Below, piece after piece: positions 1-64,000 of a stretch of DNA of 64,000 bases. Numbering within the stretch: the first letter of the stretch is position 1; every line of letters begins with the position of its first letter. The notes under the pieces are model-generated. The model did not search any database and was not told the origin of the DNA. It saw only the letters and a list, made by a program, of their open reading frames with translations. A program made the position numbers and the translations under genes. Origin of the DNA: Bacteroidales bacterium (GTDB lineage: Bacteria; Bacteroidota; Bacteroidia; Bacteroidales; UBA10428); assembly GCA_016935435.1 (NCBI GenBank), contig JAFGQZ010000078.1:1-64000 (forward strand), in the 5' to 3' direction.

Positions 1-32
1 AAATTTCCGGCCTTTAATTTTCGAAGTAAAAA

Positions 33-374
33 TTATTCTTCTTTTTTCGAAAGAAACAACATATCGTTCATTACTATTTCGGTTATATATCGTTTCTGAC
101 CGGCCTTATCGTCGTACTGGCGATAAACTATGCGCCCTTCCACTGCAATCGGGCTGCCTTTTTTCAGATACTTCTCCGAACGTTCAGCCAAATTTCCCCA
201 GGCCACAATATTATGCCATTGGGTATCGGTAATTTTTTCGCCGTTGCCGGCAATATAGCTTTGCGATGTGGCGAGTGAGAACTTGGCAATTTTCTTTCCG
301 TTGTCGAGGTTTACCATTTCGGGATCCATACCAAGGTTTCCGATTAACTGTACTCTGTTCCTTAAATCTTTCAT
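33..374 (-). CDS. ssb: Single-stranded DNA-binding protein
   Basis: 113-residue SSB of the OB-fold family, which coats single-stranded DNA in replication, repair and recombination. The N-terminus (NRVQLIGNLGMDPEM), the central segment with TDTQWHNIVAWGNLAE and YLKKGSPIAVEGRIVYRQY are textbook SSB OB-fold landmarks. It is shorter than long housekeeping SSBs because it has no Gly/Pro-rich linker and no acidic DDDIPF-type tail; it ends in FLSKKEE. That form is common for accessory SSBs in Bacteroidetes, so this may be a secondary paralogue (inference). The gene stands alone; the neighbouring DNA upstream holds iteron-like repeats and a decayed toxin-antitoxin module. Confidence 0.95.
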   Translation of the reverse strand: MKDLRNRVQLIGNLGMDPEMVNLDNGKKIAKFSLATSQSYIAGNGEKITDTQWHNIVAWGNLAERSEKYLKKGSPIAVEGRIVYRQYDDKAGQKRYITEIVMNDMLFLSKKEE

Positions 375-420
375 TGTAGTAATTTTTTATTGTTAAACGT
401 TTGTGTTGATTTTGATGAAA

Positions 421-428
421 CAAACATA
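421..428 (-). promoter_or_regulatory. -7 box candidate for ssb
   Basis: Read on the minus strand this is TATGTTTG, a full match to the Bacteroidetes -7 consensus TAnnTTTG, 46 bases before the ssb start. I see no TTTG -33 element at the usual 19-21 base spacing. Confidence 0.45.
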
Positions 429-477
429 CAATGCCGGGCAAACCCAATCCGGTTTTTAAACGGGTATATCCGTATAT

Positions 478-507
478 AGTCGTTTAACAGTCGTTTATAG
501 TCGTTTA
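478..507. repeat. Three tandem 9-bp repeats upstream of ssb
   Basis: AGTCGTTTA occurs at 478-486, 489-497 and 499-507, a spacing of 11 then 10 bases, i.e. about one helical turn. The arrangement resembles iterons or a cooperative protein-binding site, about 105-135 bases upstream of ssb. Function unknown. Confidence 0.6.
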
Positions 508-660
508 TGTTGTTGATTTTAAATTTTATATGAATCCATACCTTTTCTACATAAAATTTAGACACTTGTAATGAGAGACTAAAAAACACGCGCATCTTTG
601 TGATTCTGTAACAATTTCCGATGATTTTGAATGAAAACTTTAAACTATAAATAGAAATAC

Positions 661-840
661 ATGAATATTCAATAGGAGAATATTTTGATACCTTTATTCA
701 AAGTAAAATATCAGCAGGACGATATAAAAATGCAAGTGAGGTTGTCAGAGCTGGATTAAAACTTTAGAAGTAGCAAGCAAGATGTGATCAATGGTGGAAT
801 TGATTATGATTTCGAACCAAAGTTACATTTAGAAAGTTAA
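661..840 (+). pseudogene. Decayed parD-type antitoxin gene
   Basis: Frame-broken remnant of a ParD/CopG-type antitoxin. An open stretch around 672-767 reads [16 protein letters not shown] then [15 protein letters not shown] followed by a stop; this is the highly conserved ParD N-terminal half. The C-terminal half continues in another frame at about 788-840 as INGGIDYDFEPKLHLES, the usual ParD tail. At least two frame changes (one just after the ATG at 661, one after 767) and in-frame stops disable it. It lies directly upstream of a parE remnant in the normal parDE order. Translation was done by hand; family identity is recognised from motif memory. Confidence 0.75.
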
Positions 841-858
841 AAGATAAGAAGAATTTGA

Positions 859-988
859 ATGGCTAAATATAAACTAACAAATAAGTCTGTTGATGATTTT
901 TGACTCAGATATTGAAGATAATAATGTTGAATTTACCTGAATTCTTCATGAACAATTGAATTTAAAAAATAGAATTAAAAACAAGTAA
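859..988 (+). pseudogene. Decayed, internally deleted parE-type toxin gene
   Basis: Starts with an intact ParE-like N-terminus (ATG at 859, MAKYKLTNKSVDDF, then stop) and resumes in another frame at 908-988 as DIEDNNVEFT, stop, ILHEQLNLKNRIKNK, stop. The second piece is the usual C-terminus of ParE/RelE toxins of this group. The middle of the gene, which would normally be about 60 residues, is missing. This points to an internal deletion plus point decay, so no active toxin can be made. It follows the parD remnant by 18 bases. Confidence 0.7.
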
Positions 989-1352
989 CCCATACAATAA
1001 AAAAAAACAAGCCATTATACTGTTTGTCTGTCATTTAGAGCTTTCCATCACCCTAAAATTCAGTGCATACTGATAGTTTGGACTCTGCCTAACCTCCCTC
1101 TTGAGCACTTTGCAATGCGTTCGGTTTTTGTTCGTTAACAATGCAAATTTTGGCTTTTAATAAGCCTCATTTACGATAAATGCAGGATTAAAAATCCTTA
1201 TCTATTAGTTTTCATTAAAATTCAGCAATTTGCTGGTTGACCATAAAGATACTAACAGCGTATTATTTAAAACAAAAATAAATAGCCGTCAAGCTTAGTT
1301 AATGGAAATTAAACTAAAGTACTAAGGAGTTTTGTATGCTGGTTGTTTATCA
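989..1352. other. Gene-free interval
   Basis: AT-rich DNA between the parE remnant and the 3' end of prfC. I see no convincing coding frame or RNA gene. Small palindromes exist (GGATTAAAAATCC near 1190; CAGCAATTTGCTG near 1224) but none is followed by a clear U-tract. Possibly further residue of a lost accessory element. Confidence 0.5.
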
Positions 1353-2948
1353 CTAAGTATTACTTATCACCACCTCCGAACTCGTATGGAATTTCACCTG
1401 AGGGAAGGTTTCTTTGGCAATTTTCACCACCCAGTCGCTTTCGGCCAGGAATACCGGTGTGTTTTCTTTGTCGAATGCTACCACCGACGATTTTCTGTTT
1501 ACAATTTCGTTTAACGCTTCCTTGCTATCCGATGTGAGCCAGCAGGCCTTAACAAACGGTAAGGGTTGAAAGTTGCATTTTGCGCCATATTCGTGTTCAA
1601 GCCTGAACTTAATAACATCGTATTGCAGCTCGCCAACTGTGCCTATAATTTTTTTATTGCCGGGCTGCTGCACAAACAATTGTGCCAGGCCCTCGTCGGT
1701 AAGTTGGCGCACACCTTTTTCGAGTTGTTTTGTTTTCTGTGGATCGAGGTTAATTACTTCTTTAAGTATTTCGGGCGAAAAGTTTGGCACCCCTTTAATA
1801 TGCAAAACTTCGCCTTCGGTAAGTGTATCGCCAATTTTTAAGTTCCCTGTATCGTAAAGCCCGATTACATCACCCGGAAAAGCTTCGTCGATAGTGCTAC
1901 GGGAACTGGCAAGAAATGCTGCCGGCGATGAAAACCTCATTTTCTTATCGAGCCGTGTATGATAGTAAAGCTTGTTCCGTTCGAACTTACCGGAACATAC
2001 CCTCAGAAAGGCTATACGGTTGCGGTGGTTCGGATCGAGGTTGGCATGTATTTTAAATATAAACCCAGCGAAGTTATCTTCTCCGGGCTGTATAGTTCGT
2101 TCGTAGGCTTCGGCTTTTGAAGGCGACGGGGCAATTTCCAGAAAAGTTTCAAGCAATTCGAGAACGCCGAAATTGTTCAGGGCACTTCCGAAAAATACCG
2201 GGGCAAGGTAGCCTTCGCGATAAAGGTTCTTCTGAAAAGGCTCAAATATTTCCGCTGCCAGGCCGGTTTCTTCCCAAAGCAGGTTGAGGGCTTCCTGTCC
2301 GAGTATTTCTTTTAGTTTCGAATTTTCAGTATCGTTTGTGCTTACCAATATTTCCGATTTGCCACTCTTCTGCGGTGTGTACAACTGAACACTTTTCTTA
2401 TACAAATTGTACACACCTTTAAAGTTGCTGCCCCTGCCAATGGGCCAGGTAAACGGACAGGCAGCTATTTTAAGTTCCTTTTCAAGCTCTTCCAGAAGAT
2501 CGAACGAATCTTTGCCCTCGCGGTCCAGTTTATTAACAAAAATCATTACCGGGGTAGCCCTCATCCGGCATACTTCCATAAGTTTGCGGGTTTGTTCCTC
2601 AACCCCCTTTGCACTATCGACAACCAAAATTACGCTATCGACTGCCGTTAATGTACGGTAGGTATCTTCGGCAAAATCTTTGTGCCCTGGTGTATCTAAA
2701 ATATTAACCCTGTTGCCGTTATAATCAAAAGTCATTACCGATGTGGCAACCGAAATGCCCCTTTGCTTTTCAATTTCCAGAAAATCGGATGTAGCCGCTT
2801 TTGTTATTTTGTTGCTTTTTACTGCCCCGGCAACTTGTATGGCGCCACCAAACAACAACAACTTTTCGGTAAGTGTTGTTTTTCCCGCATCGGGGTGCGA
2901 TATAATGGCAAAAGTGCGCCTGCGGCTTATTTCTGTGCTTATATTCAT
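1353..2948 (-). CDS. prfC: Peptide chain release factor 3
   Basis: 531-residue translational GTPase RF3, which recycles RF1/RF2 from the ribosome after peptide release. The N-terminal G domain is clear: P-loop [12 protein letters not shown] (about residues 17-28), switch region [20 protein letters not shown] and NKLD. Later segments ([20 protein letters not shown] and [21 protein letters not shown]) are characteristic of RF3 domains II and III. Length is normal for the family. Transcribed alone; the 323-base upstream gap to the divergent ATP-grasp gene carries no obvious third gene. Confidence 0.97.
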
Positions 2949-3241
2949 TCTGTTGTTTTCTAAATAAAAAGACTCCTTTTACAGCAAGTGGTTTGTTCGC
3001 AAGGTTCAGAGGATATGTTTATTGAATATCTTCAAACGTCCACATCAAAACTTATCAAAAAAATAAACCTGCATTGCCCCAAATTTTTTATTTACTCGAG
3101 GGTTTATCCGGGGCGCGAAAGTAATAAAAAAACCGTGCAGAGAAAAATTAATAACAGTTTTGAGGCTAAACGCCTGTTTTACTTTAATATACCTTGTTTA
3201 TATAATTTTAACGCATTTATAATATTTATCAAGACTTCCGT

Positions 3242-3249
3242 TAATTTTG
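3242..3249 (+). promoter_or_regulatory. -7 box for the ATP-grasp gene
   Basis: TAATTTTG matches TAnnTTTG, 22 bases before the ATG at 3272. No -33 TTTG at standard spacing was seen. The rest of 2949-3271 shows nothing I can annotate. Confidence 0.45.
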
Positions 3250-3271
3250 AACCCTTATTCACTTCAAATTA

Positions 3272-4567
3272 ATGGTACTTAAAAAAGGAAAGAAACTGAG
3301 GTTTCTGTATGTTTCGAAATGGGGCGACATGCTCGATGTAGCCCTTGCAACACTTAAAGAAGGTAACGATGTAAAAATGTACATCGACTATAAACCATGC
3401 CGCGAGGTTGGATACGGTTTAGTGCCCAAAGCGCGCGAATGGCAAAAACATATCGATTGGGCCGATATTATAGTTTTCGATTATGTTGGGTACGGAAAAA
3501 TAGCAGAAGAACTGAAAGCTGCCGGAAAAATTGTTTTTGGGGGCACCCAATATACCGATAAACTCGAACTCGACCGTACTTTTGGCCAGAAAGAACTCAA
3601 AAGGCATAAAGTTAAAATTCTGGGATATAACGAATTTGAAAGCTTTCACGAAGCCATTAGCTTTGTAAAGGAAAACCCCAACAGCTATGTAATTAAACCC
3701 TGCGGCGAAATACAGGATTATAAACAGCTTCTTTTTGTAGGAAAGGAAGAAGATGGCAGTGATATTATAAGGGTATTGAAAGCCTACGAGAAAACCTGGG
3801 GCGATAAAATGGGCGCATTTCAGTTACAACGAAAAGTTACTGGTGTTGAGATTGCCGTTTCGGGCTTTTTTAATGGCAACAAATTCATTAAGCCCCTGAA
3901 CATAACCTTTGAACACAAAAAGCTTTTCCCGAAAGAACTGGGCGTTTCAACCGGTGAAATGGGCACCAGCATGTTTTGGGCCGACGAAAGCCCCATTTTC
4001 GACGCCACACTTAAAAAAATGGAAAACACCCTGGCCAAAGAAAATTTCATCGGCCATATCGATATAAACTGTATAGTAAACGGAAACGGAATATATCCCC
4101 TGGAGTTTACTTCGAGGTTTGGGTTTCCGCAGATTTATATCCAACGTGCATCGATAAACGAACCTTTTAGCGATATGATTTATAAAGTGGCTACCGGAAG
4201 CGATTTTAAAATAAACGTTAAAAGGGGCTTCCAGGTTGGGGCCTACATTGTCGTCCCCCCCTTCCCTTACGAAGATGAAAAAACATTCGATGTTTTCTCC
4301 AAAGATGCTGTTGTGGTAGTGAAAAAGCCCATGAAAGAAGGGTTGCACCCAATACATGTTAAAGAAATCAACGGCGAATGGCTTATTACCGGAAATTCGG
4401 GCATGCCACTGCTGGTAACCGGCACAGGTCTTACCATGAAAGAAGCCCAGAAACTGATGTACAACCGTATAAACAACGTACTCATTAACAATGCCTATTA
4501 CCGCACCGACATTGGCGATCGATGGTTTGAAGATTCCGATAAGCTCATGGCCTGGAATTTATTGTAA
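3272..4567 (+). CDS. PurD-like ATP-grasp domain ligase
   Basis: 431-residue protein resembling phosphoribosylglycinamide synthetase (PurD) ATP-grasp proteins. The motifs LELDRTFGQKELKRHKVKI, NSYVIKPCGE (ATP-binding lysine strand), VTGVEIAVSGFFNG, and the metal-site segment GHIDINCIVNGNGIYPLEFTSRFGFP are visible. The N-terminal domain departs from true PurD: the GGREH-type beginning is absent and it opens with KLRFLYVSKWGDMLDVALAT. It is therefore probably not the housekeeping purine enzyme but a carboxylate-amine ligase of unknown substrate. A GNAT acetyltransferase follows after 9 bases, so the two are likely co-transcribed and may act on one small molecule (inference). Confidence 0.75.
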   Translation: MVLKKGKKLRFLYVSKWGDMLDVALATLKEGNDVKMYIDYKPCREVGYGLVPKAREWQKHIDWADIIVFDYVGYGKIAEELKAAGKIVFGGTQYTDKLELDRTFGQKELKRHKVKILGYNEFESFHEAISFVKENPNSYVIKPCGEIQDYKQLLFVGKEEDGSDIIRVLKAYEKTWGDKMGAFQLQRKVTGVEIAVSGFFNGNKFIKPLNITFEHKKLFPKELGVSTGEMGTSMFWADESPIFDATLKKMENTLAKENFIGHIDINCIVNGNGIYPLEFTSRFGFPQIYIQRASINEPFSDMIYKVATGSDFKINVKRGFQVGAYIVVPPFPYEDEKTFDVFSKDAVVVVKKPMKEGLHPIHVKEINGEWLITGNSGMPLLVTGTGLTMKEAQKLMYNRINNVLINNAYYRTDIGDRWFEDSDKLMAWNLL

Positions 4568-4576
4568 CACAAAAAA

Positions 4577-5047
4577 ATGAATTGCACGCCCAAACCCGGA
4601 TATATCTTCAGGGAATACACCGCAAAACCAGATATGTTTTTCGAAATCCTGCCTGCAGACTGGCAAGAGTCGATTGTCCCTTACTGGCCTGCTTATGCTG
4701 GTTCAACGCGTATATTTGTGCTGGAATATGCCGGCGATATTGTTTGCGGAGGGCTTGTTTTTTCCCAGGTTTCGCCCGATACCTTATATTATCGTAGCGA
4801 AGCTGAAAAATGGTTCGACAATGGCTACCTTTACCTGGCGTATATATGGGTGCCTGAAAAATTCCGGGGCAGAAAATTTGGTTCGAAGTGGCTTGAATTT
4901 CTACATGCACAATTTAAAACCCAAAAATTCTGGCTCGCTATTGAAGACTATAACCTGGTAAATTTTTACTCACCCTCCGGATACAGGTTAGTAAAAGAAA
5001 TTAGCGGCGAATGGGGCAGTGAATGGATTATGGCCAGGCAAATATAA
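4577..5047 (+). CDS. GNAT family N-acetyltransferase
   Basis: 156-residue GNAT-fold protein predicted to transfer an acetyl group from acetyl-CoA to an unknown amine. The acetyl-CoA pyrophosphate loop is seen in VPEKFRGRKFGSKWLEFL (R-x-x-G-x-G/A type), preceded by the beta strand YLYLAYIWV and followed by the C-terminal NLVNFYSPSGYRLVKEI typical of GNATs. It starts 9 bases after the ATP-grasp gene, suggesting an operon and a shared substrate pathway. No membrane segment or signal peptide. Confidence 0.8.
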   Translation: MNCTPKPGYIFREYTAKPDMFFEILPADWQESIVPYWPAYAGSTRIFVLEYAGDIVCGGLVFSQVSPDTLYYRSEAEKWFDNGYLYLAYIWVPEKFRGRKFGSKWLEFLHAQFKTQKFWLAIEDYNLVNFYSPSGYRLVKEISGEWGSEWIMARQI

Positions 5048-5146
5048 TTCTTTGGCAGCCTTTGCCAGTTATATGTATTTTTTCCTAATTAGTGCCTGCA
5101 AGAAAACTCCCCAAAAATGATAACCTTGGCCCGCACCCCTCAGCCC

Positions 5147-5196
5147 CCTAAAGGGGATGTCATTCACTCACAGCACGTTGGATTTTCCCCTTTAGG
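5147..5196. repeat. Inverted repeat between convergent genes
   Basis: CCTAAAGGGGA (5147-5157) pairs with TCCCCTTTAGG (5186-5196): an 11-bp perfect stem with a 28-base loop, in the gap between the convergent GNAT and ABC permease genes. It looks like a dispersed Bacteroidetes intergenic repeat or a weak bidirectional terminator; no clean T-tract follows. Confidence 0.6.
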
Positions 5197-5307
5197 AGAA
5201 GAAAGGGACAAGCGCAAGAGGAATACTAGTTTTCTTGTAGGCACTAATTAAGCTTTGCGTGTTAAAGCTGTAAACAGGCAAACAACAGTGGCCGGCCAAC
5301 AAAACAT

Positions 5308-6627
5308 TCACGATTTGGTGAAAACATATTTTATAAGCATGCCCAACGAGGGTTTTTTGCCCTGGACCAATATAAAAGTGCGAAATATTTTTCCTCCGGC
5401 CCAAACTACCAGCATGGTAAACAAAACAACCCCTGCCATTCCGGCAATAGGCTGCCATAATGGTATAGATACAGGCGATGCCTGGCGTACCAGCATAATA
5501 AAGGGCGTAAATGGCGGAAAAAGCGATAAACCAACCGACAGGCTGCTCAGCGGGTCTTTTAATACCGGCATCATGAAAAATATAGGCAGAATTACCGGCA
5601 GCATGGCCGGAAACTGAAGCGACTGGGCATCTTTCGAATCGTTGCAGGCCGAACCAAGCGAAGCCATAATAGAACCAATCATTAATACGCTTAAAAGCAT
5701 ATAAACAAAAAACCAGGGCAATAAATGGTAAGGTATTAAATGCGAATAGTTAAGCTTTGCAGCAATAAATGTACCCCCGACAACATAAATAAGCGAACCT
5801 GTAAGCGATATGCTTATACCGCCCAACACTTTCCCCATCATAAACTGGAAAGGGGTTACCGTGCCCAGTAAAACTTCAGCAATCCGGTCGGTTTTTTCTT
5901 CCATTACCGAATTTAAAAGTGGCACAGCGCTCATAAGCACCATCATAAACATCAAGAGCACAAAAATATAGGGTATTAATATGGCTTCTACAGGGGTACT
6001 TTCTTTCGCCTCGGCCTTTCCGTTAACCTGAGGCTCACCGGTAACAAGCCCCATACCGGCAACTTCAACCTGGCTAAAAAGAATTTGCAGGTTTTTATCT
6101 TCAAGCCCCAATGCTTCAACCCTTAGTTGACGAATTTTATTGTTTACCGGCCAGTTTAGCCATGCGCGTATATCGTCCATCAGCGAATTTTCCGAATAGT
6201 ATTTTACCCGTGTTTTTTCATAGTCGGCTTTTGGATGTATGGCATCGGGGCCAATTTCAACAAAAGCATGTATTTGTTTATTCCTCACCCTGTCAGACAA
6301 AACTGTTTTTTGTGCCAGCAGGTTGGCTGTATCGGGCATTACAACCTCAATAATATACCGGGGCTTTATCTGTTTGTTTTTTACCGTGTCGAAAATTTCG
6401 TTCTGGTTGTGCCATTCTGCTGCTTCGGATATTGTGCTGACTATCTGTCCTGTATGGTCGATAACACAAATAATTTTATCAGAAATATCGCCACTGTTTT
6501 TAAAGAATTCCATTACAAACAAACTGCCGAACATAAAAACCGGGGTAACAACCAAACCGATTACAAAACTTTTGGTGCGTACCGATGTCCGGAACTCGCG
6601 AAGGGCCAATATGAAAATCTTATACAT
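5308..6627 (-). CDS. ABC-2 type exporter permease (NatB-like)
   Basis: 439-residue integral membrane subunit of an ABC-2 exporter. It begins MYKIFILALREFRTSVRTKSF, a typical cytoplasmic start before the first transmembrane helix (FVIGLVVTPVFMFGSLFVM). A long extracytoplasmic region (about residues 45-215) is followed by a cluster of helices from about residue 220 (ILIPYIFVLLMFMMVLMSAV) to the C-terminus. The segment NSVMEEKTDRIAEVLLGTVTPFQFMMGK is the hallmark ABC-2 coupling region, as in NatB. It lies 23 bases downstream of its ATPase. Substrate is unknown; the NatAB relation (sodium extrusion) is only by similarity. Confidence 0.88.
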   Translation of the reverse strand: MYKIFILALREFRTSVRTKSFVIGLVVTPVFMFGSLFVMEFFKNSGDISDKIICVIDHTGQIVSTISEAAEWHNQNEIFDTVKNKQIKPRYIIEVVMPDTANLLAQKTVLSDRVRNKQIHAFVEIGPDAIHPKADYEKTRVKYYSENSLMDDIRAWLNWPVNNKIRQLRVEALGLEDKNLQILFSQVEVAGMGLVTGEPQVNGKAEAKESTPVEAILIPYIFVLLMFMMVLMSAVPLLNSVMEEKTDRIAEVLLGTVTPFQFMMGKVLGGISISLTGSLIYVVGGTFIAAKLNYSHLIPYHLLPWFFVYMLLSVLMIGSIMASLGSACNDSKDAQSLQFPAMLPVILPIFFMMPVLKDPLSSLSVGLSLFPPFTPFIMLVRQASPVSIPLWQPIAGMAGVVLFTMLVVWAGGKIFRTFILVQGKKPSLGMLIKYVFTKS

Positions 6628-6650
6628 TTTTTTTGTTTTTTTGGTAGGGG

Positions 6651-7562
6651 TTAGTTTTGCTGTAATTCGCCGTTTACAGGCCTCGCTATGCGTATAAAGA
6701 TATCGTTGAGCGAAGGCCTTGTAATTTCGAATTTGTAAACTTTCGACTGGTTAATAATTGCTTTCAGAATATCTTGCGGATCGTAATTTTCGGCAATACG
6801 TATTTCCTGAATTTGGCCAAAATCGTTAATCTTTTCGATGCCGTTTATTCCCTGAAGGGCTTTTGCCCCATTTGCAGTTTGCAGGCTTATTGTGTCGGAA
6901 CCATATTTGTCTTGTATATCTGCAAGTGTGCCATCGAGCACTTTGGTGCCTTTATAAATCATAAATATATAATCGCACATACGTTCGGCCATGTTCATGT
7001 CGTGCGTGCTGAAAATAATTGTCGCCCCTTTTTCCCTGAGCTCCAGTATTGCTGTTTTGAGAATATCGGCATTAACCGGATCGAGGCCAGAGAAAGGTTC
7101 GTCGAGTATTATTATTTCCGGTTCGTGGATAATGGTTGATATAAATTGAATTTTCTGGCTCATGCCTTTACTGAGTGCCTCAATTTTTTTGTCTTTCCAC
7201 TCGCCCAGTTCTAATTTTTTAAGCCAGTAATCAATTTTATGGTTGATATGGTTTGTTTTGCGCAGCTGTCCGTAAAACTGAAGCAATTCACCAACCTTCA
7301 TTTTTTTATAAAGGCCGCGTTCTTCTGGTAAATAGCCAATATTTTCGTGTGTACTGCCAGTATGTTCCTTCCCCAAAATTTTAATATTCCCGCTATCGGG
7401 ATAAAAAATATTCATTATCATGCGTATAGTAGTGGTTTTACCAGAACCATTAGGCCCTATAAAGCCATAGATGCTGCCTTTGGGCACATTTAACGAAAGC
7501 TGGTTTACGGCAGTAAAGCGGTTAAAAGTTTTAGTAACCTGTTCGATTTCGATAGAATACAT
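6651..7562 (-). CDS. ABC exporter ATP-binding protein (NatA-like)
   Basis: 303-residue ABC ATPase that should power the permease encoded just downstream. Walker A is GPNGSGKTT (about residues 37-45), the signature is LSKGMSQKIQ, Walker B is IIILDEPFSGLDP and the H-loop is STHDM. The roughly 80-residue C-terminal extension (from about 220) is the DUF4162-like tail often seen in NatA/CcmA-type ATPases. With the permease it forms a two-gene operon (ATPase first, 23-base gap). Confidence 0.93.
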   Translation of the reverse strand: MYSIEIEQVTKTFNRFTAVNQLSLNVPKGSIYGFIGPNGSGKTTTIRMIMNIFYPDSGNIKILGKEHTGSTHENIGYLPEERGLYKKMKVGELLQFYGQLRKTNHINHKIDYWLKKLELGEWKDKKIEALSKGMSQKIQFISTIIHEPEIIILDEPFSGLDPVNADILKTAILELREKGATIIFSTHDMNMAERMCDYIFMIYKGTKVLDGTLADIQDKYGSDTISLQTANGAKALQGINGIEKINDFGQIQEIRIAENYDPQDILKAIINQSKVYKFEITRPSLNDIFIRIARPVNGELQQN

Positions 7563-7716
7563 CCGTTGAGGGTGTTGGTTTAAGCCGGAAAATAAATGAT
7601 TTTTTTTGGGGTTTACAAAGAAAATGTCTTCTTTTTATAATTTAGGTAGATACTAATCCTATATTAAAGTAGGATTAAAAAGCTTTTTATATTCATCTGC
7701 AAGAAATAAAATCGCG

Positions 7717-7724
7717 TATTTTTG
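7717..7724 (+). promoter_or_regulatory. -7 box for metZ
   Basis: TATTTTTG is a full TAnnTTTG match 21 bases before the ATG at 7746. It contains the in-frame TTG that would give an eight-residue-longer reading, so that upstream start is unlikely. Confidence 0.6.
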
Positions 7725-7745
7725 TATAAACTATTTACAGCAAAC

Positions 7746-8924
7746 ATGAAGAAATACCCACATTTCGAGACCAACGCCGTGCGCGGGCAAATGTCGCGAT
7801 CGCAAAAGAAAGAGCACAGTGCGCCTATTTTTGCCACATCGAGTTTTGTGTTCGACAGCGCCGAAGAGGCCCGCGCAGTTTTTGCCGAAGAAGCCGACGG
7901 ATATTTTTACTCGAGGTATAGCAACCCCAACACCGACGAATTTGTTGAAAAACTGTGCGCCCTTGAAGGTGTTGACGATGGCATTGCCACGGCAACCGGT
8001 ATGGCAGCCAACTTTTTGGCCATTATGGCCCATCTCAGGGCAGGCGATCATATTGTATCGTCGAGGAGCTTGTTTACTTCCACACACCAGATAATTACCC
8101 AACTTTTGCCCCGCTATGGCATTAGCCATACTTATGTCGATTGCGGCGATAAAGAAGAGTGGCAGGAAGCTATTATGCCTACCACCCGTTTGCTGTTTAT
8201 CGAAACCCCATCGAACCCTGGCCTTGACCTGGTTGACATTGGTTTTGTGGTGGCCCTTGCCCGCGAAAACAACTGCATTGTGGCAATCGACAATAGTTTT
8301 GCCTCGCCATATATTCAAACACCAGCCCAATTCGGGGCCGACCTTATATGCCATTCGGCCACAAAGTTTATTGACGGTCAGGGCCGTACCATGGGTGGTG
8401 CAGTAGTTGGCTCGCACGAAGCTATGGAGCAGGTGCGATTTTTTGCCCGCCAGACAGGCCCTACACTTGCCCCGTTTAATGCCTGGATACTTTCGAAAAG
8501 CCTCGAAACCCTACCGGTGCGCATGGAGAAACACTGCCAGAACGCCATGAAATTTGCAGAGTTTTTATCGCAAAGCAAAGATATTCAATCGGTAAGGTAC
8601 CCATTCTTGCCTTCGTACCCACAGTACGAACTGGCAAAGAAACAAATGAGGCTGGGTGGGGCTATGGTTTCATTTGAAGTTGCCGGGGGATATGAACGTT
8701 GCATACGCTTTATCGATAAGCTTGAAATGATTTCGGTAACCCCAAACCTTGGCGACACCCGTACGGCACTTACTCACCCGGCATCTACCACCCACTCAAA
8801 GCTGAGCGAGGACGAAAGACTGGCCGTAAACATTACCAAAGAACTTGTTCGTGTTTCAGTTGGCCTCGAACATATCGACGATATCATTGCCGATGTGGAT
8901 CATGCACTGAAAAAATCGAAATAA
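7746..8924 (+). CDS. metZ: O-succinylhomoserine sulfhydrylase / Cys-Met PLP enzyme
   Basis: 392-residue PLP-dependent enzyme of the Cys/Met metabolism family, most likely making homocysteine from O-succinyl- (or O-acetyl-) homoserine and sulfide for methionine synthesis. The N-terminus FETNAVRGQ, SRYSNPNTDEFVEKLCALEG, the PLP lysine in HSATKFIDGQGR (K207), and the C-terminal GDTRTALTHPASTTHS followed by RVSVGLEHIDDI are diagnostic. I chose ATG 7746 because the upstream TTG lies inside a -7 promoter box. Length fits MetZ (about 390). A cystathionine gamma-lyase or gamma-synthase cannot be fully excluded without an alignment. Confidence 0.88.
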   Translation: MKKYPHFETNAVRGQMSRSQKKEHSAPIFATSSFVFDSAEEARAVFAEEADGYFYSRYSNPNTDEFVEKLCALEGVDDGIATATGMAANFLAIMAHLRAGDHIVSSRSLFTSTHQIITQLLPRYGISHTYVDCGDKEEWQEAIMPTTRLLFIETPSNPGLDLVDIGFVVALARENNCIVAIDNSFASPYIQTPAQFGADLICHSATKFIDGQGRTMGGAVVGSHEAMEQVRFFARQTGPTLAPFNAWILSKSLETLPVRMEKHCQNAMKFAEFLSQSKDIQSVRYPFLPSYPQYELAKKQMRLGGAMVSFEVAGGYERCIRFIDKLEMISVTPNLGDTRTALTHPASTTHSKLSEDERLAVNITKELVRVSVGLEHIDDIIADVDHALKKSK

Positions 8925-8998
8925 GTAAAAAAAAGTATGAAAATTCCTTCAGATAGAAAGAAAACTTATTACTTGTACTCAGTTAATATCACTGGGTT

Positions 8999-9034
8999 CC
9001 CTGTGGTATAATGCTTTGAAATTTTACCACAGGG
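8999..9034. repeat. REP-like hairpin between convergent genes
   Basis: CCCTGTGGTA (8999-9008) and TACCACAGGG (9025-9034) form a perfect 10-bp stem around a 16-base loop. It lies between the 3' ends of metZ and the GH30 gene. No T-tract follows, so it looks more like a dispersed intergenic repeat than a classical terminator. Confidence 0.65.
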
Positions 9035-9108
9035 TTACACAGAGAACAATAGTAAGAGCATAGTATTATGCCTACATGCTCTATTTATAAATATTTAACC
9101 TGTAACAA

Positions 9109-10512
9109 TTACCATACATAAGTACCTACAGCTCCTGGGTTTAGCAATGCTGTGAATTGCCCGTCAGATGTTTTTACTGTAAAAGCCACATCGGAGCTGT
9201 CTTTGTTAAGTACTATCAATACAAATTTACCGTTGGGGGTTTTAAAAGCAACATTAGGCAGTCTGTTTCCAGTATTGGAACCAATTCTTACCGAACCCGG
9301 CCTTACAAATTTCGATGCATGTGCAATAATATAATAAGCCGGGTTAAAGATTACTTCATCGCCGGTAATGGTAAGTGCCCCCAGGCAACGGGTGCATCCC
9401 CCCTGGTCGGTATGCGGTTTTTGGTTCTCATCGGCGGCTAGGTTCCATTCAAGAACGTTCCGGCACCAATTACGGGTTGCGCCAATTATCAGGTGTTCGA
9501 TATGCCATGCCAAATCGCCACCAAAGTTTGCCGGTGCACCAATCCATTGTTCGGTAAAATACAGGTTTTTATCGGGATGCGCCTCATGCACTTTGCTTAT
9601 GTCGTTCACATGTCCGCCATATAAATGAAAAGATGAGCCATCGATATATTTTCGGGCAGAAGTATCGTTCAGGACAGTTATAGGGTAATCGGTACGGTCG
9701 GCATTATGGTCGTATATAATTATTTTTGTATTAATATTATGTTGCTGAAAGGCAGGGCCTAAATGGTTTTTTATAAATTCAGCCTGTTGTTCTGCCGGCA
9801 TAAATAAGCTTGGGTTATTGCCCGGATGCAAAGGTTCGTTTTGTACCGTAATGGCATCGATAGTAATACCTTCAGCTTTATAAGCCTCGATATATTTTAC
9901 AAAATACAAGGCATAGGAATTATAATATTCCGGCAGCAGGCTACCTCCAATGGGGCTTTTGTTGGTTTTCATCCATTTTGGGGGGCTCCAGGGCGAACCC
10001 ATCAATTTTATTTCGGGGTTTATCAGAAGTATTTCCTTTAATACCGGAATAAGGTATTTTTGGTCGTACCCCAGCGAAAAGTTTTTCAATTCCGGGTCGG
10101 TTTCACCATCGGGCAAATCGTTATATGAAAATACCAGTTCATCGAGATCCGAAGCCCCGATGCTCAACCGTAAATAGCTAACACCAATGCCATTTTCGGC
10201 CGAAAATAATTTTTCAAGTATTTTTTTTCGGGCCTCGCTGCCCATATTGTAAATGTGCAGCGCACTGCCGCCGGTTAAGGTGTAGCCGAACCCATCAATC
10301 GGCTGGTAGGTGGTGCCGGCATCCACAACAATTTCATCGGAAGTTTCGGCGTCTTTCGGGGGCAGGTTTTGCTTTTCAAATAAAACCGACTTATCGGGGT
10401 TGGTGATCCAGGCTTCGGCCTTTAGCAGCTTTTTGCTGCCCTGGGCTAAAAGTGCCAGGCTAATGCCGAAGAGAGCAGAAAGAAACAGGGTACTCCTTTT
10501 TATACTATTCAT
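9109..10512 (-). CDS. Glycoside hydrolase family 30 (beta-glucanase-like)
   Basis: 467-residue GH30 enzyme with an N-terminal signal peptide (residues 1-24, ending LLAQ) and no lipobox. The beta-strand start YQPIDGFGYTLTGGSA, the acid/base glutamate in ITVQNEPLHP (E226) and the nucleophile in YFTEQW (E321) are in place, and the last ~70 residues form the usual GH30 side beta-domain (PNVAFKTPNGKFVLIVLN). Family members are glucosylceramidases, beta-1,6-glucanases or xylanases; Bacteroidetes members of this form are often beta-1,6-glucanases, so action on a beta-glucan is plausible but inferred. There is no T9SS tail. It points away from the other hydrolases of the cluster. Confidence 0.9.
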   Translation of the reverse strand: MNSIKRSTLFLSALFGISLALLAQGSKKLLKAEAWITNPDKSVLFEKQNLPPKDAETSDEIVVDAGTTYQPIDGFGYTLTGGSALHIYNMGSEARKKILEKLFSAENGIGVSYLRLSIGASDLDELVFSYNDLPDGETDPELKNFSLGYDQKYLIPVLKEILLINPEIKLMGSPWSPPKWMKTNKSPIGGSLLPEYYNSYALYFVKYIEAYKAEGITIDAITVQNEPLHPGNNPSLFMPAEQQAEFIKNHLGPAFQQHNINTKIIIYDHNADRTDYPITVLNDTSARKYIDGSSFHLYGGHVNDISKVHEAHPDKNLYFTEQWIGAPANFGGDLAWHIEHLIIGATRNWCRNVLEWNLAADENQKPHTDQGGCTRCLGALTITGDEVIFNPAYYIIAHASKFVRPGSVRIGSNTGNRLPNVAFKTPNGKFVLIVLNKDSSDVAFTVKTSDGQFTALLNPGAVGTYVW

Positions 10513-10875
10513 ATTCGAATTGATTATTATTTACAACATTTAAAATACAACGAAAAATTTAACTCCTTTCGTTTTTTTTAACTTAAAAACACTCATGCGT
10601 ATTTTGTGGCTTTCTAAAATTTATGTCGTCGCAGCAATTCAGGCTAAATGAGCTTATTTATGAAATTAATTTAATTACTAAGCCGCGGTAAAAATAAACA
10701 CTCAAATTACTCATATTCAAATACATTAAAACACTAAACCATGTATTTAAGTGTTTTTAAGTATTGTCTTATGTTCGGGTTGAGTGTATTTGGGAGGCAG
10801 TTCTAGTGTGGGCAAAAAAACATGTCTGCTAATTTAGCGGCAACTAACTTATGTTTTAAATTAACTCTTATTTCT
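10513..10875. other. Divergent promoter region of the glycan cluster
   Basis: AT-rich divergent region between the GH30 gene and the T9SS binding-protein gene. AAACACT recurs near 10585, 10697 and 10732, and the last copy pairs with AGTGTTT about 20 bases on. A near-match -7 box (TATGTTTT, 10850-10857) lies upstream of the ATG at 10876. No gene seen. Confidence 0.4.
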
Positions 10876-11739
10876 ATGAAAAAACTTTACTTTTTAACCC
10901 TGGCTTTTACAGTTGCCAGTTTAACTGTTAATGCCCAAAACCTTATTGTAGGCGGTTCTATGGAATCTGCCGATGCCTGGACGGTAATTGACCTTGCTGC
11001 TGGTGACGGGCATACCGAAACTTTTAATTACACCGGAGATGGGCCTTCTGGCGGTGACGGTGGTTGTTTAAGGTTCGAAGGCGTTGGCAACTGGAACAAT
11101 GCTGCAGTTTGTCAGAAAATAACTGTAGAAAGAGGCAAGCAATACCTGATTTCTATGAATGTTAAAAGCGTAACCGACATCGTAGCAGAAGCTTTTTGGT
11201 TTGAAGTGGTTGTTATGGATACCTTTCCGAGAAATGACGATCACGTAAAGACTTTTCCTATTAGCATGGCCCTTAATGCATGGGACTGTAAAGATGTTAC
11301 AACTGTTGATGGCAATTTAGCCGACTTTAATTGTGATAAAAAAGCTCCATTAGCCGATACAATAGCCATTGAAGGTGAGGGTGACACAGCAGTTGTATTA
11401 GTTGTAAAATGTGGTGGCAACGCACCTTTCGATTTTGTTGTTGATGATGTTGCAGTAACACTAATTGGTGGTGGCGGCGGCTCAAATGTAGCTTCTGCAA
11501 GCCTGTCTTCATTAAACGTTTCTCCAAACCCTGTAAGCAACTCTCTTAATGTAAGTCTAAACGAAACTATTCAAAACATTAAAGTTGTTAATGTTCTAGG
11601 ACAGGTTGTTTATTCTGCAGAAAACCTTGGTTTGAACAATGTAAGCATCGATTTTTCGGCACCTAAAGCCGGCATTTACTATGTAGTAGTTACCGATGTT
11701 AACGGACAGACCGGAACTGTTAAAACCCTGAAAAAATAA
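10876..11739 (+). CDS. T9SS-sorted carbohydrate-binding-like protein
   Basis: 287-residue secreted protein. The signal peptide is MKKLYFLTLAFTVASLTVNA; ATG 10876 is chosen because the longer reading places 18 unrelated residues before it. Residues about 20-200 look like a CBM4/9-type jelly-roll (GGSMESADAWTV, CLRFEGVGNWNNAAVCQKI, PFDFVVDDVAVTL). A GGGGGS linker leads to a C-terminal T9SS type A sorting domain (LNVSPNPVSNSLNVSL ... AGIYYVVVTDVNGQ ... TLKK). It has no catalytic motif, so I read it as a surface glycan-binding protein. It is followed by a strong terminator and sits between hydrolase genes. CBM family is uncertain. Confidence 0.75.
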   Translation: MKKLYFLTLAFTVASLTVNAQNLIVGGSMESADAWTVIDLAAGDGHTETFNYTGDGPSGGDGGCLRFEGVGNWNNAAVCQKITVERGKQYLISMNVKSVTDIVAEAFWFEVVVMDTFPRNDDHVKTFPISMALNAWDCKDVTTVDGNLADFNCDKKAPLADTIAIEGEGDTAVVLVVKCGGNAPFDFVVDDVAVTLIGGGGGSNVASASLSSLNVSPNPVSNSLNVSLNETIQNIKVVNVLGQVVYSAENLGLNNVSIDFSAPKAGIYYVVVTDVNGQTGTVKTLKK

Positions 11740-11778
11740 AAAACTAATAGTAGGTTTAGGTTAATTGTTAGTAATCCT

Positions 11779-11817
11779 GCCTCCCCGGGTGTTAATGCAA
11801 ACGGGGAGGCTTTTTTT
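11779..11817 (+). terminator. Rho-independent terminator
   Basis: GCCTCCCCG (11779-11787) pairs with CGGGGAGGC (11802-11810), followed immediately by seven T. It ends the T9SS binding-protein transcript. Confidence 0.9.
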
Positions 11818-11904
11818 GTATTTTTCCTTAAAAATAACTATTTTAATAATTCGGCCGTACAACAGGTTATTCTTAATTTGTGTTCATTATATAACAATAA
11901 AACT

Positions 11905-14616
11905 ATGCAGAAATTCACTCTTAAACTAATTGTTTTACTTTTTCCGGCCTTACTTTCGGCACAGGGGTATTTACATACCGAAGGAAAATATATTTACGAT
12001 GGAAACGGACAGGAAGTAATCCTGCGCGGAATAGGCACCGGCAACTGGATGCTCCAGGAGGGCTATATGATGAAAACCTCTGGCGTGGCCAACACACAAC
12101 ACGAGTTTAGGGCCAGGCTTATTGAAACCATTGGCGAGGCCAAAACCGACAGTTTTTATTCGGTGTGGCTACAAAACCACATGACACGTACCGATGTCGA
12201 TTCGATGAAAGCCTGGGGGTTCAACAGCATACGTGTAGCCATGCACTACCTTTGGTTTACGCCCCCGATCGAGGAGGAACCTGTTCCTGGTGAAATTACC
12301 TGGATAGAAACCGGTTTTACCATGATTGACTCTCTGCTGAAATGGTGCAGCGACAACGAAATGTACCTGATACTCGATATGCACGGCACGCCAGGCGGAC
12401 AAGGCAAAGATGCCGCAATTTCTGATTACGACCCCGATAAGCCTTCGCTTTGGGAAAGCCAGGACAATAAGGATAAACTCGTGGCACTGTGGCAAAAACT
12501 TGCCGAACGCTACTCAGATGAACCCTGGATTGGCGGATACGACATGATTAATGAACCAAACTGGACTTTTACCGAGGCAAACAATAAGCCCTTGTGGGAT
12601 CTGTATAAAGATATTACTGCCGCTATACGCGAAGTTGACACAAACCATATAATTATTCTCGAAGGAAACTGGTTTGCCAACGATTACAGCGGCCTGCCTA
12701 CACTCTGGGACGAGAATTTAGTGCTTAGTTTTCATAAATATTGGACTTACAACGATGAAAATTCTCTCAACTGGATGATTAACCTGCAAAACCAGCGAAA
12801 TGTGCCGTTGTGGCTGGGCGAAACTGGCGAAAACTCCAACACATGGTTTACAAACCTCATAGCGCTGGCCGAAAAAAACCATATTGGCTGGTCGTGGTGG
12901 CCGGTAAAAAAAGATGGCATCAATAATGTATTGAACGTAAATGCTAACAGCGATTACCTGAATCTCATTAGGTATTGGGAAGGCTCTGCAACTAAGCCTT
13001 CGGAAGATGTGGCGTTTGCTGCAGTGCTCAAGTGGGCCGATAACCATAAAATTGAAAATTGCTTTATCCAATACGATGTTATCGATGCCATGATACGGCA
13101 GCCCAATTCGTACGAAAGCATGCCATTTAAGCCCCATACTACCCAAAATACCATTTTTGCTGCCGATTACGATTTAGGTAGGTACAATGTGGCATATTCC
13201 GATTCCGACAGTGCCAATTACCATTCATCGGAAGACGGAAAATATACCAACTGGAACCAGGGCTGGAGCTACCGTAACGACGGGGTGGACATAGAAGCCT
13301 GCAACGATACCGAAACCAACGGCTACAACGTTGGCTGGACTAGTGCCGGCGAATGGCTCCTTTTTACTGTTAATGCCGACTCCCTGGCAGCATACACCCT
13401 CGAAATCCGCTATGCCTCGGGGGGAAGTGGTGGCACAGTGCGCATTGAAGTCGATGGCATACCTGTTTCGCCTGGAATTGTCCTGGCCGGAACAGGCGGT
13501 TGGCAAAATTGGCAAACAAAGCAGGTAAACGGTATAATTTTTCCTGAAGGCTCCCATAAATTAAAAATACATTTTGTAAATGGCGGTATCAACCTTAATT
13601 ATCTGAAATTCACAAATCCCATTTCGGCCAACGTTGTGGATTTTATAGCTGTTGATGCCCAAACTTCAAACGGTACCGACATTCTTCTCACATTAAACAA
13701 GGATGTTACTTCTGATATTTCCAAAATTTCGTTAAGCGGTTTTTCTATAAGCGCCGGGGGCAATGATATTGAAGTTGAAAATATTGCACTTAGCGACGAA
13801 AACAACCGGGTACTGGTTATTTCGCTTGTGAGCCCCGTGTATTATGGCGAGGCAGTAACCCTGTCTTTCTCAGGCACCGATATACTTACTGACGATAGTT
13901 CTTTGCAGTGGTTTTCAGACTTGTCTGTAAGAAACTTATTGCCTGTGCGTTATAATATTCCCGGAAAAATTCAGGCCGAAAATTTTTCTGTAAATAACGG
14001 GCTACAGCTCGAAACATGCGATGATACCGGGGGCGGACAAAACACAGGCTATGCAAACCCTGGCGATTACCTCGATTATCTTGTAAAATGCAACGAGACA
14101 AAACTATATGCTATTAACTACAGGGTTGCAACAACAAATTCAAATGCAAAATTAATTTTACAACACAACCAAAGCGGCACATTTGTTTCTGTCGATACTA
14201 TAACTTTCACTTCAACAGGTAATTGGCAAACATGGCAAACGCAAACTTCGGCGGCCGAACTGCCAGAAGGCAGGTACAACCTGCGGTTATTGGTATTACA
14301 AGGCGAACACAACCTGAATTGGTTTGAAGTAGCCACAATACCCCCTGTAACACTAATTCAAAAATACGGCAATGTTGAGATGCACCTTTACCCTAACCCG
14401 GCATACTCAGTTTTAAATATTGAGCTACCATCGAACACAAGTGAAAAATACCTTTGCACTATTCATGATGTTAGTGGAAAAATAATTGCCCGGAAAACTT
14501 TTAATGGTGGGGAACATATTGCACTCGATATCGAAAATCTAGATTCCGGAATGTATTTTGTTAAAATTACTTCCGACAATAAACAGGTTGCCTTCAGTAG
14601 CTTTATGAAAAATTAA
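11905..14616 (+). CDS. Secreted GH5 glycanase with two CBM6-like modules and T9SS tail
   Basis: 903-residue multidomain enzyme. Order: signal peptide (1-20, ending LLSA); GH5 (beta/alpha)8 barrel about 22-390 with acid/base E217 in MINEPNW and nucleophile E306 in WLGETGE; CBM6-like jelly-roll about 410-575 (NVGWTSAGEWLLFTV ... GGINLNYLKFT); an Ig-like spacer about 580-685; a second CBM6-like module about 690-820 (GKIQAENFS ... NTGYANPGDYLDYLV ... HNLNWFEVA); T9SS type A domain to the end (MHLYPNPAYSVLNIEL ... SGMYFVKIT). ATG 11905 directly precedes the signal peptide. GH5 plus CBM6 fits beta-glucan as substrate, but the exact linkage cannot be told here. A strong terminator follows. Confidence 0.9.
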   Translation: MQKFTLKLIVLLFPALLSAQGYLHTEGKYIYDGNGQEVILRGIGTGNWMLQEGYMMKTSGVANTQHEFRARLIETIGEAKTDSFYSVWLQNHMTRTDVDSMKAWGFNSIRVAMHYLWFTPPIEEEPVPGEITWIETGFTMIDSLLKWCSDNEMYLILDMHGTPGGQGKDAAISDYDPDKPSLWESQDNKDKLVALWQKLAERYSDEPWIGGYDMINEPNWTFTEANNKPLWDLYKDITAAIREVDTNHIIILEGNWFANDYSGLPTLWDENLVLSFHKYWTYNDENSLNWMINLQNQRNVPLWLGETGENSNTWFTNLIALAEKNHIGWSWWPVKKDGINNVLNVNANSDYLNLIRYWEGSATKPSEDVAFAAVLKWADNHKIENCFIQYDVIDAMIRQPNSYESMPFKPHTTQNTIFAADYDLGRYNVAYSDSDSANYHSSEDGKYTNWNQGWSYRNDGVDIEACNDTETNGYNVGWTSAGEWLLFTVNADSLAAYTLEIRYASGGSGGTVRIEVDGIPVSPGIVLAGTGGWQNWQTKQVNGIIFPEGSHKLKIHFVNGGINLNYLKFTNPISANVVDFIAVDAQTSNGTDILLTLNKDVTSDISKISLSGFSISAGGNDIEVENIALSDENNRVLVISLVSPVYYGEAVTLSFSGTDILTDDSSLQWFSDLSVRNLLPVRYNIPGKIQAENFSVNNGLQLETCDDTGGGQNTGYANPGDYLDYLVKCNETKLYAINYRVATTNSNAKLILQHNQSGTFVSVDTITFTSTGNWQTWQTQTSAAELPEGRYNLRLLVLQGEHNLNWFEVATIPPVTLIQKYGNVEMHLYPNPAYSVLNIELPSNTSEKYLCTIHDVSGKIIARKTFNGGEHIALDIENLDSGMYFVKITSDNKQVAFSSFMKN

Positions 14617-14641
14617 AAATAAGCAACCAGAAATTATTGTG

Positions 14642-14677
14642 AGCCTGCCAGGAGTGATACCTGGCAGGCTTTTTTTT
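14642..14677 (+). terminator. Rho-independent terminator
   Basis: AGCCTGCCAG (14642-14651) and CTGGCAGGCT (14661-14670) form a perfect 10-bp stem with a 9-base loop followed by a T-run. It terminates the GH5 transcript and overlaps the 5' part of the longer open frame that precedes the next gene. Confidence 0.9.
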
Positions 14678-14806
14678 ATTGCGCAACTCCCCCCCCTTGC
14701 TTTTTCAAACTCAATAATAATGAAGATGTTCTGGCTGGTTTTGTTATGGTTTATATATTGTTTTTTACTTTTATTTATCCTTATCTTTTTATGTATTAAT
14801 AAGTCT

Positions 14807-16426
14807 ATGAAAAAAACAATAATTGTATTATCAGCTTGTATTTACCCGTTTTTACTGATAGCACGCGATGATTTTGAACCCCTGCTTAATAAGCTGGATA
14901 AAACAATACAAACCTGCCACATATATTCTGCCGCTAAAGAAAAAGAACTTCAAGGCATTAAAGATCAACTAAACATTTGCATAAGTGATAGTCTTAGGTA
15001 CGATATTTATAATAGTTTATTTAATGAATATATCTCATACCAGTCTGATTCTGCTTTAAGATATGCTGAAGAGGGATTGAGGGTTGCAGAAAAGCTAAAG
15101 GATGGTTTGAAAATAACAAATTCCCGGCTAAACCTGTCTCAAATTTTGGCCATATTGGGTTTGTATAAAGAAGCCCTGGAAGTTGTTCAAGAAATAGACA
15201 GAGGCTCAATAAACGATTTAAAAGAACGCTATTTTATGGTTTACCGGACTATATACAGGTATATGGCCGATTACACAAAAAAACATAATGGGAACAGGTA
15301 TCTCGCCCAAATTACAGCATATCGCGATTCTGTTTTGGCAATGTTTTTACACGACACATTATCGCCTACTTATATAATGGAAAAAGCTGAAATTTTGAAA
15401 GAAGAAAAAAAGTATGACAGTGCACTTAAAATGTTGCTGGCCTATTATCCCGAAATTAAATCGAATATGAACAGAAAAGCTGCATTTGCTTATGCCATTT
15501 CTGATATATACATGAAGAAAGGCAACACGGACAATGAAAAATACTGGCTTGTCATTTCTGCAATAAACGACCTTCAATCGACTAATAAAGAATATATTTC
15601 ATTGCGCCGCCTTGCTTTTATTTTATACGAAGAGGGAGATATCCAAAGGGCATACAGGTATATTAAACGTTCATCTGAAGATGCTTTGTTTTGCAATGCA
15701 CGTTTGCGGACATTTGAAGTTTCATCGATTTTACCTGTTATACATAAGGCCTACCAATTGCAAATTTCAAATCGTCAAAAGCAACTTGTTATTTCTTTGG
15801 TTTGTATCAGTTTTTTGTCGGTACTGCTTGTGGCGGCAGTGATTTTTATTTATCGTCAAATGTTAAAACTGGCAGCTGTACAAAAAAAATTGAAGATTGC
15901 CAACGAAGAACTGCTTTCTATAAACAATCAGTTAATGAGTATGAACAGGAAGTTAAAAGAATCGAATTTTATTAAAGAGGAATATGTTGGCATGTATATG
16001 GATCAATGTTCAGCTTATATTGATAAAATGGATAGTTACAGGCGACTGTTGTACAGGTTTGTCGCTGCCGGAAGAAATGACGAATTAATAAAAACAATTA
16101 AGCCGAAAGATATTATTGAAGAAGAACTGAAAGAATTTTACTATAATTTTGACAGTGCTTTTCTTCAACTTTTCCCAACTTTTATAACAGATTTTAAAAA
16201 ATTACTGACAGATGACCAATATGTTCAATTGAAACAGGGACAGTTACTTAACACAAGCTTGAGGATATTCGCACTAATTCGTTTAGGAATAAAAGATACC
16301 GGAAAATTATCGGGGTTTTTACGATGCTCATTATCTACTATTTATAATTATCAGTATAAAATTAAAAACAACGCTATCTGTTCAAAAGATGAATTTGAAG
16401 ATAGGGTAATGGAAATAGGGTTATAA
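14807..16426 (+). CDS. SusR-like membrane regulator (DUF6377 type)
   Basis: 539-residue regulator. It has an N-terminal signal/anchor (MKKTIIVLSACIYPFLLIA), a helical TPR-like sensor region about 25-325 (for example SDSALRYAEEGLRVAEKLKDG and YKEALEVVQEI), one transmembrane helix near residue 330-350 (LVISLVCISFLSVLLVAAVIFIY), a coiled coil, and a C-terminal cytoplasmic domain ending in a helix-turn-helix-like segment (LRIFALIRLGIKD, then LSGFLRCSLSTIYNYQYKIK). I recognise this as the DUF6377 family to which, as I recall, the Bacteroides starch regulator SusR is related. ATG 14807 is chosen over an upstream reading that runs through the preceding terminator. It sits between the GH5 and GH76 genes and probably senses a glycan product. 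Confidence 0.8.
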   Translation: MKKTIIVLSACIYPFLLIARDDFEPLLNKLDKTIQTCHIYSAAKEKELQGIKDQLNICISDSLRYDIYNSLFNEYISYQSDSALRYAEEGLRVAEKLKDGLKITNSRLNLSQILAILGLYKEALEVVQEIDRGSINDLKERYFMVYRTIYRYMADYTKKHNGNRYLAQITAYRDSVLAMFLHDTLSPTYIMEKAEILKEEKKYDSALKMLLAYYPEIKSNMNRKAAFAYAISDIYMKKGNTDNEKYWLVISAINDLQSTNKEYISLRRLAFILYEEGDIQRAYRYIKRSSEDALFCNARLRTFEVSSILPVIHKAYQLQISNRQKQLVISLVCISFLSVLLVAAVIFIYRQMLKLAAVQKKLKIANEELLSINNQLMSMNRKLKESNFIKEEYVGMYMDQCSAYIDKMDSYRRLLYRFVAAGRNDELIKTIKPKDIIEEELKEFYYNFDSAFLQLFPTFITDFKKLLTDDQYVQLKQGQLLNTSLRIFALIRLGIKDTGKLSGFLRCSLSTIYNYQYKIKNNAICSKDEFEDRVMEIGL

Positions 16427-16688
16427 TTAATTTACTTTTTTTCTTGTCACTAAAACCTTAAACACCATATTTTCTGTTTGTTAGAATGTAATTGCATTTC
16501 TAATTTTTTGCCGGCTTGAATATACCGCTTATATAATAACTATTTTAGTTAAATTAAAATACTTCCGGAAGAAATAAGGTTGGGCATATAAAGTAACTGC
16601 ATGGTTGCTACATGTTTGCCGTGTAAATATTGTATGTCCCTATTTAGTAATTATCTGGTTACTAACTAATCTAAATTAATTTAATATT
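16427..16688. other. Leader region of the GH76 gene
   Basis: 262 bases with no gene. It contains an ACTTCCGGAAG palindrome near 16560 and a TAAATATTG near-match to a -7 box near 16624. Probably promoter DNA of the GH76 gene. Confidence 0.35.
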
Positions 16689-19286
16689 ATGAAACTAACT
16701 TTATTTTCTTCAGTTTTTGCCCTTATTTGTATAGGTCTCCTAAATAATGAAAGTGTTTCGGCCCAAACCGCCGGAATTGAATCGGGGGCCATTTACAAAA
16801 TCAGGTCCCAATCAAGCAATAAAATGCTTAACTCGAGTAATTCTGCTCTTGATAATAATGTCAATGTTGATATCTGGACTGACACAGACAGTGATGCTGA
16901 AAGATGGACTGTTGTGCATTTAGGTTCTGGTATTTATACTCTAAGAAATGTTGGAACCAATAAGTTTCTGCATACGGCCGCTAACCCCGCAGAAGGGGTA
17001 AATGTTGATCAATATGATAATACAAACGACAACCGGGTAAGGTGGGCAATTGTTAACAATGGCGATGGCACATACGCCATTAGGCCTGCGGGCAGTACAG
17101 GCTTTTCATTGGATGTATATTTTGCCAATACAGCCGACGGTACAAATGTTCAGTTATGGGCGAACAATACTTCAAATGCACAGAAATGGACATTTACAAA
17201 AGTGTCGGCACGACCGGAAGCGCCTACGGCAGCCATAGCCAATCAGGCATTTAATGCATGGAACACTAAATACAATGTATTAAATGATGACGGTTTCTGG
17301 GGTACAGCCGAAATGTTTGAAATTATACTTGATGCTTACGAAACAACAGGCTTAGCACAATATAAAAACATGATCGGCCAAATGTACAATAATTTCATAT
17401 CGCACCATGGCACCAATTGGATGAGCAATGAATTTAACGATGATATAATGTGGATGACGATTGCTTGTGTAAGGGCGTACCTATATACCGGCAACCAAAC
17501 CTATCTTGACAGGGCAACTTATCATTTTGCCCAGGTGTACAGCAGGGCATGGACAAGTTCATACGGAGGTGGTTTGTTGTGGAAAGTAGGCCTGACAACG
17601 AAAAATGCTTGTATTAACGGACCTGCAATTGTTGCCGCTTGCTATTTGTTTGATGCAACCCAAAATTCAGATTACCTGAATAAAGCCCAAACTATTTACG
17701 CATGGCAGAGAAGCTACCTTTACGACCAAACTTCGGGTGCTGTTTGGGATTCGTATAATGGCCCGGGCAATATCAATTATTGGAGCTCTACATATAATCA
17801 AGGTGCTTTTTTAGGAGCTGCCGTTATGCTGCATAATATCACCAAAAATCAGATGTACTATGATGATGCAGTAAAAATTGCAAATTTCACCAGGTTTAAT
17901 TTAGTAGGCGACGATGTGATTAATTTTGAAGAAGGAACAGATATTGAGGGGTTTAAAGGAATTTTTGTGCGCTATGCACGCCGTTACATTGTTGATTTTA
18001 ATAAAAGTGACTACATTCCTTGGCTAAAAAAGAATGCCAAAGTTGCTTATAACAACCGCAATACCCAATCGATAATTTCTACCAAGTGGAAAACCAGAAC
18101 ACCGGAATCAGCTAATTATTATCTCTTTAACACTTCTACAGCTGTTTCGTTGTTAATCAATTGCCCGTTGGTTGATAATGTAACAAAAAATGCTTTTTCT
18201 GATATTCAGGCCGAGGACTTCGATTATATAAAAGGGCCAATTGTTGAGGGTTGTCCTGATGGTACCGATAATCTTGGCGGTGTTGTTAACGGCAATTATT
18301 CAGGTTATAATAATGTTAACTTCGGAAGTTTAAATGCATCGAAAATAGAACTTAGGGTTTCGAACGGAACAAGTTCAAGTACAAGCATTGAAATACGGCT
18401 GGGCAGTCCTTCAGGAACACTTATCGGAACTGCTTCTGTTCCGGCAACAGGGGGTTGGCATATTTATACAACAGTATCTGCCAATATTGCGGCAACAACA
18501 GGGTTAAAAAATGTATATCTGGTATATAAAGGCAGTAACTATGTGGCCAATATTAATTATTTTAAATTTATTGAAGGCAATGTAAACACCAGTATTGCCG
18601 GCACATATTATTTGCAAAACCGGCATAGTAATTTATACCTCGACATTGATGCAAACCATATTACTGAAAATGGCTGCAACGCACAACAATGGAGTTTTGT
18701 TGGCAGTGCAAACCAACAATTTAATTTGAACGATTTGGGAAATGGTTATTATAGTATTATTAATGTTCAATCGGGAAAAGCTATTGATGTTTCAGGTGTA
18801 AGTTCGGCTGATGGTGCAAATGTCCACCAATGGGACTATGTGGGTGGCGGCAACCAGAAATTTTTTGCCCAGGCTGTCGATAACGGATATTATAAGTTTA
18901 TAGCTCAGCACAGCAATAAAATTTTTGAAGTAGGCGGGTTTAACACACAAAATGGCGGGAATATTCAGCAATGGACAGATGTGGGCCAGTCATCAGGGCA
19001 ATGGAAACTTGTTAGTGTATCAACATTAAAATCAGCCGACGAAATATCATCAATAAGTAGCGATGAGAACCAGGAAATCAGGATTTACCCTGTTCCGGTT
19101 CAAAATACGCTTAACATAAGCGGAGTTCACAATAGTGTTGTTGTTGAGATATTCTCATTAACCGGGAATTTGGTTAAAGTGGCAGACAATTGCACTGTAA
19201 ATGTTTCGGAACTTAAAGCCGGAATTTATGTAATTAGAATAGTTTCGGGCAATAATACCCTGTTAACCAAATTTATTAAAGAATAA
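16689..19286 (+). CDS. Secreted GH76 alpha-1,6-mannanase with ricin-type lectins
   Basis: 865-residue protein. Order: signal peptide (1-25); ricin-B/CBM13-like lectin about 30-172 with repeated Q-x-W-type motifs (NVQLWANN, NAQKWTF); GH76 (alpha/alpha)6 domain about 178-510 with the paired catalytic aspartates D251-D252 in NEFNDDIMWM; CBM6-like module about 520-625 (IQAEDFDYIKG ... VANINYFKFIEG); second ricin-type lectin about 630-785 (NVHQWDYVGGGNQ, NIQQWTDVG); T9SS type A tail (IRIYPVPVQNTLNISG ... AGIYVIRIVSG). GH76 enzymes are endo-alpha-1,6-mannanases acting on yeast-type mannan. Two lectins flanking the catalytic core suggest a cell-wall-anchored insoluble target (inference). Confidence 0.92.
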   Translation: MKLTLFSSVFALICIGLLNNESVSAQTAGIESGAIYKIRSQSSNKMLNSSNSALDNNVNVDIWTDTDSDAERWTVVHLGSGIYTLRNVGTNKFLHTAANPAEGVNVDQYDNTNDNRVRWAIVNNGDGTYAIRPAGSTGFSLDVYFANTADGTNVQLWANNTSNAQKWTFTKVSARPEAPTAAIANQAFNAWNTKYNVLNDDGFWGTAEMFEIILDAYETTGLAQYKNMIGQMYNNFISHHGTNWMSNEFNDDIMWMTIACVRAYLYTGNQTYLDRATYHFAQVYSRAWTSSYGGGLLWKVGLTTKNACINGPAIVAACYLFDATQNSDYLNKAQTIYAWQRSYLYDQTSGAVWDSYNGPGNINYWSSTYNQGAFLGAAVMLHNITKNQMYYDDAVKIANFTRFNLVGDDVINFEEGTDIEGFKGIFVRYARRYIVDFNKSDYIPWLKKNAKVAYNNRNTQSIISTKWKTRTPESANYYLFNTSTAVSLLINCPLVDNVTKNAFSDIQAEDFDYIKGPIVEGCPDGTDNLGGVVNGNYSGYNNVNFGSLNASKIELRVSNGTSSSTSIEIRLGSPSGTLIGTASVPATGGWHIYTTVSANIAATTGLKNVYLVYKGSNYVANINYFKFIEGNVNTSIAGTYYLQNRHSNLYLDIDANHITENGCNAQQWSFVGSANQQFNLNDLGNGYYSIINVQSGKAIDVSGVSSADGANVHQWDYVGGGNQKFFAQAVDNGYYKFIAQHSNKIFEVGGFNTQNGGNIQQWTDVGQSSGQWKLVSVSTLKSADEISSISSDENQEIRIYPVPVQNTLNISGVHNSVVVEIFSLTGNLVKVADNCTVNVSELKAGIYVIRIVSGNNTLLTKFIKE

Positions 19287-19294
19287 TATTTTAA

Positions 19295-19332
19295 ATCAAA
19301 CCGATCCGGAAGCATTACCGGATCGGTTTGAT
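19295..19332. terminator. 15-bp hairpin between convergent genes
   Basis: Perfect 15-bp stem (19295-19309 with 19318-19332) around an 8-base loop, directly after the GH76 stop and before the convergent alkD-like gene end. No good T-tract follows on either strand, so terminator function is likely but not certain. Confidence 0.65.
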
Positions 19333-19378
19333 CCTTAAAAGAAGACATAGTAAATTCTTTTTTGAAGATGTACCAAAC

Positions 19379-20086
19379 TCATTTCACCATAGCCTTGTCC
19401 TTCAAATCCTTTGGCATTTTTTCGATTGCGTATCGTAATGCTGTACGAGGCATCATAGATTTGTTTTTCATAACATATTCAAATATTTCTTGTCGGTTTG
19501 CTTCACTGGCAGCCTTTAACATCCACCCATAACCTTTTTGAACTAAATCGTCTCTGTCTAAAAGTAAAATATCTGCTATTTCAAATATCTCATTGAGAAA
19601 TTTCCCCTTTCTGGCTGGTATAATCAAAGACACAGACGAAGCCCGGCGCATCCATCTGTTATCTGATGTTGCCAAAACTTTTAACCTTGCTAAATACTCT
19701 GGATACATTTCGATGAACTCACCCATTGTATGGTTACAAAGCGTGTCACATGAAGCCCAATTGTCCACATAATTATTAATCCAATTCTCAAATATATGAA
19801 AGTCGCCAGGTTCGTATTTTTTATGAATGTAATATGACCAATGGCATGCTATGAAAGATTCTTCAAGAAAGCCAGATTGCCATAAACTTTCGCACATGTC
19901 AAATATTTCAGGTTTTGTCTTAAAATCTATAAGCCTGAAGTATTCCTTGCTTATCTTATTTACAACCGGGACCTTAATTCCATAACACTTTATCTTTTCT
20001 TTAAAATATTTCTGACTGGTAGTCTGTGCTTTTTCATCAGTATTTTTTCTTAGCTCTATTCGAATATTATCAACAATATTTTCCAT
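19379..20086 (-). CDS. DNA alkylation repair protein, AlkD-like
   Basis: 235-residue HEAT-like repeat DNA glycosylase of the AlkC/AlkD superfamily, expected to remove N3- and N7-alkylated purines. Characteristic segments are WQSGFLEESFIACHW, the active-site stretch NWASCDTLCNHTMGEF (catalytic Asp after Trp-Ala-Ser-Cys), RWMRRASSVSLIIPARKG and LVQKGYGWMLKAASEAN. Length is normal. It stands alone; no co-oriented neighbour. A methyltransferase-remnant repeat region lies upstream. Confidence 0.92.
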   Translation of the reverse strand: MENIVDNIRIELRKNTDEKAQTTSQKYFKEKIKCYGIKVPVVNKISKEYFRLIDFKTKPEIFDMCESLWQSGFLEESFIACHWSYYIHKKYEPGDFHIFENWINNYVDNWASCDTLCNHTMGEFIEMYPEYLARLKVLATSDNRWMRRASSVSLIIPARKGKFLNEIFEIADILLLDRDDLVQKGYGWMLKAASEANRQEIFEYVMKNKSMMPRTALRYAIEKMPKDLKDKAMVK

Positions 20087-20127
20087 AGTAACTTGGATTT
20101 CTAACTACTAATTGTTCGAAGATTTTA

Positions 20128-20407
20128 GGGCTAACGCCCCTTTTCTCTTTTTATGGTTATTTGGTTTTATGCTGGTTTTATTTTACGGCGTTTTCTATTA
20201 TGGCTATTTCTTTTTCGGTTAAACCGTAATGTTGGTAAACTATTTGGTCAATTTGGCATTTTAAAATTTGATAATAAACAATTAAATCTCATGTTTAATT
20301 TTAGAGGGGCATAGCCCTGTGCCCTTCGTAGCAAAACTTTAATAACCTTATTACCATGGGGCGTAGCCCTGTATTCTATTTTGTTTTCGTATCAGGGCTA
20401 TCGCCCC
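20128..20407. repeat. Four dispersed GGGC..GCCC palindromic repeats
   Basis: Related short palindromes at 20128-20140 (GGGCTAACGCCCC), 20306-20317 (GGGGCATAGCCC), 20358-20369 (GGGGCGTAGCCC) and 20395-20407 (GGGCTATCGCCCC). They sit in a 488-base gene-free gap around a restriction-methylase remnant. I have no function for them. Confidence 0.6.
20178..20288 (-). pseudogene. C-terminal remnant of a type IIG-like restriction/methylase
   Basis: Open minus-strand stretch of about 36 codons, with no usable start, reading ILKCQIDQIVYQHYGLTEKE then IAIIENAVK and a stop. The pattern IDxxVYxxYGLTEEE-I is the recurrent C-terminus of large Bacteroidetes Eco57I/type IIG adenine methyltransferase-endonucleases. 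Only this tail remains; the upstream body is absent and stops close the frame. Translation by hand; identity from motif memory. Confidence 0.55.
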
Positions 20408-20574
20408 TTTATCGTTCGTGCTGCCATTTTTGCTTATGCCCACATTTCATTTATCAGTCTAAAACCTGCAACCAAAAACTCTCTTTTTCTCTCGAAGACA
20501 ATAAACACAAATCGGGGCTTGAGAACCAAGTAAAAAACTAAATATTTTAACCGCCAGCAACCTATTTTCCTGCT

Positions 20575-21858
20575 TTATTCGGCTTGTTCGCTAAATGAGC
20601 CTGCAAACCAGAAGAATAGCCAGATGGCCACTATGGCCAACAGGCAATGCACAGCCATAATATACCAGATATACTCGGGGGTGCCGGCGTTCTCAAACTT
20701 CCCAAACAATTTGGTATATTGGCCACTTAACAAGGCACCTACACATGTGCCCAAAAAATTGGCCCCCATGTACAAACCTGCTTTTTCTTTCGGCGCTATC
20801 CAGGTTATATATTCCTGAATGCGCGGCGATGTAATCATTTCACCAATGGCAAAAATAAAAATTCCGAAAATTACCATTGCCGGCGCAAGTTTTATCGAGT
20901 AGCCTATACAAAAAGCCCCCAACGAAAGTATTGCCAGCCCGAACATGAACGATGGAATGGCTTTTCGCTTTTCAAATATGCGCGAAACAAAATATTGCAG
21001 GACAAGTATTATCCAACCGGTATGAGCAATAGCTTCGCCATTTATTTTCCAGATGCCACTTTCTTCACGCGCCAGGAGCCTTGCAAACCAATCGCCAAAC
21101 AAATTGCGGATACCTTCGAACAGTTTCACTGTATCGATATGATCGTTGACATAAGAGGGTATTATATTGAAAAAACCCCAAAATGGCAGCCAGAAAAACA
21201 AACCAAGTATTAATAAGAAAATTGCAAACCGCAAATCGGTAACTGTTGTGAATATTTCTGCTATTTTCTTTCCGATGCTTACATTGCTTTTTTCTTTCAA
21301 TGGTTCTTTGTAAAGTGCCAATGTTATTATAAACATTACAGCTATGGCAGCAGCTGCAATTTTAAAGGCATCGTCCCACGAATAACCACGCATTTTTCCA
21401 AAAACAATTGGCCCTACCGATGCGCCAATATTTACCATCATGTAAAAAATGCCAAAACCCAGGGTTTTATTGGTTGAATCGGAACTAAGCCTAACTGTAC
21501 CGGAAATAAGCGGCTTAAATATTCCGGCAGCAAACCCTATGCTTAACATAGTAAAAGCTATGCCCTGGTATGTTTTAAACTGTGTAAGGAACAATATAGA
21601 AGGTATGTAGGCAAGGTACGATATTATCAGTACTTTTTTAAAGCCAAACTTATCGGCAAAAGCACCCGAGAATACCGGTATGAAATACGAGATAAACAAA
21701 AACCATTGCTGTACATTGCCAAGCTGGTCGCGATCGAAGCCCAGCGATTTCATATACATGCCAAAACCCATAAATATACCGTAATAAGCAAACCTTTCGA
21801 GTATTTCTACTGAGTTTGCCACCCAAAAAACCTTTGGAAATCTTGTTCTGTTTGACAT
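20575..21858 (-). CDS. MFS transporter, POT/PTR2-like
   Basis: 427-residue inner-membrane major facilitator with about 12 predicted helices. Near the N-terminus, EILERFAYYG (about residues 19-28) matches the E-x-x-E-R-F-x-Y-Y-G motif of proton-dependent oligopeptide transporters. FADKFGFKKVLIIS is the MFS motif A loop after helix 2. An extended loop lies around residues 245-275. Peptide or drug transport is plausible; the substrate is not shown by sequence. Single-gene unit. Confidence 0.85.
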   Translation of the reverse strand: MSNRTRFPKVFWVANSVEILERFAYYGIFMGFGMYMKSLGFDRDQLGNVQQWFLFISYFIPVFSGAFADKFGFKKVLIISYLAYIPSILFLTQFKTYQGIAFTMLSIGFAAGIFKPLISGTVRLSSDSTNKTLGFGIFYMMVNIGASVGPIVFGKMRGYSWDDAFKIAAAAIAVMFIITLALYKEPLKEKSNVSIGKKIAEIFTTVTDLRFAIFLLILGLFFWLPFWGFFNIIPSYVNDHIDTVKLFEGIRNLFGDWFARLLAREESGIWKINGEAIAHTGWIILVLQYFVSRIFEKRKAIPSFMFGLAILSLGAFCIGYSIKLAPAMVIFGIFIFAIGEMITSPRIQEYITWIAPKEKAGLYMGANFLGTCVGALLSGQYTKLFGKFENAGTPEYIWYIMAVHCLLAIVAIWLFFWFAGSFSEQAE

Positions 21859-21944
21859 TTTTGCTTGTTTAGTTTCTGTAAAGATGAAAAAAAATTAAAA
21901 ACCGGCACGGGATTATGATAAAAATCAGCACCAGAAATATCATG

Positions 21945-21964
21945 CAGGTGAGTGAAATCACCTG
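21945..21964. repeat. Short hairpin in the gap upstream of the GAF kinase
   Basis: CAGGTGA (21945-21951) pairs with TCACCTG (21958-21964) around a 6-base loop. It lies in the divergent 388-base gap. Role unknown. Confidence 0.4.
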
Positions 21965-22078
21965 TTGTGCCGCAACATTAGCATTAGAATTTAGTAATAT
22001 AGTATAAATGAAGTTAAACCAAAAGGTGCCGGAAAAATTAGGAATATAACATACGCAAAAAATATAAAAGGGGATAAT

Positions 22079-22145
22079 TGCAAATTGCCTGGCAAAGGCC
22101 AGGGTGGTTCCATTGCAGCCCGGCTATGCCGGGCTTTTGTTTTTA
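22079..22145 (+). ncRNA. Candidate structured small RNA 3' end with terminator
   Basis: Nested stems TGCAA/TTGCA (22079-22083 with 22113-22117) enclose CCTGGC-AAAG-GCCAGG (22088-22103). They are followed at once by an intrinsic terminator: AGCCCGGC (22117-22124), TAT, GCCGGGCT (22128-22135) and a T-rich tail to 22145. No open frame on this strand precedes the terminator, so it should end a non-coding transcript starting somewhere after about 21890. I do not recognise the family. Confidence 0.45.
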
Positions 22146-22162
22146 CCCGTAGCTATAATATT

Positions 22163-22192
22163 TTTGCCCCGCTGCAAAATGTAGTACCTTTG
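22163..22192 (+). promoter_or_regulatory. Promoter of the GAF sensor kinase
   Basis: TTTG (22163-22166), an 18-base spacer, then TACCTTTG (22185-22192) matches the Bacteroidetes -33/-7 arrangement closely. The ATG is at 22247. Confidence 0.6.
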
Positions 22193-22246
22193 CCAGACAA
22201 ACAGCAAAAAACATTTGTTTACATTATTACTTTGGCAAAATAAGGT

Positions 22247-23620
22247 ATGGAAATCGAGCAATTGCTTAAGCGCGAACAACTGGCAAAAGAAATTTGTGCA
22301 CAACTGAACAACTTTGTCGATTTAAAGAATATTCTGAAAACCATTATCGGCAACCTTAAAGAAATTACCGGGTTTAAGGCTGTTGCAATAAGGCTGCACG
22401 AAAACAACGATTACCCTTATTTTGTGTCAAAAGGCTTTTCGAATGGGTTTATAAAACATGAAAATTCGCTTTATAGTACATCAGCAGATTGCTGCAACGG
22501 TTTAACTAAAACTGTTCCCGAATGCCTTTGTGGCAATGTAATAAGTAGAAAAACCGATGCATCGCTCGGCTATTATACACCCAAAGGAAGTTATTATACC
22601 AACTCAACAAGCAAAGCAACCCCCACCCTGCTCAGAAATGAAACCGGAACACACATCCGAAACTTCTGTAACACCAGTGGGTACGAATCGGTTGGCTTGT
22701 TTCCCATAAAAACCCGCGACGAAAATATTGGCCTCATACAATTAAATGATCCCCGCAGCGATATGTTTTCCGAAGGACTGGTGGAATTTATTGAAATGAT
22801 TGGTGAACAAATTGGCGTTGCCATAGAAAATGCTACCCTCTACGAAAAACTGAAAGCACAAAACTCCGAACTCCAAAACACTATTGACAAACTAAACAAT
22901 GCACACGGCCATCTATTGGAAGCCAAAATGCTTTCGATTATGGCAGAGCTTGTAACTGGCTTAAACCACGAAATATATCAACCGGTAAACGAATCGCTGG
23001 TATTGCTGGAAAAACAGGCCCAATTTCTGGACAAACCATCTGGCACTACAAGCACAAATGACCTGGAAAGCCTGCTGACAAACAGGAACGAAATAATTAA
23101 AAAACTCAGCATTGTAAAAGGGCTTATTAAAAGCTACAAGGCCGTTTCGTACGAACAGTTTGGTGAAACACGCCACCTGATAAACCTGCGCGATTTTTTT
23201 AACGATGTTGTGCAGGTGGTACGCCCATCGTTAAGAAATAAAAATACAGGTTTTTCGATAGACTGCAACGAACATACCGAAATTATGACTTATAGCGGTG
23301 TTCTTTCGAAAGTATTGCATATTCTTATCAGAAATTCCGATGCCCATGCTTTTAAAAACAGCCAGAACAATTTAATTAAACTATCGTGCTCGGTTTCATC
23401 CGATTACTTTATAATAAATTATATCGACAATGGTTCTGGCATTGATCTGCAAATTCAGCATAAAATTTTTGAACCTTTTTTTACTACCGACAAAAAAAAC
23501 CATGCCGGCTTAGGTCTGCATATTGCAACGCTGCTGGTAAATGAAAAACTTAAGGGAAAGCTTGAACTTGACAAGGCCTATTCGGGGGGTGCCGGGTTTT
23601 TGATTAAAATTCCGTTTTAG
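22247..23620 (+). CDS. GAF-domain sensor histidine kinase with Cys-rich GAF
   Basis: 457-residue soluble kinase. A GAF domain (about 5-200) carries five cysteines in the pattern DCC (82-83), ECLC (93, 95) and NFC (141) plus SxxTDASLGYYTPKGSYYTNST, a motif set I associate with a GAF subgroup found in kinases of anaerobes. A coiled coil (about 200-225) leads to a weakly canonical H-box, LVTGLNHEIYQPVN (H241), then a HATPase_c domain with N box (ILIRNSDAHAFKN), G1 (DNGSGID), F box and G2 (HAGLGLHIA). No transmembrane segment, so it senses a cytoplasmic signal; the cysteines suggest a metal, Fe-S or redox input (inference). No response regulator is adjacent. Confidence 0.88.
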   Translation: MEIEQLLKREQLAKEICAQLNNFVDLKNILKTIIGNLKEITGFKAVAIRLHENNDYPYFVSKGFSNGFIKHENSLYSTSADCCNGLTKTVPECLCGNVISRKTDASLGYYTPKGSYYTNSTSKATPTLLRNETGTHIRNFCNTSGYESVGLFPIKTRDENIGLIQLNDPRSDMFSEGLVEFIEMIGEQIGVAIENATLYEKLKAQNSELQNTIDKLNNAHGHLLEAKMLSIMAELVTGLNHEIYQPVNESLVLLEKQAQFLDKPSGTTSTNDLESLLTNRNEIIKKLSIVKGLIKSYKAVSYEQFGETRHLINLRDFFNDVVQVVRPSLRNKNTGFSIDCNEHTEIMTYSGVLSKVLHILIRNSDAHAFKNSQNNLIKLSCSVSSDYFIINYIDNGSGIDLQIQHKIFEPFFTTDKKNHAGLGLHIATLLVNEKLKGKLELDKAYSGGAGFLIKIPF

Positions 23621-23693
23621 GGCTCTTATACAACCATGCTAATAAATGTAAATTTAATAAGCTATATTAATTATATGGAAAAAATAGTTTTGT

Positions 23694-24044
23694 TTAATTC
23701 AGAAGCAGGAACATACGCTCTCGTATTTGCGAAAGAAAAGCCCGAAACTCAACCAGTGTTTTAAAGTTTACCGGATGAAAAAGCACCCGCATTCCACGTT
23801 CTTTATTTTTTTCAATAATAGAAAGCAACTCTTTAAACGACACTATGGAAAAAGGTTCCGATGAATTGCCGGAATAAACAATTACCAGTTTATCCGATAA
23901 AATTAAGCGAGCCTCCAGTGTTAGTTTCCTTACTATTTCAGCATCGGGTATTTCTGAGCCTTGGCGGGCATCGGTATATTTCGAAACCCAATCCCATTCT
24001 TCAAGTATATTTAGCTCTTCCAGTGTCCAATAGTAATTTCTCAT
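23694..24044 (-). CDS. Hypothetical protein, 116 residues
   Basis: Not recognised. The protein is soluble, without a signal peptide or membrane segment. It starts MRNYYWTLEELNILEEWDWV and has a mixed alpha/beta pattern with a strand KLVIVYSGN, a helix SFKELLSIIEKNKERG and a strand MRVLFHP. ATG 24044 has a 10-bp inverted repeat 10 bases upstream. It is transcribed alone, convergent with the GAF kinase. Coding status is likely because composition and start context look normal. Confidence 0.6.
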   Translation of the reverse strand: MRNYYWTLEELNILEEWDWVSKYTDARQGSEIPDAEIVRKLTLEARLILSDKLVIVYSGNSSEPFSIVSFKELLSIIEKNKERGMRVLFHPVNFKTLVEFRAFLSQIRERMFLLLN

Positions 24045-24054
24045 GGCTTTGCTG

Positions 24055-24083
24055 TTTGTTTAACTATTTAAATGTTAAACAAA
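24055..24083. promoter_or_regulatory. 10-bp inverted repeat just upstream of hypothetical gene
   Basis: TTTGTTTAAC (24055-24064) and GTTAAACAAA (24074-24083) are a perfect inverted repeat with a 9-base spacer, 10 bases before the 116-residue gene's ATG (minus strand). It could be an operator or a 5' leader hairpin. Confidence 0.5.
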
Positions 24084-24187
24084 GTTTGTGCCAATATGTT
24101 TTTTGTTCTTTCCTTGCCCCTTTTCGTTGCTTATTGCTGTGCTTAAAACATAAAAAACAAAGTATTGTTCCTCCTTTGTTTTGCTAT

Positions 24188-24817
24188 TTATATTTTATCA
24201 CAAAGATATTCATACATGCATGCCTGTCCGCCCGGAGTAGCTAATTCATGCAGTGGTGAGTCAAAATCGCCTGCAGGTATAAAACCTTGTTTTTCATAAT
24301 AGCTGCTTGCCCCTAGTTTATTGGTTTCTACCCGAATTCTCTTGACACCTGTTGCAATACAGGCATCTCTAAACTTTTCCCATAATTTAGTGCCAATATT
24401 TTTACCACGAAAATCCTGCGATACCACAAACAAGCATATTTCGCTTGCTTTGCCAGGCTCTACCAAGGTCCTGTTTTTATTATGAACAGCAAGAGCCTGT
24501 AAAAATTTGTTTCTTTCTAACTTATCCATTTTCTTGAAATTAAAGGAAATTATTGCTTCTATGGCAAGCTTGATTCTTCCTTGGGGCTTTATTTTAGCCA
24601 AATGGTTAAAACCAAAAAGGAAACCAACAACTCTACCCTTATCAACAGCAACAAGATTCATATTGCCTGAGCATAGACCCCCCGCAGTATATATTCGTAA
24701 GGCGGTTTTATTCAGTATTTTATCCCTAATAATTTCATCAAAGTGCCATGCTTCATTAACCAATTCTTCGCAACGATCATAATCGTGCTGTTTAAAGCTT
24801 CTAATTTCAATTTCCAT
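24188..24817 (-). CDS. GNAT family N-acetyltransferase
   Basis: 209-residue GNAT protein. The acetyl-CoA loop is in FVVSQDFRGKNIGTKLWEKF (R-x-x-x-I-G-x-K), preceded by LVAVDKGRVVGFLFGF and followed by RVETNKLGASSYYEKQGFIPAGD, the usual C-terminal strands. The N-terminus MEIEIRSFKQHDYDRCEELV is typical for the fold. Substrate unknown. The upstream 171-base gap to the next gene shows no other feature. Confidence 0.85.
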   Translation of the reverse strand: MEIEIRSFKQHDYDRCEELVNEAWHFDEIIRDKILNKTALRIYTAGGLCSGNMNLVAVDKGRVVGFLFGFNHLAKIKPQGRIKLAIEAIISFNFKKMDKLERNKFLQALAVHNKNRTLVEPGKASEICLFVVSQDFRGKNIGTKLWEKFRDACIATGVKRIRVETNKLGASSYYEKQGFIPAGDFDSPLHELATPGGQACMYEYLCDKI

Positions 24818-24988
24818 ATTGCCTTTTCCTTATAATAATTATAATCTTTTCTTCTTTGCGTTCATTCTTAGTAAAACACTTTTGCAACAAAACTATTCGT
24901 TTTTATGCTGCAAACAACATATTCCAACACGCAAAGCATGTTGAAATTCCTTTGTTTTAGTAAAACCAGATTATTTGATTTTTAATTG

Positions 24989-25513
24989 TTAAAACGTAAA
25001 CGCTTCCCCCACATTATTTAATTCGAGAAGTTGAATGGAGTCGTAAGGTGTTTCGTGAAGTTGCCCTATAAATTTTTTGTTTAGCATATATAGCTTACTG
25101 TTATAAACATCTTCGGGAAAAACGTTGTTTTTATTAAATTTTTCCAATTTAAAGCCCTCGAAGTTCAATTCGCAAAACGAAACCTCGTAAGCGCCGGCTT
25201 CTTCGTTCAACCTGGTGAGCGGAAAACCATGTGTGCGGCAAATTACAGGCCTGTGTTCATATATTGAACAACGGTTGTTAACCAGAAATTTGCACTGCGA
25301 AGACCCGAAATCTTTGTTGATAGCGATGTTTTTATTTTTCAGCATTAGGCTGATATAATGAAACTCTACCGGCAAAATGCGGAAGGCCTGGCAACATTGC
25401 GAACACCCTTCTTTACATTTCATGTGTGCACGGTGAATATTCCATAAACGCTGGCACTTTGAATCGATTTCGTTGCGTAACTTCTTATATTCGGCAATAA
25501 TTTCTTCGTTCAT
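24989..25513 (-). CDS. YkgJ family cysteine-cluster protein
   Basis: 174-residue protein with the CxxCxxCC-type cluster (KCKEGCSQCCQAF), then SSQCKFLVNNRCSIYEHRPVICRTHG and a later cysteine (SFCELNF). This is the YkgJ/UPF0153 pattern, thought to bind zinc or an Fe-S centre; function is not established. I prefer ATG 25513 (MNEEIIAEYKKL) to the longer reading because the first seven residues of that reading are not family-like. A second, shorter family member lies near 36.7 kb. Confidence 0.85.
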   Translation of the reverse strand: MNEEIIAEYKKLRNEIDSKCQRLWNIHRAHMKCKEGCSQCCQAFRILPVEFHYISLMLKNKNIAINKDFGSSQCKFLVNNRCSIYEHRPVICRTHGFPLTRLNEEAGAYEVSFCELNFEGFKLEKFNKNNVFPEDVYNSKLYMLNKKFIGQLHETPYDSIQLLELNNVGEAFTF

Positions 25514-25643
25514 GTTTACAGTGTGTCGAATCAATTTATAAAAAAACCCTTACAATTAAAAATATTTAGCTTTATATGTCTGATTAAAAAAATTAACATA
25601 GCAGGCATAGTACAAGGTTCTATATAAGAAAAAGCAATCCAAG

Positions 25644-25684
25644 TAATAAAAAAAATCCCCCGGAAAAAAATTTTCCGGGGGATT
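25644..25684 (-). terminator. Terminator of the susCD operon
   Basis: On the minus strand AATCCCCCGGAAAA pairs with TTTTCCGGGGGATT around a short A/T loop and is followed by a long T-run (the A-tract at 25644-25653 on the plus strand). It lies 54 bases after the SusD stop. Confidence 0.9.
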
Positions 25685-25737
25685 GTGAAACAATAATTAG
25701 ACCGTTACTAACTATTTAACTAACTAAAAACTAACCT

Positions 25738-27327
25738 TTAATTCCCGTAACCTTCGTTTTGTTTAAGTTTTGTGTTTACTGCACGATCGAATGCCGGCAG
25801 GGGGAAAAGCGCTAAATGGCTGCCTGTGGCTTGTCCTTCTTTAACATCGCCTTTCCAGTCCCATAAATAATCATCACCTGTAAATAAACCAAACCTGATA
25901 AGATCGGTACGACGGTGTGCCTCCCAGTATAGTTCACGGGCCCTTTCATCAATAATAAAATCGAGTGACAAACCGGCAGCATCAATATTGTTATCGGTGT
26001 TGCCAAATGCCCGTTCACGCAACTGGTTCACATAGCCCACAGCCCCGGCAATTGTCCCCCCCTGTCCACCGCGCAATACAGCTTCGGCGTACATCAGGTA
26101 AGCATCGGCAAGGCGGAATACAGGAAAGTCGGTATCGACAAAAGTTGTATTTTGCCCGCTAACACCCTCTGAAGACACATTACGGAACTTGGTGCAGAAA
26201 TAACCCTGTGTAAAATCGGCAGGGTTTGTAATATCTGCTGTATGCCCTGTTAAGTCGAAACTTGCCCTGGCATCATTTGCTGTGTCGAACTTTTGTATAA
26301 ATGTATTGGTTGGCCTGTTGCCATACCAACCGCTGCTAACGCCCATATACGCATTGTTTGTGCCGGTTGCAGCATTTACAATATAGGTAACACCTCCGTA
26401 ATTCTGGGTGTTTGAGCCATCTTCGGCAATAACAAATATAGCTTCGTTGTTTGAAATGTTATTGTCGGTAAGAAACAGGTTTGCATAAACCGGTGCAAGC
26501 GAATATCCAGCATCAATAACCTTATTTAGGTATGTAAGGCACTCGGTGTAGCGACTGTTTCCAGCACCCAGGTAAACCTCGGCATTCAGGTAAAGCTTAG
26601 CCAGCAACATCCATGCAGCAGCTTTATCGGCGCGGGCGTACTCATTAGTGCGGGCATCCATAAGCCCCTTCTCAATATCAAGAAGTTCTTTTTCGATGTA
26701 TTCAAACAAATCGGCCCTTTTAATCTGGTCGGGCAGAAATGCACCTGTTTTGTCCTTCTCTGTAACAAAAGGCACATTGCCCCAAAAATCGAGTGCGGTG
26801 TAGTAATAAAAAGCCCTTAAAAACCTGGCCTCGTTCAGGAAATAGTTTACATCGGTTTTTAAACTGCCGCTCACATCACCTGCACGAGAGCCAACCTCGC
26901 GGATGTACTCATTGGCATAGGCAATATTGATAAAAATTCGCTGGTAGAGCAGTTTAAGATAGAGGTTATCGTCAGACCAGATGTGTCCGTGAAATTCCAC
27001 CAAGCCTGGGTCGTTCCAGGCATTTATAGCTTCGTCGGTGGTAACTTCCTGTGCACTCCAATAAACACGCAGGAACGAGGTTGTTCCTTCGTCCTGTGCC
27101 TCAATTTCGGGTTTTCCATATTGGCCTTGCTGGCCAGTTAATGTTAACGAACCGTAAATTTTTGCAAGAAACTCTTTGTACGAGTCGGGGTTATCGAATA
27201 CTTTGTCGGAAGTAAAAGCGCTCGGGTCGAGGGGCTCTGTGTCCAAATCCTTGACACAAGACCATGCGAGGATAGCTATCAGCAATAATCCTCCCAGTTT
27301 TTTGAAATTGTTATATCTATTCTTCAT
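25738..27327 (-). CDS. susD: SusD/RagB family nutrient-binding outer membrane lipoprotein
   Basis: 529-residue surface lipoprotein partner of a SusC transporter. Signal peptide II with lipobox LAWSC (C24). Typical features: YLNEARFLRAFYYYTALDFWGNVP, KAAAWMLLAKLYLNAEVYLG (TPR-like helices), FPVFRLADAYLMYAEAVLRGG, and the C-terminal DERARELYWEAHRRTDLIRFG followed by LALFPLPAFDRAVNTKLKQN EGYGN. Aromatic-rich loops around residues 300-340 probably form the glycan site. It starts 10 bases downstream of the susC-like stop; the GH13 gene upstream points to alpha-glucan as ligand. A terminator follows. Confidence 0.96.
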   Translation of the reverse strand: MKNRYNNFKKLGGLLLIAILAWSCVKDLDTEPLDPSAFTSDKVFDNPDSYKEFLAKIYGSLTLTGQQGQYGKPEIEAQDEGTTSFLRVYWSAQEVTTDEAINAWNDPGLVEFHGHIWSDDNLYLKLLYQRIFINIAYANEYIREVGSRAGDVSGSLKTDVNYFLNEARFLRAFYYYTALDFWGNVPFVTEKDKTGAFLPDQIKRADLFEYIEKELLDIEKGLMDARTNEYARADKAAAWMLLAKLYLNAEVYLGAGNSRYTECLTYLNKVIDAGYSLAPVYANLFLTDNNISNNEAIFVIAEDGSNTQNYGGVTYIVNAATGTNNAYMGVSSGWYGNRPTNTFIQKFDTANDARASFDLTGHTADITNPADFTQGYFCTKFRNVSSEGVSGQNTTFVDTDFPVFRLADAYLMYAEAVLRGGQGGTIAGAVGYVNQLRERAFGNTDNNIDAAGLSLDFIIDERARELYWEAHRRTDLIRFGLFTGDDYLWDWKGDVKEGQATGSHLALFPLPAFDRAVNTKLKQNEGYGN

Positions 27328-27337
27328 ACTAAATACT

Positions 27338-30301
27338 TTAGAAATTGAGGTTTAAACTCAGGATATAGTTTCGGCTGCGGGGATATACATTATTGTCGAT
27401 ACCGCCGTTCATTTCCGGATCGAGCCCTTTGTAACCGGTTATTGTAAGAACATTTTGTACGGCCAGGTTTAAGTTTAAACGTATTTTGTCGTCCATCAGC
27501 TTATCGAAAGTATAACCAAGGCTAACATTGTCGAGCTTAAAGAACGAGGCATTCTCGATATAATAGTCCGACAGGTATTGCGATTCGGTAAATCTCGTAT
27601 CGTATGCCTGAGTTGTAACATTCTGTATGTAGTTCATCGGTGAATAAACTGTTGCATAAGAAGTATTAGCAGCTACGTTGTTATAAAGGTAATTTCCAAT
27701 GCTGGCACGGCCGTTTACCAAAAAATCGAAGTTTTTATAAACCAGCCTCGAATTGATGCCCATAAGTACATCGGCAGCAGGGCTCTTATAGGGGTACAGG
27801 TCGGATGAGTTCAACTGCCCGTCAGGTTCCCTGTCAACATATTGCCCTTCAATGGGGCTGCCCTGCTCGTCGTACATTTGCTTATATACATAAAACGAGC
27901 GTGCCGGATATCCAATTTTGTGCAGCTGTATGGTACCAGAAGTTGTGCCCATAACGCCACCAGTAAGCACAATATAATTTGGGTCTTTGTTCAGGTCAAG
28001 GCCGGTAATTTTGTTTTGGTTGTAGCTAATGTTGTAGCCAAGTTCCCAAACCAAATCTTTGCTCGAAAGAATTTTGGCATTGACAATGAATTCCAGCCCC
28101 TTGTTTTCCATCGAACCAACATTGGTTAGGATGGTTGATGTAAAGTTTGTACCGGCAGCAACAGGCACAATGCCAATTAAGTCAAAAGTATTGCGTTGGT
28201 ATGCATCAATGCTTCCGGTTATACGGTCGTTATACAAACCAAAATCGAAACCAATATTATAGGTTTTGGTGGTTTCCCATTTTATTTCGGCATCGTAACC
28301 ATCGGGACGGAGCGTGTAATAAAACTCATTTCCGAATTGGTAACGGGCAAAAGCATCGCTTCGGGTATAGGTTGCAAAATACGGATAATCGTCGGTAAAA
28401 ATATCCTGTTGCCCGGTTACCCCATAACCCAGCCTGAGTTTCAACAGCGAGAGCTTATCGAAGCTTTCCATAAAACTTTCGTTGTTTATTTTCCATGCAA
28501 AGGCATACGAGGGGAACAAACCCCAGCGTGTATCGGGCGAGAACCTCGAGGTTGCGTCGTTCCTTAAAGTTAGGGTTAACAAATAGCGATCTTTTAAGTC
28601 GTAATTTGCTCGCCCAAAAAAACCTACGTTATAATACTCTGTTTCCAGTTCATTTTTCCGGTCGAGAATGGTTTTTTCTTTGTTCATCACAGAGTCTTCG
28701 CTGTGTCGGTAGAAATGCGACCATGAATAACCGGCCATTGCACTTATTTTGCTGTCGATGCCAGAAAGTTCTTTTTCGTAGTTCATATAGTAATCGAACA
28801 GCCTGCTTTTACGCTCATCGGTATAAGGGTTGTACCTTCCTCCGTTTTTAACGGGTATATAAACCCATTGAGTACTGTCGGCAACATTATTATGGCCTTC
28901 CGATTTTGCATAATCGTAGCTCATATTAACAGTGGCTTTTAATTCTGGCAGAAAATGGAATTTATAATCGAACCTGGCGCTGCTTATGGCCCTAACAACC
29001 TTCGAGGTATTATCGGTTAAATCGAGCCTTGCAACAGGGTTTGCAGTAGCAAGGTCGATACTGGCCCCGTTAATGTCGGAGCTACTGGTCCAGGTGGTAT
29101 AGCCCCGGTATTTAGTGTTTCCGTTCATTACAGGTTGGGTAGGGTCGTACGAAACTGCCCCGCCAACAGCACCCTGATCGGCAAAATTATTGAAGTTGTG
29201 CATAGCCTTAACATTCAGGCTAACCGTTAAATGATCGTCGAAGAGCGAAGGATCGACCCCAAAGTTTAGGGTAGAACGTTTGAATTTGTAAGTTTTTAAA
29301 ATACCATCGGTATTATTGTAGCCCAGCGATAAACGTGCCGGCACTTCAAGTACGCGTCCACCAACAGAAAGCACATGGTCCTGCCCCAGCGCATTGCGGT
29401 AAATTTCGTTCTGCCAATCGGTGTTGGCGTCGCCCATAAGGTTTTCGGCGCTTGCAGGAATGATGCCATCGGTAATAAGCCCCCTTACCAGCTCGCGGTA
29501 TTCATCTCCCGAAAGCACATCGATAGTTTTTGGCACGGTATATATCGAAGCCGTAGCTTTATAATTTACCGAAAGTTTTTTATCGCCTCGTTTGGTTGTA
29601 ATAAGTATAACCCCGTTCGAGGCCCTTGCCCCATAAATAGCCGTAGCCGAAGCATCTTTAAGAATAGTAAAACTTTCGATATCGGAAGGGTTAAGCGTTG
29701 TTAAAATATTTGGCGATCCACCCATACCCATACTCTCGATTGGCACCCCATCGATAACAATAAGCGGATCGTTGCTGGCGTTCAGCGACGAGCCACCACG
29801 TATGCGTATGGTAGATGAATTTCCGGGGGCACCACTGTTGGTTGAAATAACCACGCCGGCAGTTTTGCCGACAATCAGCTCCTGGGCAGAGTTTATGGTG
29901 CCCGGGTTAAAATCTTTTGAGCTTACAACAGCCACAGCCCCTGTAGCATCGGCCTTTTTAACGGTACCATAGCCAATTACCACAACTTCCGACAAGGTAG
30001 TAATATCGGGGGCCATTGTAATGTTAACCGAGCTTTGGTTGCCCACCATAACTTCTTCGGTAAGAAACCCAAGGAAAGAATATACCAGTATCGACTCTTT
30101 GCCCGATACCGTAATAGAATATTTACCTTCGGTGTTTGTAACAACACCATTTGTGGTACCTTTTTCAACAATAGCCACCCCCTGTAAAGGCTCAAGGGTA
30201 CTACCATCGGTAACGGTACCTGTTATGGTAAGGGTTTGCGCGTTTGCCAACGCACAAAGCCAGAACCATGCTACCAGAAAAACCAATTTGTGTTTTAACA
30301 T
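27338..30301 (-). CDS. susC: SusC/RagA family TonB-dependent outer membrane transporter
   Basis: 987-residue TonB-dependent receptor that imports oligosaccharides. Signal peptide (1-21, ALANA), carboxypeptidase-regulatory-like domain about 25-100 (TITGTVTDGSTLEPLQGVAIV), a TonB-box-like region (TLSEVVVIGYGTVKK), plug domain about 120-240 (RIRGGSSLNASNDPLIVIDGVP; SFTILKDASATAIYGARASNG) and a beta barrel to the terminal aromatic LSLNLNF. Length is normal. It lies 16 bases after the T9SS protein and 10 bases before susD, in one operon with the GH13 gene. Confidence 0.97.
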   Translation of the reverse strand: MLKHKLVFLVAWFWLCALANAQTLTITGTVTDGSTLEPLQGVAIVEKGTTNGVVTNTEGKYSITVSGKESILVYSFLGFLTEEVMVGNQSSVNITMAPDITTLSEVVVIGYGTVKKADATGAVAVVSSKDFNPGTINSAQELIVGKTAGVVISTNSGAPGNSSTIRIRGGSSLNASNDPLIVIDGVPIESMGMGGSPNILTTLNPSDIESFTILKDASATAIYGARASNGVILITTKRGDKKLSVNYKATASIYTVPKTIDVLSGDEYRELVRGLITDGIIPASAENLMGDANTDWQNEIYRNALGQDHVLSVGGRVLEVPARLSLGYNNTDGILKTYKFKRSTLNFGVDPSLFDDHLTVSLNVKAMHNFNNFADQGAVGGAVSYDPTQPVMNGNTKYRGYTTWTSSSDINGASIDLATANPVARLDLTDNTSKVVRAISSARFDYKFHFLPELKATVNMSYDYAKSEGHNNVADSTQWVYIPVKNGGRYNPYTDERKSRLFDYYMNYEKELSGIDSKISAMAGYSWSHFYRHSEDSVMNKEKTILDRKNELETEYYNVGFFGRANYDLKDRYLLTLTLRNDATSRFSPDTRWGLFPSYAFAWKINNESFMESFDKLSLLKLRLGYGVTGQQDIFTDDYPYFATYTRSDAFARYQFGNEFYYTLRPDGYDAEIKWETTKTYNIGFDFGLYNDRITGSIDAYQRNTFDLIGIVPVAAGTNFTSTILTNVGSMENKGLEFIVNAKILSSKDLVWELGYNISYNQNKITGLDLNKDPNYIVLTGGVMGTTSGTIQLHKIGYPARSFYVYKQMYDEQGSPIEGQYVDREPDGQLNSSDLYPYKSPAADVLMGINSRLVYKNFDFLVNGRASIGNYLYNNVAANTSYATVYSPMNYIQNVTTQAYDTRFTESQYLSDYYIENASFFKLDNVSLGYTFDKLMDDKIRLNLNLAVQNVLTITGYKGLDPEMNGGIDNNVYPRSRNYILSLNLNF

Positions 30302-30317
30302 GATTGAAAACTATAGT

Positions 30318-31400
30318 TTAGTACTTAATTATTTTAGTGCTGAAAATTTCACCTTTGGCGTTTGCCAACTGCAAAATATACATGCCGTCAGATAAGCCGG
30401 AAACAGCTATTTGGCTTACCCCTTCCGAAAGCACGCCTTCAAGCCTGGCCCTTCCGGTTGCATCTAATATAAGATAGGTAATTTTATCGGAACAAACAAC
30501 GGAAATATGCTGGTTTCCAGTAAGCAAATTCGGATATACCTTAACATCTAAGGTATTTTGAATTCCACGAACGAACTCAGGTTCTTCCGGCTCTTCCGGT
30601 TCTTCATCAATATCGTTTTCGATATAAAAGTCGGTACAACCAACATCTTTGCCTTCGGTTTGCCATACATCGCCTGAAAAAACTACGTTAACACCAGCAA
30701 TAACAGTTGTATCGCTAACACCGTAATATTCCGAAGGAATAATGTCAATACGGAAAATATTGGTATCGACAGAATCCATAGTAGCTTTGACATTGTCGGC
30801 GCCCACAACGTTTTGCCAGCCATTAATGCCCGAGTGCATGCTTATACTTTCAGCATTTAATATATCGCCCTGTATAGCAGACACATCGCATTTCGACCAT
30901 GTTTTTGACGCGTTTACCAATACAGAAAACGGCCTGTTGTTTTTAATTGTGGTGGGTGTCCAGGCAATTAGGGAATCGCCTTTAATGGCAGAAAAATCGT
31001 ACATATTGATATCGAAGCCATCGGTTTGTTTCGATCCATCTTTTGTTTTAAGCAAACCGGCAAAAGTAGTAATGGTTTCGGCCGAAACATTATAATAAGC
31101 AACAGGCTTTAGTTTAATTTTCCAAATATTCCCCTCAACCTGTGTGAGGGCAGCAAAATCGGACGAATTTCCCCAATTACCGGCATCGGGCTCAGAAGGA
31201 ACCCATGTCCAAAGGTAAAGGGTAGAAGTTTCGCCTTCGAGGGCTGTTCCGGTAACATCAAAATACCATTCGACTGAATCGTTGGCTGTAAATGCAGCAG
31301 GCTTTGTCCAGACCTCTGCCGGCGAAGCTGCCATTAAAGAAGCAGAAAACATAGCGCCACAAAAAAGGGTTAAGATTCTTTGAGTAAAATTGTTTTTCAT
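30318..31400 (-). CDS. T9SS-sorted surface protein of the alpha-glucan operon
   Basis: 360-residue secreted protein with signal peptide (MKNNFTQRILTLFCGAMFSASLMA) and a C-terminal T9SS domain (LDVKVYPNLLTGNQHISVV ... LSDGMYILQLANAKG ... IIKY). In between are two similar modules with repeated patterns (ESTLYLWTWVP-type, and YYNVS-ETITTF / YYGVSDTTVIAG), then an acidic EEPEEPEEPE linker. ATG 31400 avoids overlap with the upstream gene and directly precedes the signal peptide. Position between GH13 and susC suggests a starch-binding surface protein in the slot where SusE/SusF lipoproteins usually sit. Domain family not certain. Confidence 0.75.
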   Translation of the reverse strand: MKNNFTQRILTLFCGAMFSASLMAASPAEVWTKPAAFTANDSVEWYFDVTGTALEGETSTLYLWTWVPSEPDAGNWGNSSDFAALTQVEGNIWKIKLKPVAYYNVSAETITTFAGLLKTKDGSKQTDGFDINMYDFSAIKGDSLIAWTPTTIKNNRPFSVLVNASKTWSKCDVSAIQGDILNAESISMHSGINGWQNVVGADNVKATMDSVDTNIFRIDIIPSEYYGVSDTTVIAGVNVVFSGDVWQTEGKDVGCTDFYIENDIDEEPEEPEEPEFVRGIQNTLDVKVYPNLLTGNQHISVVCSDKITYLILDATGRARLEGVLSEGVSQIAVSGLSDGMYILQLANAKGEIFSTKIIKY

Positions 31401-31434
31401 AATTAGAAGTATTAGAGTTAATCGTGAAAAGAAA

Positions 31435-32877
31435 TTATTTTCTGACAAGTACCCGGTAACCCCATGCTTTAAGCGTTACCGGTTTTTTATCTGACAGTTC
31501 AAAAGTGGTGTCGGAAATTATGTCGTAATAAGTGCCGTTATATCCGTTGCTTTCAACAGAGAAGCTGTTGGTTTCCGCCTCAAGGTTAAGCATTACTATA
31601 ACCATGCTATTGTTTTTTGAACGGACGAATGCAAACACAGACTCATCGAGGCTTGTGCCAATACGCATGGGTATTGCGCCAGCCGCCCCATTCCATAAAG
31701 CCTGGCAGGTATCGCGCAAATGGTTAAGTTTTGAGTAAAGCTTTTCATAAACAAGATTGTTCCAATTAATTTGGTCTTTGGTAAAGAATTCGAGCCGCTT
31801 GTCCATTCCGGCTTCCTGACCACTGTAAACCAGCGGCATTCCGTACAGGGTGTGTGTAAGCGCTGCAAATACTTCGGCACTTTGCCCCAATTGTTCGAAC
31901 TCGGTTCCATGCCAGCTATTTTCGTCATGGTTCGAAGTGAAGTACATGCGGTATTTTTCGGGCATATAATTTGTTTTTTCTGTACTCAGGAAAGCATCCA
32001 AATCAAAAACATCTTTTTTGCCCTCATAAATCTGCCGCATTATGCCTGAATCCCAGCCATGCAATGCCCAACAATAATCCATATCGAACCCCATTTGGTG
32101 GTATTTAACACCATCGCCTTCGGCCAACAGGAAAATATCGGGTTTTAAACCTTTTAACTCCCGAATGGCCCTTTTCCAGAACTCAACCGGCACCCCATCG
32201 ACATAGTCGAACCTGTAACCATCGATTCCGGTTTCGACCACCCATTTTTTGAGCATGGCAACCATATAATCTTGCACATCGGGGTTTGAATAGTCGAGCT
32301 GAATTACATCAGTCCAGTCTTCGTGGCCGGGGGGCGGCTGAAAACTGCCATCGTCCTTGCGTAAATAAAATTCGGGGTTCGAAGTGGTAAGGGTATTGTC
32401 CCACGATGTATGGTTTGCTACCCAGTCAACCAGTACATACATGCCATTTTTATGTGCATTTTCAACCATCGATTTAAAATCGTCTTTACTACCAAATTCG
32501 GGGTTTACCCGGGCATAATCCTGAACCGAATAATAACTGCCATGCGAACCTTTTCGGTTTTCGAGCCCAATAGGGTTTATCGGCATGAGCCATAAAATGC
32601 CAACCCCCATTTCTTTCAACCTCGGCAAGTGGCCGGCAAATGCCTTAAATGTTCCCTCGGGTGTATATTGCCTTATATTTACCTCGTAAATACCTTTATT
32701 ATAGGTCCAGCCTGTATGGTTTGCGTATGCCACCTTAAAATCGGGCGATGTGTCGGTTATCGACAGCGACTCCTGCACCGGTTCCTTAACCACCGGCATG
32801 TTGTTGCACGAAACAAAGCCGAAACTTATTGCCAGCGATAACAGAAGAATAATCTGAAAATGGTGAAATCTGATCAT
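31435..32877 (-). CDS. GH13 alpha-amylase family lipoprotein
   Basis: 480-residue GH13 enzyme. Signal peptide II with lipobox FVSC (C24), so it is membrane anchored, probably at the surface or outer membrane. GH13 conserved regions: VLVDWVANH (region I), GYRFDYVDG with nucleophile D224, LLAEGDG with acid/base E253, TSNHDENSW with D318. A C-terminal beta domain follows about residue 400. Substrate is an alpha-1,4-glucan such as starch or glycogen. It is the first gene of the operon GH13, T9SS protein, susC, susD, and is divergent from a SusR-like regulator. Confidence 0.94.
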   Translation of the reverse strand: MIRFHHFQIILLLSLAISFGFVSCNNMPVVKEPVQESLSITDTSPDFKVAYANHTGWTYNKGIYEVNIRQYTPEGTFKAFAGHLPRLKEMGVGILWLMPINPIGLENRKGSHGSYYSVQDYARVNPEFGSKDDFKSMVENAHKNGMYVLVDWVANHTSWDNTLTTSNPEFYLRKDDGSFQPPPGHEDWTDVIQLDYSNPDVQDYMVAMLKKWVVETGIDGYRFDYVDGVPVEFWKRAIRELKGLKPDIFLLAEGDGVKYHQMGFDMDYCWALHGWDSGIMRQIYEGKKDVFDLDAFLSTEKTNYMPEKYRMYFTSNHDENSWHGTEFEQLGQSAEVFAALTHTLYGMPLVYSGQEAGMDKRLEFFTKDQINWNNLVYEKLYSKLNHLRDTCQALWNGAAGAIPMRIGTSLDESVFAFVRSKNNSMVIVMLNLEAETNSFSVESNGYNGTYYDIISDTTFELSDKKPVTLKAWGYRVLVRK

Positions 32878-32975
32878 GTTTTGTTTTCTTGTTTAATTGT
32901 TTTATGGGGCAAAGCATACAATTGTAAGCCGGGTAAAAGTATCAACCGTCAAGCCGTGGCGCAATAAATCTAGAT

Positions 32976-33060
32976 GCAATCTACGAATGAATTGAACTTA
33001 TTGCGCTGATTTTCTTGTGTTTAGCAATCTTAAACAGAAAGGGCAATCTAAAGCAATCTA
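32976..33060. promoter_or_regulatory. Four GCAATCTA-type direct repeats (candidate operator)
   Basis: GCAATCTA at 32976-32983, 33043-33050 and 33053-33060, and GCAATCTT at 33024-33031. They cluster in the 530-base divergent region between the GH13 operon and the SusR-like gene. Two copies are 10 bases apart and the first pairs with TAGAT just upstream. I propose a regulator binding array. The remaining gap (32878-33407) holds no gene. Confidence 0.55.
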
Positions 33061-33407
33061 GCCACTAAAACACTTAGGCCTAAAGACATGTTTTGTAATA
33101 TATTTTCTGTAAAATACAGATAAAGAGATATTAAGAGTTTTTATTTCCTTATGGAACAAAAGGCAAAAAGCCCAAAGCCTGTTAGAAAACTCTAAAAAAG
33201 ATAGTATCTTTCACACACTATATTTAACCGGCCCTATTCTTTGATTCTGCCAACAATTCAGCCCTTAAACAGAGCTTGTACTGGCAAGGAACAGAATTAA
33301 CCCGGTTTAGTTACATTAATCTTTTTCGAGAGTGTTAATGCAACGTATTAGAAAACAGGTTAATAGATGGTATTTAAAATTTAAACAGGTTAAAAAGGAT
33401 ATATGTA

Positions 33408-35036
33408 ATGAAGAAAAGAAACAGACTCCGTTCAGCATTATTTTTATTTATTATCATTGCCGGCTCAACAATTAGTGTTTATGCTTCCGTTCAGATTGAT
33501 ACCCTTTTAAAACGGCTCGACAAAGTAATGCAGCAGGAAGCCTTTTATATGCAGCAGAAACGCGACCGGATAAATGCCCTTAACGGAATTTTGGCCAACG
33601 ATGTTAGCGATAATGACTTATATTATCGGTATTCATTGTTATCGAGGTTGCTTAACGAATATAAAAGTTTTAAATACGATTCGTCGTTCTTATATGCCAA
33701 AAGAATGATTTCGATAGCCTACGAAATTAAAAACCCCGAAGTAATTGCCGATGCAAAAATAAACATGTCGTTTGTACAACTTTCATCGGGGCTGTTCAGA
33801 GAGTCGATAGATACTTTAATGTCGATACAGCCCGAAAACCTGCCAGTTACCATACAGTTAAAATATTACCAGACACTTAACCGGGCATGGATTGATTTGG
33901 CTGACTATGCCGAAGACAACTATTATGCCGCTGTTTATAACAACAAGGGGAACGAAGCCCTTAAAAAGGCCATTGCCATTGCCGATACGGGAACTCCGAT
34001 ATTCAATATGCTTAGTGGGCTGTACTATTTAAGAAACCACGACTATATGCGCTCGCGCAGCTATTTCGAGAAACTGGTAGGGCTTGAAAGTTTGCCAATG
34101 AGCGACCAGGCCATAGTAACCTCAAGCCTTGCCCATGTTTATAGTGCCCTGGGCGACGACGACAGGTCGATTGCCCTGCTCGTTCATGCCGCCGAAATCG
34201 ACATTATGTTGGCCACCAAAGAAACCGTAGCCCTTACAAACCTTGCAGAAGTGCTATTCCGCTATGGTTATACCGATTTCTCGCTCAGGTGTGTTAACCA
34301 GGCACTCGACGATGCAAATTTTTACGGTGCGCGTCACCGTAAAGTGCAAATTTCGAACGTATTGCCTATTATCGAAAGCACATTGCTCAAAACAAAAGAA
34401 AAACAAGGCCGCATTTTTAAAACCTACTCAATGGCCCTCACAATTTTGGCTTTATTGCTTATTTTGTTTGCTTATATTATGATACGGCAAAACCGCAAGC
34501 TTGTAAAAACAAAAAAAATTCTCGACCAGACTATCAGCGACCTGAAATCGGCAAACCAACAACTTACAGAAGCTAACCGTATTAAGGAAGAATATATAGG
34601 CCATTTTTTTGATGTTATTTCGAACTATATCGAAAAAATAGAGAAACTCAAAAAGTCGGTATCGCGAAAAATTATGATGAACAAAATTGCCGACATTGAG
34701 GCAACCATTAATAATATTGATTTGATAAAAGAGCGCGAAGAACTGTTTGCCAGCTTCGATACAATATTTATGAAGTTGTTCCCCCGCTTTGTGGCAAACT
34801 ATAACCAACATGTAGGCCCTGAAGACCAGGTTGCCATAGAAGAAGGCATGTCGTTCAGCCCCGAATTGCGCATATACGCACTAAAAAGGCTTGGCATACA
34901 AGACAACGAAAAAATTGCACGCTTCCTGGGCTATTCGGTAACAACCATTTATACCTATAAAACCAAGCTCAAAAAACGCTCGCCCCACCCCGACACAAAT
35001 ATCGAAGACAGCTTAATGAATATTCAGATGGAATAG
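33408..35036 (+). CDS. susR: SusR-like membrane regulator (DUF6377 type)
   Basis: 542-residue regulator, a paralogue of the one at 14.8 kb. Signal/anchor at the N-terminus (ALFLFIIIAGSTISVYA), TPR-like sensor region about 30-325 (QPENLPVTIQLKYYQTLNRA; ALGDDDRSIALLVHAAEID), transmembrane helix about 340-360 (MALTILALLLILFAYIMI), coiled coil (ILDQTISDLKSANQQLTEAN), then the C-terminal domain with KEEYIGHFFDVISNYIEKIE and HTH-like LRIYALKRLGIQDNEKIARFL / SVTTIYTYKTKLKK. It is divergent from the GH13-susCD operon, the position expected for its activator in response to maltooligosaccharides. Symbol given by role; orthology to Bacteroides SusR not proven. Confidence 0.82.
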   Translation: MKKRNRLRSALFLFIIIAGSTISVYASVQIDTLLKRLDKVMQQEAFYMQQKRDRINALNGILANDVSDNDLYYRYSLLSRLLNEYKSFKYDSSFLYAKRMISIAYEIKNPEVIADAKINMSFVQLSSGLFRESIDTLMSIQPENLPVTIQLKYYQTLNRAWIDLADYAEDNYYAAVYNNKGNEALKKAIAIADTGTPIFNMLSGLYYLRNHDYMRSRSYFEKLVGLESLPMSDQAIVTSSLAHVYSALGDDDRSIALLVHAAEIDIMLATKETVALTNLAEVLFRYGYTDFSLRCVNQALDDANFYGARHRKVQISNVLPIIESTLLKTKEKQGRIFKTYSMALTILALLLILFAYIMIRQNRKLVKTKKILDQTISDLKSANQQLTEANRIKEEYIGHFFDVISNYIEKIEKLKKSVSRKIMMNKIADIEATINNIDLIKEREELFASFDTIFMKLFPRFVANYNQHVGPEDQVAIEEGMSFSPELRIYALKRLGIQDNEKIARFLGYSVTTIYTYKTKLKKRSPHPDTNIEDSLMNIQME

Positions 35037-35205
35037 CAGTATGAATAACACTGGGCACGTAATTAGCATAAACACGCATTAAAAAAAACAAAAATGCCCC
35101 ACTGAATTATGCAGTTAACATTTTAATCAGCAGAAGCAAACAAATAATCACAGTCATTTGCAGACTATATTATAATATTACGGTTTAAAATTTATACGCA
35201 CGACT

Positions 35206-36738
35206 ATGAAAGAAAGAGTTTTAAACCTGGCTGCCCTTTTGGCATTCTGTTTTTTTACCTGCGAGATGCATGCACAAATTACGCCCCACGAAGCTACAAC
35301 CCTTATGTATAGGGGAATAAACCTTGGCAACACTCTCGATCCGCCAACCGAAGGAGCCTGGAACAACCCGCCTGCCGAAGAGTACTATTTCGACGATTAT
35401 GTGTCGGCCGGCTTCACATCGGTGCGTATCCCAATTACATGGAATGAGCATACATCTGTCGAATTTCCTTATAAAATCGACTCGGCATGGCTTGCCCGCG
35501 TCGAAGAAATTGTCGATTGGGGCTTATCGAGAAACTTATTTATTACCATTAACGCTCACCACGAAGACTGGCTCAAGGAAAACTACTCCGACACTAACAT
35601 CGAAAGGTTCGACAGTATTTGGAGCCAGATAGCAACACGTTTTAAAAATAAGGGCGAAAGGCTGATTTTTGAAATGTTGAACGAACCCCGCACATTGAGT
35701 GCCGGGCTTACACTCGGGCAACTTAACGGGCTTAATAAACGTATTCTTTCAATTATAAGAAAAACAAACCCAACACGTCTGGTTATTTTCTCAGGCCACG
35801 ACTGGGCAAATTCAAGCCATTTATTGGCAGCAGACATCCCCGACACAAACGACAAATACCTGATAGGCTATTACCACTCGTACGACCCCTACCCTTTTGG
35901 CCTCGAAGGGCCTGGCACATACGGTTCGGTCGCCGATATTAATGCCACTAAAACAAAATTCGATCAGGTATCTGCATGGTCGAAAACCCACAATATTCCG
36001 GTAATCATTAGCGAATTTGGCGCTACCGTAAAATGCGAGTATAATTCGCGTATGTTTTATTATGCCACCGTGGTTGAACAAGCACTGAACCATAATGTTG
36101 CTTTCAATGCCTGGGACGATGGCGGAAACTTTGGCATATACCAGCGACAATCGCGTAAATGGAATGAAATTAAAGATATCCTTATAAACTTTTCGGCAAA
36201 AAACCCCAGCTCATTAAAACTCTCCAACAATAACGGCGACAGTATAAGAATAAGCTGGCAAAACCGCACTGCCTCAAACGACAGCATTTTTGTAGAACGA
36301 GGCCTGTCGCCGACAAATTTTTCGAAAATTGCAACTCTCGGGGCCGATGCAACAGTATATAACGATATTAACGTTGAATACGGCAAAACATATTACTATA
36401 GGATAACTGCTTTTTATGCCGATTCAACAGATTTATTGTCGTACCCACAAAAAATTACCGCCACCCACACTAGTGGCCTGGCAAATAACGAACCGGCGAA
36501 AATTGCAAGTGTTTTTCCAAACCCTGCTTTTAGAACAATTAGTGTAAGGTTAAACGAGGGGGCTATTATTGACCATTTAGAAGTTCTGGGCACCGATGGC
36601 AGGGTATTTAAAGAATTATCGCCTAAAGATATACAAGCCAGTATCGATATTGATTATCTTGCAGCCGGAATTTATTTTATAAAGGTTTATAGCGAAGGCG
36701 CACATTATCAGGCTAGTTTTCTAAAACAACAGGAATGA
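35206..36738 (+). CDS. Secreted GH5 glycanase with FN3-like domain and T9SS tail
   Basis: 510-residue enzyme. Signal peptide (1-23, ending MHA), GH5 barrel about 30-340 beginning YRGINLGNTLDPPTEGAWNN, with SVRIPITWNEH, acid/base E160 in EMLNEPR and nucleophile E270 in IISEFGA. A fibronectin-III-like module spans about 345-430 (SIRISWQNRTASNDSIFVER ... YYYRITAFYA), then a T9SS type A tail (VFPNPAFRTISVRL ... AAGIYFIKVYSEG). The start resembles GH5 endoglucanases. Beta-glucan as substrate contrasts with the adjacent alpha-glucan locus, so it may belong with the 9-19 kb cluster by function. The ATG of the next gene overlaps its stop (ATGA). Confidence 0.9.
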   Translation: MKERVLNLAALLAFCFFTCEMHAQITPHEATTLMYRGINLGNTLDPPTEGAWNNPPAEEYYFDDYVSAGFTSVRIPITWNEHTSVEFPYKIDSAWLARVEEIVDWGLSRNLFITINAHHEDWLKENYSDTNIERFDSIWSQIATRFKNKGERLIFEMLNEPRTLSAGLTLGQLNGLNKRILSIIRKTNPTRLVIFSGHDWANSSHLLAADIPDTNDKYLIGYYHSYDPYPFGLEGPGTYGSVADINATKTKFDQVSAWSKTHNIPVIISEFGATVKCEYNSRMFYYATVVEQALNHNVAFNAWDDGGNFGIYQRQSRKWNEIKDILINFSAKNPSSLKLSNNNGDSIRISWQNRTASNDSIFVERGLSPTNFSKIATLGADATVYNDINVEYGKTYYYRITAFYADSTDLLSYPQKITATHTSGLANNEPAKIASVFPNPAFRTISVRLNEGAIIDHLEVLGTDGRVFKELSPKDIQASIDIDYLAAGIYFIKVYSEGAHYQASFLKQQE

Positions 36739-37058
36739 CTGTTAACAAACAAAACTATAAAGAAGAATTTATCGAATGCAGACCGGGCTGTGGTGCCTGC
36801 TGCATAGTTATTTCAATTTCATCGCCAATACCAGGTATGCCCAACGGCAAACCTGCGGGCACGCCATGCATACATCTCTCTGCCGATGGGCTTTGCTCTA
36901 TTTTCGGGCAGGCAGGCAGGCCGGCGGTTTGTTCCGGGTTTAAGGCTGAGAGGGCTATTTGCGGAAAAAACCGCGAAGAGGCCATCAAAAACCTCGCTCG
37001 TTTGGAAGGGCTTAACTACAAAAACCTTCATTTTAAAAATCAACTGCCCGGGGTTTAA
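36735..37058 (+). CDS. Small YkgJ family cysteine-cluster protein
   Basis: 107-residue protein with ECRPGCGACCIVI, then TPCIHLSADGLCSIFG and AVCSGF followed by AICG: the YkgJ-type cysteine pattern, likely a zinc or Fe-S site of unknown function. Its ATG overlaps the stop of the GH5 gene by 4 bases, implying translational coupling although the functions look unrelated. The last ten codons (HFKNQLPGV) and the stop lie inside a 56-bp perfect palindrome, so the C-terminus may be an acquired extension. Confidence 0.82.
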   Translation: MTVNKQNYKEEFIECRPGCGACCIVISISSPIPGMPNGKPAGTPCIHLSADGLCSIFGQAGRPAVCSGFKAERAICGKNREEAIKNLARLEGLNYKNLHFKNQLPGV

Positions 37059-37084
37059 ACCCCGGGCAGTTGATTTTTAAAATG
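37029..37084. terminator. 56-bp perfect palindrome, bidirectional terminator
   Basis: The 56 bases are a perfect palindrome centred between 37056 and 37057 (core CCCCGGGGTTTAAACCCCGGGG-like, with CAACTG/CAGTTG and ATTTTTAAAA arms). Both strands end the stem with T-rich runs, so it can terminate both the YkgJ gene and the convergent endonuclease-like gene. It overlaps the 3' coding end of the YkgJ gene. Confidence 0.85.
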
Positions 37085-37174
37085 CAAAAACTAAGCAAAG
37101 AACTGTTACGGTTTACATCCTGCTTATTTGGGTTACACAACTGCTTAGGCTTTTGTGGCATTTTACCGGAAGTG

Positions 37175-38182
37175 TTAATTTACGTGCCCATGAAATAAAT
37201 CGAGCAATATGGGCAGATGATCGCTAAAACCTCCCAGGTATTTAGGACCCTGATATGTTCGATATGGCTTTGTACCACCAAACTTGTTATCGGTTACCAG
37301 TAAAAATGCAGGGCGAAAAATATAAAAACTTTCCTTTGCGGCCCGCAGTCCATTGTTACGGGTTAAAGCCTGCGATAAAAGTACCTGATCGAATATCTGC
37401 CAGTGCGACTGGTATTTTAATGTGCCACATTTGCAATTTTCTGCTACTCCTGCTGCTACATTTATCAAACCGGACTGAGATAATATGGACATACTTTTAT
37501 CAGCAGGAGTGTCGTTAAAATCGCCCATTACAACAATTTTGGCGTTTTTATTGAGGTTTAATAGCGAATCAACCGAATGTTTCAGTGTATTTGCCGCCAT
37601 CACCCTGAGTTTTTCGGTAGCCCCTTCCCCACCCCTGCGCGATGGCCAATGGTTAACAAATACATGCAATGTGTCGTTACCGGCACGGATGGTGGCAAAT
37701 AATATTTCCCTTGTTTTTTTAATGTTATTTTCCTTCATTTTTATGGGCAAAAAACTATATGTTAACACTTTAACCTTATCGTTTCTGCAAAGAAGAGCAA
37801 CATCGATGCCACGTTCGTCAGGCGAATCGTGGTGGATTATGGTGTAGGGGTATTTCAGTAAAGGCAGGTTTTTGGTAAGATGGTACAATGCAAGGTAGCT
37901 TTCTACTTCGCAAAGGCCAATAATTTCCGGCGGGCTGTCTTCCCCGGCAGCAGCAATAACCTGGTATATTTTCTTTAGCTTTTGCCAATAACGGTAATTA
38001 TTCCAGCGGTAGGTTCCATCTGGCAGAAATTCCTGATCGTTGGTAAGTGGGTTGTCGATAGTATCGAAAAGGTTTTCGACGTTGTAGAACATAATCCGTA
38101 AATCGCCGCGGCTATTAAGTTGCTGACACGAACCGAACTCAGCAAAAAGTAAAAGGCCAAATGCAATATAGATTATTTTCAT
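37175..38182 (-). CDS. Endonuclease/exonuclease/phosphatase family lipoprotein
   Basis: 335-residue EEP-fold protein (DNase I/exonuclease III-like). An N-terminal signal with lipobox FGSC (C20) suggests export. The fold signature is clear: IMFYNVENLFDTID, IIGLCEVES, ERGIDVALLCRN, VFVNHWPSRRGGEGA, VVMGDFNDTPAD and the C-terminal GGFSDHLPIL. Catalytic Asn, Glu, His and Asp residues expected for a metal-dependent phosphoesterase are present. Probably an extracytoplasmic nuclease or phosphodiesterase that scavenges nucleic acid or phosphate. Co-oriented with the next gene upstream (51-base gap). Confidence 0.88.
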   Translation of the reverse strand: MKIIYIAFGLLLFAEFGSCQQLNSRGDLRIMFYNVENLFDTIDNPLTNDQEFLPDGTYRWNNYRYWQKLKKIYQVIAAAGEDSPPEIIGLCEVESYLALYHLTKNLPLLKYPYTIIHHDSPDERGIDVALLCRNDKVKVLTYSFLPIKMKENNIKKTREILFATIRAGNDTLHVFVNHWPSRRGGEGATEKLRVMAANTLKHSVDSLLNLNKNAKIVVMGDFNDTPADKSMSILSQSGLINVAAGVAENCKCGTLKYQSHWQIFDQVLLSQALTRNNGLRAAKESFYIFRPAFLLVTDNKFGGTKPYRTYQGPKYLGGFSDHLPILLDLFHGHVN

Positions 38183-38233
38183 TTTTATAATACAGTGAAA
38201 CCTTATTCAAAACAAAGGTGCACGACTAAAATC

Positions 38234-39727
38234 TTATTCTTCCCTCTCAAATGCCCCTAAGTCGGGTTTTCCATCGGTTGTACGTAACTTTCCTTCAAAA
38301 TCGTACCGCAAAAGAGGATATTTATCCAGTATTTCAAGGGTACCAATATCCTTCGCAGGAGACAATGTGTCGAGCCTGAAATTAAATTGCCCGTTAATAA
38401 TGCTATCGTTAATAAAACGTGGATATTCGTTTAATACAATGTTTCGAAAATGCGAAGCATCGGTAATATCAACAGAATCGGCATTTTGCTTTAGCAGGCA
38501 ATGGTCGAAAAAATAATTAAAAGAAGCCTCGGCATGGTTGTCGGTAATAAGCTCCAAGTCGCGGTTGCCATAAAAAATTGAATTGGTAAAATTGGCTTCG
38601 GCCAAATCGTTATAAAGGGTTTTTTCGTAAAACACGTAATTATTATCGAATGCATAATGCGGGTAATAGCGGTTTGAAAGCGCCACACAAGCACCGCCGG
38701 CATCGCGCGAATAACGTTCAAACAATCCGGCATCGACCGAAAAAGCCCCGACAATTGAAACAGTGCTATGGTTAATATTGTATTTGCCGCCCAAAAGAAA
38801 AACCAGCCCGTAATACCCTGCATCGGCAAAAATGCAATTATTGGCTACTATCTCGGCCCCAAAAGCAAAAATACAGGAGAACGACGAATTACTAATGCAA
38901 ACATTGTTTAATGTTAAAGATGGCATTCTTACAGGCTCTTCAGGCTGTCCAACCTGTATTCCACGAACAGAATTTTTAATAATTGCATAGTTAATGACAT
39001 TATCCCGGCTCCGTGGATGAATAAAGATAGTCTCCCACCCTCCTGATGAACGGCCATAACCCCTGTCGAAGCGGTCGCCGGTAAACTCAACCGGGCTTTC
39101 GAAGGTTCCGTTTACCTGAAGTTTGCCCCATACAATTATGCTGGAGTTGCTGTGCAGGTATATTTTAGTGCCGGCCTCGATGGTAAGCACTTCGCCCGAA
39201 TCGATAGCCATACTGTTTAAAATCAGGTATGGTTTGTCGTTTGTCCATGTTTCTGATTCGATTATTTTGCCATTGTATAAATGCACATCCTGCCCAAAAG
39301 CTTCAAGTACAATTTCATCGGTATTTCCGTTGCATAAGAAAACCACGGCATCGTCAACCAAAAGGGGGTTGTTGTCATTAACCGGATCGAGGGTTACTTC
39401 CACAAACACAAATATGCTGTCGCCCGGTGCAATATCAATGTTTTCAAAATCTTTTCCGGGCATGCCGTCGATATTTAACCTAAAATCCGATGCCTGGCCG
39501 GTTTTAATGTAAGCCCTGCTTATGCGGATATGCTTTCGGTTAAAATTATATACCTTAAACCCTTTGGTTACAGAGCCAACGGTTGTGAATACAGTGTCGA
39601 AAGTAATGGTGTCGTTCGAAAAAGTAAGCCTGTCGTTTATGCTTTCGCTAAAACTATCGTCGTTGCACGAACCAGCAAACAGAAGTGATAAAGCAGCCAA
39701 CAGAAGTGCCGAAAAAAACTTGTACAT
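38234..39727 (-). CDS. Parallel beta-helix lipoprotein
   Basis: 497-residue lipoprotein with lipobox FAGSC (C21). An N-terminal Ig-like region (about 35-150, FDTVFTTVGSVTKGFKVYN ... IDIAPGDSIFVFVEVTLDP) is followed by a right-handed beta-helix (about 160-440) with right-handed rungs such as GTKIYLHSNSSIIVWGKLQV, GGWETIFIHP, NYAIIKNSVRGIQVG and NNCIFADAGYYGLVF. The C-terminus PAKDIGT ... DGKPDLGAFERE is a common ending of Bacteroidetes right-handed beta-helix proteins. No catalytic motif recognised. It probably acts at the cell surface and may share a transcript with the downstream EEP gene. Confidence 0.8.
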   Translation of the reverse strand: MYKFFSALLLAALSLLFAGSCNDDSFSESINDRLTFSNDTITFDTVFTTVGSVTKGFKVYNFNRKHIRISRAYIKTGQASDFRLNIDGMPGKDFENIDIAPGDSIFVFVEVTLDPVNDNNPLLVDDAVVFLCNGNTDEIVLEAFGQDVHLYNGKIIESETWTNDKPYLILNSMAIDSGEVLTIEAGTKIYLHSNSSIIVWGKLQVNGTFESPVEFTGDRFDRGYGRSSGGWETIFIHPRSRDNVINYAIIKNSVRGIQVGQPEEPVRMPSLTLNNVCISNSSFSCIFAFGAEIVANNCIFADAGYYGLVFLLGGKYNINHSTVSIVGAFSVDAGLFERYSRDAGGACVALSNRYYPHYAFDNNYVFYEKTLYNDLAEANFTNSIFYGNRDLELITDNHAEASFNYFFDHCLLKQNADSVDITDASHFRNIVLNEYPRFINDSIINGQFNFRLDTLSPAKDIGTLEILDKYPLLRYDFEGKLRTTDGKPDLGAFEREE

Positions 39728-39862
39728 TTTAAAAATTTGGTGCTAAAATATAAAAAACCATCTTTGGTTGTAAATAAACGTAACTAAAGAGTTTGTAGTA
39801 TAAACAAATTTCTTTTAAATTTTTCTGCCGGAAAAAAATAAAAAGATTTACTATATTTATTA

Positions 39863-39870
39863 TAGTTTTG
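39863..39870 (+). promoter_or_regulatory. -7 box for GNAT gene
   Basis: TAGTTTTG matches TAnnTTTG, 24 bases before the ATG at 39895. Confidence 0.45.
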
Positions 39871-39894
39871 TAAAAACAAGTTAATGTATTTCAG

Positions 39895-40395
39895 ATGAAA
39901 ATTGTTAAAGCCGAACCAAACGATCTTGTAGAGGTTTTGTTTTTATTGCAGGTTTGTGTTAACGATATGAACCAAAATGGGTTTAAACACTGGAACAACG
40001 CGTATCCGGGTTCGGAAACCATGATAGAGGCCATAAACAATGGAACGCTGTTCCTTTATAAAGACAAAGGCGTTTCACAGGGCATGGTGGTTCTTAGCGA
40101 TGAGCAGCCCGAAGAATACCAGAATATTGAATGGCAGGCCAGCAACGACAAGGTTATGTACCTGAAATTTCTAGCCGTACACCCGCTATGGCAAGGTAAG
40201 GGCATTGCGAAAATGCTTATAGGCTTTGCCGAACAATTTGCACGTGAACATGAATACACTGCCCTGCGGGCAGATATTTACAGTGGGCTGCCTTCGGCCA
40301 ACGGCATGTTTGCCGATTCGGGGTTTTCCCAAACAGGCCAGTTCCATTCTTCGTTCCAGACAGCCCCCTACCACGCATACGAAAAAAGCCTTTAA
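39895..40395 (+). CDS. GNAT family N-acetyltransferase
   Basis: 166-residue GNAT protein. It opens MKIVKAEPNDLVEVLFLLQ, has the conserved strand VMYLKFLAVHPLWQGKGIAKMLIGFAEQ with the Q-G-K-G-I-A acetyl-CoA loop, and ends with LRADIYSGLPSANGMFADSGFSQTGQFH. Substrate unknown. It is a single-gene unit with its own -7 box, convergent with the tolC-like gene. Confidence 0.87.
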   Translation: MKIVKAEPNDLVEVLFLLQVCVNDMNQNGFKHWNNAYPGSETMIEAINNGTLFLYKDKGVSQGMVVLSDEQPEEYQNIEWQASNDKVMYLKFLAVHPLWQGKGIAKMLIGFAEQFAREHEYTALRADIYSGLPSANGMFADSGFSQTGQFHSSFQTAPYHAYEKSL

Positions 40396-40477
40396 TCCTA
40401 ATTCTTACCGGGCAAAACTATTTGCAACTCCCTAAAACAACAATTAATTCAGGTTTAGTTCGCCCTATTTCTAAAAC

Positions 40478-41809
40478 TTACAAAACCAAAGGTTTTCCCC
40501 TGTAGAAATCGAGTATTTTTATTGAGAAAATGTATTGGAACTTTGCCTGCAGCAGTTCCGATTCGGCTTTTATATAGTTGTTTTTGGCAATATTATATTC
40601 CACCGAATTTACCATGCCTACATTATATTTCTGTTCGGTATAAACAAAGGCCTCTTTATATGAATTTACGGCTTCGGCAGCGGCTTTGTGCTTTTCGCCC
40701 GATGATACTGCATCGTAGTATGCCTGCCGGATTTCTTTATATAGCTGCTGTTTGGTTTGTTCAAGGTTATATCCGGCATCGTACATACTAACGCGTGCAT
40801 TGCTTACTGCATTGTTTACCTGCCATTTATTGAAAATGGGAATGTTTACCCCTAAACCAAAAGTTTTGTTGAAATTTACATCCATTTGCCGCGAATAATT
40901 CTGCCCAAACTGGTTTTCCTGCGACGAGGAATACCTCGTGCCCAGTGATGTATTTGCATAAACGGTGGGGCTATACCTGCCTTTTTGCACTTTAAGGTTT
41001 TGTTCATAAGCCTTTAATTTGTATTCGGCCGATTTAAGATGGGGCAAAAACAACAATGCTTCGTTGTAAATTTCTGTTTCTGAAAGCAACAATGGGTAAT
41101 CGGAAATGTTTAAAGAGTCGATGGGGTCAACTTCGAAACCGGCAACCGAGTCGAGATCGAGCAGTTGAACAAGGTTAATGGTTGCAACCTTTAGAGCATT
41201 ACCGGCATTTACCGTATTAAGTTTTTCATTCGCAAGCTGGGCCTGTATCTCATACAGGTTTCCCCTGGCCACGCTGCCAGCCTCAACAAGTTTTTGTGTA
41301 CGTTCGACCTGCATCTGCATAGTGTTCAGTTGGTTGCGGGTAACCTGCAATAGTTCCTTCTGAAATAATATTTCGAGGTAGCCCAAAGCTATCTGTAATG
41401 TAATATCGACTTTTTCTTTCTCTACATCCTGAATGCCAGCCAACATAGAGTATTTATTCATTTTAATGGTGTTGTAACTGCCAAGCCCAGTGAAAAGGTT
41501 TACACTTGCCTGTACACCAAGGTAATCGGAATGCGAATTGTCTTCAATAATTTGGTTTGTGCCAACATCAATATGCCTGCCAAAATAATACGAGCGCTCA
41601 AAACCTGCATTAACGCCAGGTAAAATATTCATTTGCGATTGAAAATAATTGTTAGTATTAATTTGCGACTGCAATTCGGCACGTTTAAGCTGTAAATTAT
41701 TTGCATGGGCATAATTGATACAATCGGCCAGCGACCATGTTTTCTGGGCCACGGCCAAAAATGGCACAAAAAGGCCTAGCGTTAAAATTGATAGTTTAAA
41801 ATGGTTCAT
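40478..41809 (-). CDS. TolC family outer membrane efflux protein
   Basis: 443-residue outer-membrane channel of the TolC family. Signal peptide MNHFKLSILTLGLFVPFLAVA; ATG 41809 is chosen because the longer reading adds 18 charged residues in front of the signal. The mature protein starts with WSLADCINYAHANNLQLKRAE, a TolC hallmark, and shows two long helical hairpin repeats (LNTMQMQVERTQKLVEAGSVARGNLYEIQAQLA and the C-terminal copy EKYNVGMVNSVEYNIAKNNY). It lies 73 bases downstream of an ABC ATPase gene, so they probably form an efflux unit. No adaptor or permease gene is present in the window. Confidence 0.92.
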   Translation of the reverse strand: MNHFKLSILTLGLFVPFLAVAQKTWSLADCINYAHANNLQLKRAELQSQINTNNYFQSQMNILPGVNAGFERSYYFGRHIDVGTNQIIEDNSHSDYLGVQASVNLFTGLGSYNTIKMNKYSMLAGIQDVEKEKVDITLQIALGYLEILFQKELLQVTRNQLNTMQMQVERTQKLVEAGSVARGNLYEIQAQLANEKLNTVNAGNALKVATINLVQLLDLDSVAGFEVDPIDSLNISDYPLLLSETEIYNEALLFLPHLKSAEYKLKAYEQNLKVQKGRYSPTVYANTSLGTRYSSSQENQFGQNYSRQMDVNFNKTFGLGVNIPIFNKWQVNNAVSNARVSMYDAGYNLEQTKQQLYKEIRQAYYDAVSSGEKHKAAAEAVNSYKEAFVYTEQKYNVGMVNSVEYNIAKNNYIKAESELLQAKFQYIFSIKILDFYRGKPLVL

Positions 41810-41882
41810 GTTCTGATATGTTAATGAATATTTCTTTTTACAATATTTTTTCGTGATTAGCAAGGGCAGATCGGTAAAAACA

Positions 41883-42566
41883 CTATATTGCCTTTCTCAT
41901 ATTTTCAGACAGTACAAGCCCGTCGAACAACTGGACAATACGGTTTGCCTTATCGGCATCGGTAGGCGAGTGTGTAACCATAATTATTGTTGTGCCATCG
42001 GCATTGAGTTCCGCAAACAGGTTCATTACCTCTCCACCGTTTACCGAATCGAGGTTTCCGGTAGGTTCATCGGCTAAAATAAGTTCGGGGTTGGCAACAA
42101 CCGCCCTTGCTATTGCCGCCCTTTGCTGTTGCCCGCCCGACAACTGGACGGGAAAATTGTTCCGGCGGTGCGAAATTCTCATCCGCTCCAGGGCCTGGTT
42201 CACCAATTGTTTTCTTTGTGCCCCCTTGAGCTTCATATAAACAAGTGGCAACTCAATGTTTTCATAAATTGTAAGTTCGTCGATAAGGTTAAAACTTTGA
42301 AATACAAAACCTATTTTCCCTTTTCGCAATTGCGTACGTTGATAATCGCCCAACAAGGCAACATTTCTGCCTTTGAACCAGTAACTGCCGTGTGTAGGCA
42401 CATCGAGCATGCCAAGTATGTTCAGCAGGGTTGACTTTCCGCATCCCGATGGCCCCATCACAGCAACAAATTCTCCCTGTTCCACAGCTATGTTAATTTC
42501 TTTCAGTGCCTTGGTTTCAACTTCGGCAACCTTAAATATTTTGCTTAGGTTCTCGGTACGGATCAT
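41883..42566 (-). CDS. ABC transporter ATP-binding protein (MacB/LolD type)
   Basis: 227-residue ATPase of the MacB/LolD/FtsE group. Walker A GPSGCGKST, Q-loop GFVFQSFNLI, signature LSGGQQQRAAIARAVVA, Walker B LILADEPTGNLDS and the H-loop VTHSP are all canonical. It probably energises a MacB-type permease, but neither such a permease nor an adaptor is encoded next to it. It is followed by a TolC gene, and is divergent from a sigma-54 response regulator that may control it. Confidence 0.93.
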   Translation of the reverse strand: MIRTENLSKIFKVAEVETKALKEINIAVEQGEFVAVMGPSGCGKSTLLNILGMLDVPTHGSYWFKGRNVALLGDYQRTQLRKGKIGFVFQSFNLIDELTIYENIELPLVYMKLKGAQRKQLVNQALERMRISHRRNNFPVQLSGGQQQRAAIARAVVANPELILADEPTGNLDSVNGGEVMNLFAELNADGTTIIMVTHSPTDADKANRIVQLFDGLVLSENMRKAI

Positions 42567-42620
42567 CTTTTTTATTCTGAAAATTTGCTGAAGTTAATCA
42601 TTTATTATGCCAACTTATAT

Positions 42621-42636
42621 AGCATTTTGTTAACCA
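42621..42636 (-). promoter_or_regulatory. Candidate sigma-54 promoter of the efflux genes
   Basis: Minus-strand TGGTTAACAAAATGCT keeps the sigma-54 -24 GG and -12 GC dinucleotides at the correct 10-base separation, about 55 bases before the ATPase start. A second, weaker match (TTGGCAT near 42607-42613) lies downstream. The divergent regulator is a sigma-54 activator, which supports the call. Confidence 0.45.
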
Positions 42637-42700
42637 GCCTGTTATTGGTTCTTTTTTATAAATAAAAAATTTTTATTTGTTCGAAAATGCGACAAAAATA

Positions 42701-42714
42701 GTACGATTTCGTAC
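42701..42714. promoter_or_regulatory. 14-bp palindrome upstream of the sigma-54 regulator
   Basis: GTACGATTTCGTAC is an inverted repeat (GTACGA/TCGTAC with TT spacer) in the divergent region, 37 bases before the regulator ATG. Candidate operator or enhancer site; TACGATTTCG also loosely resembles a -7 box. Confidence 0.5.
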
Positions 42715-42751
42715 ATTAGCTTTTTCGAAATACCCGGCAAAAGGCTTAAAC

Positions 42752-44128
42752 ATGGACGATTTAAAAGGAAAAATTCTGGCCATCGACGACAACGAAGATA
42801 TTTTGTTTGCACTAAAACTGCTGCTGAAACCCCACGTCGAAAAAATTACCACCCTCTCAACCCCAAACCGTGTGCTTGAGCTGCTTAAAGTTGAACAATA
42901 CGATGTGATATTGCTCGACATGAACTTTACAAAAGACGCAAGCAGTGGCCAGGAAGGTTTCGACTGGCTTGGGAAAATTCTAAGCCTCGATCCGAAAGCC
43001 ATAGTGGTGTTTATGACGGCCTATGGCGATGCCGAAAAAGCTGTAAAGGCTATTAAATCAGGTGCTACCGATTTTATATTAAAACCCTGGCAGAACGAGA
43101 AATTGCTGGCCACCCTCTCTTCGGCCCTCAGGTTGGGAAAATCGGTGAAAGAGGCAGATCAGTTACGTTCAACCCAAAAAGCTCTTACCGATATAACCAA
43201 CGAGCCCTTTAAAGACTTTTTGGGAGAGTCGGACGACATGAAAGAAGTTTTTGCAACAATACGAAAAGTGTCCCAAACCGATGCCAATATACTTATACTG
43301 GGCGAAAACGGCACCGGAAAAGAACTTGTGGCAAGGGCAATTTACCGTAACAGCCACCGATGCAACGAAGCATTTATAAGTGTTGATATGGGCTCGATTG
43401 CCGAAACCCTTTTTGAAAGCGAATTGTTTGGCCATGTTAAAGGTGCTTTTACCGATGCAAAAACCGACAAGCCCGGCAGGTTTGAAATTGCCGCCGGGGG
43501 CACATTGTTCCTCGACGAAATCGGAAACCTCTCGATACCCATGCAATCGAAACTCCTGACAGTTATTGAGCGCCGCGAAGTAACCCGGGTTGGGGCAAAT
43601 AAACCGGTAAAAACCGATGTGCGGCTGATTTGTGCCACCAACAATAATTTACACGACATGGTTAGCCAGGGCAGGTTCAGGCAGGATTTGCTTTACCGGA
43701 TAAATACCGTTGAAATACACCTTCCGCCCTTACGCGGACGAATTGGCGACATTGCCATTTTGGCCGTACATTACATGAATATATACAACAAAAAATATAA
43801 GAAGAAAATAACTAAAATTAGCCAGGCAGCCATAAAAAAATTAAACGCATACAACTGGCCCGGAAATGTCAGGGAGTTACAACATGCTTTAGAAAGGGCT
43901 GTAATAATGTGCGAATCGGCCACGCTCGAACCCGACGATTTTTTGCTCTCCCCTGCCAGCAAAAAGAGTTCCGATGTTGAAATTGACACCTACAACCTCG
44001 ATGAAATTGAAAGAAAAATTATTGAAAAGGTACTAAAGCAAAGCCAGGGCAACATAACAAAGGCTGCCGGCGATTTAGGCCTGACCCGTACATCGTTATA
44101 CCGTCGAATGGAAAAACATGGCCTTTAA
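42752..44128 (+). CDS. Sigma-54-dependent response regulator (NtrC family)
   Basis: 458-residue transcriptional activator. Receiver domain (1-120) with acidic pocket DDNE and phospho-acceptor D56 (VILLDMNF), and K in LKPWQ. AAA+ domain (about 165-400): Walker A GENGTGKE, GAFTDA (sigma-54 contact loop, usually GAFTGA), Walker B GGTLFLDEIGN and RFRQDLLYRIN. C-terminal Fis-type HTH, NITKAAGDLGLTRTSLYRRM. ATG 42752 is preferred; the longer reading starts upstream of the palindrome-containing promoter. The following kinase gene overlaps its end by 11 bases. The predicted target is the divergent ABC/TolC pair. Confidence 0.95.
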   Translation: MDDLKGKILAIDDNEDILFALKLLLKPHVEKITTLSTPNRVLELLKVEQYDVILLDMNFTKDASSGQEGFDWLGKILSLDPKAIVVFMTAYGDAEKAVKAIKSGATDFILKPWQNEKLLATLSSALRLGKSVKEADQLRSTQKALTDITNEPFKDFLGESDDMKEVFATIRKVSQTDANILILGENGTGKELVARAIYRNSHRCNEAFISVDMGSIAETLFESELFGHVKGAFTDAKTDKPGRFEIAAGGTLFLDEIGNLSIPMQSKLLTVIERREVTRVGANKPVKTDVRLICATNNNLHDMVSQGRFRQDLLYRINTVEIHLPPLRGRIGDIAILAVHYMNIYNKKYKKKITKISQAAIKKLNAYNWPGNVRELQHALERAVIMCESATLEPDDFLLSPASKKSSDVEIDTYNLDEIERKIIEKVLKQSQGNITKAAGDLGLTRTSLYRRMEKHGL

Positions 44129-45470
44129 AAGCTTTCGCCTGCATATTGTTTTCAGGGTGTTGCTCCTAACACTTTCAATTTTTGTTTTTTACTATTCTTT
44201 TTCATCAAATTATGTTTTTACCCCGGTAATTGTTGCTGCCATAATTATTTTCCAGGCAGTTTCGTTTATCAGGTACACCGACAAAACCAACCGCGAACTT
44301 GCAAATTTCCTTGAATCCATTAGGTTTTCGGACTTTTCGCGTACATTCAACATGGAACAAATGGGTGCTTCGTTTAATGAACTTAACAGCTCTTTTAACG
44401 AAGTTATTAACGATTTTCAAAAAGTGCGGGCCGAAAAAGAGGAGCATTTCTATTACCTGCAAACAATACTTCAGAATATCGATGTAAGCGTTGTAGCATA
44501 TCGTAGCGATGGAACTATTGAGCTTATTAACAAAGCTGCAAAAAAGCTCTTTCAGGTGAGCGGCCTGAAAAACATACAAGGGCTTGCAACTTTAAGCCTC
44601 GAACTTGTTGATACACTGCTGCAAATAAAACCCGGCGAAAGCCAACTGGTAAAAGTGCAGGATGATGACGACTTCCTGCAACTTTCGATTTATGCAACCA
44701 GTTTTAAAATTAAGGACAAAACCATTACCCTGGCAACAATAAAGAATATTCAAACTATGCTGGAAGAGCAGGAAACCGAAGCATGGCAAAAACTTATAAG
44801 GGTTTTAACCCACGAAATTATGAATTCAATTGCCCCCATTTCGAGCATTTCTTCGACACTTTTTGTATCTGCTGCATCGTTAAACAGAAACACCGAAGGG
44901 CAAATTCTTTTGTCTCCGGAAGATCTAGACGATTTTAACCAGGCACTGCATACTATTAACCGCCGGAGCGAGGGCTTAATCCATTTTGTGAACACCTATC
45001 GCAACCTTACTAAAATACCCCAGCCAAACTTTACATTTTGCAAATTATCGGATATAATTAATAATGTTGCCAACCTGATGGGCGAAGAACTTCAGGCAGC
45101 CGACATTAAACTGGAGCTGAGGTGCGAACCCACTAATATTTCGTTTACGGCCGATGGCCAATTAATCGAACAGGTTTTAATTAACCTTGTCAAGAATTCC
45201 ATCCAAGCCATGAAAGAACAGTCGTCGGGAAAAATAAAAATAAATGGGTTTTTCAATAAACGGGGAAGGGTTACCCTGCAGGTAAGCGATAACGGCCCCG
45301 GGATACTTCCGGATGTCCTGGAAAGAATATTTATCCCCTTCTTTACTACCAAACCAAGCGGGTCGGGCATCGGGCTTTCTCTGTCGCGGCAAATACTCAA
45401 ATTGCATAACGGCTCAATCACAGCCCAATCGGTACCGGAAAAAGAAACCATATTTACACTGACATTCTGA
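44118..45470 (+). CDS. Membrane sensor histidine kinase
   Basis: 450-residue kinase partnered with the upstream sigma-54 regulator (11-base overlap). Two N-terminal transmembrane helices (FRVLLLTLSIFVFYYSF and VFTPVIVAAIIIFQAVSFI), a linker, a PAS-like domain about 115-220 (LQNIDVSVVAYRSDGTIELINKAA), H-box VLTHEIMNSIAP, and a HATPase_c domain with QVLINLVKNSIQAM (N box), DNGPGI (G1), FIPFFTTKPSGSGIGLSLS (F/G2). The periplasmic loop is very short, so the signal is likely membrane- or cytoplasm-derived. Length and order are typical for NtrY-like kinases. Confidence 0.93.
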   Translation: MAFKSFRLHIVFRVLLLTLSIFVFYYSFSSNYVFTPVIVAAIIIFQAVSFIRYTDKTNRELANFLESIRFSDFSRTFNMEQMGASFNELNSSFNEVINDFQKVRAEKEEHFYYLQTILQNIDVSVVAYRSDGTIELINKAAKKLFQVSGLKNIQGLATLSLELVDTLLQIKPGESQLVKVQDDDDFLQLSIYATSFKIKDKTITLATIKNIQTMLEEQETEAWQKLIRVLTHEIMNSIAPISSISSTLFVSAASLNRNTEGQILLSPEDLDDFNQALHTINRRSEGLIHFVNTYRNLTKIPQPNFTFCKLSDIINNVANLMGEELQAADIKLELRCEPTNISFTADGQLIEQVLINLVKNSIQAMKEQSSGKIKINGFFNKRGRVTLQVSDNGPGILPDVLERIFIPFFTTKPSGSGIGLSLSRQILKLHNGSITAQSVPEKETIFTLTF

Positions 45471-45544
45471 CACCCTTCTAATTTCCACCCTGACATAACA
45501 ATTCTTCCTTATGGGCAAAAATTCTGTTCTGCATAAGAAAACAT

Positions 45545-45751
45545 TTATTCTACCTCAATAAGTTCCCCATTGCATTCGAGCCGGTCGCCTTTTCTTATTT
45601 TTGCCCTTTTTCGTATTTCAACCTGCCCGTTAAGTTTTACCGCGCCCTCATCAACCAGTAATTTTGCATGCCCTCCGGTTTGGGCAAGCTTTACAAGTTT
45701 TAACAGCTTTATTAGCTCTATGTAATCGCCTTCTGTTTTATACTTAATCAT
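45545..45751 (-). CDS. S4 domain RNA-binding protein
   Basis: 68-residue single S4 domain protein of the YaaA/YbcJ type. The pattern IELIKLLKLVKLAQTGGHAKLLVDEGAVKLNGQVEIRKRAKIRKGDRLECNG is a complete S4 fold. It likely binds structured RNA, possibly rRNA; precise role unknown. Single gene on the minus strand next to the thioredoxin gene. Confidence 0.9.
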   Translation of the reverse strand: MIKYKTEGDYIELIKLLKLVKLAQTGGHAKLLVDEGAVKLNGQVEIRKRAKIRKGDRLECNGELIEVE

Positions 45752-45858
45752 TTATTTTCAATTTATTGGCCTAAAGTTAGTTTTTTGTATGGCGACAATA
45801 CACAAACAAATTGAATATTTTTTTATATTTATATATGTATTTATTTAGATGTTGGCAT

Positions 45859-45866
45859 TATATTTG
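45859..45866 (+). promoter_or_regulatory. -7 box for thioredoxin gene
   Basis: TATATTTG matches TAnnTTTG, 52 bases before the trxA start at 45919. Confidence 0.45.
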
Positions 45867-45918
45867 TGTAAGCTGATAAGTAAAACAAAAAGCACAAACA
45901 AATAAAATAAATATAATT

Positions 45919-46278
45919 ATGGCACTGGAACACTTAACAAAAGAAAGCTTCAAAACAAAAGTTTTTAACTACGAAGCAAACAAAGACTGGAAATTTGAAG
46001 GCAGCAAGCCTGCCATTATCGACTTTTATGCCGACTGGTGTGCGCCCTGCCGAATGGTGGCCCCAATACTGGAAGAACTTAAAGAAGAATATGGCGAAAA
46101 GCTCGATATTTATAAAGTAAATACTGAACACGAACAGGAACTGGCTGGTATGTTCGGCGTACAGAGTATCCCAAGCCTCCTGTTTATTCCATCGACCGGG
46201 CAACCGCAGATGGCAATGGGAGCGCTTCCGAAAGACACCTTTAAAAAGGCCATTTCCGATGTATTGAACGTAAACTGA
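45919..46278 (+). CDS. trxA: Thioredoxin
   Basis: 119-residue thioredoxin. The active site is WCAPC (C41, C44) in FYADWCAPCRMVAPIL, with the cis-Pro loop SIPSLLFIP. It starts MALEHLTKESFKTKVFNYEANKDW, a Bacteroidetes-style N-terminal extension shared with the second thioredoxin near 61.6 kb. No signal peptide, so cytoplasmic. A DUF6132-like membrane protein follows after 5 bases, suggesting an operon and a redox link. Confidence 0.95.
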   Translation: MALEHLTKESFKTKVFNYEANKDWKFEGSKPAIIDFYADWCAPCRMVAPILEELKEEYGEKLDIYKVNTEHEQELAGMFGVQSIPSLLFIPSTGQPQMAMGALPKDTFKKAISDVLNVN

Positions 46279-46283
46279 ATATT

Positions 46284-46523
46284 ATGCAGCTAAACAAAAG
46301 AAAAACAGTAATACTTTCGGTATCGATAGTTACAGGTTTTATTGCCGGCTATTTATACTGGAGGTTTGTAGGCTGCACCTCGGGTTCGTGCCCTTTAACA
46401 TCGAACTGGTACAGCAGTACTTTGTTCGGAGGAGTATTCGGATATTTAATTGGTGATAGCTTTGTGCAGAAAAAGCAAGCCGAAAAAACAGAGAATTCAG
46501 GTAATACTGCCAGTACCAGATAA
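46284..46523 (+). CDS. Small membrane protein, DUF6132-like
   Basis: 79-residue protein with two predicted transmembrane helices (VILSVSIVTGFIAGYLYW and TLFGGVFGYLIGDSFV) joined by GCTSGSCPLTSNWYSS, a conserved Cys-rich loop I associate with DUF6132. The two cysteines and the thioredoxin gene 5 bases upstream hint at a redox-linked function (inference). The tail is hydrophilic. A bidirectional terminator follows. Confidence 0.8.
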   Translation: MQLNKRKTVILSVSIVTGFIAGYLYWRFVGCTSGSCPLTSNWYSSTLFGGVFGYLIGDSFVQKKQAEKTENSGNTASTR

Positions 46524-46544
46524 GGCAGCTAACATAGCAAACAA

Positions 46545-46574
46545 ATAAAAAGCCGGAAATTTCCGGTTTTTTAT
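46545..46574. terminator. Bidirectional terminator
   Basis: CCGGAAATTTCCGG (46553-46566) is a perfect palindrome flanked by A- and T-tracts on both sides. It ends the trxA operon on the plus strand and the men operon on the minus strand; the menE stop codon abuts it. Confidence 0.9.
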
Positions 46575-47647
46575 TTGTTTAAAAGCATATCGAGCAGTCT
46601 TTTACGGTCGATTTTAAAAGAATTGTTACGCGGAAGTTCATTAACAGTGACAATTTTTCCGGGTATATGATAGGGCGGCAATGCTTCTTTTAATAACCCT
46701 TGAATTTCTTTTTCATCCAGGTTACTTTCGGATTCGGCCACCATTACAACTTTCTGTCCGAGTTTTTCATCCGGAACACCAATTATAGCACATTCAATAT
46801 CCAGCACTTTGGCAATGGAAGCTTCCAGTTCCTCTGGCTTAATTTTTATGCCACCCGAATTGATAAGGTTGTCGTAACGGCCTTTCCACATAAAATGCTT
46901 ATTGTCGATACATTCAACCAAATCGTTTGTAACAATGGTTTCGGTAAGGTAAGGTGCATGAATCACCAGGCAACCACGTTCGTCGGTTTCAACGGAAATA
47001 CCTGGCAGTGTTTCGAAATATTTATCGGGTGTAGGTCCACTAATCTTTCGCAATGCAATATGCGAGCATGTTTCAGCCATTCCATAACTTTCGAAAGTAT
47101 TGTTCGACACATCGCGAAACATTGCCAGCAGTTCGTTGCGCAGCTCTGCGCCACCAATAATAAGGTTTTCGATATTTTTAAAAAATTCGTAATTGCTAAA
47201 AGAATTATAAACCTGTAAAGGCACCATTGAACAGAAATTAATCATGCCATGTTTGGTAAGTACCGGCATTGACGAAGGCTCTTCCCAAATAAGGTTCAGG
47301 CCCGACACAAAGGCACGCACAACCATCATTTTACCGGCAATATATTCTACCGGTAAACAAAGCAATGCCTTATCGCCAAATTTCAGCCCTAACTTTTTGG
47401 CAGTAAGCCTGGCCGATTCAACCATCGAAAGCTTTGAAATCCTGAATGTTTTTGGGGTTCCGGTAGTCCCTGAGCTTTGCTGAACAATGTAATCTGTTTC
47501 ATCAATAAAATCGAGCATAAACTGGTAAATGCCCCTTTCCCATGCAGGTAATTCAAGTTCCAGTTGACTTTTTGCGTGGTCCGGCAAATCTTCAAGCGAA
47601 AGAATACGATCGTTTAATATTATACCGGGAAAATCGAAATTCATCAT
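46571..47647 (-). CDS. menE: O-succinylbenzoate--CoA ligase
   Basis: 358-residue adenylate-forming enzyme that activates o-succinylbenzoate with CoA in menaquinone synthesis. The adenylation motif QQSSGTTGTPKTFRIS, then FESYGMAETCSHIALR, the KGRYDNLINSGGIKIKPEELEA hinge segment and C-terminal catalytic lysine region PRNNSFKIDRKRL are conserved. It is shorter than typical MenE (about 450) because the N-terminal part is compact, as in other Bacteroidetes. Last gene of the men operon, 3 bases after menC. Confidence 0.92.
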   Translation of the reverse strand: MMNFDFPGIILNDRILSLEDLPDHAKSQLELELPAWERGIYQFMLDFIDETDYIVQQSSGTTGTPKTFRISKLSMVESARLTAKKLGLKFGDKALLCLPVEYIAGKMMVVRAFVSGLNLIWEEPSSMPVLTKHGMINFCSMVPLQVYNSFSNYEFFKNIENLIIGGAELRNELLAMFRDVSNNTFESYGMAETCSHIALRKISGPTPDKYFETLPGISVETDERGCLVIHAPYLTETIVTNDLVECIDNKHFMWKGRYDNLINSGGIKIKPEELEASIAKVLDIECAIIGVPDEKLGQKVVMVAESESNLDEKEIQGLLKEALPPYHIPGKIVTVNELPRNNSFKIDRKRLLDMLLNK

Positions 47648-47650
47648 GCG

Positions 47651-48703
47651 CTAATATATAAATTCATAATTCCATTTCTTATGTACATTGTAATATAATT
47701 CTTCACCGTGCACCTCTAAAGGCGACCCTATATTTGAACTATAAAGGCTGCCGGTACCAAGCCCCTGGTACATATTGTTTTCTAAAGTATATGTCCATTG
47801 AGAAATGGCGTTAAGCCCTATATTCGATTCGAGGGCTGAGGTTACCCACCAGCCGGCATTAAATTCGGCGGCAATTTTAATCCATTCGCCTGTTTCTTGA
47901 AAACCACCAAGCAGGCCAGGCTTAAGCACAAGGTAATGCGGCCTTATTGTTTCTATCAGCTTTCTTTTGTTCTCAAAAGGGCAAATTCCAAGAAGTTCTT
48001 CGTCGAGTGCAATTGGCACGGGGGAATTCTTGCACAATAGTGCCATCTCGTCAATCTGCGAGGGCATAATGGGTTGTTCAACAGAATGAACCTGCAATTC
48101 GGCAAGCATTTCAAGAACATCAAAAACAGAAAGAGTATTATACGCCCCGTTTGCATCGACCCTTATTTCAAGTTCATTGCTTGTAAAACGCCGCCGGATA
48201 TTTCTAATAATAGACAGTTCGTCTTTAAACCCAATGGCCCCAATTTTAAGTTTAATGCACCTAAAGCCTTTATTTATTTTATCTTCAACCTGTTCCAACA
48301 TATTTTCGGGCGATGCCATCCATATCAGGCCATTAACCGGAATGCCCTTTTTGCCATTGGTAAACTCAGAAGGGAACAGTACTTTTGTTCCGTTTGACTT
48401 TAAATCAAGTATTGCCGTTTCCAAAGCAAAATTCAGCCCGGGAAACCCATAAACAGGTTTCTCAAAATCATACTCCCCTTTGTTAATCAAATCGCAGGTT
48501 TCGGTTAGTTTTTCATTAATTTTTTCGCCAACATCGACACTAAGGCCGGGAATAAAAGAGTACTCACCAATACCGGTAACCTGGGATAGTTTGTCGTCGT
48601 ACAAAAACAGGTACCAAACAGGCTTATCTTTCATAATGCCCCTCGAAGTAGCAGCAGGCAAGCAAAATTGAAGGGTTCGTTTTTGGAAATATGCTTTTAT
48701 CAT
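47651..48703 (-). CDS. menC: o-Succinylbenzoate synthase
   Basis: 350-residue enolase-superfamily enzyme that dehydrates SHCHC to o-succinylbenzoate. Catalytic Lys in RCIKLKIGA, metal ligands in EIRVDANGAYN, HSVEQPIMPSQ and IALDEELLGI, and second Lys in HYLVLKPGLLGG are visible. I chose ATG 48703 because it overlaps the menA stop as ATGA, giving translational coupling; the longer reading adds 11 residues inside menA. Order menA-menC-menE. Confidence 0.93.
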   Translation of the reverse strand: MIKAYFQKRTLQFCLPAATSRGIMKDKPVWYLFLYDDKLSQVTGIGEYSFIPGLSVDVGEKINEKLTETCDLINKGEYDFEKPVYGFPGLNFALETAILDLKSNGTKVLFPSEFTNGKKGIPVNGLIWMASPENMLEQVEDKINKGFRCIKLKIGAIGFKDELSIIRNIRRRFTSNELEIRVDANGAYNTLSVFDVLEMLAELQVHSVEQPIMPSQIDEMALLCKNSPVPIALDEELLGICPFENKRKLIETIRPHYLVLKPGLLGGFQETGEWIKIAAEFNAGWWVTSALESNIGLNAISQWTYTLENNMYQGLGTGSLYSSNIGSPLEVHGEELYYNVHKKWNYEFIY

Positions 48704-49602
48704 AATACCAGGCCTAGTCCGAACGAAACCGACCACGCAAAAGTTGTTAAGGCCAGTTTTTTAAGTTCGTTGTTAAGTTCAAAAGGTACAGTATTTTTCA
48801 TAACTGTTTTTACATCGCGCAATAAAAGCGGTATGGTGCCCATAAACAGCAATTGAACAGGCGATGTGAAAAATATAAGGGTATAAACAACACTTAACCC
48901 TATGGCGAAAATTACAATAAACAGATGGTAAATTTTTGCTGCTTTCACGCCAATACGCACCACTAAAGTGTGTTTACCAATACGCGCATCGTTTTCGGCA
49001 TCGCGCAGGTTGTTGAGGTTTAAAACACCCATGCTGAAAAAGCCAATTGACGAAGCCGGCAGAATTATCCATGGATTAAGAAAGCCGCTATGTAGGTAAA
49101 ATGTGCCGCATACGCCCACCAGACCAAAATATAAATAAACAAACACATCGCCAAGGCCGACATAGCCATAAGGTTTGCGGCCTACTGTATATTTTATGGC
49201 AGCATAAATTGCCGAAAACCCCAAAGCAAAAAACAATACTATTTTCCAAACCGGCCACTTATTAAGCCCAACAAGTATTAGAATGCTTCCCGAAACCAGC
49301 GAGAGTGCCACGAAAGCAATAATCATACGGCGCATCTGCGGCAAGCTAACCTTACCCGACTGGGTAACACGCTCGGGGCCAATACGGTTGCAATCGGCAC
49401 CTTTTACAGCATCGCCATAATCGTTGGCCAGGTTCGACAGAATTTGTAAAAACAAAGTAGTGAGAAGCGCAAACACAAAAACAATTAGACGAAAGCTGCC
49501 GTATGAAAAAGCCAGAAAGCTGCCAACAAATGTACTTGACAGTGCCAGCGGAAGTGTCCGTAGCCGAAAAGCCTGCAACCATATTTTTACATTATTGTTC
49601 AT
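48700..49602 (-). CDS. menA: 1,4-Dihydroxy-2-naphthoate polyprenyltransferase
   Basis: 300-residue UbiA-family membrane prenyltransferase that joins DHNA to a polyprenyl chain. The aspartate-rich motif LANDYGDAVKGADCNRIGPER (first D-rich motif with N-D-x-x-D) and the second motif NLNNLRDAENDARIGKHTL are present, with about eight to nine transmembrane helices. It follows menB by 2 bases and overlaps menC by 4. Confidence 0.95.
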   Translation of the reverse strand: MNNNVKIWLQAFRLRTLPLALSSTFVGSFLAFSYGSFRLIVFVFALLTTLFLQILSNLANDYGDAVKGADCNRIGPERVTQSGKVSLPQMRRMIIAFVALSLVSGSILILVGLNKWPVWKIVLFFALGFSAIYAAIKYTVGRKPYGYVGLGDVFVYLYFGLVGVCGTFYLHSGFLNPWIILPASSIGFFSMGVLNLNNLRDAENDARIGKHTLVVRIGVKAAKIYHLFIVIFAIGLSVVYTLIFFTSPVQLLFMGTIPLLLRDVKTVMKNTVPFELNNELKKLALTTFAWSVSFGLGLVL

Positions 49603-49604
49603 GT

Positions 49605-50420
49605 TCAGGGCAACTTCGGATATTTTTTAAAGTCGGGTTTACGCTTTTCAAGGAAAGCTTTCTTCCCTTCCTGGGCTTCTTCTGTCATGTAATAAAGCAT
49701 GGTAGCATTGCCTGCAAACTCCTGCAACCCGGCCTGGCCGTCGAGCTCAGCATTCAGCCCGGCCTTAATCATGCGAAGTGCCAAAGGGCTGTGCTGCATT
49801 ATTTTTTTGCACCATTCAACAGTAACATCCTCAAGCATTGCCTGAGGCACTACTTTGTTCACAAGCCCCATTTCCAAGGCTTCCTGTGCTGAGTATTGTT
49901 CACAAAGGAACCAAATTTCTCGTGCTTTTTTCTGGCCTACAATACGCGCCAGGTACGATGAGCCAAAACCGGCATCGAAACTGCCTACTTTTGGCCCGGT
50001 TTGCCCAAAAATTGCATTATCGGAAGCAATGGTCAAATCGCAAACTACATGAAGCACATGGCCCCCGCCAATTGCATAACCATTTACCATTGCAATTACG
50101 GGTTTTGGCAACGAACGTATCAGCTTCTGCATGTCGAGTATGTTCAGGCGTGGCACACCGTCTTTGCCAATATAACCGGCAAAACTTTTTACATTCTGAT
50201 CGCCACCGCTGCAAAATGCCTTATCGCCAGCACCAGTAAGAACAACAACATTTATTTCGGGATTTTCGCGGCACAGTACCATTGCATCGCACATTTCTTT
50301 TGTAGTGTCTGGGGTAAATGCATTATGGTAACGTGGGCGGTTAATGGTAATTTTTGCAATGCCCTCAAAAAAATCGAATTTTATCTGCTCGTATTCTTTT
50401 ATGGTTTTCCAGTCTCTCAT
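49605..50420 (-). CDS. menB: 1,4-Dihydroxy-2-naphthoyl-CoA synthase
   Basis: 271-residue crotonase-fold enzyme that cyclises o-succinylbenzoyl-CoA. Oxyanion segments [72 protein letters not shown] and [15 protein letters not shown] are near-identical to the MenB family pattern. C-terminal [22 protein letters not shown] is also typical. It sits 8 bases downstream of menD. Confidence 0.97.
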
Positions 50421-50428
50421 TACTTTAA

Positions 50429-52093
50429 TTACTGTTTGCTGATATTTTCAATAAAGGTACGAAATATTTCAGGGTTTTGGCCAGAAGGTGTCTTAATCTC
50501 AAGCAAAGCAGCCGTATTGGTTGCCATAAGTTGATGAAAAGAACCTTCAAAAGTTTCAGCATTATTGCAGGCCAGGTATTTAACACCAAATGCAGCAGAA
50601 AGTATGGACAAATTTACCGGATGGTGTGCCACCTGAAACCGCTCAAAAACATCGGAAGGTTCGGGGCCTTCAAGCAAGCTGAAAATTCCACCTCCCGAAT
50701 TGTTTATTACAACAACTTTCAGGTTTTTGGGCAGGTTTTTGTTCCATAAGCCATTTGAATCGTAAACAAAACTTAAATCGCCAAGTATGGCAATTACATT
50801 TTCTGCCGATGTGCGGGCAATGCCGCAGGCTGTGGATAAACAACCATCAATTCCGGAAGTGCCACGGTTCGAAAAAAGGGCCTTGCCACTGAAGCCAAAC
50901 AACTGAAGGTACCTTATAACACTGCTATTACCAGCAAAAACCAGTTCGTTTTTTGAAATAAGGCGCGAAAGCATAAAGAAGGCCCACAAATCGGAAAAAC
51001 CACTTTCGGGCAATAAACTATTAACCCTGTCTGTTGCTTGTTTGTCGAGAGTCAGCCAGTATTCACAGAAACCAGTTGAACTGCCAGTGGGCATATTTTT
51101 TATTATCTCCCTGAAAAAATCTTTTGGGCTAAGGGGTATAACTTTCGATAATTTCTTAAACGTATCGATATGCGCCCCTGAAGGGTTTATGTGCCAGAAT
51201 GGAACCCCTTCTATTTGCCGCAAATATGCCTTTAAACGCTTTGATACAACCTGTCCGCCAAAATAAATTACCAGCGAGGGTAAATTATCCTTAACCTTAT
51301 CGCCTGCCATTGCAAGCAACAATTCGGGGTTGTTTGCAATATGCCTGCCACCAATGTTTGCAAGTGCCTCGGCAATTACCACGGCCATTCCGGAACCTGC
51401 AAGCTGGTTGAGAATGCCCGAAAGCTCGATATCGGGCAGCATTTGCCCGCAAACAACCAAAATACGTTGGGAGCTGTACCATTTCTCATAAACTTCGTTG
51501 CCCAGCGAGAAAGTTCCGGTTTCAGACAGCTCAATGTTTCTAAGGTATTTTGAGACAGTAAGCTGCCCATAGAGGGGTTCACGCAAAGGCACGTTTATGT
51601 GCACCGGGCCGGGGCAGCCAGAAACAGAAATATTGTATGCTTCATTAACCATCCGGTTGGTGTACCATAAATCGTCGTTGCAGGTACAATCTAAAGGGAG
51701 CTGGCAACTATATTTGATATAATTTGCAAAAATGTTTTTTTGCAGTATTGTCTGGTTGTCGTTTTGCCCAACCCATTCCGGTGGACGATCGGCAGTAACC
51801 ACAATGAGCGGGATGCCCTGGTAATATGCTTCTGCAATTGCAGGTGCATAATTGAGCACTGCTGAGCCAGAGGTTGAAAGCAATATGGATGGCAAACCCG
51901 TTTTTATTGCCATACCCAACCCAAAAAAGGCAGCGCTGCGCTCATCGACAATACTTAGGCAACTTTCGCCAAAGTTGTCGAAAAACAGTTTAATAAGCGG
52001 TGCATTTCTTGAACCGGGCGAGATAATAACATTTTGAGCCCCTTTCACTTTTAGAAGGCCCGGTAGTATAGATATATGTTCTTTAGGATGCAT
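50429..52093 (-). CDS. menD: SEPHCHC synthase (MenD)
   Basis: 554-residue thiamine-diphosphate enzyme that condenses isochorismate and 2-oxoglutarate. N-terminal PYR domain [58 protein letters not shown]-terminal PP domain [18 protein letters not shown] and [13 protein letters not shown] (ThDP-binding GD..N motif). Its ATG shares one base with the menF stop (TAATG), so the two are translationally coupled. Not fused to MenH. Confidence 0.96.
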
Positions 52094-53229
52094 TAATGTT
52101 TCGATATTGTTTGGATAACCGACAACAAAGTTTCAGCTTTCATTTCTGTTTCCAGCCATTCGTCCTCCGGTACCGAATCGGCTGTAATTCCTCCGCCCAC
52201 AAACAGGGCAAGTGTTTCGGTAAGTACCTTCATGCACCTGAGGTTAACAAAAAGCGACAATCTGTCGTTAAGCCCAACCGGGCCTAAAAAACCGGCATAA
52301 TATTCACGATCGTGTTTTTCAAGGCCCTGTAACAACTCCAGGCTTTCGTGCAGGGGCATTCCGCATACAGCAGGTGTTGGGTGTAGCCTGTTCAGGAACA
52401 ACCCCAGTTTTTCAATAATTTCTTCGGAGCGAAAAGTAAAATCGGTGCGCAGGTGAAGCAGGTTCCCGGCTTTTTTTGTATATGGCCCCTGCAAATCAAC
52501 ATCTTTTACATTGAAATGTGCCAAGACACCTGCAATATACCTGGTTACATATTCCTGTTCAAGTCTTTCTTTGCTATTCCAGGCGCCGATGTTTGAATTT
52601 TTCTCATTGTAAGGCCGGGTACCAGCCAAAGATACAGTTTGCATTGTGCCATTTTTAGCTTTTAAAAAGGGCTCGGGTGTTGCCCCAATCCATAAATGTG
52701 GCCCTGCATTAAAAATATATACAAATGCATTGGGGTTCGACTTGCACAGCAGCGAAAATATTTCTGGCAATACCGGAATGTAACTGCCATTAATTGTTTT
52801 CACCCTGCTAAGCACAACCTTTTCGAATTTCCCGTTTCCAATACCCTCAAGGATGGTTTCTATTTGATTTATATAACCATTGTGCGAAACCTCATCGGGT
52901 ATATGCGATTCGTTCGATTGAACTGGTTCGGGTTTTAAAATGTTTAATTGCTTAAGTTGGAGTTCTGAGAGGCAACCGCACGCATAAATGTCGGGGTTAA
53001 TAATAAACGCCGGCGAATATATGTTTATAGAAAAAGGAACAACCAGGAAACCTTTGATGTCGTGGGGCAGATCGTAAACAGAAACCATTTGGTGGGTAGG
53101 GGCGAACTGAACAACTATTTCGGGGTTTTCGCCATTAGGCAGCCTATAGGCAGCAAACCTGATATTTTTCTTCAGGCATAAGCCAATAGCCCCGGCCACC
53201 GAAATATGTTTTGTTGCACCGTTCTGCAC
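52093..53229 (-). CDS. menF: Isochorismate synthase
   Basis: 378-residue chorismate-utilising enzyme converting chorismate to isochorismate, the first committed step to menaquinone. Motifs: KFEKVVLSRVKTI, WIGATPEPFLKA, TVSLAGTRP, SKERLEQEYVTRYI, HPTPAVCGMPL, RLSLFVNLRCMKVL and ALFVGGGITADSVPEDEWLETEMKA, all typical of the MenF/EntC group. A pathway by siderophore (EntC) is unlikely given the men neighbours. Starts 11 bases after menI. Confidence 0.95.
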   Translation of the reverse strand: MQNGATKHISVAGAIGLCLKKNIRFAAYRLPNGENPEIVVQFAPTHQMVSVYDLPHDIKGFLVVPFSINIYSPAFIINPDIYACGCLSELQLKQLNILKPEPVQSNESHIPDEVSHNGYINQIETILEGIGNGKFEKVVLSRVKTINGSYIPVLPEIFSLLCKSNPNAFVYIFNAGPHLWIGATPEPFLKAKNGTMQTVSLAGTRPYNEKNSNIGAWNSKERLEQEYVTRYIAGVLAHFNVKDVDLQGPYTKKAGNLLHLRTDFTFRSEEIIEKLGLFLNRLHPTPAVCGMPLHESLELLQGLEKHDREYYAGFLGPVGLNDRLSLFVNLRCMKVLTETLALFVGGGITADSVPEDEWLETEMKAETLLSVIQTISKH

Positions 53230-53240
53230 AGAAATGCCTC

Positions 53241-53645
53241 CTAAGCTTTTTCTTTTATAATATTAGTAACACGTGCCACAGAAATAAGTTTTCCCTGTTC
53301 GTCGGTAATTTTTACGTCCCATACATGGGTTGACTGGCCCTGGTGCACTATTTCGGCACGGGCATAAACTACACCCTTTCGTATGGCTGCCAAATGGTTG
53401 CCGGTTACCTGAAGCCCCAATACATCGAAGTTTTCGTTGTCAATTAACAACATCGATCCAGCCCCGGCAACTGTTTCTGCCAGTGCCAGCGAAGCCCCGC
53501 CATGCAATATGGAATTGGGTTGATGTTTTTTTTCATTTACCGGCATACTTGCCAGCACATAATCTTTTCCGTAATCGAGAAACTCAATTTCCAGATGGCT
53601 TATAAAAGTGTTTTTACAAATTTCGTTTATTTGTCGGATAGTCAT
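53241..53645 (-). CDS. menI: Hotdog thioesterase, probable DHNA-CoA thioesterase
   Basis: 134-residue hotdog-fold protein of the PaaI/MenI group. HQPNSILHGGASLALAETVAGAGSM is the HGG..E active-site motif, and AIRKGVVYARAEIVHQGQSTHVWDVKI continues the sheet. Placement between ubiE and menF makes hydrolysis of 1,4-dihydroxy-2-naphthoyl-CoA the likely role. Confidence 0.88.
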   Translation of the reverse strand: MTIRQINEICKNTFISHLEIEFLDYGKDYVLASMPVNEKKHQPNSILHGGASLALAETVAGAGSMLLIDNENFDVLGLQVTGNHLAAIRKGVVYARAEIVHQGQSTHVWDVKITDEQGKLISVARVTNIIKEKA

Positions 53646-53714
53646 TTTTAACCCGTTTTATAGTTTTCAAAGATATAAAATACATTGCACCCCTATCCCC
53701 AAAATAATTATAAT

Positions 53715-54434
53715 CTATAGTTTTTGAAACGATAAAAGGTTACAGGCCCCAAAAAAGAAACTCCCCGACTTTGTACATTTAAATCCTTTTTCAGCAAGCA
53801 TTCTTTCAATTTTATCGGTGCTGTAAAATTTCGACGATGAATGGGCCAGATACCAATATGCCCTGACATTTCCCGAAATTAAACCTCCTAGTGGAATTAA
53901 CACCATATACAGGTAAAGCCTATAAAAAAATTGTATTGCCCGGTTTTGGGGCACCCCGCTTTCCAGAATAAACAAAAAGCCCCCCTGCTTTATTACCCTT
54001 GCTAATTCGTTGAGGTGTTTTTGTGCATCGGGGTTGTTAAAAGTAAGGTTGCGAAAACCAAACCCGATAGTTACAGCATCGAAAGCACCTGTTTCGAAAG
54101 GCATGGCAGCAGCATGGCCATGTTCAAAAATTACATTATTGTAACCCTTTTTTTGTAATTTCAAACGGGCTTTTTCGAGCATTTTAAGGTTAAAATCGAA
54201 ACCGGTAATTTTTTCGCTGCCCTTAAGGTTCTGGCACAGGCTAATAATTAAATCGCCGGTGCCGCAGCATAAATCCAGCACATTTTCGGGCTGCACCTTA
54301 AAACATTCCTGGGCCGCATAGTTGCGCCATTTCGTATCGAGCCCGAAAGTAAATAGCCTGTTAATTAAATCGTACCGCTTATAAATACGGGTATAAAATG
54401 TGTTGAGTTCAAATTCTTTGTTGTGCATTGCCAA
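53715..54434 (-). CDS. ubiE: Demethylmenaquinone methyltransferase
   Basis: 239-residue SAM-dependent methyltransferase of the UbiE/MenG type, catalysing the last step of menaquinone synthesis. Start MAMHNKEFELNTFYTRIYKRYDLINRLFTFGLDTKWRN, SAM motif VLDLCCGTGDLI, FDAVTIGFGFRNLTF and the C-terminal LIPLGGLISGNVRAYWYLAHSS are diagnostic. 69 bases upstream of menI; 38 bases downstream of btuD with no terminator visible between. Confidence 0.95.
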   Translation of the reverse strand: MAMHNKEFELNTFYTRIYKRYDLINRLFTFGLDTKWRNYAAQECFKVQPENVLDLCCGTGDLIISLCQNLKGSEKITGFDFNLKMLEKARLKLQKKGYNNVIFEHGHAAAMPFETGAFDAVTIGFGFRNLTFNNPDAQKHLNELARVIKQGGFLFILESGVPQNRAIQFFYRLYLYMVLIPLGGLISGNVRAYWYLAHSSSKFYSTDKIERMLAEKGFKCTKSGSFFFGACNLLSFQKL

Positions 54435-54472
54435 AAACCAGTATTAATAAAAAAATCATTGTAAATAAATGG

Positions 54473-55516
54473 TTAGTTGTTGTATTTCTGATGGTTAATA
54501 ATTGAAACAAAGTAGTTTTGCAAATCAATAAGCCTTAAAAAAGTGTTTGGGTTTTCGCTATTAACAATTATTTCTTTTCGAAGTTCATCAACTTCGATAA
54601 GTATTGCGCCATCCTGTGGTTGCCGGGCAATATTAATTCCCAGCCGCTTAATAAGACGAATTACACAAGCTGTAATTATTCCGTCGCCAATAATGTTCAC
54701 CCAAAGGCCCTTATCGGGGTTTAGTTCGAATGAGGCTGAAAAAGGGTGAAAGCTAATATGATTGTTGCCAAAAATGTGGTTTAACGAATTGTTTAAAATT
54801 AGTTCCTCCGGAATAGACTGCTCCATATTTCCGTTATGGTCGATCAACCACACTTTATCGGATACCTGCATTCCCAGCCCCAGCTCGTGGGTCGATAAAA
54901 GAATGCCCTTGCCCATTTTACGGGAAAGCTTTTTCAGCAAAAGCAGCAGCTCCATGCGGTTTGAAAGATCGAGGTGTGCAGTTGGTTCGTCGAGAATAAT
55001 TAAATCTACATCCTGGGCAAGCACTTTGGCAATCATGGCGCGCTGCCTTTCCCCATCGCTGACTTCCGACAACCTGTTAGCAGCCTTCTTGGCCAAACCT
55101 GTTTTTTTAAGCACATCGCCGATAATTTCCATATCGGCACTTGTAATATTACCAATCCAATTGGTAAAATGGTACCTTCCCATAGCCACCAGATCAAAAA
55201 TAGTCATGTTCTTCTCGTAAACCGGATCGGTAAGCACTACTCCCAGAATATCCGATTTTTGGGAAACTGTCAGGCTGGCGGCATCCAGCCCGCCAATGGT
55301 AACTGTACCCTTCAGCAGTGGAAGAACCCCGCAAAGGCTCCTGATAAGTGTCGATTTGCCGCAACCATTGGGGCCTATAAGAGTAATAAGTTCGCCTTGT
55401 TTAATTTCAAGGTTTAAACCGGAAAGCAATACATTTGTGCCTTTTTTACGTGTCCTATAGCCTACCGACAAATTACTTGTCGATAACAAAATATTTTTAT
55501 CACTGTAGGTTTGCAT
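54473..55516 (-). CDS. btuD: ABC ATPase for cobalamin/siderophore uptake (BtuD/FecE type)
   Basis: 347-residue ATPase of the BtuD/FecE/FhuC group. Walker A GPNGCGKST, signature VSDGERQRAMIAKVLA, Walker B LIILDEPTAHLDLSN and H-loop STHELGLG. The C-terminal roughly 90-residue extension (HISFHPFSASFELNPDKGLW to the end) goes beyond the usual 250-residue ATPase. ATG 55516 lies 2 bases after the permease stop; the longer reading runs into the permease. Assigned to cobalamin because of the riboswitch at the head of the operon. Confidence 0.9.
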   Translation of the reverse strand: MQTYSDKNILLSTSNLSVGYRTRKKGTNVLLSGLNLEIKQGELITLIGPNGCGKSTLIRSLCGVLPLLKGTVTIGGLDAASLTVSQKSDILGVVLTDPVYEKNMTIFDLVAMGRYHFTNWIGNITSADMEIIGDVLKKTGLAKKAANRLSEVSDGERQRAMIAKVLAQDVDLIILDEPTAHLDLSNRMELLLLLKKLSRKMGKGILLSTHELGLGMQVSDKVWLIDHNGNMEQSIPEELILNNSLNHIFGNNHISFHPFSASFELNPDKGLWVNIIGDGIITACVIRLIKRLGINIARQPQDGAILIEVDELRKEIIVNSENPNTFLRLIDLQNYFVSIINHQKYNN

Positions 55517-55518
55517 AC

Positions 55519-56550
55519 TTAAAAAGTAACTTTCATTTTTCGGTTTCGCAAAATAAGCACAACCACCACCGGGGCACCAAAAAGTGCTGTAACAGCGTTT
55601 ATAGGAAGTGTAACAGCCTTTCCGGGCAACTGCGAAATGATATCGCACAACACCATAAGCAGTGCACCTACCAGTATAGAACCAGGCAGAACAACCCTGT
55701 GCAAAACCTTGCCGCTTATTAGCCTTACAATGTGGGGCACAGTCATACCCACAAAAGCTATCGGGCCTGTAAAAGCAGTAATAGTTCCGGCAAGCAGGCT
55801 CGAAATAACTATCATTGCTATGCGCACCTTTTTAACATTAATGCCAGAAACACGGGCATGCATTTCCCCCATAAGCAGGGCATCCATAGGTTTTAACAAA
55901 AACAACGACAAGCCTGTTGCGAAAACAAAAAGAGGTGCCAAAAAGCTGAGTTGCAGCCAATTTGTTGCAGCTAAACTGCCCAGCGACCATACTACATATT
56001 TATGCACGTATTCGGCACTGGCGAAGAATTCGAGGATGCCAACAATTGCCGAGGCAAGGCTCCCTACCATCATGCCTATAAGCAGCAGCGAAACCGAATC
56101 GCCCAGGCGCCACGAAAACGATAAAATTAGAAAGAACACCAGCACAGAGCCAGTTAAAGCAGCCATAACCTGCCCGCCAACTATAAAGGCTGGCGAAATA
56201 CCGATAAATGCCACTGAGGCCATAATATAAATTGCAACTCCGAGCCCGGCCCCGGAACTAATGCCTAATACATAAGGCCCGGCCAAAGGATTGTGAAACA
56301 GGGTCTGGAGCAATAATCCGGCAACCGAAAGGCTGGCTCCTGTTATCAATGCCGTAACAACCCGTGGCATGCGTACATGAAAAATAATAAAATCGGTTGT
56401 AGGGTTGCCACCTTTACCCCAAAGAGCATTAAAAAACTCCCCCAGGGAAATATTGGCACTTCCGAATGCCAAATCGGCAAAAACCCCGACCAGGAGCAGC
56501 AACAGCAAAAAAGCATAAATAATTTTCGGATGTAAACGCATAAAGGTCAT
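55519..56550 (-). CDS. btuC: FecCD/BtuC family ABC permease
   Basis: 343-residue permease with about ten transmembrane helices. Family signatures: TDFIIFHVRMPRVVTALITGASLSVAGLLLQTLFHNPLAGPYVLGISSGAGLG, LSFSWRLGDSVSLLLIGMMVGS and GPIAFVGMTVPHIVRLISG near the C-terminal end. The operon order btuF, btuC, btuD with a 4-base overlap to btuF shows co-translation. Vitamin B12 specificity follows from the upstream riboswitch. Confidence 0.93.
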   Translation of the reverse strand: MTFMRLHPKIIYAFLLLLLLVGVFADLAFGSANISLGEFFNALWGKGGNPTTDFIIFHVRMPRVVTALITGASLSVAGLLLQTLFHNPLAGPYVLGISSGAGLGVAIYIMASVAFIGISPAFIVGGQVMAALTGSVLVFFLILSFSWRLGDSVSLLLIGMMVGSLASAIVGILEFFASAEYVHKYVVWSLGSLAATNWLQLSFLAPLFVFATGLSLFLLKPMDALLMGEMHARVSGINVKKVRIAMIVISSLLAGTITAFTGPIAFVGMTVPHIVRLISGKVLHRVVLPGSILVGALLMVLCDIISQLPGKAVTLPINAVTALFGAPVVVVLILRNRKMKVTF

Positions 56551-57719
56551 TTAAGTTTTTGCCAGTATAGTGTTTGCTCGCTGTCACCAAACAATTCCGG
56601 ATGCAAAATCAGGATAAGGTCGCGCAAAAGCAAATCGGGACGTATTACACCCGACTCGTAATAATCGAGCCCTCCCTCGGGATTTTTTCGCTTATTATAA
56701 TGATAGACATTACCCTCACGGAAAGCTTTAAAATTAATGCTGCGCGGCTCTGTAGCGGCCAGTTCGGCAAGCGAAGATGCATTTGCGTTCAGCCATATAT
56801 CATCGTCTTTTTGTTTTTGCATTGCTCCCTCAAAACTAATTGGCAGGCCTCCGGTTGAGCTGTCGGCCGACCAATAATAATCTCCTCCGGCATCGCCTAT
56901 TAATTTTGCAACAAAACTCTTGCCGCCGGCAGCGTACCATACCCCTTTATAGGTGTTCCCTACAAGTACTTTGGGTTTTGGCCCTTTGGGTGCTTTGTTT
57001 GCCATAGAACAATAATGCAGGTAGTTTTTCTCTATCTCAGAGAATATGGAGTCGGCTAAATCCTTCTTCCCGGTAAGCAGGCCTATAAGCTTTATCCACT
57101 CAGCCCTGCCCAGCGGATGGGGTTCCATAAACTCAATATTATATACTATCGGTATGCCCGATGAAGCAATAATGTCATCGGAAGCATCGGGCGCCTGGTA
57201 AATGTACTTCATTACCAAATCGGGCGACAGTCCGATAATGGCTTCGGTATTTATGCCAAGCCCATTGCCGAGGTTTATTATATCGCCCTGCTTGTATTTC
57301 CTGTAGATTACCGAATCGAAAACCCAGTTAGCTGACGTACAGGCCGAAATAAAATCTTCGCTATGCAGCATGGACAACATACCTATATAGGTCGAAGAAA
57401 GAAAAACACCTTTTTCCAATGGCAGCCTTAAATATGTAATATCGCCTGGAACAACTACTTTACTTGAGCTATCTGCAATAACATAAGTCCTGAGAATTTT
57501 ATAATTGTCCCACGGGTTATAAACCTCTACCCGGAAATAATTTCCCTTATCGGCAATAGAATAGCCCCGTGCATATTTTAGGCCTTCGCCGGGCTGAACG
57601 TTGTTGTTGTTGTTGTTGTTTTGCTGCCGGCCACACGAGAGCAAAACCAACATAAATAATGAACAGTTTTTTACGATTGGCTTAACAACTCGCCCTGGCA
57701 CAAAACTTAATACATCCAT
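56547..57719 (-). CDS. btuF: Periplasmic B12-binding lipoprotein (BtuF-like)
   Basis: 390-residue ABC substrate-binding protein. Signal peptide II with VLLSC lipobox (C about 28 from ATG 57719), then an unusual Asn tract (seven N, encoded by a GTT/AAC triplet repeat near 57600). Binding-protein features: VVVPGDITYLRLPLEKGVFLSS, LSPDLVMKYIYQAPDASDDIIASSGIPIVYN, and LVGNTYKGVWYAAGGKSFVAKLIGDAGGDYYW. ATG 57719 is favoured; the upstream TTG adds two residues. First gene after the cobalamin riboswitch. Confidence 0.88.
   Translation of the reverse strand: MDVLSFVPGRVVKPIVKNCSLFMLVLLSCGRQQNNNNNNNVQPGEGLKYARGYSIADKGNYFRVEVYNPWDNYKILRTYVIADSSSKVVVPGDITYLRLPLEKGVFLSSTYIGMLSMLHSEDFISACTSANWVFDSVIYRKYKQGDIINLGNGLGINTEAIIGLSPDLVMKYIYQAPDASDDIIASSGIPIVYNIEFMEPHPLGRAEWIKLIGLLTGKKDLADSIFSEIEKNYLHYCSMANKAPKGPKPKVLVGNTYKGVWYAAGGKSFVAKLIGDAGGDYYWSADSSTGGLPISFEGAMQKQKDDDIWLNANASSLAELAATEPRSINFKAFREGNVYHYNKRKNPEGGLDYYESGVIRPDLLLRDLILILHPELFGDSEQTLYWQKLK
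57600..57621 (-). repeat. Trinucleotide repeat coding poly-Asn in btuF
   Basis: Uninterrupted (AAC)n on the minus strand, encoding the NNNNNNN stretch just after the lipid anchor of BtuF. As a triplet it can change linker length without shifting frame. Confidence 0.8.
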
Positions 57720-57861
57720 AACCAATATGTTTCTGGTTTGTAACTAAAAACCCCTGCTTTGCACAGGCATTTTAACAATATAATAAGGGGCAATAAGAAT
57801 GAACTGATCAAAAACAACCGATTCCGAAACTTAACTCCCCGAAGTGTCGAATGAATACGAT

Positions 57862-58100
57862 GGCAAGTAAGGCAGGTCTTCTGGCTTGCCCCATCCAACA
57901 GCAGCCTTCCCGCTTTCCCCGGCAGTTATCTGCTACATAACAATATCTTGTTCGGGCGAAAATTATCTGTTATTCAAACAACAGAAATAAGCAGTGGCAT
58001 TTTTCAACTGTTGGTTTACGGGGCCTACAGCTGCGGGGGCAGCCCCGGAATCGCCCATCGAATCAGGCACACCGGGTTCCCTGTTAGGCTAATGCACCTT
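57862..58100 (-). promoter_or_regulatory. Cobalamin riboswitch
   Basis: On the minus strand the 3' B12 box GCCAGAAGACCTGCC (near 57871-57886) is conserved. Upstream are GGGAACCCGGTGTG, GATTCCGGGGCTGCCCC-like core, CGCAGCTGTAGG, CCGTAA and ATGCCACTG, the conserved pieces of cobalamin riboswitches in the right order. It precedes btuF by about 140 bases and should repress B12 uptake genes when cobalamin is bound. Confidence 0.92.
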
Positions 58101-58207
58101 AAAAACCGCCATAAAGGTAACTAAAATAATATTACAAAGGCCATTCGGGCAGACAAGCATTGCTCCAAAATTAGCCCCGTAGTGCAGGAAATTGAACCTG
58201 CGCAATA

Positions 58208-59104
58208 TTATGTCGAACCAATTACCAGTAATATAGCCCCAAGCAATATACCAATAAGCCCGATGGATTTAGAGCGTAAGTTCCCTTCTTTAAATATAAT
58301 TGCCCCAACAGTAAATGAAAACATAACGCTCCCACGCCGGAACACCGATACAATGCCAATAAGGGCCCCTGGTTCGCTCAGGGCATAGAAATATAGAAAA
58401 TCGGCCAGCGAAAGCACTATTCCTATAGCGGGTATTGTCCATCGCCACTGAAAAGCTGGTTGCAATTTTCGCCGTGGGAACCACATGAGCAACAAAAAAG
58501 GAAGCATAACCACTACCATATAAATTGAAAACCATGCCTGAACAGCCATTCTGTTATAACTTGCCAGCAGATATTTATCGAAAAGGCTCGAAGCAGAGCC
58601 AAATATAGTAGCAATAAAAATTGCATATACCCACTTGTTGCGCAAAAAACTAATACCTTCTTTCCTCCCGGCAAGAGCAAACAAATAGGTTGCAATAACC
58701 GACAGAGTTATTCCCAACCATTGAAAAAGATTAAAACGTTCGCCGTAAAGCAAAAAAGCCCCGGCAACAGTCCATACCGGCCCGGTTGAACGTATAGGCA
58801 CCACTATGGTTATGGGTAGCCTGCTTAAGGCCATATATGCAAAATACCAAGATGTGCCCACAATGGCCGATTTAAAAAAGTACAGCAAATGCTCTTTAAC
58901 CGATATTTCGGGCACATAAAAAATACTGCCCTCAATAATGATCGATGATCTGGAAAACAGCAGTAAAGCAGAAAAAATTATTGCCCCGGTAAAAGTTGCA
59001 AAAAATAGAACCGGGACAAATGCGTTGTTTTTTAACGAACTTTTTTTTAATAAATCGTAAATGCCTAGCAGAAAGCTCGATGATATAGCCAATATTACCC
59101 ACAT
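58208..59104 (-). CDS. EamA/DMT family transporter
   Basis: 298-residue inner-membrane protein of the drug/metabolite transporter type with about ten helices in two EamA halves (1-145 and 155-298). It starts MWVILAISSSFLLGIYDLLKKSSLKNN and includes LPITIVVPIRSTGPVWTVAGAFLLYGERFNLFQWLGI, a typical end of EamA unit one, repeated by ALIGIVSVFRRGSVMFSFTVGAIIFKEGNLRSKSIGL in unit two. Substrate unknown. Divergent from the DUF3108 gene with its own -7 box. Confidence 0.85.
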   Translation of the reverse strand: MWVILAISSSFLLGIYDLLKKSSLKNNAFVPVLFFATFTGAIIFSALLLFSRSSIIIEGSIFYVPEISVKEHLLYFFKSAIVGTSWYFAYMALSRLPITIVVPIRSTGPVWTVAGAFLLYGERFNLFQWLGITLSVIATYLFALAGRKEGISFLRNKWVYAIFIATIFGSASSLFDKYLLASYNRMAVQAWFSIYMVVVMLPFLLLMWFPRRKLQPAFQWRWTIPAIGIVLSLADFLYFYALSEPGALIGIVSVFRRGSVMFSFTVGAIIFKEGNLRSKSIGLIGILLGAILLVIGST

Positions 59105-59123
59105 AAGTGTAATTTCAAAAGCG

Positions 59124-59131
59124 CAAAAGTA
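59124..59131 (-). promoter_or_regulatory. -7 box for EamA transporter gene
   Basis: Minus-strand TACTTTTG matches TAnnTTTG, 20 bases before the start at 59104. Confidence 0.45.
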
Positions 59132-59207
59132 ATGGATTTACAGTTATAATAGAACCTGACATACAATATTGCGCTGTTTGTTCTGTTTTAATATTGTTTT
59201 TCTTCAT

Positions 59208-59215
59208 TATTTTTG
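59208..59215 (+). promoter_or_regulatory. -7 box for DUF3108 gene
   Basis: TATTTTTG matches TAnnTTTG, 21 bases before the ATG at 59236. Confidence 0.45.
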
Positions 59216-59235
59216 CAGCCATAATTAGTTATACT

Positions 59236-60039
59236 ATGAACATAAAAACTAACAGTTGCCGGATATTCGTATTTTCAGTGCTTTGCCTTATTTCATCGCA
59301 CTTTGTTGAAGCACAAAAAATTACAAACACAGCTTTTCAGGGCGGCGAGAAATTGAGATACACCGGTTCGTATTATATGTCGTCGGTGTGGACCGATATT
59401 GCCGAAGTTACCCTTGAAGTAAGTTCGGTAAACTCGCAGGGAACAGCATTGTTGAACCTTAAAGGAACCGCAAAAACTTTTGCTTCGTGGGATACCTATT
59501 TTAAAATACGGGACTCTTATCAGTCGTGGGTTACTCCTGTTACTGTTGAGCCCCTCATATTCAAAAGGGACATGTATGAAGGTGGCTACACAAACGATTC
59601 GAAATACGTGTTTAAAAGAAAATCGAAGGTTGCGGTATGTAAAACCAAACGCAAAGATGGTTCGGAATCGGTTGACGAAGTTTCTATTAAAGACAATACC
59701 CTCGACGTGGTTTCGGTGCTCTATTATGTAAGAAACCTGAATTTCGAACAAATGGCCCTCAACAAAGTAGTGCCCCTGACAATTCTGATAGACAACAAAC
59801 TCGAAACCATTTATATTAAATATTTGGGCACCGAAACTATTAAAGCCGATATATTAGGCAGCACAAAATGCCATAAACTTGGTGTTTCGCTTAAAAATGA
59901 AAACATTATGAAAAACAAATCGACCAATAACATTTGGTTAACGGCCGATAAAAACAAAATTCCGGTTTATATGAAAGCCGAAATACCGGTAGGCTCTATT
60001 CAACTTCGTTTAACAGAGGCAAGCGGGCTTAAAAATTAA
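59236..60039 (+). CDS. DUF3108 domain exported protein
   Basis: 267-residue exported protein with signal peptide (MNIKTNSCRIFVFSVLCLISSHFVEA). Pattern AFQGGEKLRYTGSYYMSSVWTDIAEVTLEV, TLDVVSVLYYVRNLNF, VVPLTILIDNKLETIYIKYLG and STNNIWLTADKNKIPVYMKAEIPVGSIQLRL is that of DUF3108, a beta-rich periplasmic family of unknown function. ATG 59236 is used; the longer reading only extends the leader. A small membrane protein gene follows 10 bases downstream. Confidence 0.85.
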   Translation: MNIKTNSCRIFVFSVLCLISSHFVEAQKITNTAFQGGEKLRYTGSYYMSSVWTDIAEVTLEVSSVNSQGTALLNLKGTAKTFASWDTYFKIRDSYQSWVTPVTVEPLIFKRDMYEGGYTNDSKYVFKRKSKVAVCKTKRKDGSESVDEVSIKDNTLDVVSVLYYVRNLNFEQMALNKVVPLTILIDNKLETIYIKYLGTETIKADILGSTKCHKLGVSLKNENIMKNKSTNNIWLTADKNKIPVYMKAEIPVGSIQLRLTEASGLKN

Positions 60040-60049
60040 AACTAAAGCT

Positions 60050-60451
60050 ATGAGCAAAAAAGGAAATGTAGCAAAAATACTCTTGTCGTCGTTTGGTTTA
60101 TTGTTCGGCATTATTGCCCTAATACTTAGTTTTCTGCCCCTTAAAATTTTCTTTAACCTGCCAGCGGCATTCCTGCCAGGCTTTGTTGGTTTTTTTATGG
60201 GCATAATGGCACTCAATATCGGTACACGCAACAAATTAAAAAAAGGCTTGCCTTCGGCAACGGTAATAGTATCATTTACTGCCGTTTTCATTGGAATTAT
60301 AAGTTTGTTCTTCAAATCAGGCAAAGTTGAAGACGATGCGCAGTTCGAGGCAAAGAAAGTTGAAATACAGCAACAGGTTGAACAAAGTACCGACCTACAG
60401 GAAGCCCTTGAGGAAATTGAACTTGAGGAACTGGAAGGCCTTGAAGAATGA
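60050..60451 (+). CDS. Small membrane protein with acidic tail
   Basis: 133 residues with about three transmembrane segments (ILLSSFGLLFGIIALILSFL, LPAAFLPGFVGFFMGIMALNI and ATVIVSFTAVFIGIISLFF) and a strongly acidic coiled-coil-like C-terminus rich in EE (QVEQSTDLQEALEEIELEELEGLEE). Not recognised. It starts 10 bases after the DUF3108 gene, so the two are probably co-expressed envelope proteins. Confidence 0.7.
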   Translation: MSKKGNVAKILLSSFGLLFGIIALILSFLPLKIFFNLPAAFLPGFVGFFMGIMALNIGTRNKLKKGLPSATVIVSFTAVFIGIISLFFKSGKVEDDAQFEAKKVEIQQQVEQSTDLQEALEEIELEELEGLEE

Positions 60452-60484
60452 TTGAATGCCCCGGCTGGTTAAAACTGTTGCCTG

Positions 60485-61075
60485 TTACCGGTCGATAATA
60501 GCGGATATTTGCTCCCCGATATTATTCATAAACTCTTTATAGTCTGTAATATACCTTCTATTTAAATACAACAGCAACATTCCGGTAACATTAAACCGAA
60601 GCTGGGCCGATTTAATATTTATTTCTGCGTTGGTAAATAAATTGTTCGAGCGGCAGTATTCCCAGTCATCATTGCATAATTTGTCAAGAAAACCATAAAT
60701 CACATCAAGTGTTGGTTGTTTTCCCGCTACATTATAAGGCTTCTCAATAAAAAACAATTCAAATATTCCCGGATATTCAATAAAATAACTTGCATATGCC
60801 AATGCAACAGCTTTAATACGCCCTGGCCCTGCTGGCAACATACCAGTATTATCATTTACATGCAGCTGGCACTCATCCTGAAAATCATTTACACACTCAA
60901 AAATCAGGTCTTTTGCATCTTTAAAATAATTATAAAGTGTTGCGTAGGAATAACCTGCCTTGTCTGCTATATTCCTTACATTTAGGCTGCGAATACCTTC
61001 TCCCTTTATTATTTCCTTAGTTGCCTGAATAAAATAACCTTTTATTCGTTGTTCCTGAATCTGTTTCTTATCCAT
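60485..61075 (-). CDS. TetR/AcrR family transcriptional regulator
   Basis: 196-residue repressor. N-terminal HTH (about 10-60): KGYFIQATKEIIKGEGIRSLNVRNIADKAGYSYATLYNYFKDAKDLIF, the TetR pattern. The C-terminal ligand region is poorly conserved (YFIEYPGIFELFFIE and others). No obvious target gene is adjacent. An AAACATT/AATGTTT inverted repeat 48 bases upstream may be its own operator. Confidence 0.9.
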   Translation of the reverse strand: MDKKQIQEQRIKGYFIQATKEIIKGEGIRSLNVRNIADKAGYSYATLYNYFKDAKDLIFECVNDFQDECQLHVNDNTGMLPAGPGRIKAVALAYASYFIEYPGIFELFFIEKPYNVAGKQPTLDVIYGFLDKLCNDDWEYCRSNNLFTNAEINIKSAQLRFNVTGMLLLYLNRRYITDYKEFMNNIGEQISAIIDR

Positions 61076-61123
61076 GTTAAATATTTTTATTTGTGCTAAA
61101 ATATTGAACTTTGTTCATTTTAC

Positions 61124-61142
61124 AAACATTGTTTCAATGTTT
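61124..61142. promoter_or_regulatory. Candidate TetR operator
   Basis: AAACATTGTTTCAATGTTT: 7-bp inverted arms with a 5-base centre, upstream of the tetR gene. The size fits a TetR-family dimer site for autoregulation. Confidence 0.5.
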
Positions 61143-61196
61143 TTAATAAAAAAACAATATTTCACAACTTTGTTACCTAACTCTCGAAAAACTTCT

Positions 61197-61276
61197 TATT
61201 TTTGATGCCGATCAACTTGGGCATTTTAAAATATAAAAACCTGCTATCTGTTCACAGAATCAGGTTTTTATTTTTT
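61197..61276 (+). ncRNA. Candidate small RNA (promoter box plus terminator)
   Basis: A -7 match TATTTTTG (61197-61204) is followed about 30 bases on by an intrinsic terminator: AAAACCTG (61236-61243) pairs with CAGGTTTT (61261-61268) and a T-rich tail to 61276. No open frame of note lies between, so a roughly 65-base transcript is possible. The -33 TTTG (61169) is spaced 24 bases, longer than usual. Family unknown. Confidence 0.35.
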
Positions 61277-61373
61277 GGAAACAAAAAAGTACTATTGCAC
61301 AAAGACCAAAACCAGAAGATGTGTATTTTGTGAATGTGTTACAGCCCATTAATTAAACAACTGGTATTTTAGA

Positions 61374-61529
61374 TTGAATCTGTTTTACGAATGTAAGGTT
61401 TGTGGCTGGAAGGGGTCAGAAGGAGAGCTACAGCACGACACTACAGAAAGTTGTGCGGGAAGCGATACTTTCGAAATATGCCCCGGCTGTGGTAGCGAAG
61501 AAGTTTATATTGTAATGAAGCGGGCATAA
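61374..61529 (+). CDS. Small zinc-ribbon protein (51 residues)
   Basis: Short gene with TTG start, LNLFYECKVCGWKGSEGELQ then HDTTESCAGSD, then TFEICPGCGSEEVYIVMKRA and stop. Two CxxC pairs plus one central Cys form a zinc ribbon; YECKVCGWKG and ICPGCGSEEV are typical. It is shorter than usual ORF cut-offs, and the TTG start and upstream in-frame stop leave the exact start unsure. Function unknown, perhaps a small rubredoxin-like or adaptor protein. Confidence 0.7.
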   Translation: MNLFYECKVCGWKGSEGELQHDTTESCAGSDTFEICPGCGSEEVYIVMKRA

Positions 61530-61603
61530 TACACTTGGTTTGTTAAAATTCGGACCCCATGCCGGCCGCACAGCCGGTAAACATATTTTAAGGCCGGAAA
61601 TAT

Positions 61604-61960
61604 CTAACTTACCCCCAATACTTCTTTAAATGCTTTTATAAAACTTTCTTTTGGCAGTGCCCCCATAGCCATTTGCGGTTGCCCGGTTTTGGGCACAAAC
61701 AAAAGGCTTGGAATGCTTCTTATACCAAACATGCTGGCAAGTTCCTGCTCCGCTTCAGTATCTACTTTATAAATATCAATTTTGTCGCGGTACAATCCAT
61801 CGAGATCTTCCAGAACCGGGGCAATCATACGGCACGGGCCACACCAGTCGGCATAAAAATCAATCAGGCAGGGCTTATCCCCTTCAAATTTCCATTCCCG
61901 GTTCTTTTCAAAATTAAACACCTTTTCTTTGAAAGAACTTTTTGTTAGATAGGTTATCAT
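61604..61960 (-). CDS. Thioredoxin (second paralogue)
   Basis: 118-residue thioredoxin with active site WCGPC (C40, C43) in FYADWCGPCRMIAPVL and cis-Pro SIPSLLFVP. It is very similar throughout to the thioredoxin at 45.9 kb (same N-terminal LTKSSFKEKVFNFEKNREWKFEG pattern and TGQPQMAMGALPKESF tail). Cytoplasmic by lack of signal. The paralogue has WCAPC, so the two may differ in redox potential. Single gene on the minus strand. Confidence 0.95.
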   Translation of the reverse strand: MITYLTKSSFKEKVFNFEKNREWKFEGDKPCLIDFYADWCGPCRMIAPVLEDLDGLYRDKIDIYKVDTEAEQELASMFGIRSIPSLLFVPKTGQPQMAMGALPKESFIKAFKEVLGVS

Positions 61961-62121
61961 ATCGCATGGTTTTATATATAATTAACAGCCAGAAAAAAAG
62001 AAAGTTCGAAGAGGGGCACAACCCCAAGAAAGCAGTGATCGCAAAAAAAACACAGTTTAATAAACAACCCGTACCATAATGCAGAGAATAAAGCATGTTA
62101 GTTTTACTGCGCGAATAATTA

Positions 62122-62129
62122 TATTTTTG
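62122..62129 (+). promoter_or_regulatory. -7 box for cca
   Basis: TATTTTTG matches TAnnTTTG, 22 bases before the ATG at 62152. Confidence 0.45.
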
Positions 62130-62151
62130 TTGCCTGTTAAAGATTTGTTTA

Positions 62152-63558
62152 ATGAAGTGTTTTATTAATCTGCCAGTATTTGAAACCATCTCTGAAATAG
62201 TAAGCGGCACTAACAAGCCTTGTTATGTTATTGGGGGTTATGTGCGCGATATGCTTCTTGGAAGGCCAACAAAAGATATTGATATAGTTGTTATGGGCAG
62301 CGGAATTGAATTGGCAAGGGAAGTATCGGTACGTTTGGGCAAAAAGCCGCTTAGTGTTTTTAAAAACTTTGGCACAGCAATGGTTGCACTACCCGGGTGC
62401 GATATTGAGTTTGTAGGTGCCAGAAAAGAATCGTACAGGAGCGACAGCCGTAAACCGGTTGTGGAAAACGGAACACTTGAAGACGATCAGAAGCGTCGCG
62501 ATTTTACTATAAATGCCCTGGCTATTTCTTTGAATAAAGAAAGTTGGGGCGAACTTGTCGATCCGTTTGGCGGAATCGAGGATTTAAAAAATAAGGTTAT
62601 ACGCACCCCGCTCGACCCCGATATTACATACAGCGACGACCCCCTTAGAATGTTGCGTGCCATAAGGTTTGCCACCCAGTTGGGGTTTACCATTGAAGAA
62701 AATAGTTTTTTAGCCATTGCCCGCAATGCCGAACGTATAAAAATAATTTCGAAAGAACGTATTATCGACGAACTAAACAAAATTATAGCATCGCCAAAAC
62801 CTTCAGTAGGTTTTACCCTTTTGGAGCAAAGCAATTTGCTCGGGTATGTTTTTCCCGAACTGCAAAACCTTAAGGGTATCGACACAAAAGCTGGCCGTGC
62901 CCACAAAGATAATTTTTACCATACTTTGCAGGTTTTGGACAACCTTACCCCAAAAACCGATAATTTATGGCTCAGGTGGTCGGCCCTTATGCACGATATT
63001 GCCAAACCTGCCACAAAGAAGTGGGATCAAAAAGCCGGTTGGACATTCCACGGGCACGAATTTATTGGCGCAAAAATGGTGCCCGGCATATTCCGGAACT
63101 TAAAATTGCCTATGGGCCCGCCAATGAAATATGTACAGAAAATGGTGCTGTTGCACCTCAGGCCAATAGTATTGTCGCAGGAAGAGGTTACCGACAGCGC
63201 AGTGCGCCGGCTGCTGTTCGATGCGGGCAACGACATCGACGACCTGATGATGTTATGCGAAGCCGACATTACCTCTAAAAATGACGAAAAGGTTAAACGC
63301 TACCTGAAAAATTTTAAACTAGTAAGGCGAAAGCTGAAAGAAATTGAAGAAAAAGATGCCGTACGCAATTTTCAGCCACCGGTTTCCGGCGAACTTATTA
63401 TGGAAACATTTGGCATTGGCCCCGGGCGCGAAGTTGGTATTATAAAAAACACAATTAAAGACTCCATTCTCGATGGCCTGATACATAACGACTTTGAGCA
63501 GGCTTATCAACTAATGCTTACTAAAGGAACAGAATTAGGGCTTACACAAAAATGCTAA
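62152..63558 (+). CDS. cca: CCA-adding tRNA nucleotidyltransferase / HD hydrolase
   Basis: 468-residue class II nucleotidyltransferase. Active site GGYVRDMLLGRPTKDIDIVVMG (carboxylates in DID), second motif GTAMVALPGCDIEFVGAR, basic RRDFTINALA, and the tRNA-binding region SDDPLRMLRAIRFATQLGF. The C-terminal HD domain (HKDNFYHTLQVLDNL, WSALMHDIAKPATK) fits multifunctional Cca with phosphohydrolase activity. Adds CCA to tRNA 3' ends. Single gene with its own -7 box. Confidence 0.95.
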   Translation: MKCFINLPVFETISEIVSGTNKPCYVIGGYVRDMLLGRPTKDIDIVVMGSGIELAREVSVRLGKKPLSVFKNFGTAMVALPGCDIEFVGARKESYRSDSRKPVVENGTLEDDQKRRDFTINALAISLNKESWGELVDPFGGIEDLKNKVIRTPLDPDITYSDDPLRMLRAIRFATQLGFTIEENSFLAIARNAERIKIISKERIIDELNKIIASPKPSVGFTLLEQSNLLGYVFPELQNLKGIDTKAGRAHKDNFYHTLQVLDNLTPKTDNLWLRWSALMHDIAKPATKKWDQKAGWTFHGHEFIGAKMVPGIFRNLKLPMGPPMKYVQKMVLLHLRPIVLSQEEVTDSAVRRLLFDAGNDIDDLMMLCEADITSKNDEKVKRYLKNFKLVRRKLKEIEEKDAVRNFQPPVSGELIMETFGIGPGREVGIIKNTIKDSILDGLIHNDFEQAYQLMLTKGTELGLTQKC

Positions 63559-63595
63559 TGAAAAACATTACAAATTTTTAACAAAACAAAAAACC

Positions 63596-63781
63596 ATGAA
63601 CAATAAATTTAAGGTCATTGCTGTTCTTTTGGCCATAATACTGGTGGCAGTAATTTTCTCCCTAAAAGACAAATCGCCAATGTTTGGGGATATAGCAAAC
63701 TTCACTCTCGGGCTTATTACGGGTCTTACATTAACAGTAATTGTTACCATGTTTCGTAAGAAAAAGAACCTGAAGCAATGA
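63596..63781 (+). CDS. Small membrane protein (61 residues)
   Basis: 61 residues with two hydrophobic stretches (VIAVLLAIILVAVIFSL and FTLGLITGLTLTVIVTMF) separated by KDKSPMFGDIAN and ending in a basic RKKKNLKQ tail, so likely two transmembrane helices with the C-terminus in the cytoplasm. Not recognised. It starts 37 bases after cca. The plausible start context supports a real gene. Confidence 0.6.
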   Translation: MNNKFKVIAVLLAIILVAVIFSLKDKSPMFGDIANFTLGLITGLTLTVIVTMFRKKKNLKQ

Positions 63782-63789
63782 ACATATAA

Positions 63790-64000
63790 TTAACTTACCG
63801 AAAAAATTTTCCATAGCTTTTCTTCTTCGGGGGGTGCTGCAACCAAACATACCGGCTCTTTACTTACCGGGTGCACAAACTCAATTTTTCGGGCATGAAG
63901 GGCAATACCGCCATAACTGTTCGAGCGTGCAAAGCCATATTTTAGGTCGCCCTTTATCGGGCAGCCCATTGCCGCCAATTGCGCCCTAATCTGATGGTGC
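63790..64000 (-). CDS. RluA-family pseudouridine synthase, C-terminal fragment
   Basis: The window ends inside this gene; only the C-terminal ~70 residues are seen. Reading in from the edge: HHQIRAQLAAMGCPIKGDLKYG, FARSNSYGGIALHARKIEF and VHPVSKEPVCLVAAPPEEEKLW. HQIRAQLA and GD-KYG are the RluA C-terminal catalytic-domain landmarks. It modifies uridine to pseudouridine in rRNA or tRNA; the specific target cannot be told from the tail. The open frame continues beyond 64000. Confidence 0.85.
   Translation of the reverse strand, partial: HHQIRAQLAAMGCPIKGDLKYGFARSNSYGGIALHARKIEFVHPVSKEPVCLVAAPPEEEKLWKIFSVS

Follow-up and report, generated by a model that had tools for sequence, protein, structure and literature searches.

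A cobalamin riboswitch and btuFCD importer genes directly precede the menaquinone operon in most genomes of a Bacteroidales genus

In a 64,000-nucleotide stretch of DNA from a Bacteroidales genome (hereafter, the window), an importer operon headed by a B12 riboswitch is joined to a complete menaquinone operon. The genes lie on the minus strand and run in one direction throughout, from the cobalamin riboswitch through btuF-btuC-btuD to menG(ubiE)-menI-menF-D-B-A-C-E, the locus and its upstream neighbor occupying positions 46571 to 59104. The first-pass annotation, made from the sequence alone, had described a B12 riboswitch operon heading into a menaquinone operon, a description borne out by the RF00174 match, the family profiles, and the gene order. 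All parts of the locus come from known families, but no description of an importer operon joined to a men operon was found in the open-access literature searched.

Gene content of the locus

The importer half of the locus encodes a binding protein, a FecCD permease, and an ATPase side by side on the minus strand, as expected of a BtuFCD importer. The btuF product (56547–57725) is annotated as a periplasmic corrinoid-binding lipoprotein (Peripla_BP_2, 79 bits), with a lipobox (LLSC) in its translation; the first listed start of the gene is a TTG at 57725, and an ATG is found at 57719. The start of btuC (55519–56550), encoding the permease (FecCD, 257 bits; 188 bits with the BtuC model NF003001, under its cutoff), overlaps the btuF stop. 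The ATPase gene btuD (54473–55516) was assigned from ABC_tran (98 bits) and alignment. Its product carries a C-terminal extension (54473–54760) of roughly 90 residues past the ABC domain, which has no Pfam match, and BtuD frames of similar length are present in other Bacteroidota. The NCBIfam equivalog cutoffs for BtuC and BtuD were reached by neither window protein, and the riboswitch and the family resemblance point to a corrinoid as the probable substrate. The genome encodes the B12 enzymes methylmalonyl-CoA mutase (MCM) and methionine synthase (MetH).

The menaquinone half is a classical men operon, with menG and menFDBACE all on the minus strand. The demethylmenaquinone methyltransferase gene menG/ubiE (53715–54428, with the open reading frame extending to 54434; TIGR01934, 206 bits with the cutoff at 158) most probably starts at the ATG at 54428, which orthologue alignment favors over the TTG at 54434. 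It is followed by a menI-like gene for a DHNA-CoA thioesterase of the hotdog fold (53241–53645; above the cutoff of TIGR00369, with the best match, NF047425 MenI, below its own), the isochorismate synthase gene menF (52093–53229; TIGR00543, 217 bits, slightly below its cutoff), menD (50429–52093; TIGR00173, 351 bits), menB (49605–50420; NF005637, 484 bits), menA (48700–49602; TIGR00751, 250 bits), menC (47651–48736; assigned from TIGR01928 at 89 bits, below its cutoff, together with the operon position), and menE (46571–47647; AMP-binding and AMP-binding_C). A profile search found the futalosine-pathway family PF02621 to be absent from the genome, and the men genes are thus the only quinone route detected in it. 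Upstream of the riboswitch, the co-directional neighbor on the minus strand is an EamA transporter gene (58208–59104; PF00892).

Conservation and origin of the linkage

We searched 60 genomes, 9 of them from the genus of the window (whose own genome is G000), with MenG and BtuD and then read the loci. The order btuF-btuC-btuD-menG, in the same orientation, is found in 7 of the 9 genus genomes (G000, G001, G002, G003, G004, G005, and G007; the linked genomes), with menI and the remaining men genes downstream of menG wherever the contig extends far enough. In G004, the locus is split over 2 contigs, one holding riboswitch-btuF-btuC and the other btuC-btuD-menG, which the matching btuC halves suggest are to be joined; a reading of G004 as a genome devoid of the switch was rejected, because the second contig half carries the riboswitch. 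The MenG and BtuD proteins of the linked genomes are 46% to 57% and 36% to 57% identical, respectively, to those of the window, a divergence so far advanced that the btuFCD-menG order must have outlived much sequence change; upstream of the riboswitch, by contrast, the linked genomes have different genes. Given its recurrence within the genus, the linkage is more than chance.

The 7 linked BtuCD pairs form a single clade (100/98), apart from the btuFCD genes located elsewhere in the genomes of other genera of the family. In the rpoB tree, the genus is likewise one clade (99), within which the 2 remaining genomes, G006 and G008, are nested. Both are missing the whole riboswitch-btuFCD cassette and have an EamA gene directly before menG; the same EamA gene stands directly before the riboswitch in G000 and G005. 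Most simply, the cassette would have been acquired once, at the base of the genus, and cleanly lost once, in the ancestor shared by G006 and G008. The men tree hinted that the linkage had arisen twice independently, a reading rejected since the linked BtuCD proteins are one clade and the genus is monophyletic by rpoB. The men-operon tree (G000–G022) conflicts with rpoB in that genus g4 has men genes of 2 groups, each nearest a different half of g1, and this conflict may reflect horizontal transfer of the men operon. G006 has a different btuFCD, also associated with a B12 switch, elsewhere in its assembly, which is to be read with caution as the assembly looks mixed: it contains 2 different rpoB genes (L251 and L266; G006:C12 and C34), the C34 copy grouping with G008 and the other falling outside the family, and is therefore probably a mixed bin.

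Among unlinked genomes, menG has a divergently oriented upstream neighbor in the outgroup G010 and in G013, G015, G017, and G021, so that the men operon begins at menG there, with a start of its own. A class-wide BtuD search gave no men linkage in the best 29 matches besides the window, with flanks of 1.5 kb. Men genes were likewise found beside BtuD in none of the 80 relatives covered by a scan of named genomes with flanks of up to 10 kb, a set composed mostly of remote ABC paralogues, from which near relatives of the window were possibly excluded.

The btuD-menG junction

The first-pass annotation had placed 38 bases and no hairpin between btuD and ubiE, which agrees with our measurement from the TTG at 54434; the favored ATG at 54428 makes the gap 44 bases (54429–54472, minus strand). 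In the other linked genomes, the gap is 11 (G003), 16 (G001 and G002), or 24 (G004) bases, and in G005 and G007 the two genes overlap by 8 bases, so that the ATG of menG falls within the last part of btuD. No terminator-like hairpin was found between btuD and menG in the scan of the window or at any of the 7 linked junctions, all of which were scanned separately. In the 300 nt before menG, no match to the Bacteroidota TTTG/TAnnTTTG consensus rose above shuffled sequence; the same scan missed the promoter expected in front of the riboswitch, and its silence before menG is therefore weak evidence. A scan with the Escherichia coli sigma-70 consensus was uninformative (33 matches versus 27 expected). 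A single transcript across btuD-menG is strongly supported by the shared strand, the kept order, the 8-base start/stop overlap in 2 relatives, and the absence of terminators and above-chance promoters.

The riboswitch, its leader, and its variation

The sole Rfam match within the window is a cobalamin riboswitch aptamer (57854–58116, minus strand), which spans the full RF00174 model (1–189) with a score of 94.3 bits, above the gathering score of 31.5 bits, and contains both an intact L5 core, GCUGCCCCCGCAGC, and the B12 box, AGCCAGAAGACCUGCC. As a member of this family, it would bind adenosylcobalamin and repress the downstream gene. Leaders of 6 linked genomes share a CGA-n-AC-n-TCGGGGA-like element in the interval between the aptamer and btuF, represented in the window by CGACACTTCGGGGAGTTAAGTTTCGG (57824–57849, minus strand). 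As judged by sequence reading, the conserved stretch of this element 3′ of the aptamer (...CUUCGGGGAG...) is complementary to the C-rich L5, and the element would fit as a putative P13/L13 of the expression platform, in which L13 may form a kissing loop with L5. In the window, a weak terminator-like hairpin of 5 pairs, CCTGTGCAAAGCAGG followed by GGTTTTTAGT (57753–57767, minus strand), lies approximately 30 nt before the btuF ATG; it is not shared, and no intrinsic terminator was found in the other 5 of the 6 linked leaders scanned. Since the leaders have no conserved intrinsic terminator, we infer control at translation, possibly with Rho-dependent termination or decay; the switch thus probably acts on translation and/or through Rho, for which the genome has one gene.

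The state of the switch at the locus varies among the linked genomes. It is intact in 4 (94.3 bits in G000, 94.6 in both G005 and G007, and 72.3 in G004), divergent in G003 (52.8 bits), coreless in G001 (41.7 bits), and absent from G002. In G003, the B12 box is altered and the stem partly compensated; the switch was first considered as dead, a reading rejected in favor of divergent only, because part of the stem changes are compensated. G001 no longer has the GCUGCCCCCGCAGC core, and the remnant (L068:12528–12747) keeps the 3′ half of the B12 box and the L13 element, with an unrelated hairpin in place of the L5 core. All 10 other cobalamin riboswitches found in G000, G001, G002, G003, G005, and G007 score at least 82 bits. 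The variation fits lineages being freed from B12 control of the transcript and speaks against strong selection for a circuit between B12 and menaquinone, although the genomes are few and related and the variation is a pattern rather than a proof. The coupling looks tolerated or in the process of being relaxed.

Two further cobalamin riboswitches were observed in the genome of the window. One (L087:4498–6968; G000:C20) precedes nrdD-nrdG, encoding the oxygen-sensitive class III ribonucleotide reductase, at a locus where the other strand encodes a TonB-dependent receptor. The third switch of the genome (L086:5795–9193; G000:C104) precedes genes for a BtuB-like receptor and a beta-propeller protein, a pair found behind riboswitches in G001, G003, and G005 as well.

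Proposed mechanism and alternative explanations

The reading that we favor, with moderate confidence, is a one-time insertion that brought about a modest and tolerated coupling. The riboswitch-btuF-btuC-btuD cassette would have been placed once, early in the genus, directly before the men operon and would have become its 5′ part, yielding one transcript, riboswitch-btuFCD-menGIFDBACE. When adenosylcobalamin is plentiful, the aptamer would bind it and the L5-L13 kissing loop would lower the expression of btuF, probably through a block of translation that leaves the RNA untranslated and open to Rho and decay. Transcription would then less often extend to menG, and the men genes would be modestly lower with B12 and higher in its absence. 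Such coupling is more likely a tolerated result of gene order than a designed circuit, because the switch is coreless or gone in some lineages and the cassette has been dropped by 2 members of the genus. That B12 controls the men genes is plausible, as is the spread of the B12 effect along the operon into menG, which draws on published operon-wide RNA changes with cobalamin and on switches acting at the level of transcription. RNA-seq of the Bacteroidales species Xylanibacter ruminicola showed that, of the 7 transcripts most changed with cobalamin, 6 came from genes behind a single cobalamin riboswitch (PMC11575231), and such switches can therefore alter RNA levels over a whole operon. In a survey, 10 of 15 Gram-negative taxa had one or more cobalamin riboswitches active at the level of transcription (PMC12121620). 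Of the earlier proposal that readthrough places the menaquinone genes partly under cobalamin control, readthrough has gained ground through the strand, order, overlap, terminator, and promoter evidence given above; the cobalamin control is an inference, weakened by the 5 of 6 leaders with no intrinsic terminator, the low power of the promoter scan, and a switch that is divergent, coreless, or gone in 3 of the 7 linked genomes.

It is also possible, if less probable, that the genes are co-transcribed but insulated, with a promoter inside btuD, toward its 3′ end, supplying most of the menG-E mRNA, so that B12 shifts btuFCD and hardly affects men. Strong repression of the only menaquinone route detected would be costly, menG must use its own start in the 5 unlinked loci with a divergent upstream gene, and the best motif scores 8 of 10 inside btuD in several loci; however, equally good scores arise in shuffled sequence, and the positions (−46 to −273) are not common between genomes. 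An adaptive coupling, in which a shortage of B12 would serve to increase both menaquinone synthesis and B12 uptake (for example, because the fumarate/succinate electron sink must change when the B12-dependent MCM cannot operate), appears doubtful. MCM is present in the genome, the linkage is retained across the genus at 46% to 57% MenG identity, the 8-nt overlap occurs in 2 genomes with an intact switch, and the B12 switch before nrdDG in the same genome provides a metabolic target beyond uptake; yet a beneficial circuit does not predict a switch that is coreless in G001 and absent from G002 or a cassette missing from G006 and G008. A related and broader proposal is a circuit throughout the genus in which corrinoid uptake and the only detected menaquinone pathway are both set by the riboswitch, tying the supply of respiratory quinone to B12 status, and from which some lineages escaped by losing the switch or cassette; it is unlikely in our estimate. 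That the 2 operons are independent and abut by chance, with an unrecognized transcript end between them, is very improbable: the gap in the window (38 to 44 nt) is the widest of the 7 and A/T rich, but the order is kept in 7 genomes, start and stop overlap in 2, and no junction has a terminator.

Relation to known systems and implications

Riboswitch-headed uptake operons of Bacteroidales, such as the btuB loci of Bacteroides and the 6-gene operon of X. ruminicola KHP1 (PMC11575231), likewise combine an RF00174 aptamer with corrinoid uptake genes. The operons described there contain uptake or corrinoid-synthesis genes, whereas that of the window continues with 8 menaquinone genes after btuD. 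Unlinked relatives (G010, G013, G015, G017, G021, G022, and G029) have a men operon of the same genes in the same order, menG-menI-menFDBACE, but there menG is the first gene of the operon, preceded by other genes and not directly by btuFCD. Like that of the window, the E. coli btuB riboswitch has its cobalamin aptamer in the 5′ leader of a gene for corrinoid uptake; btuB is its only known target, and its host differs from that of the window in using Shine-Dalgarno sequences. It is listed among the known transcriptionally active riboswitches (PMC12121620). The first-pass annotation had called the coupling of the 2 systems unexpected, and rightly so: a B12-switched importer operon joined to a complete menaquinone operon was found neither in the open-access literature searched nor outside the genus in the genome sets searched.

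Should the transcript prove continuous, the only menaquinone (vitamin K2) pathway detected in the genome would come within reach of a vitamin B12 sensor, which would link 2 cofactor systems, B12 supply and respiratory quinone production. The locus would offer a natural case of what becomes of an operon placed downstream of another pathway's riboswitch, whether the control is tolerated, exploited, or escaped by decay of the switch, and since the switch ranges from intact through divergent and coreless to absent in a single genus, this question can be tested directly.
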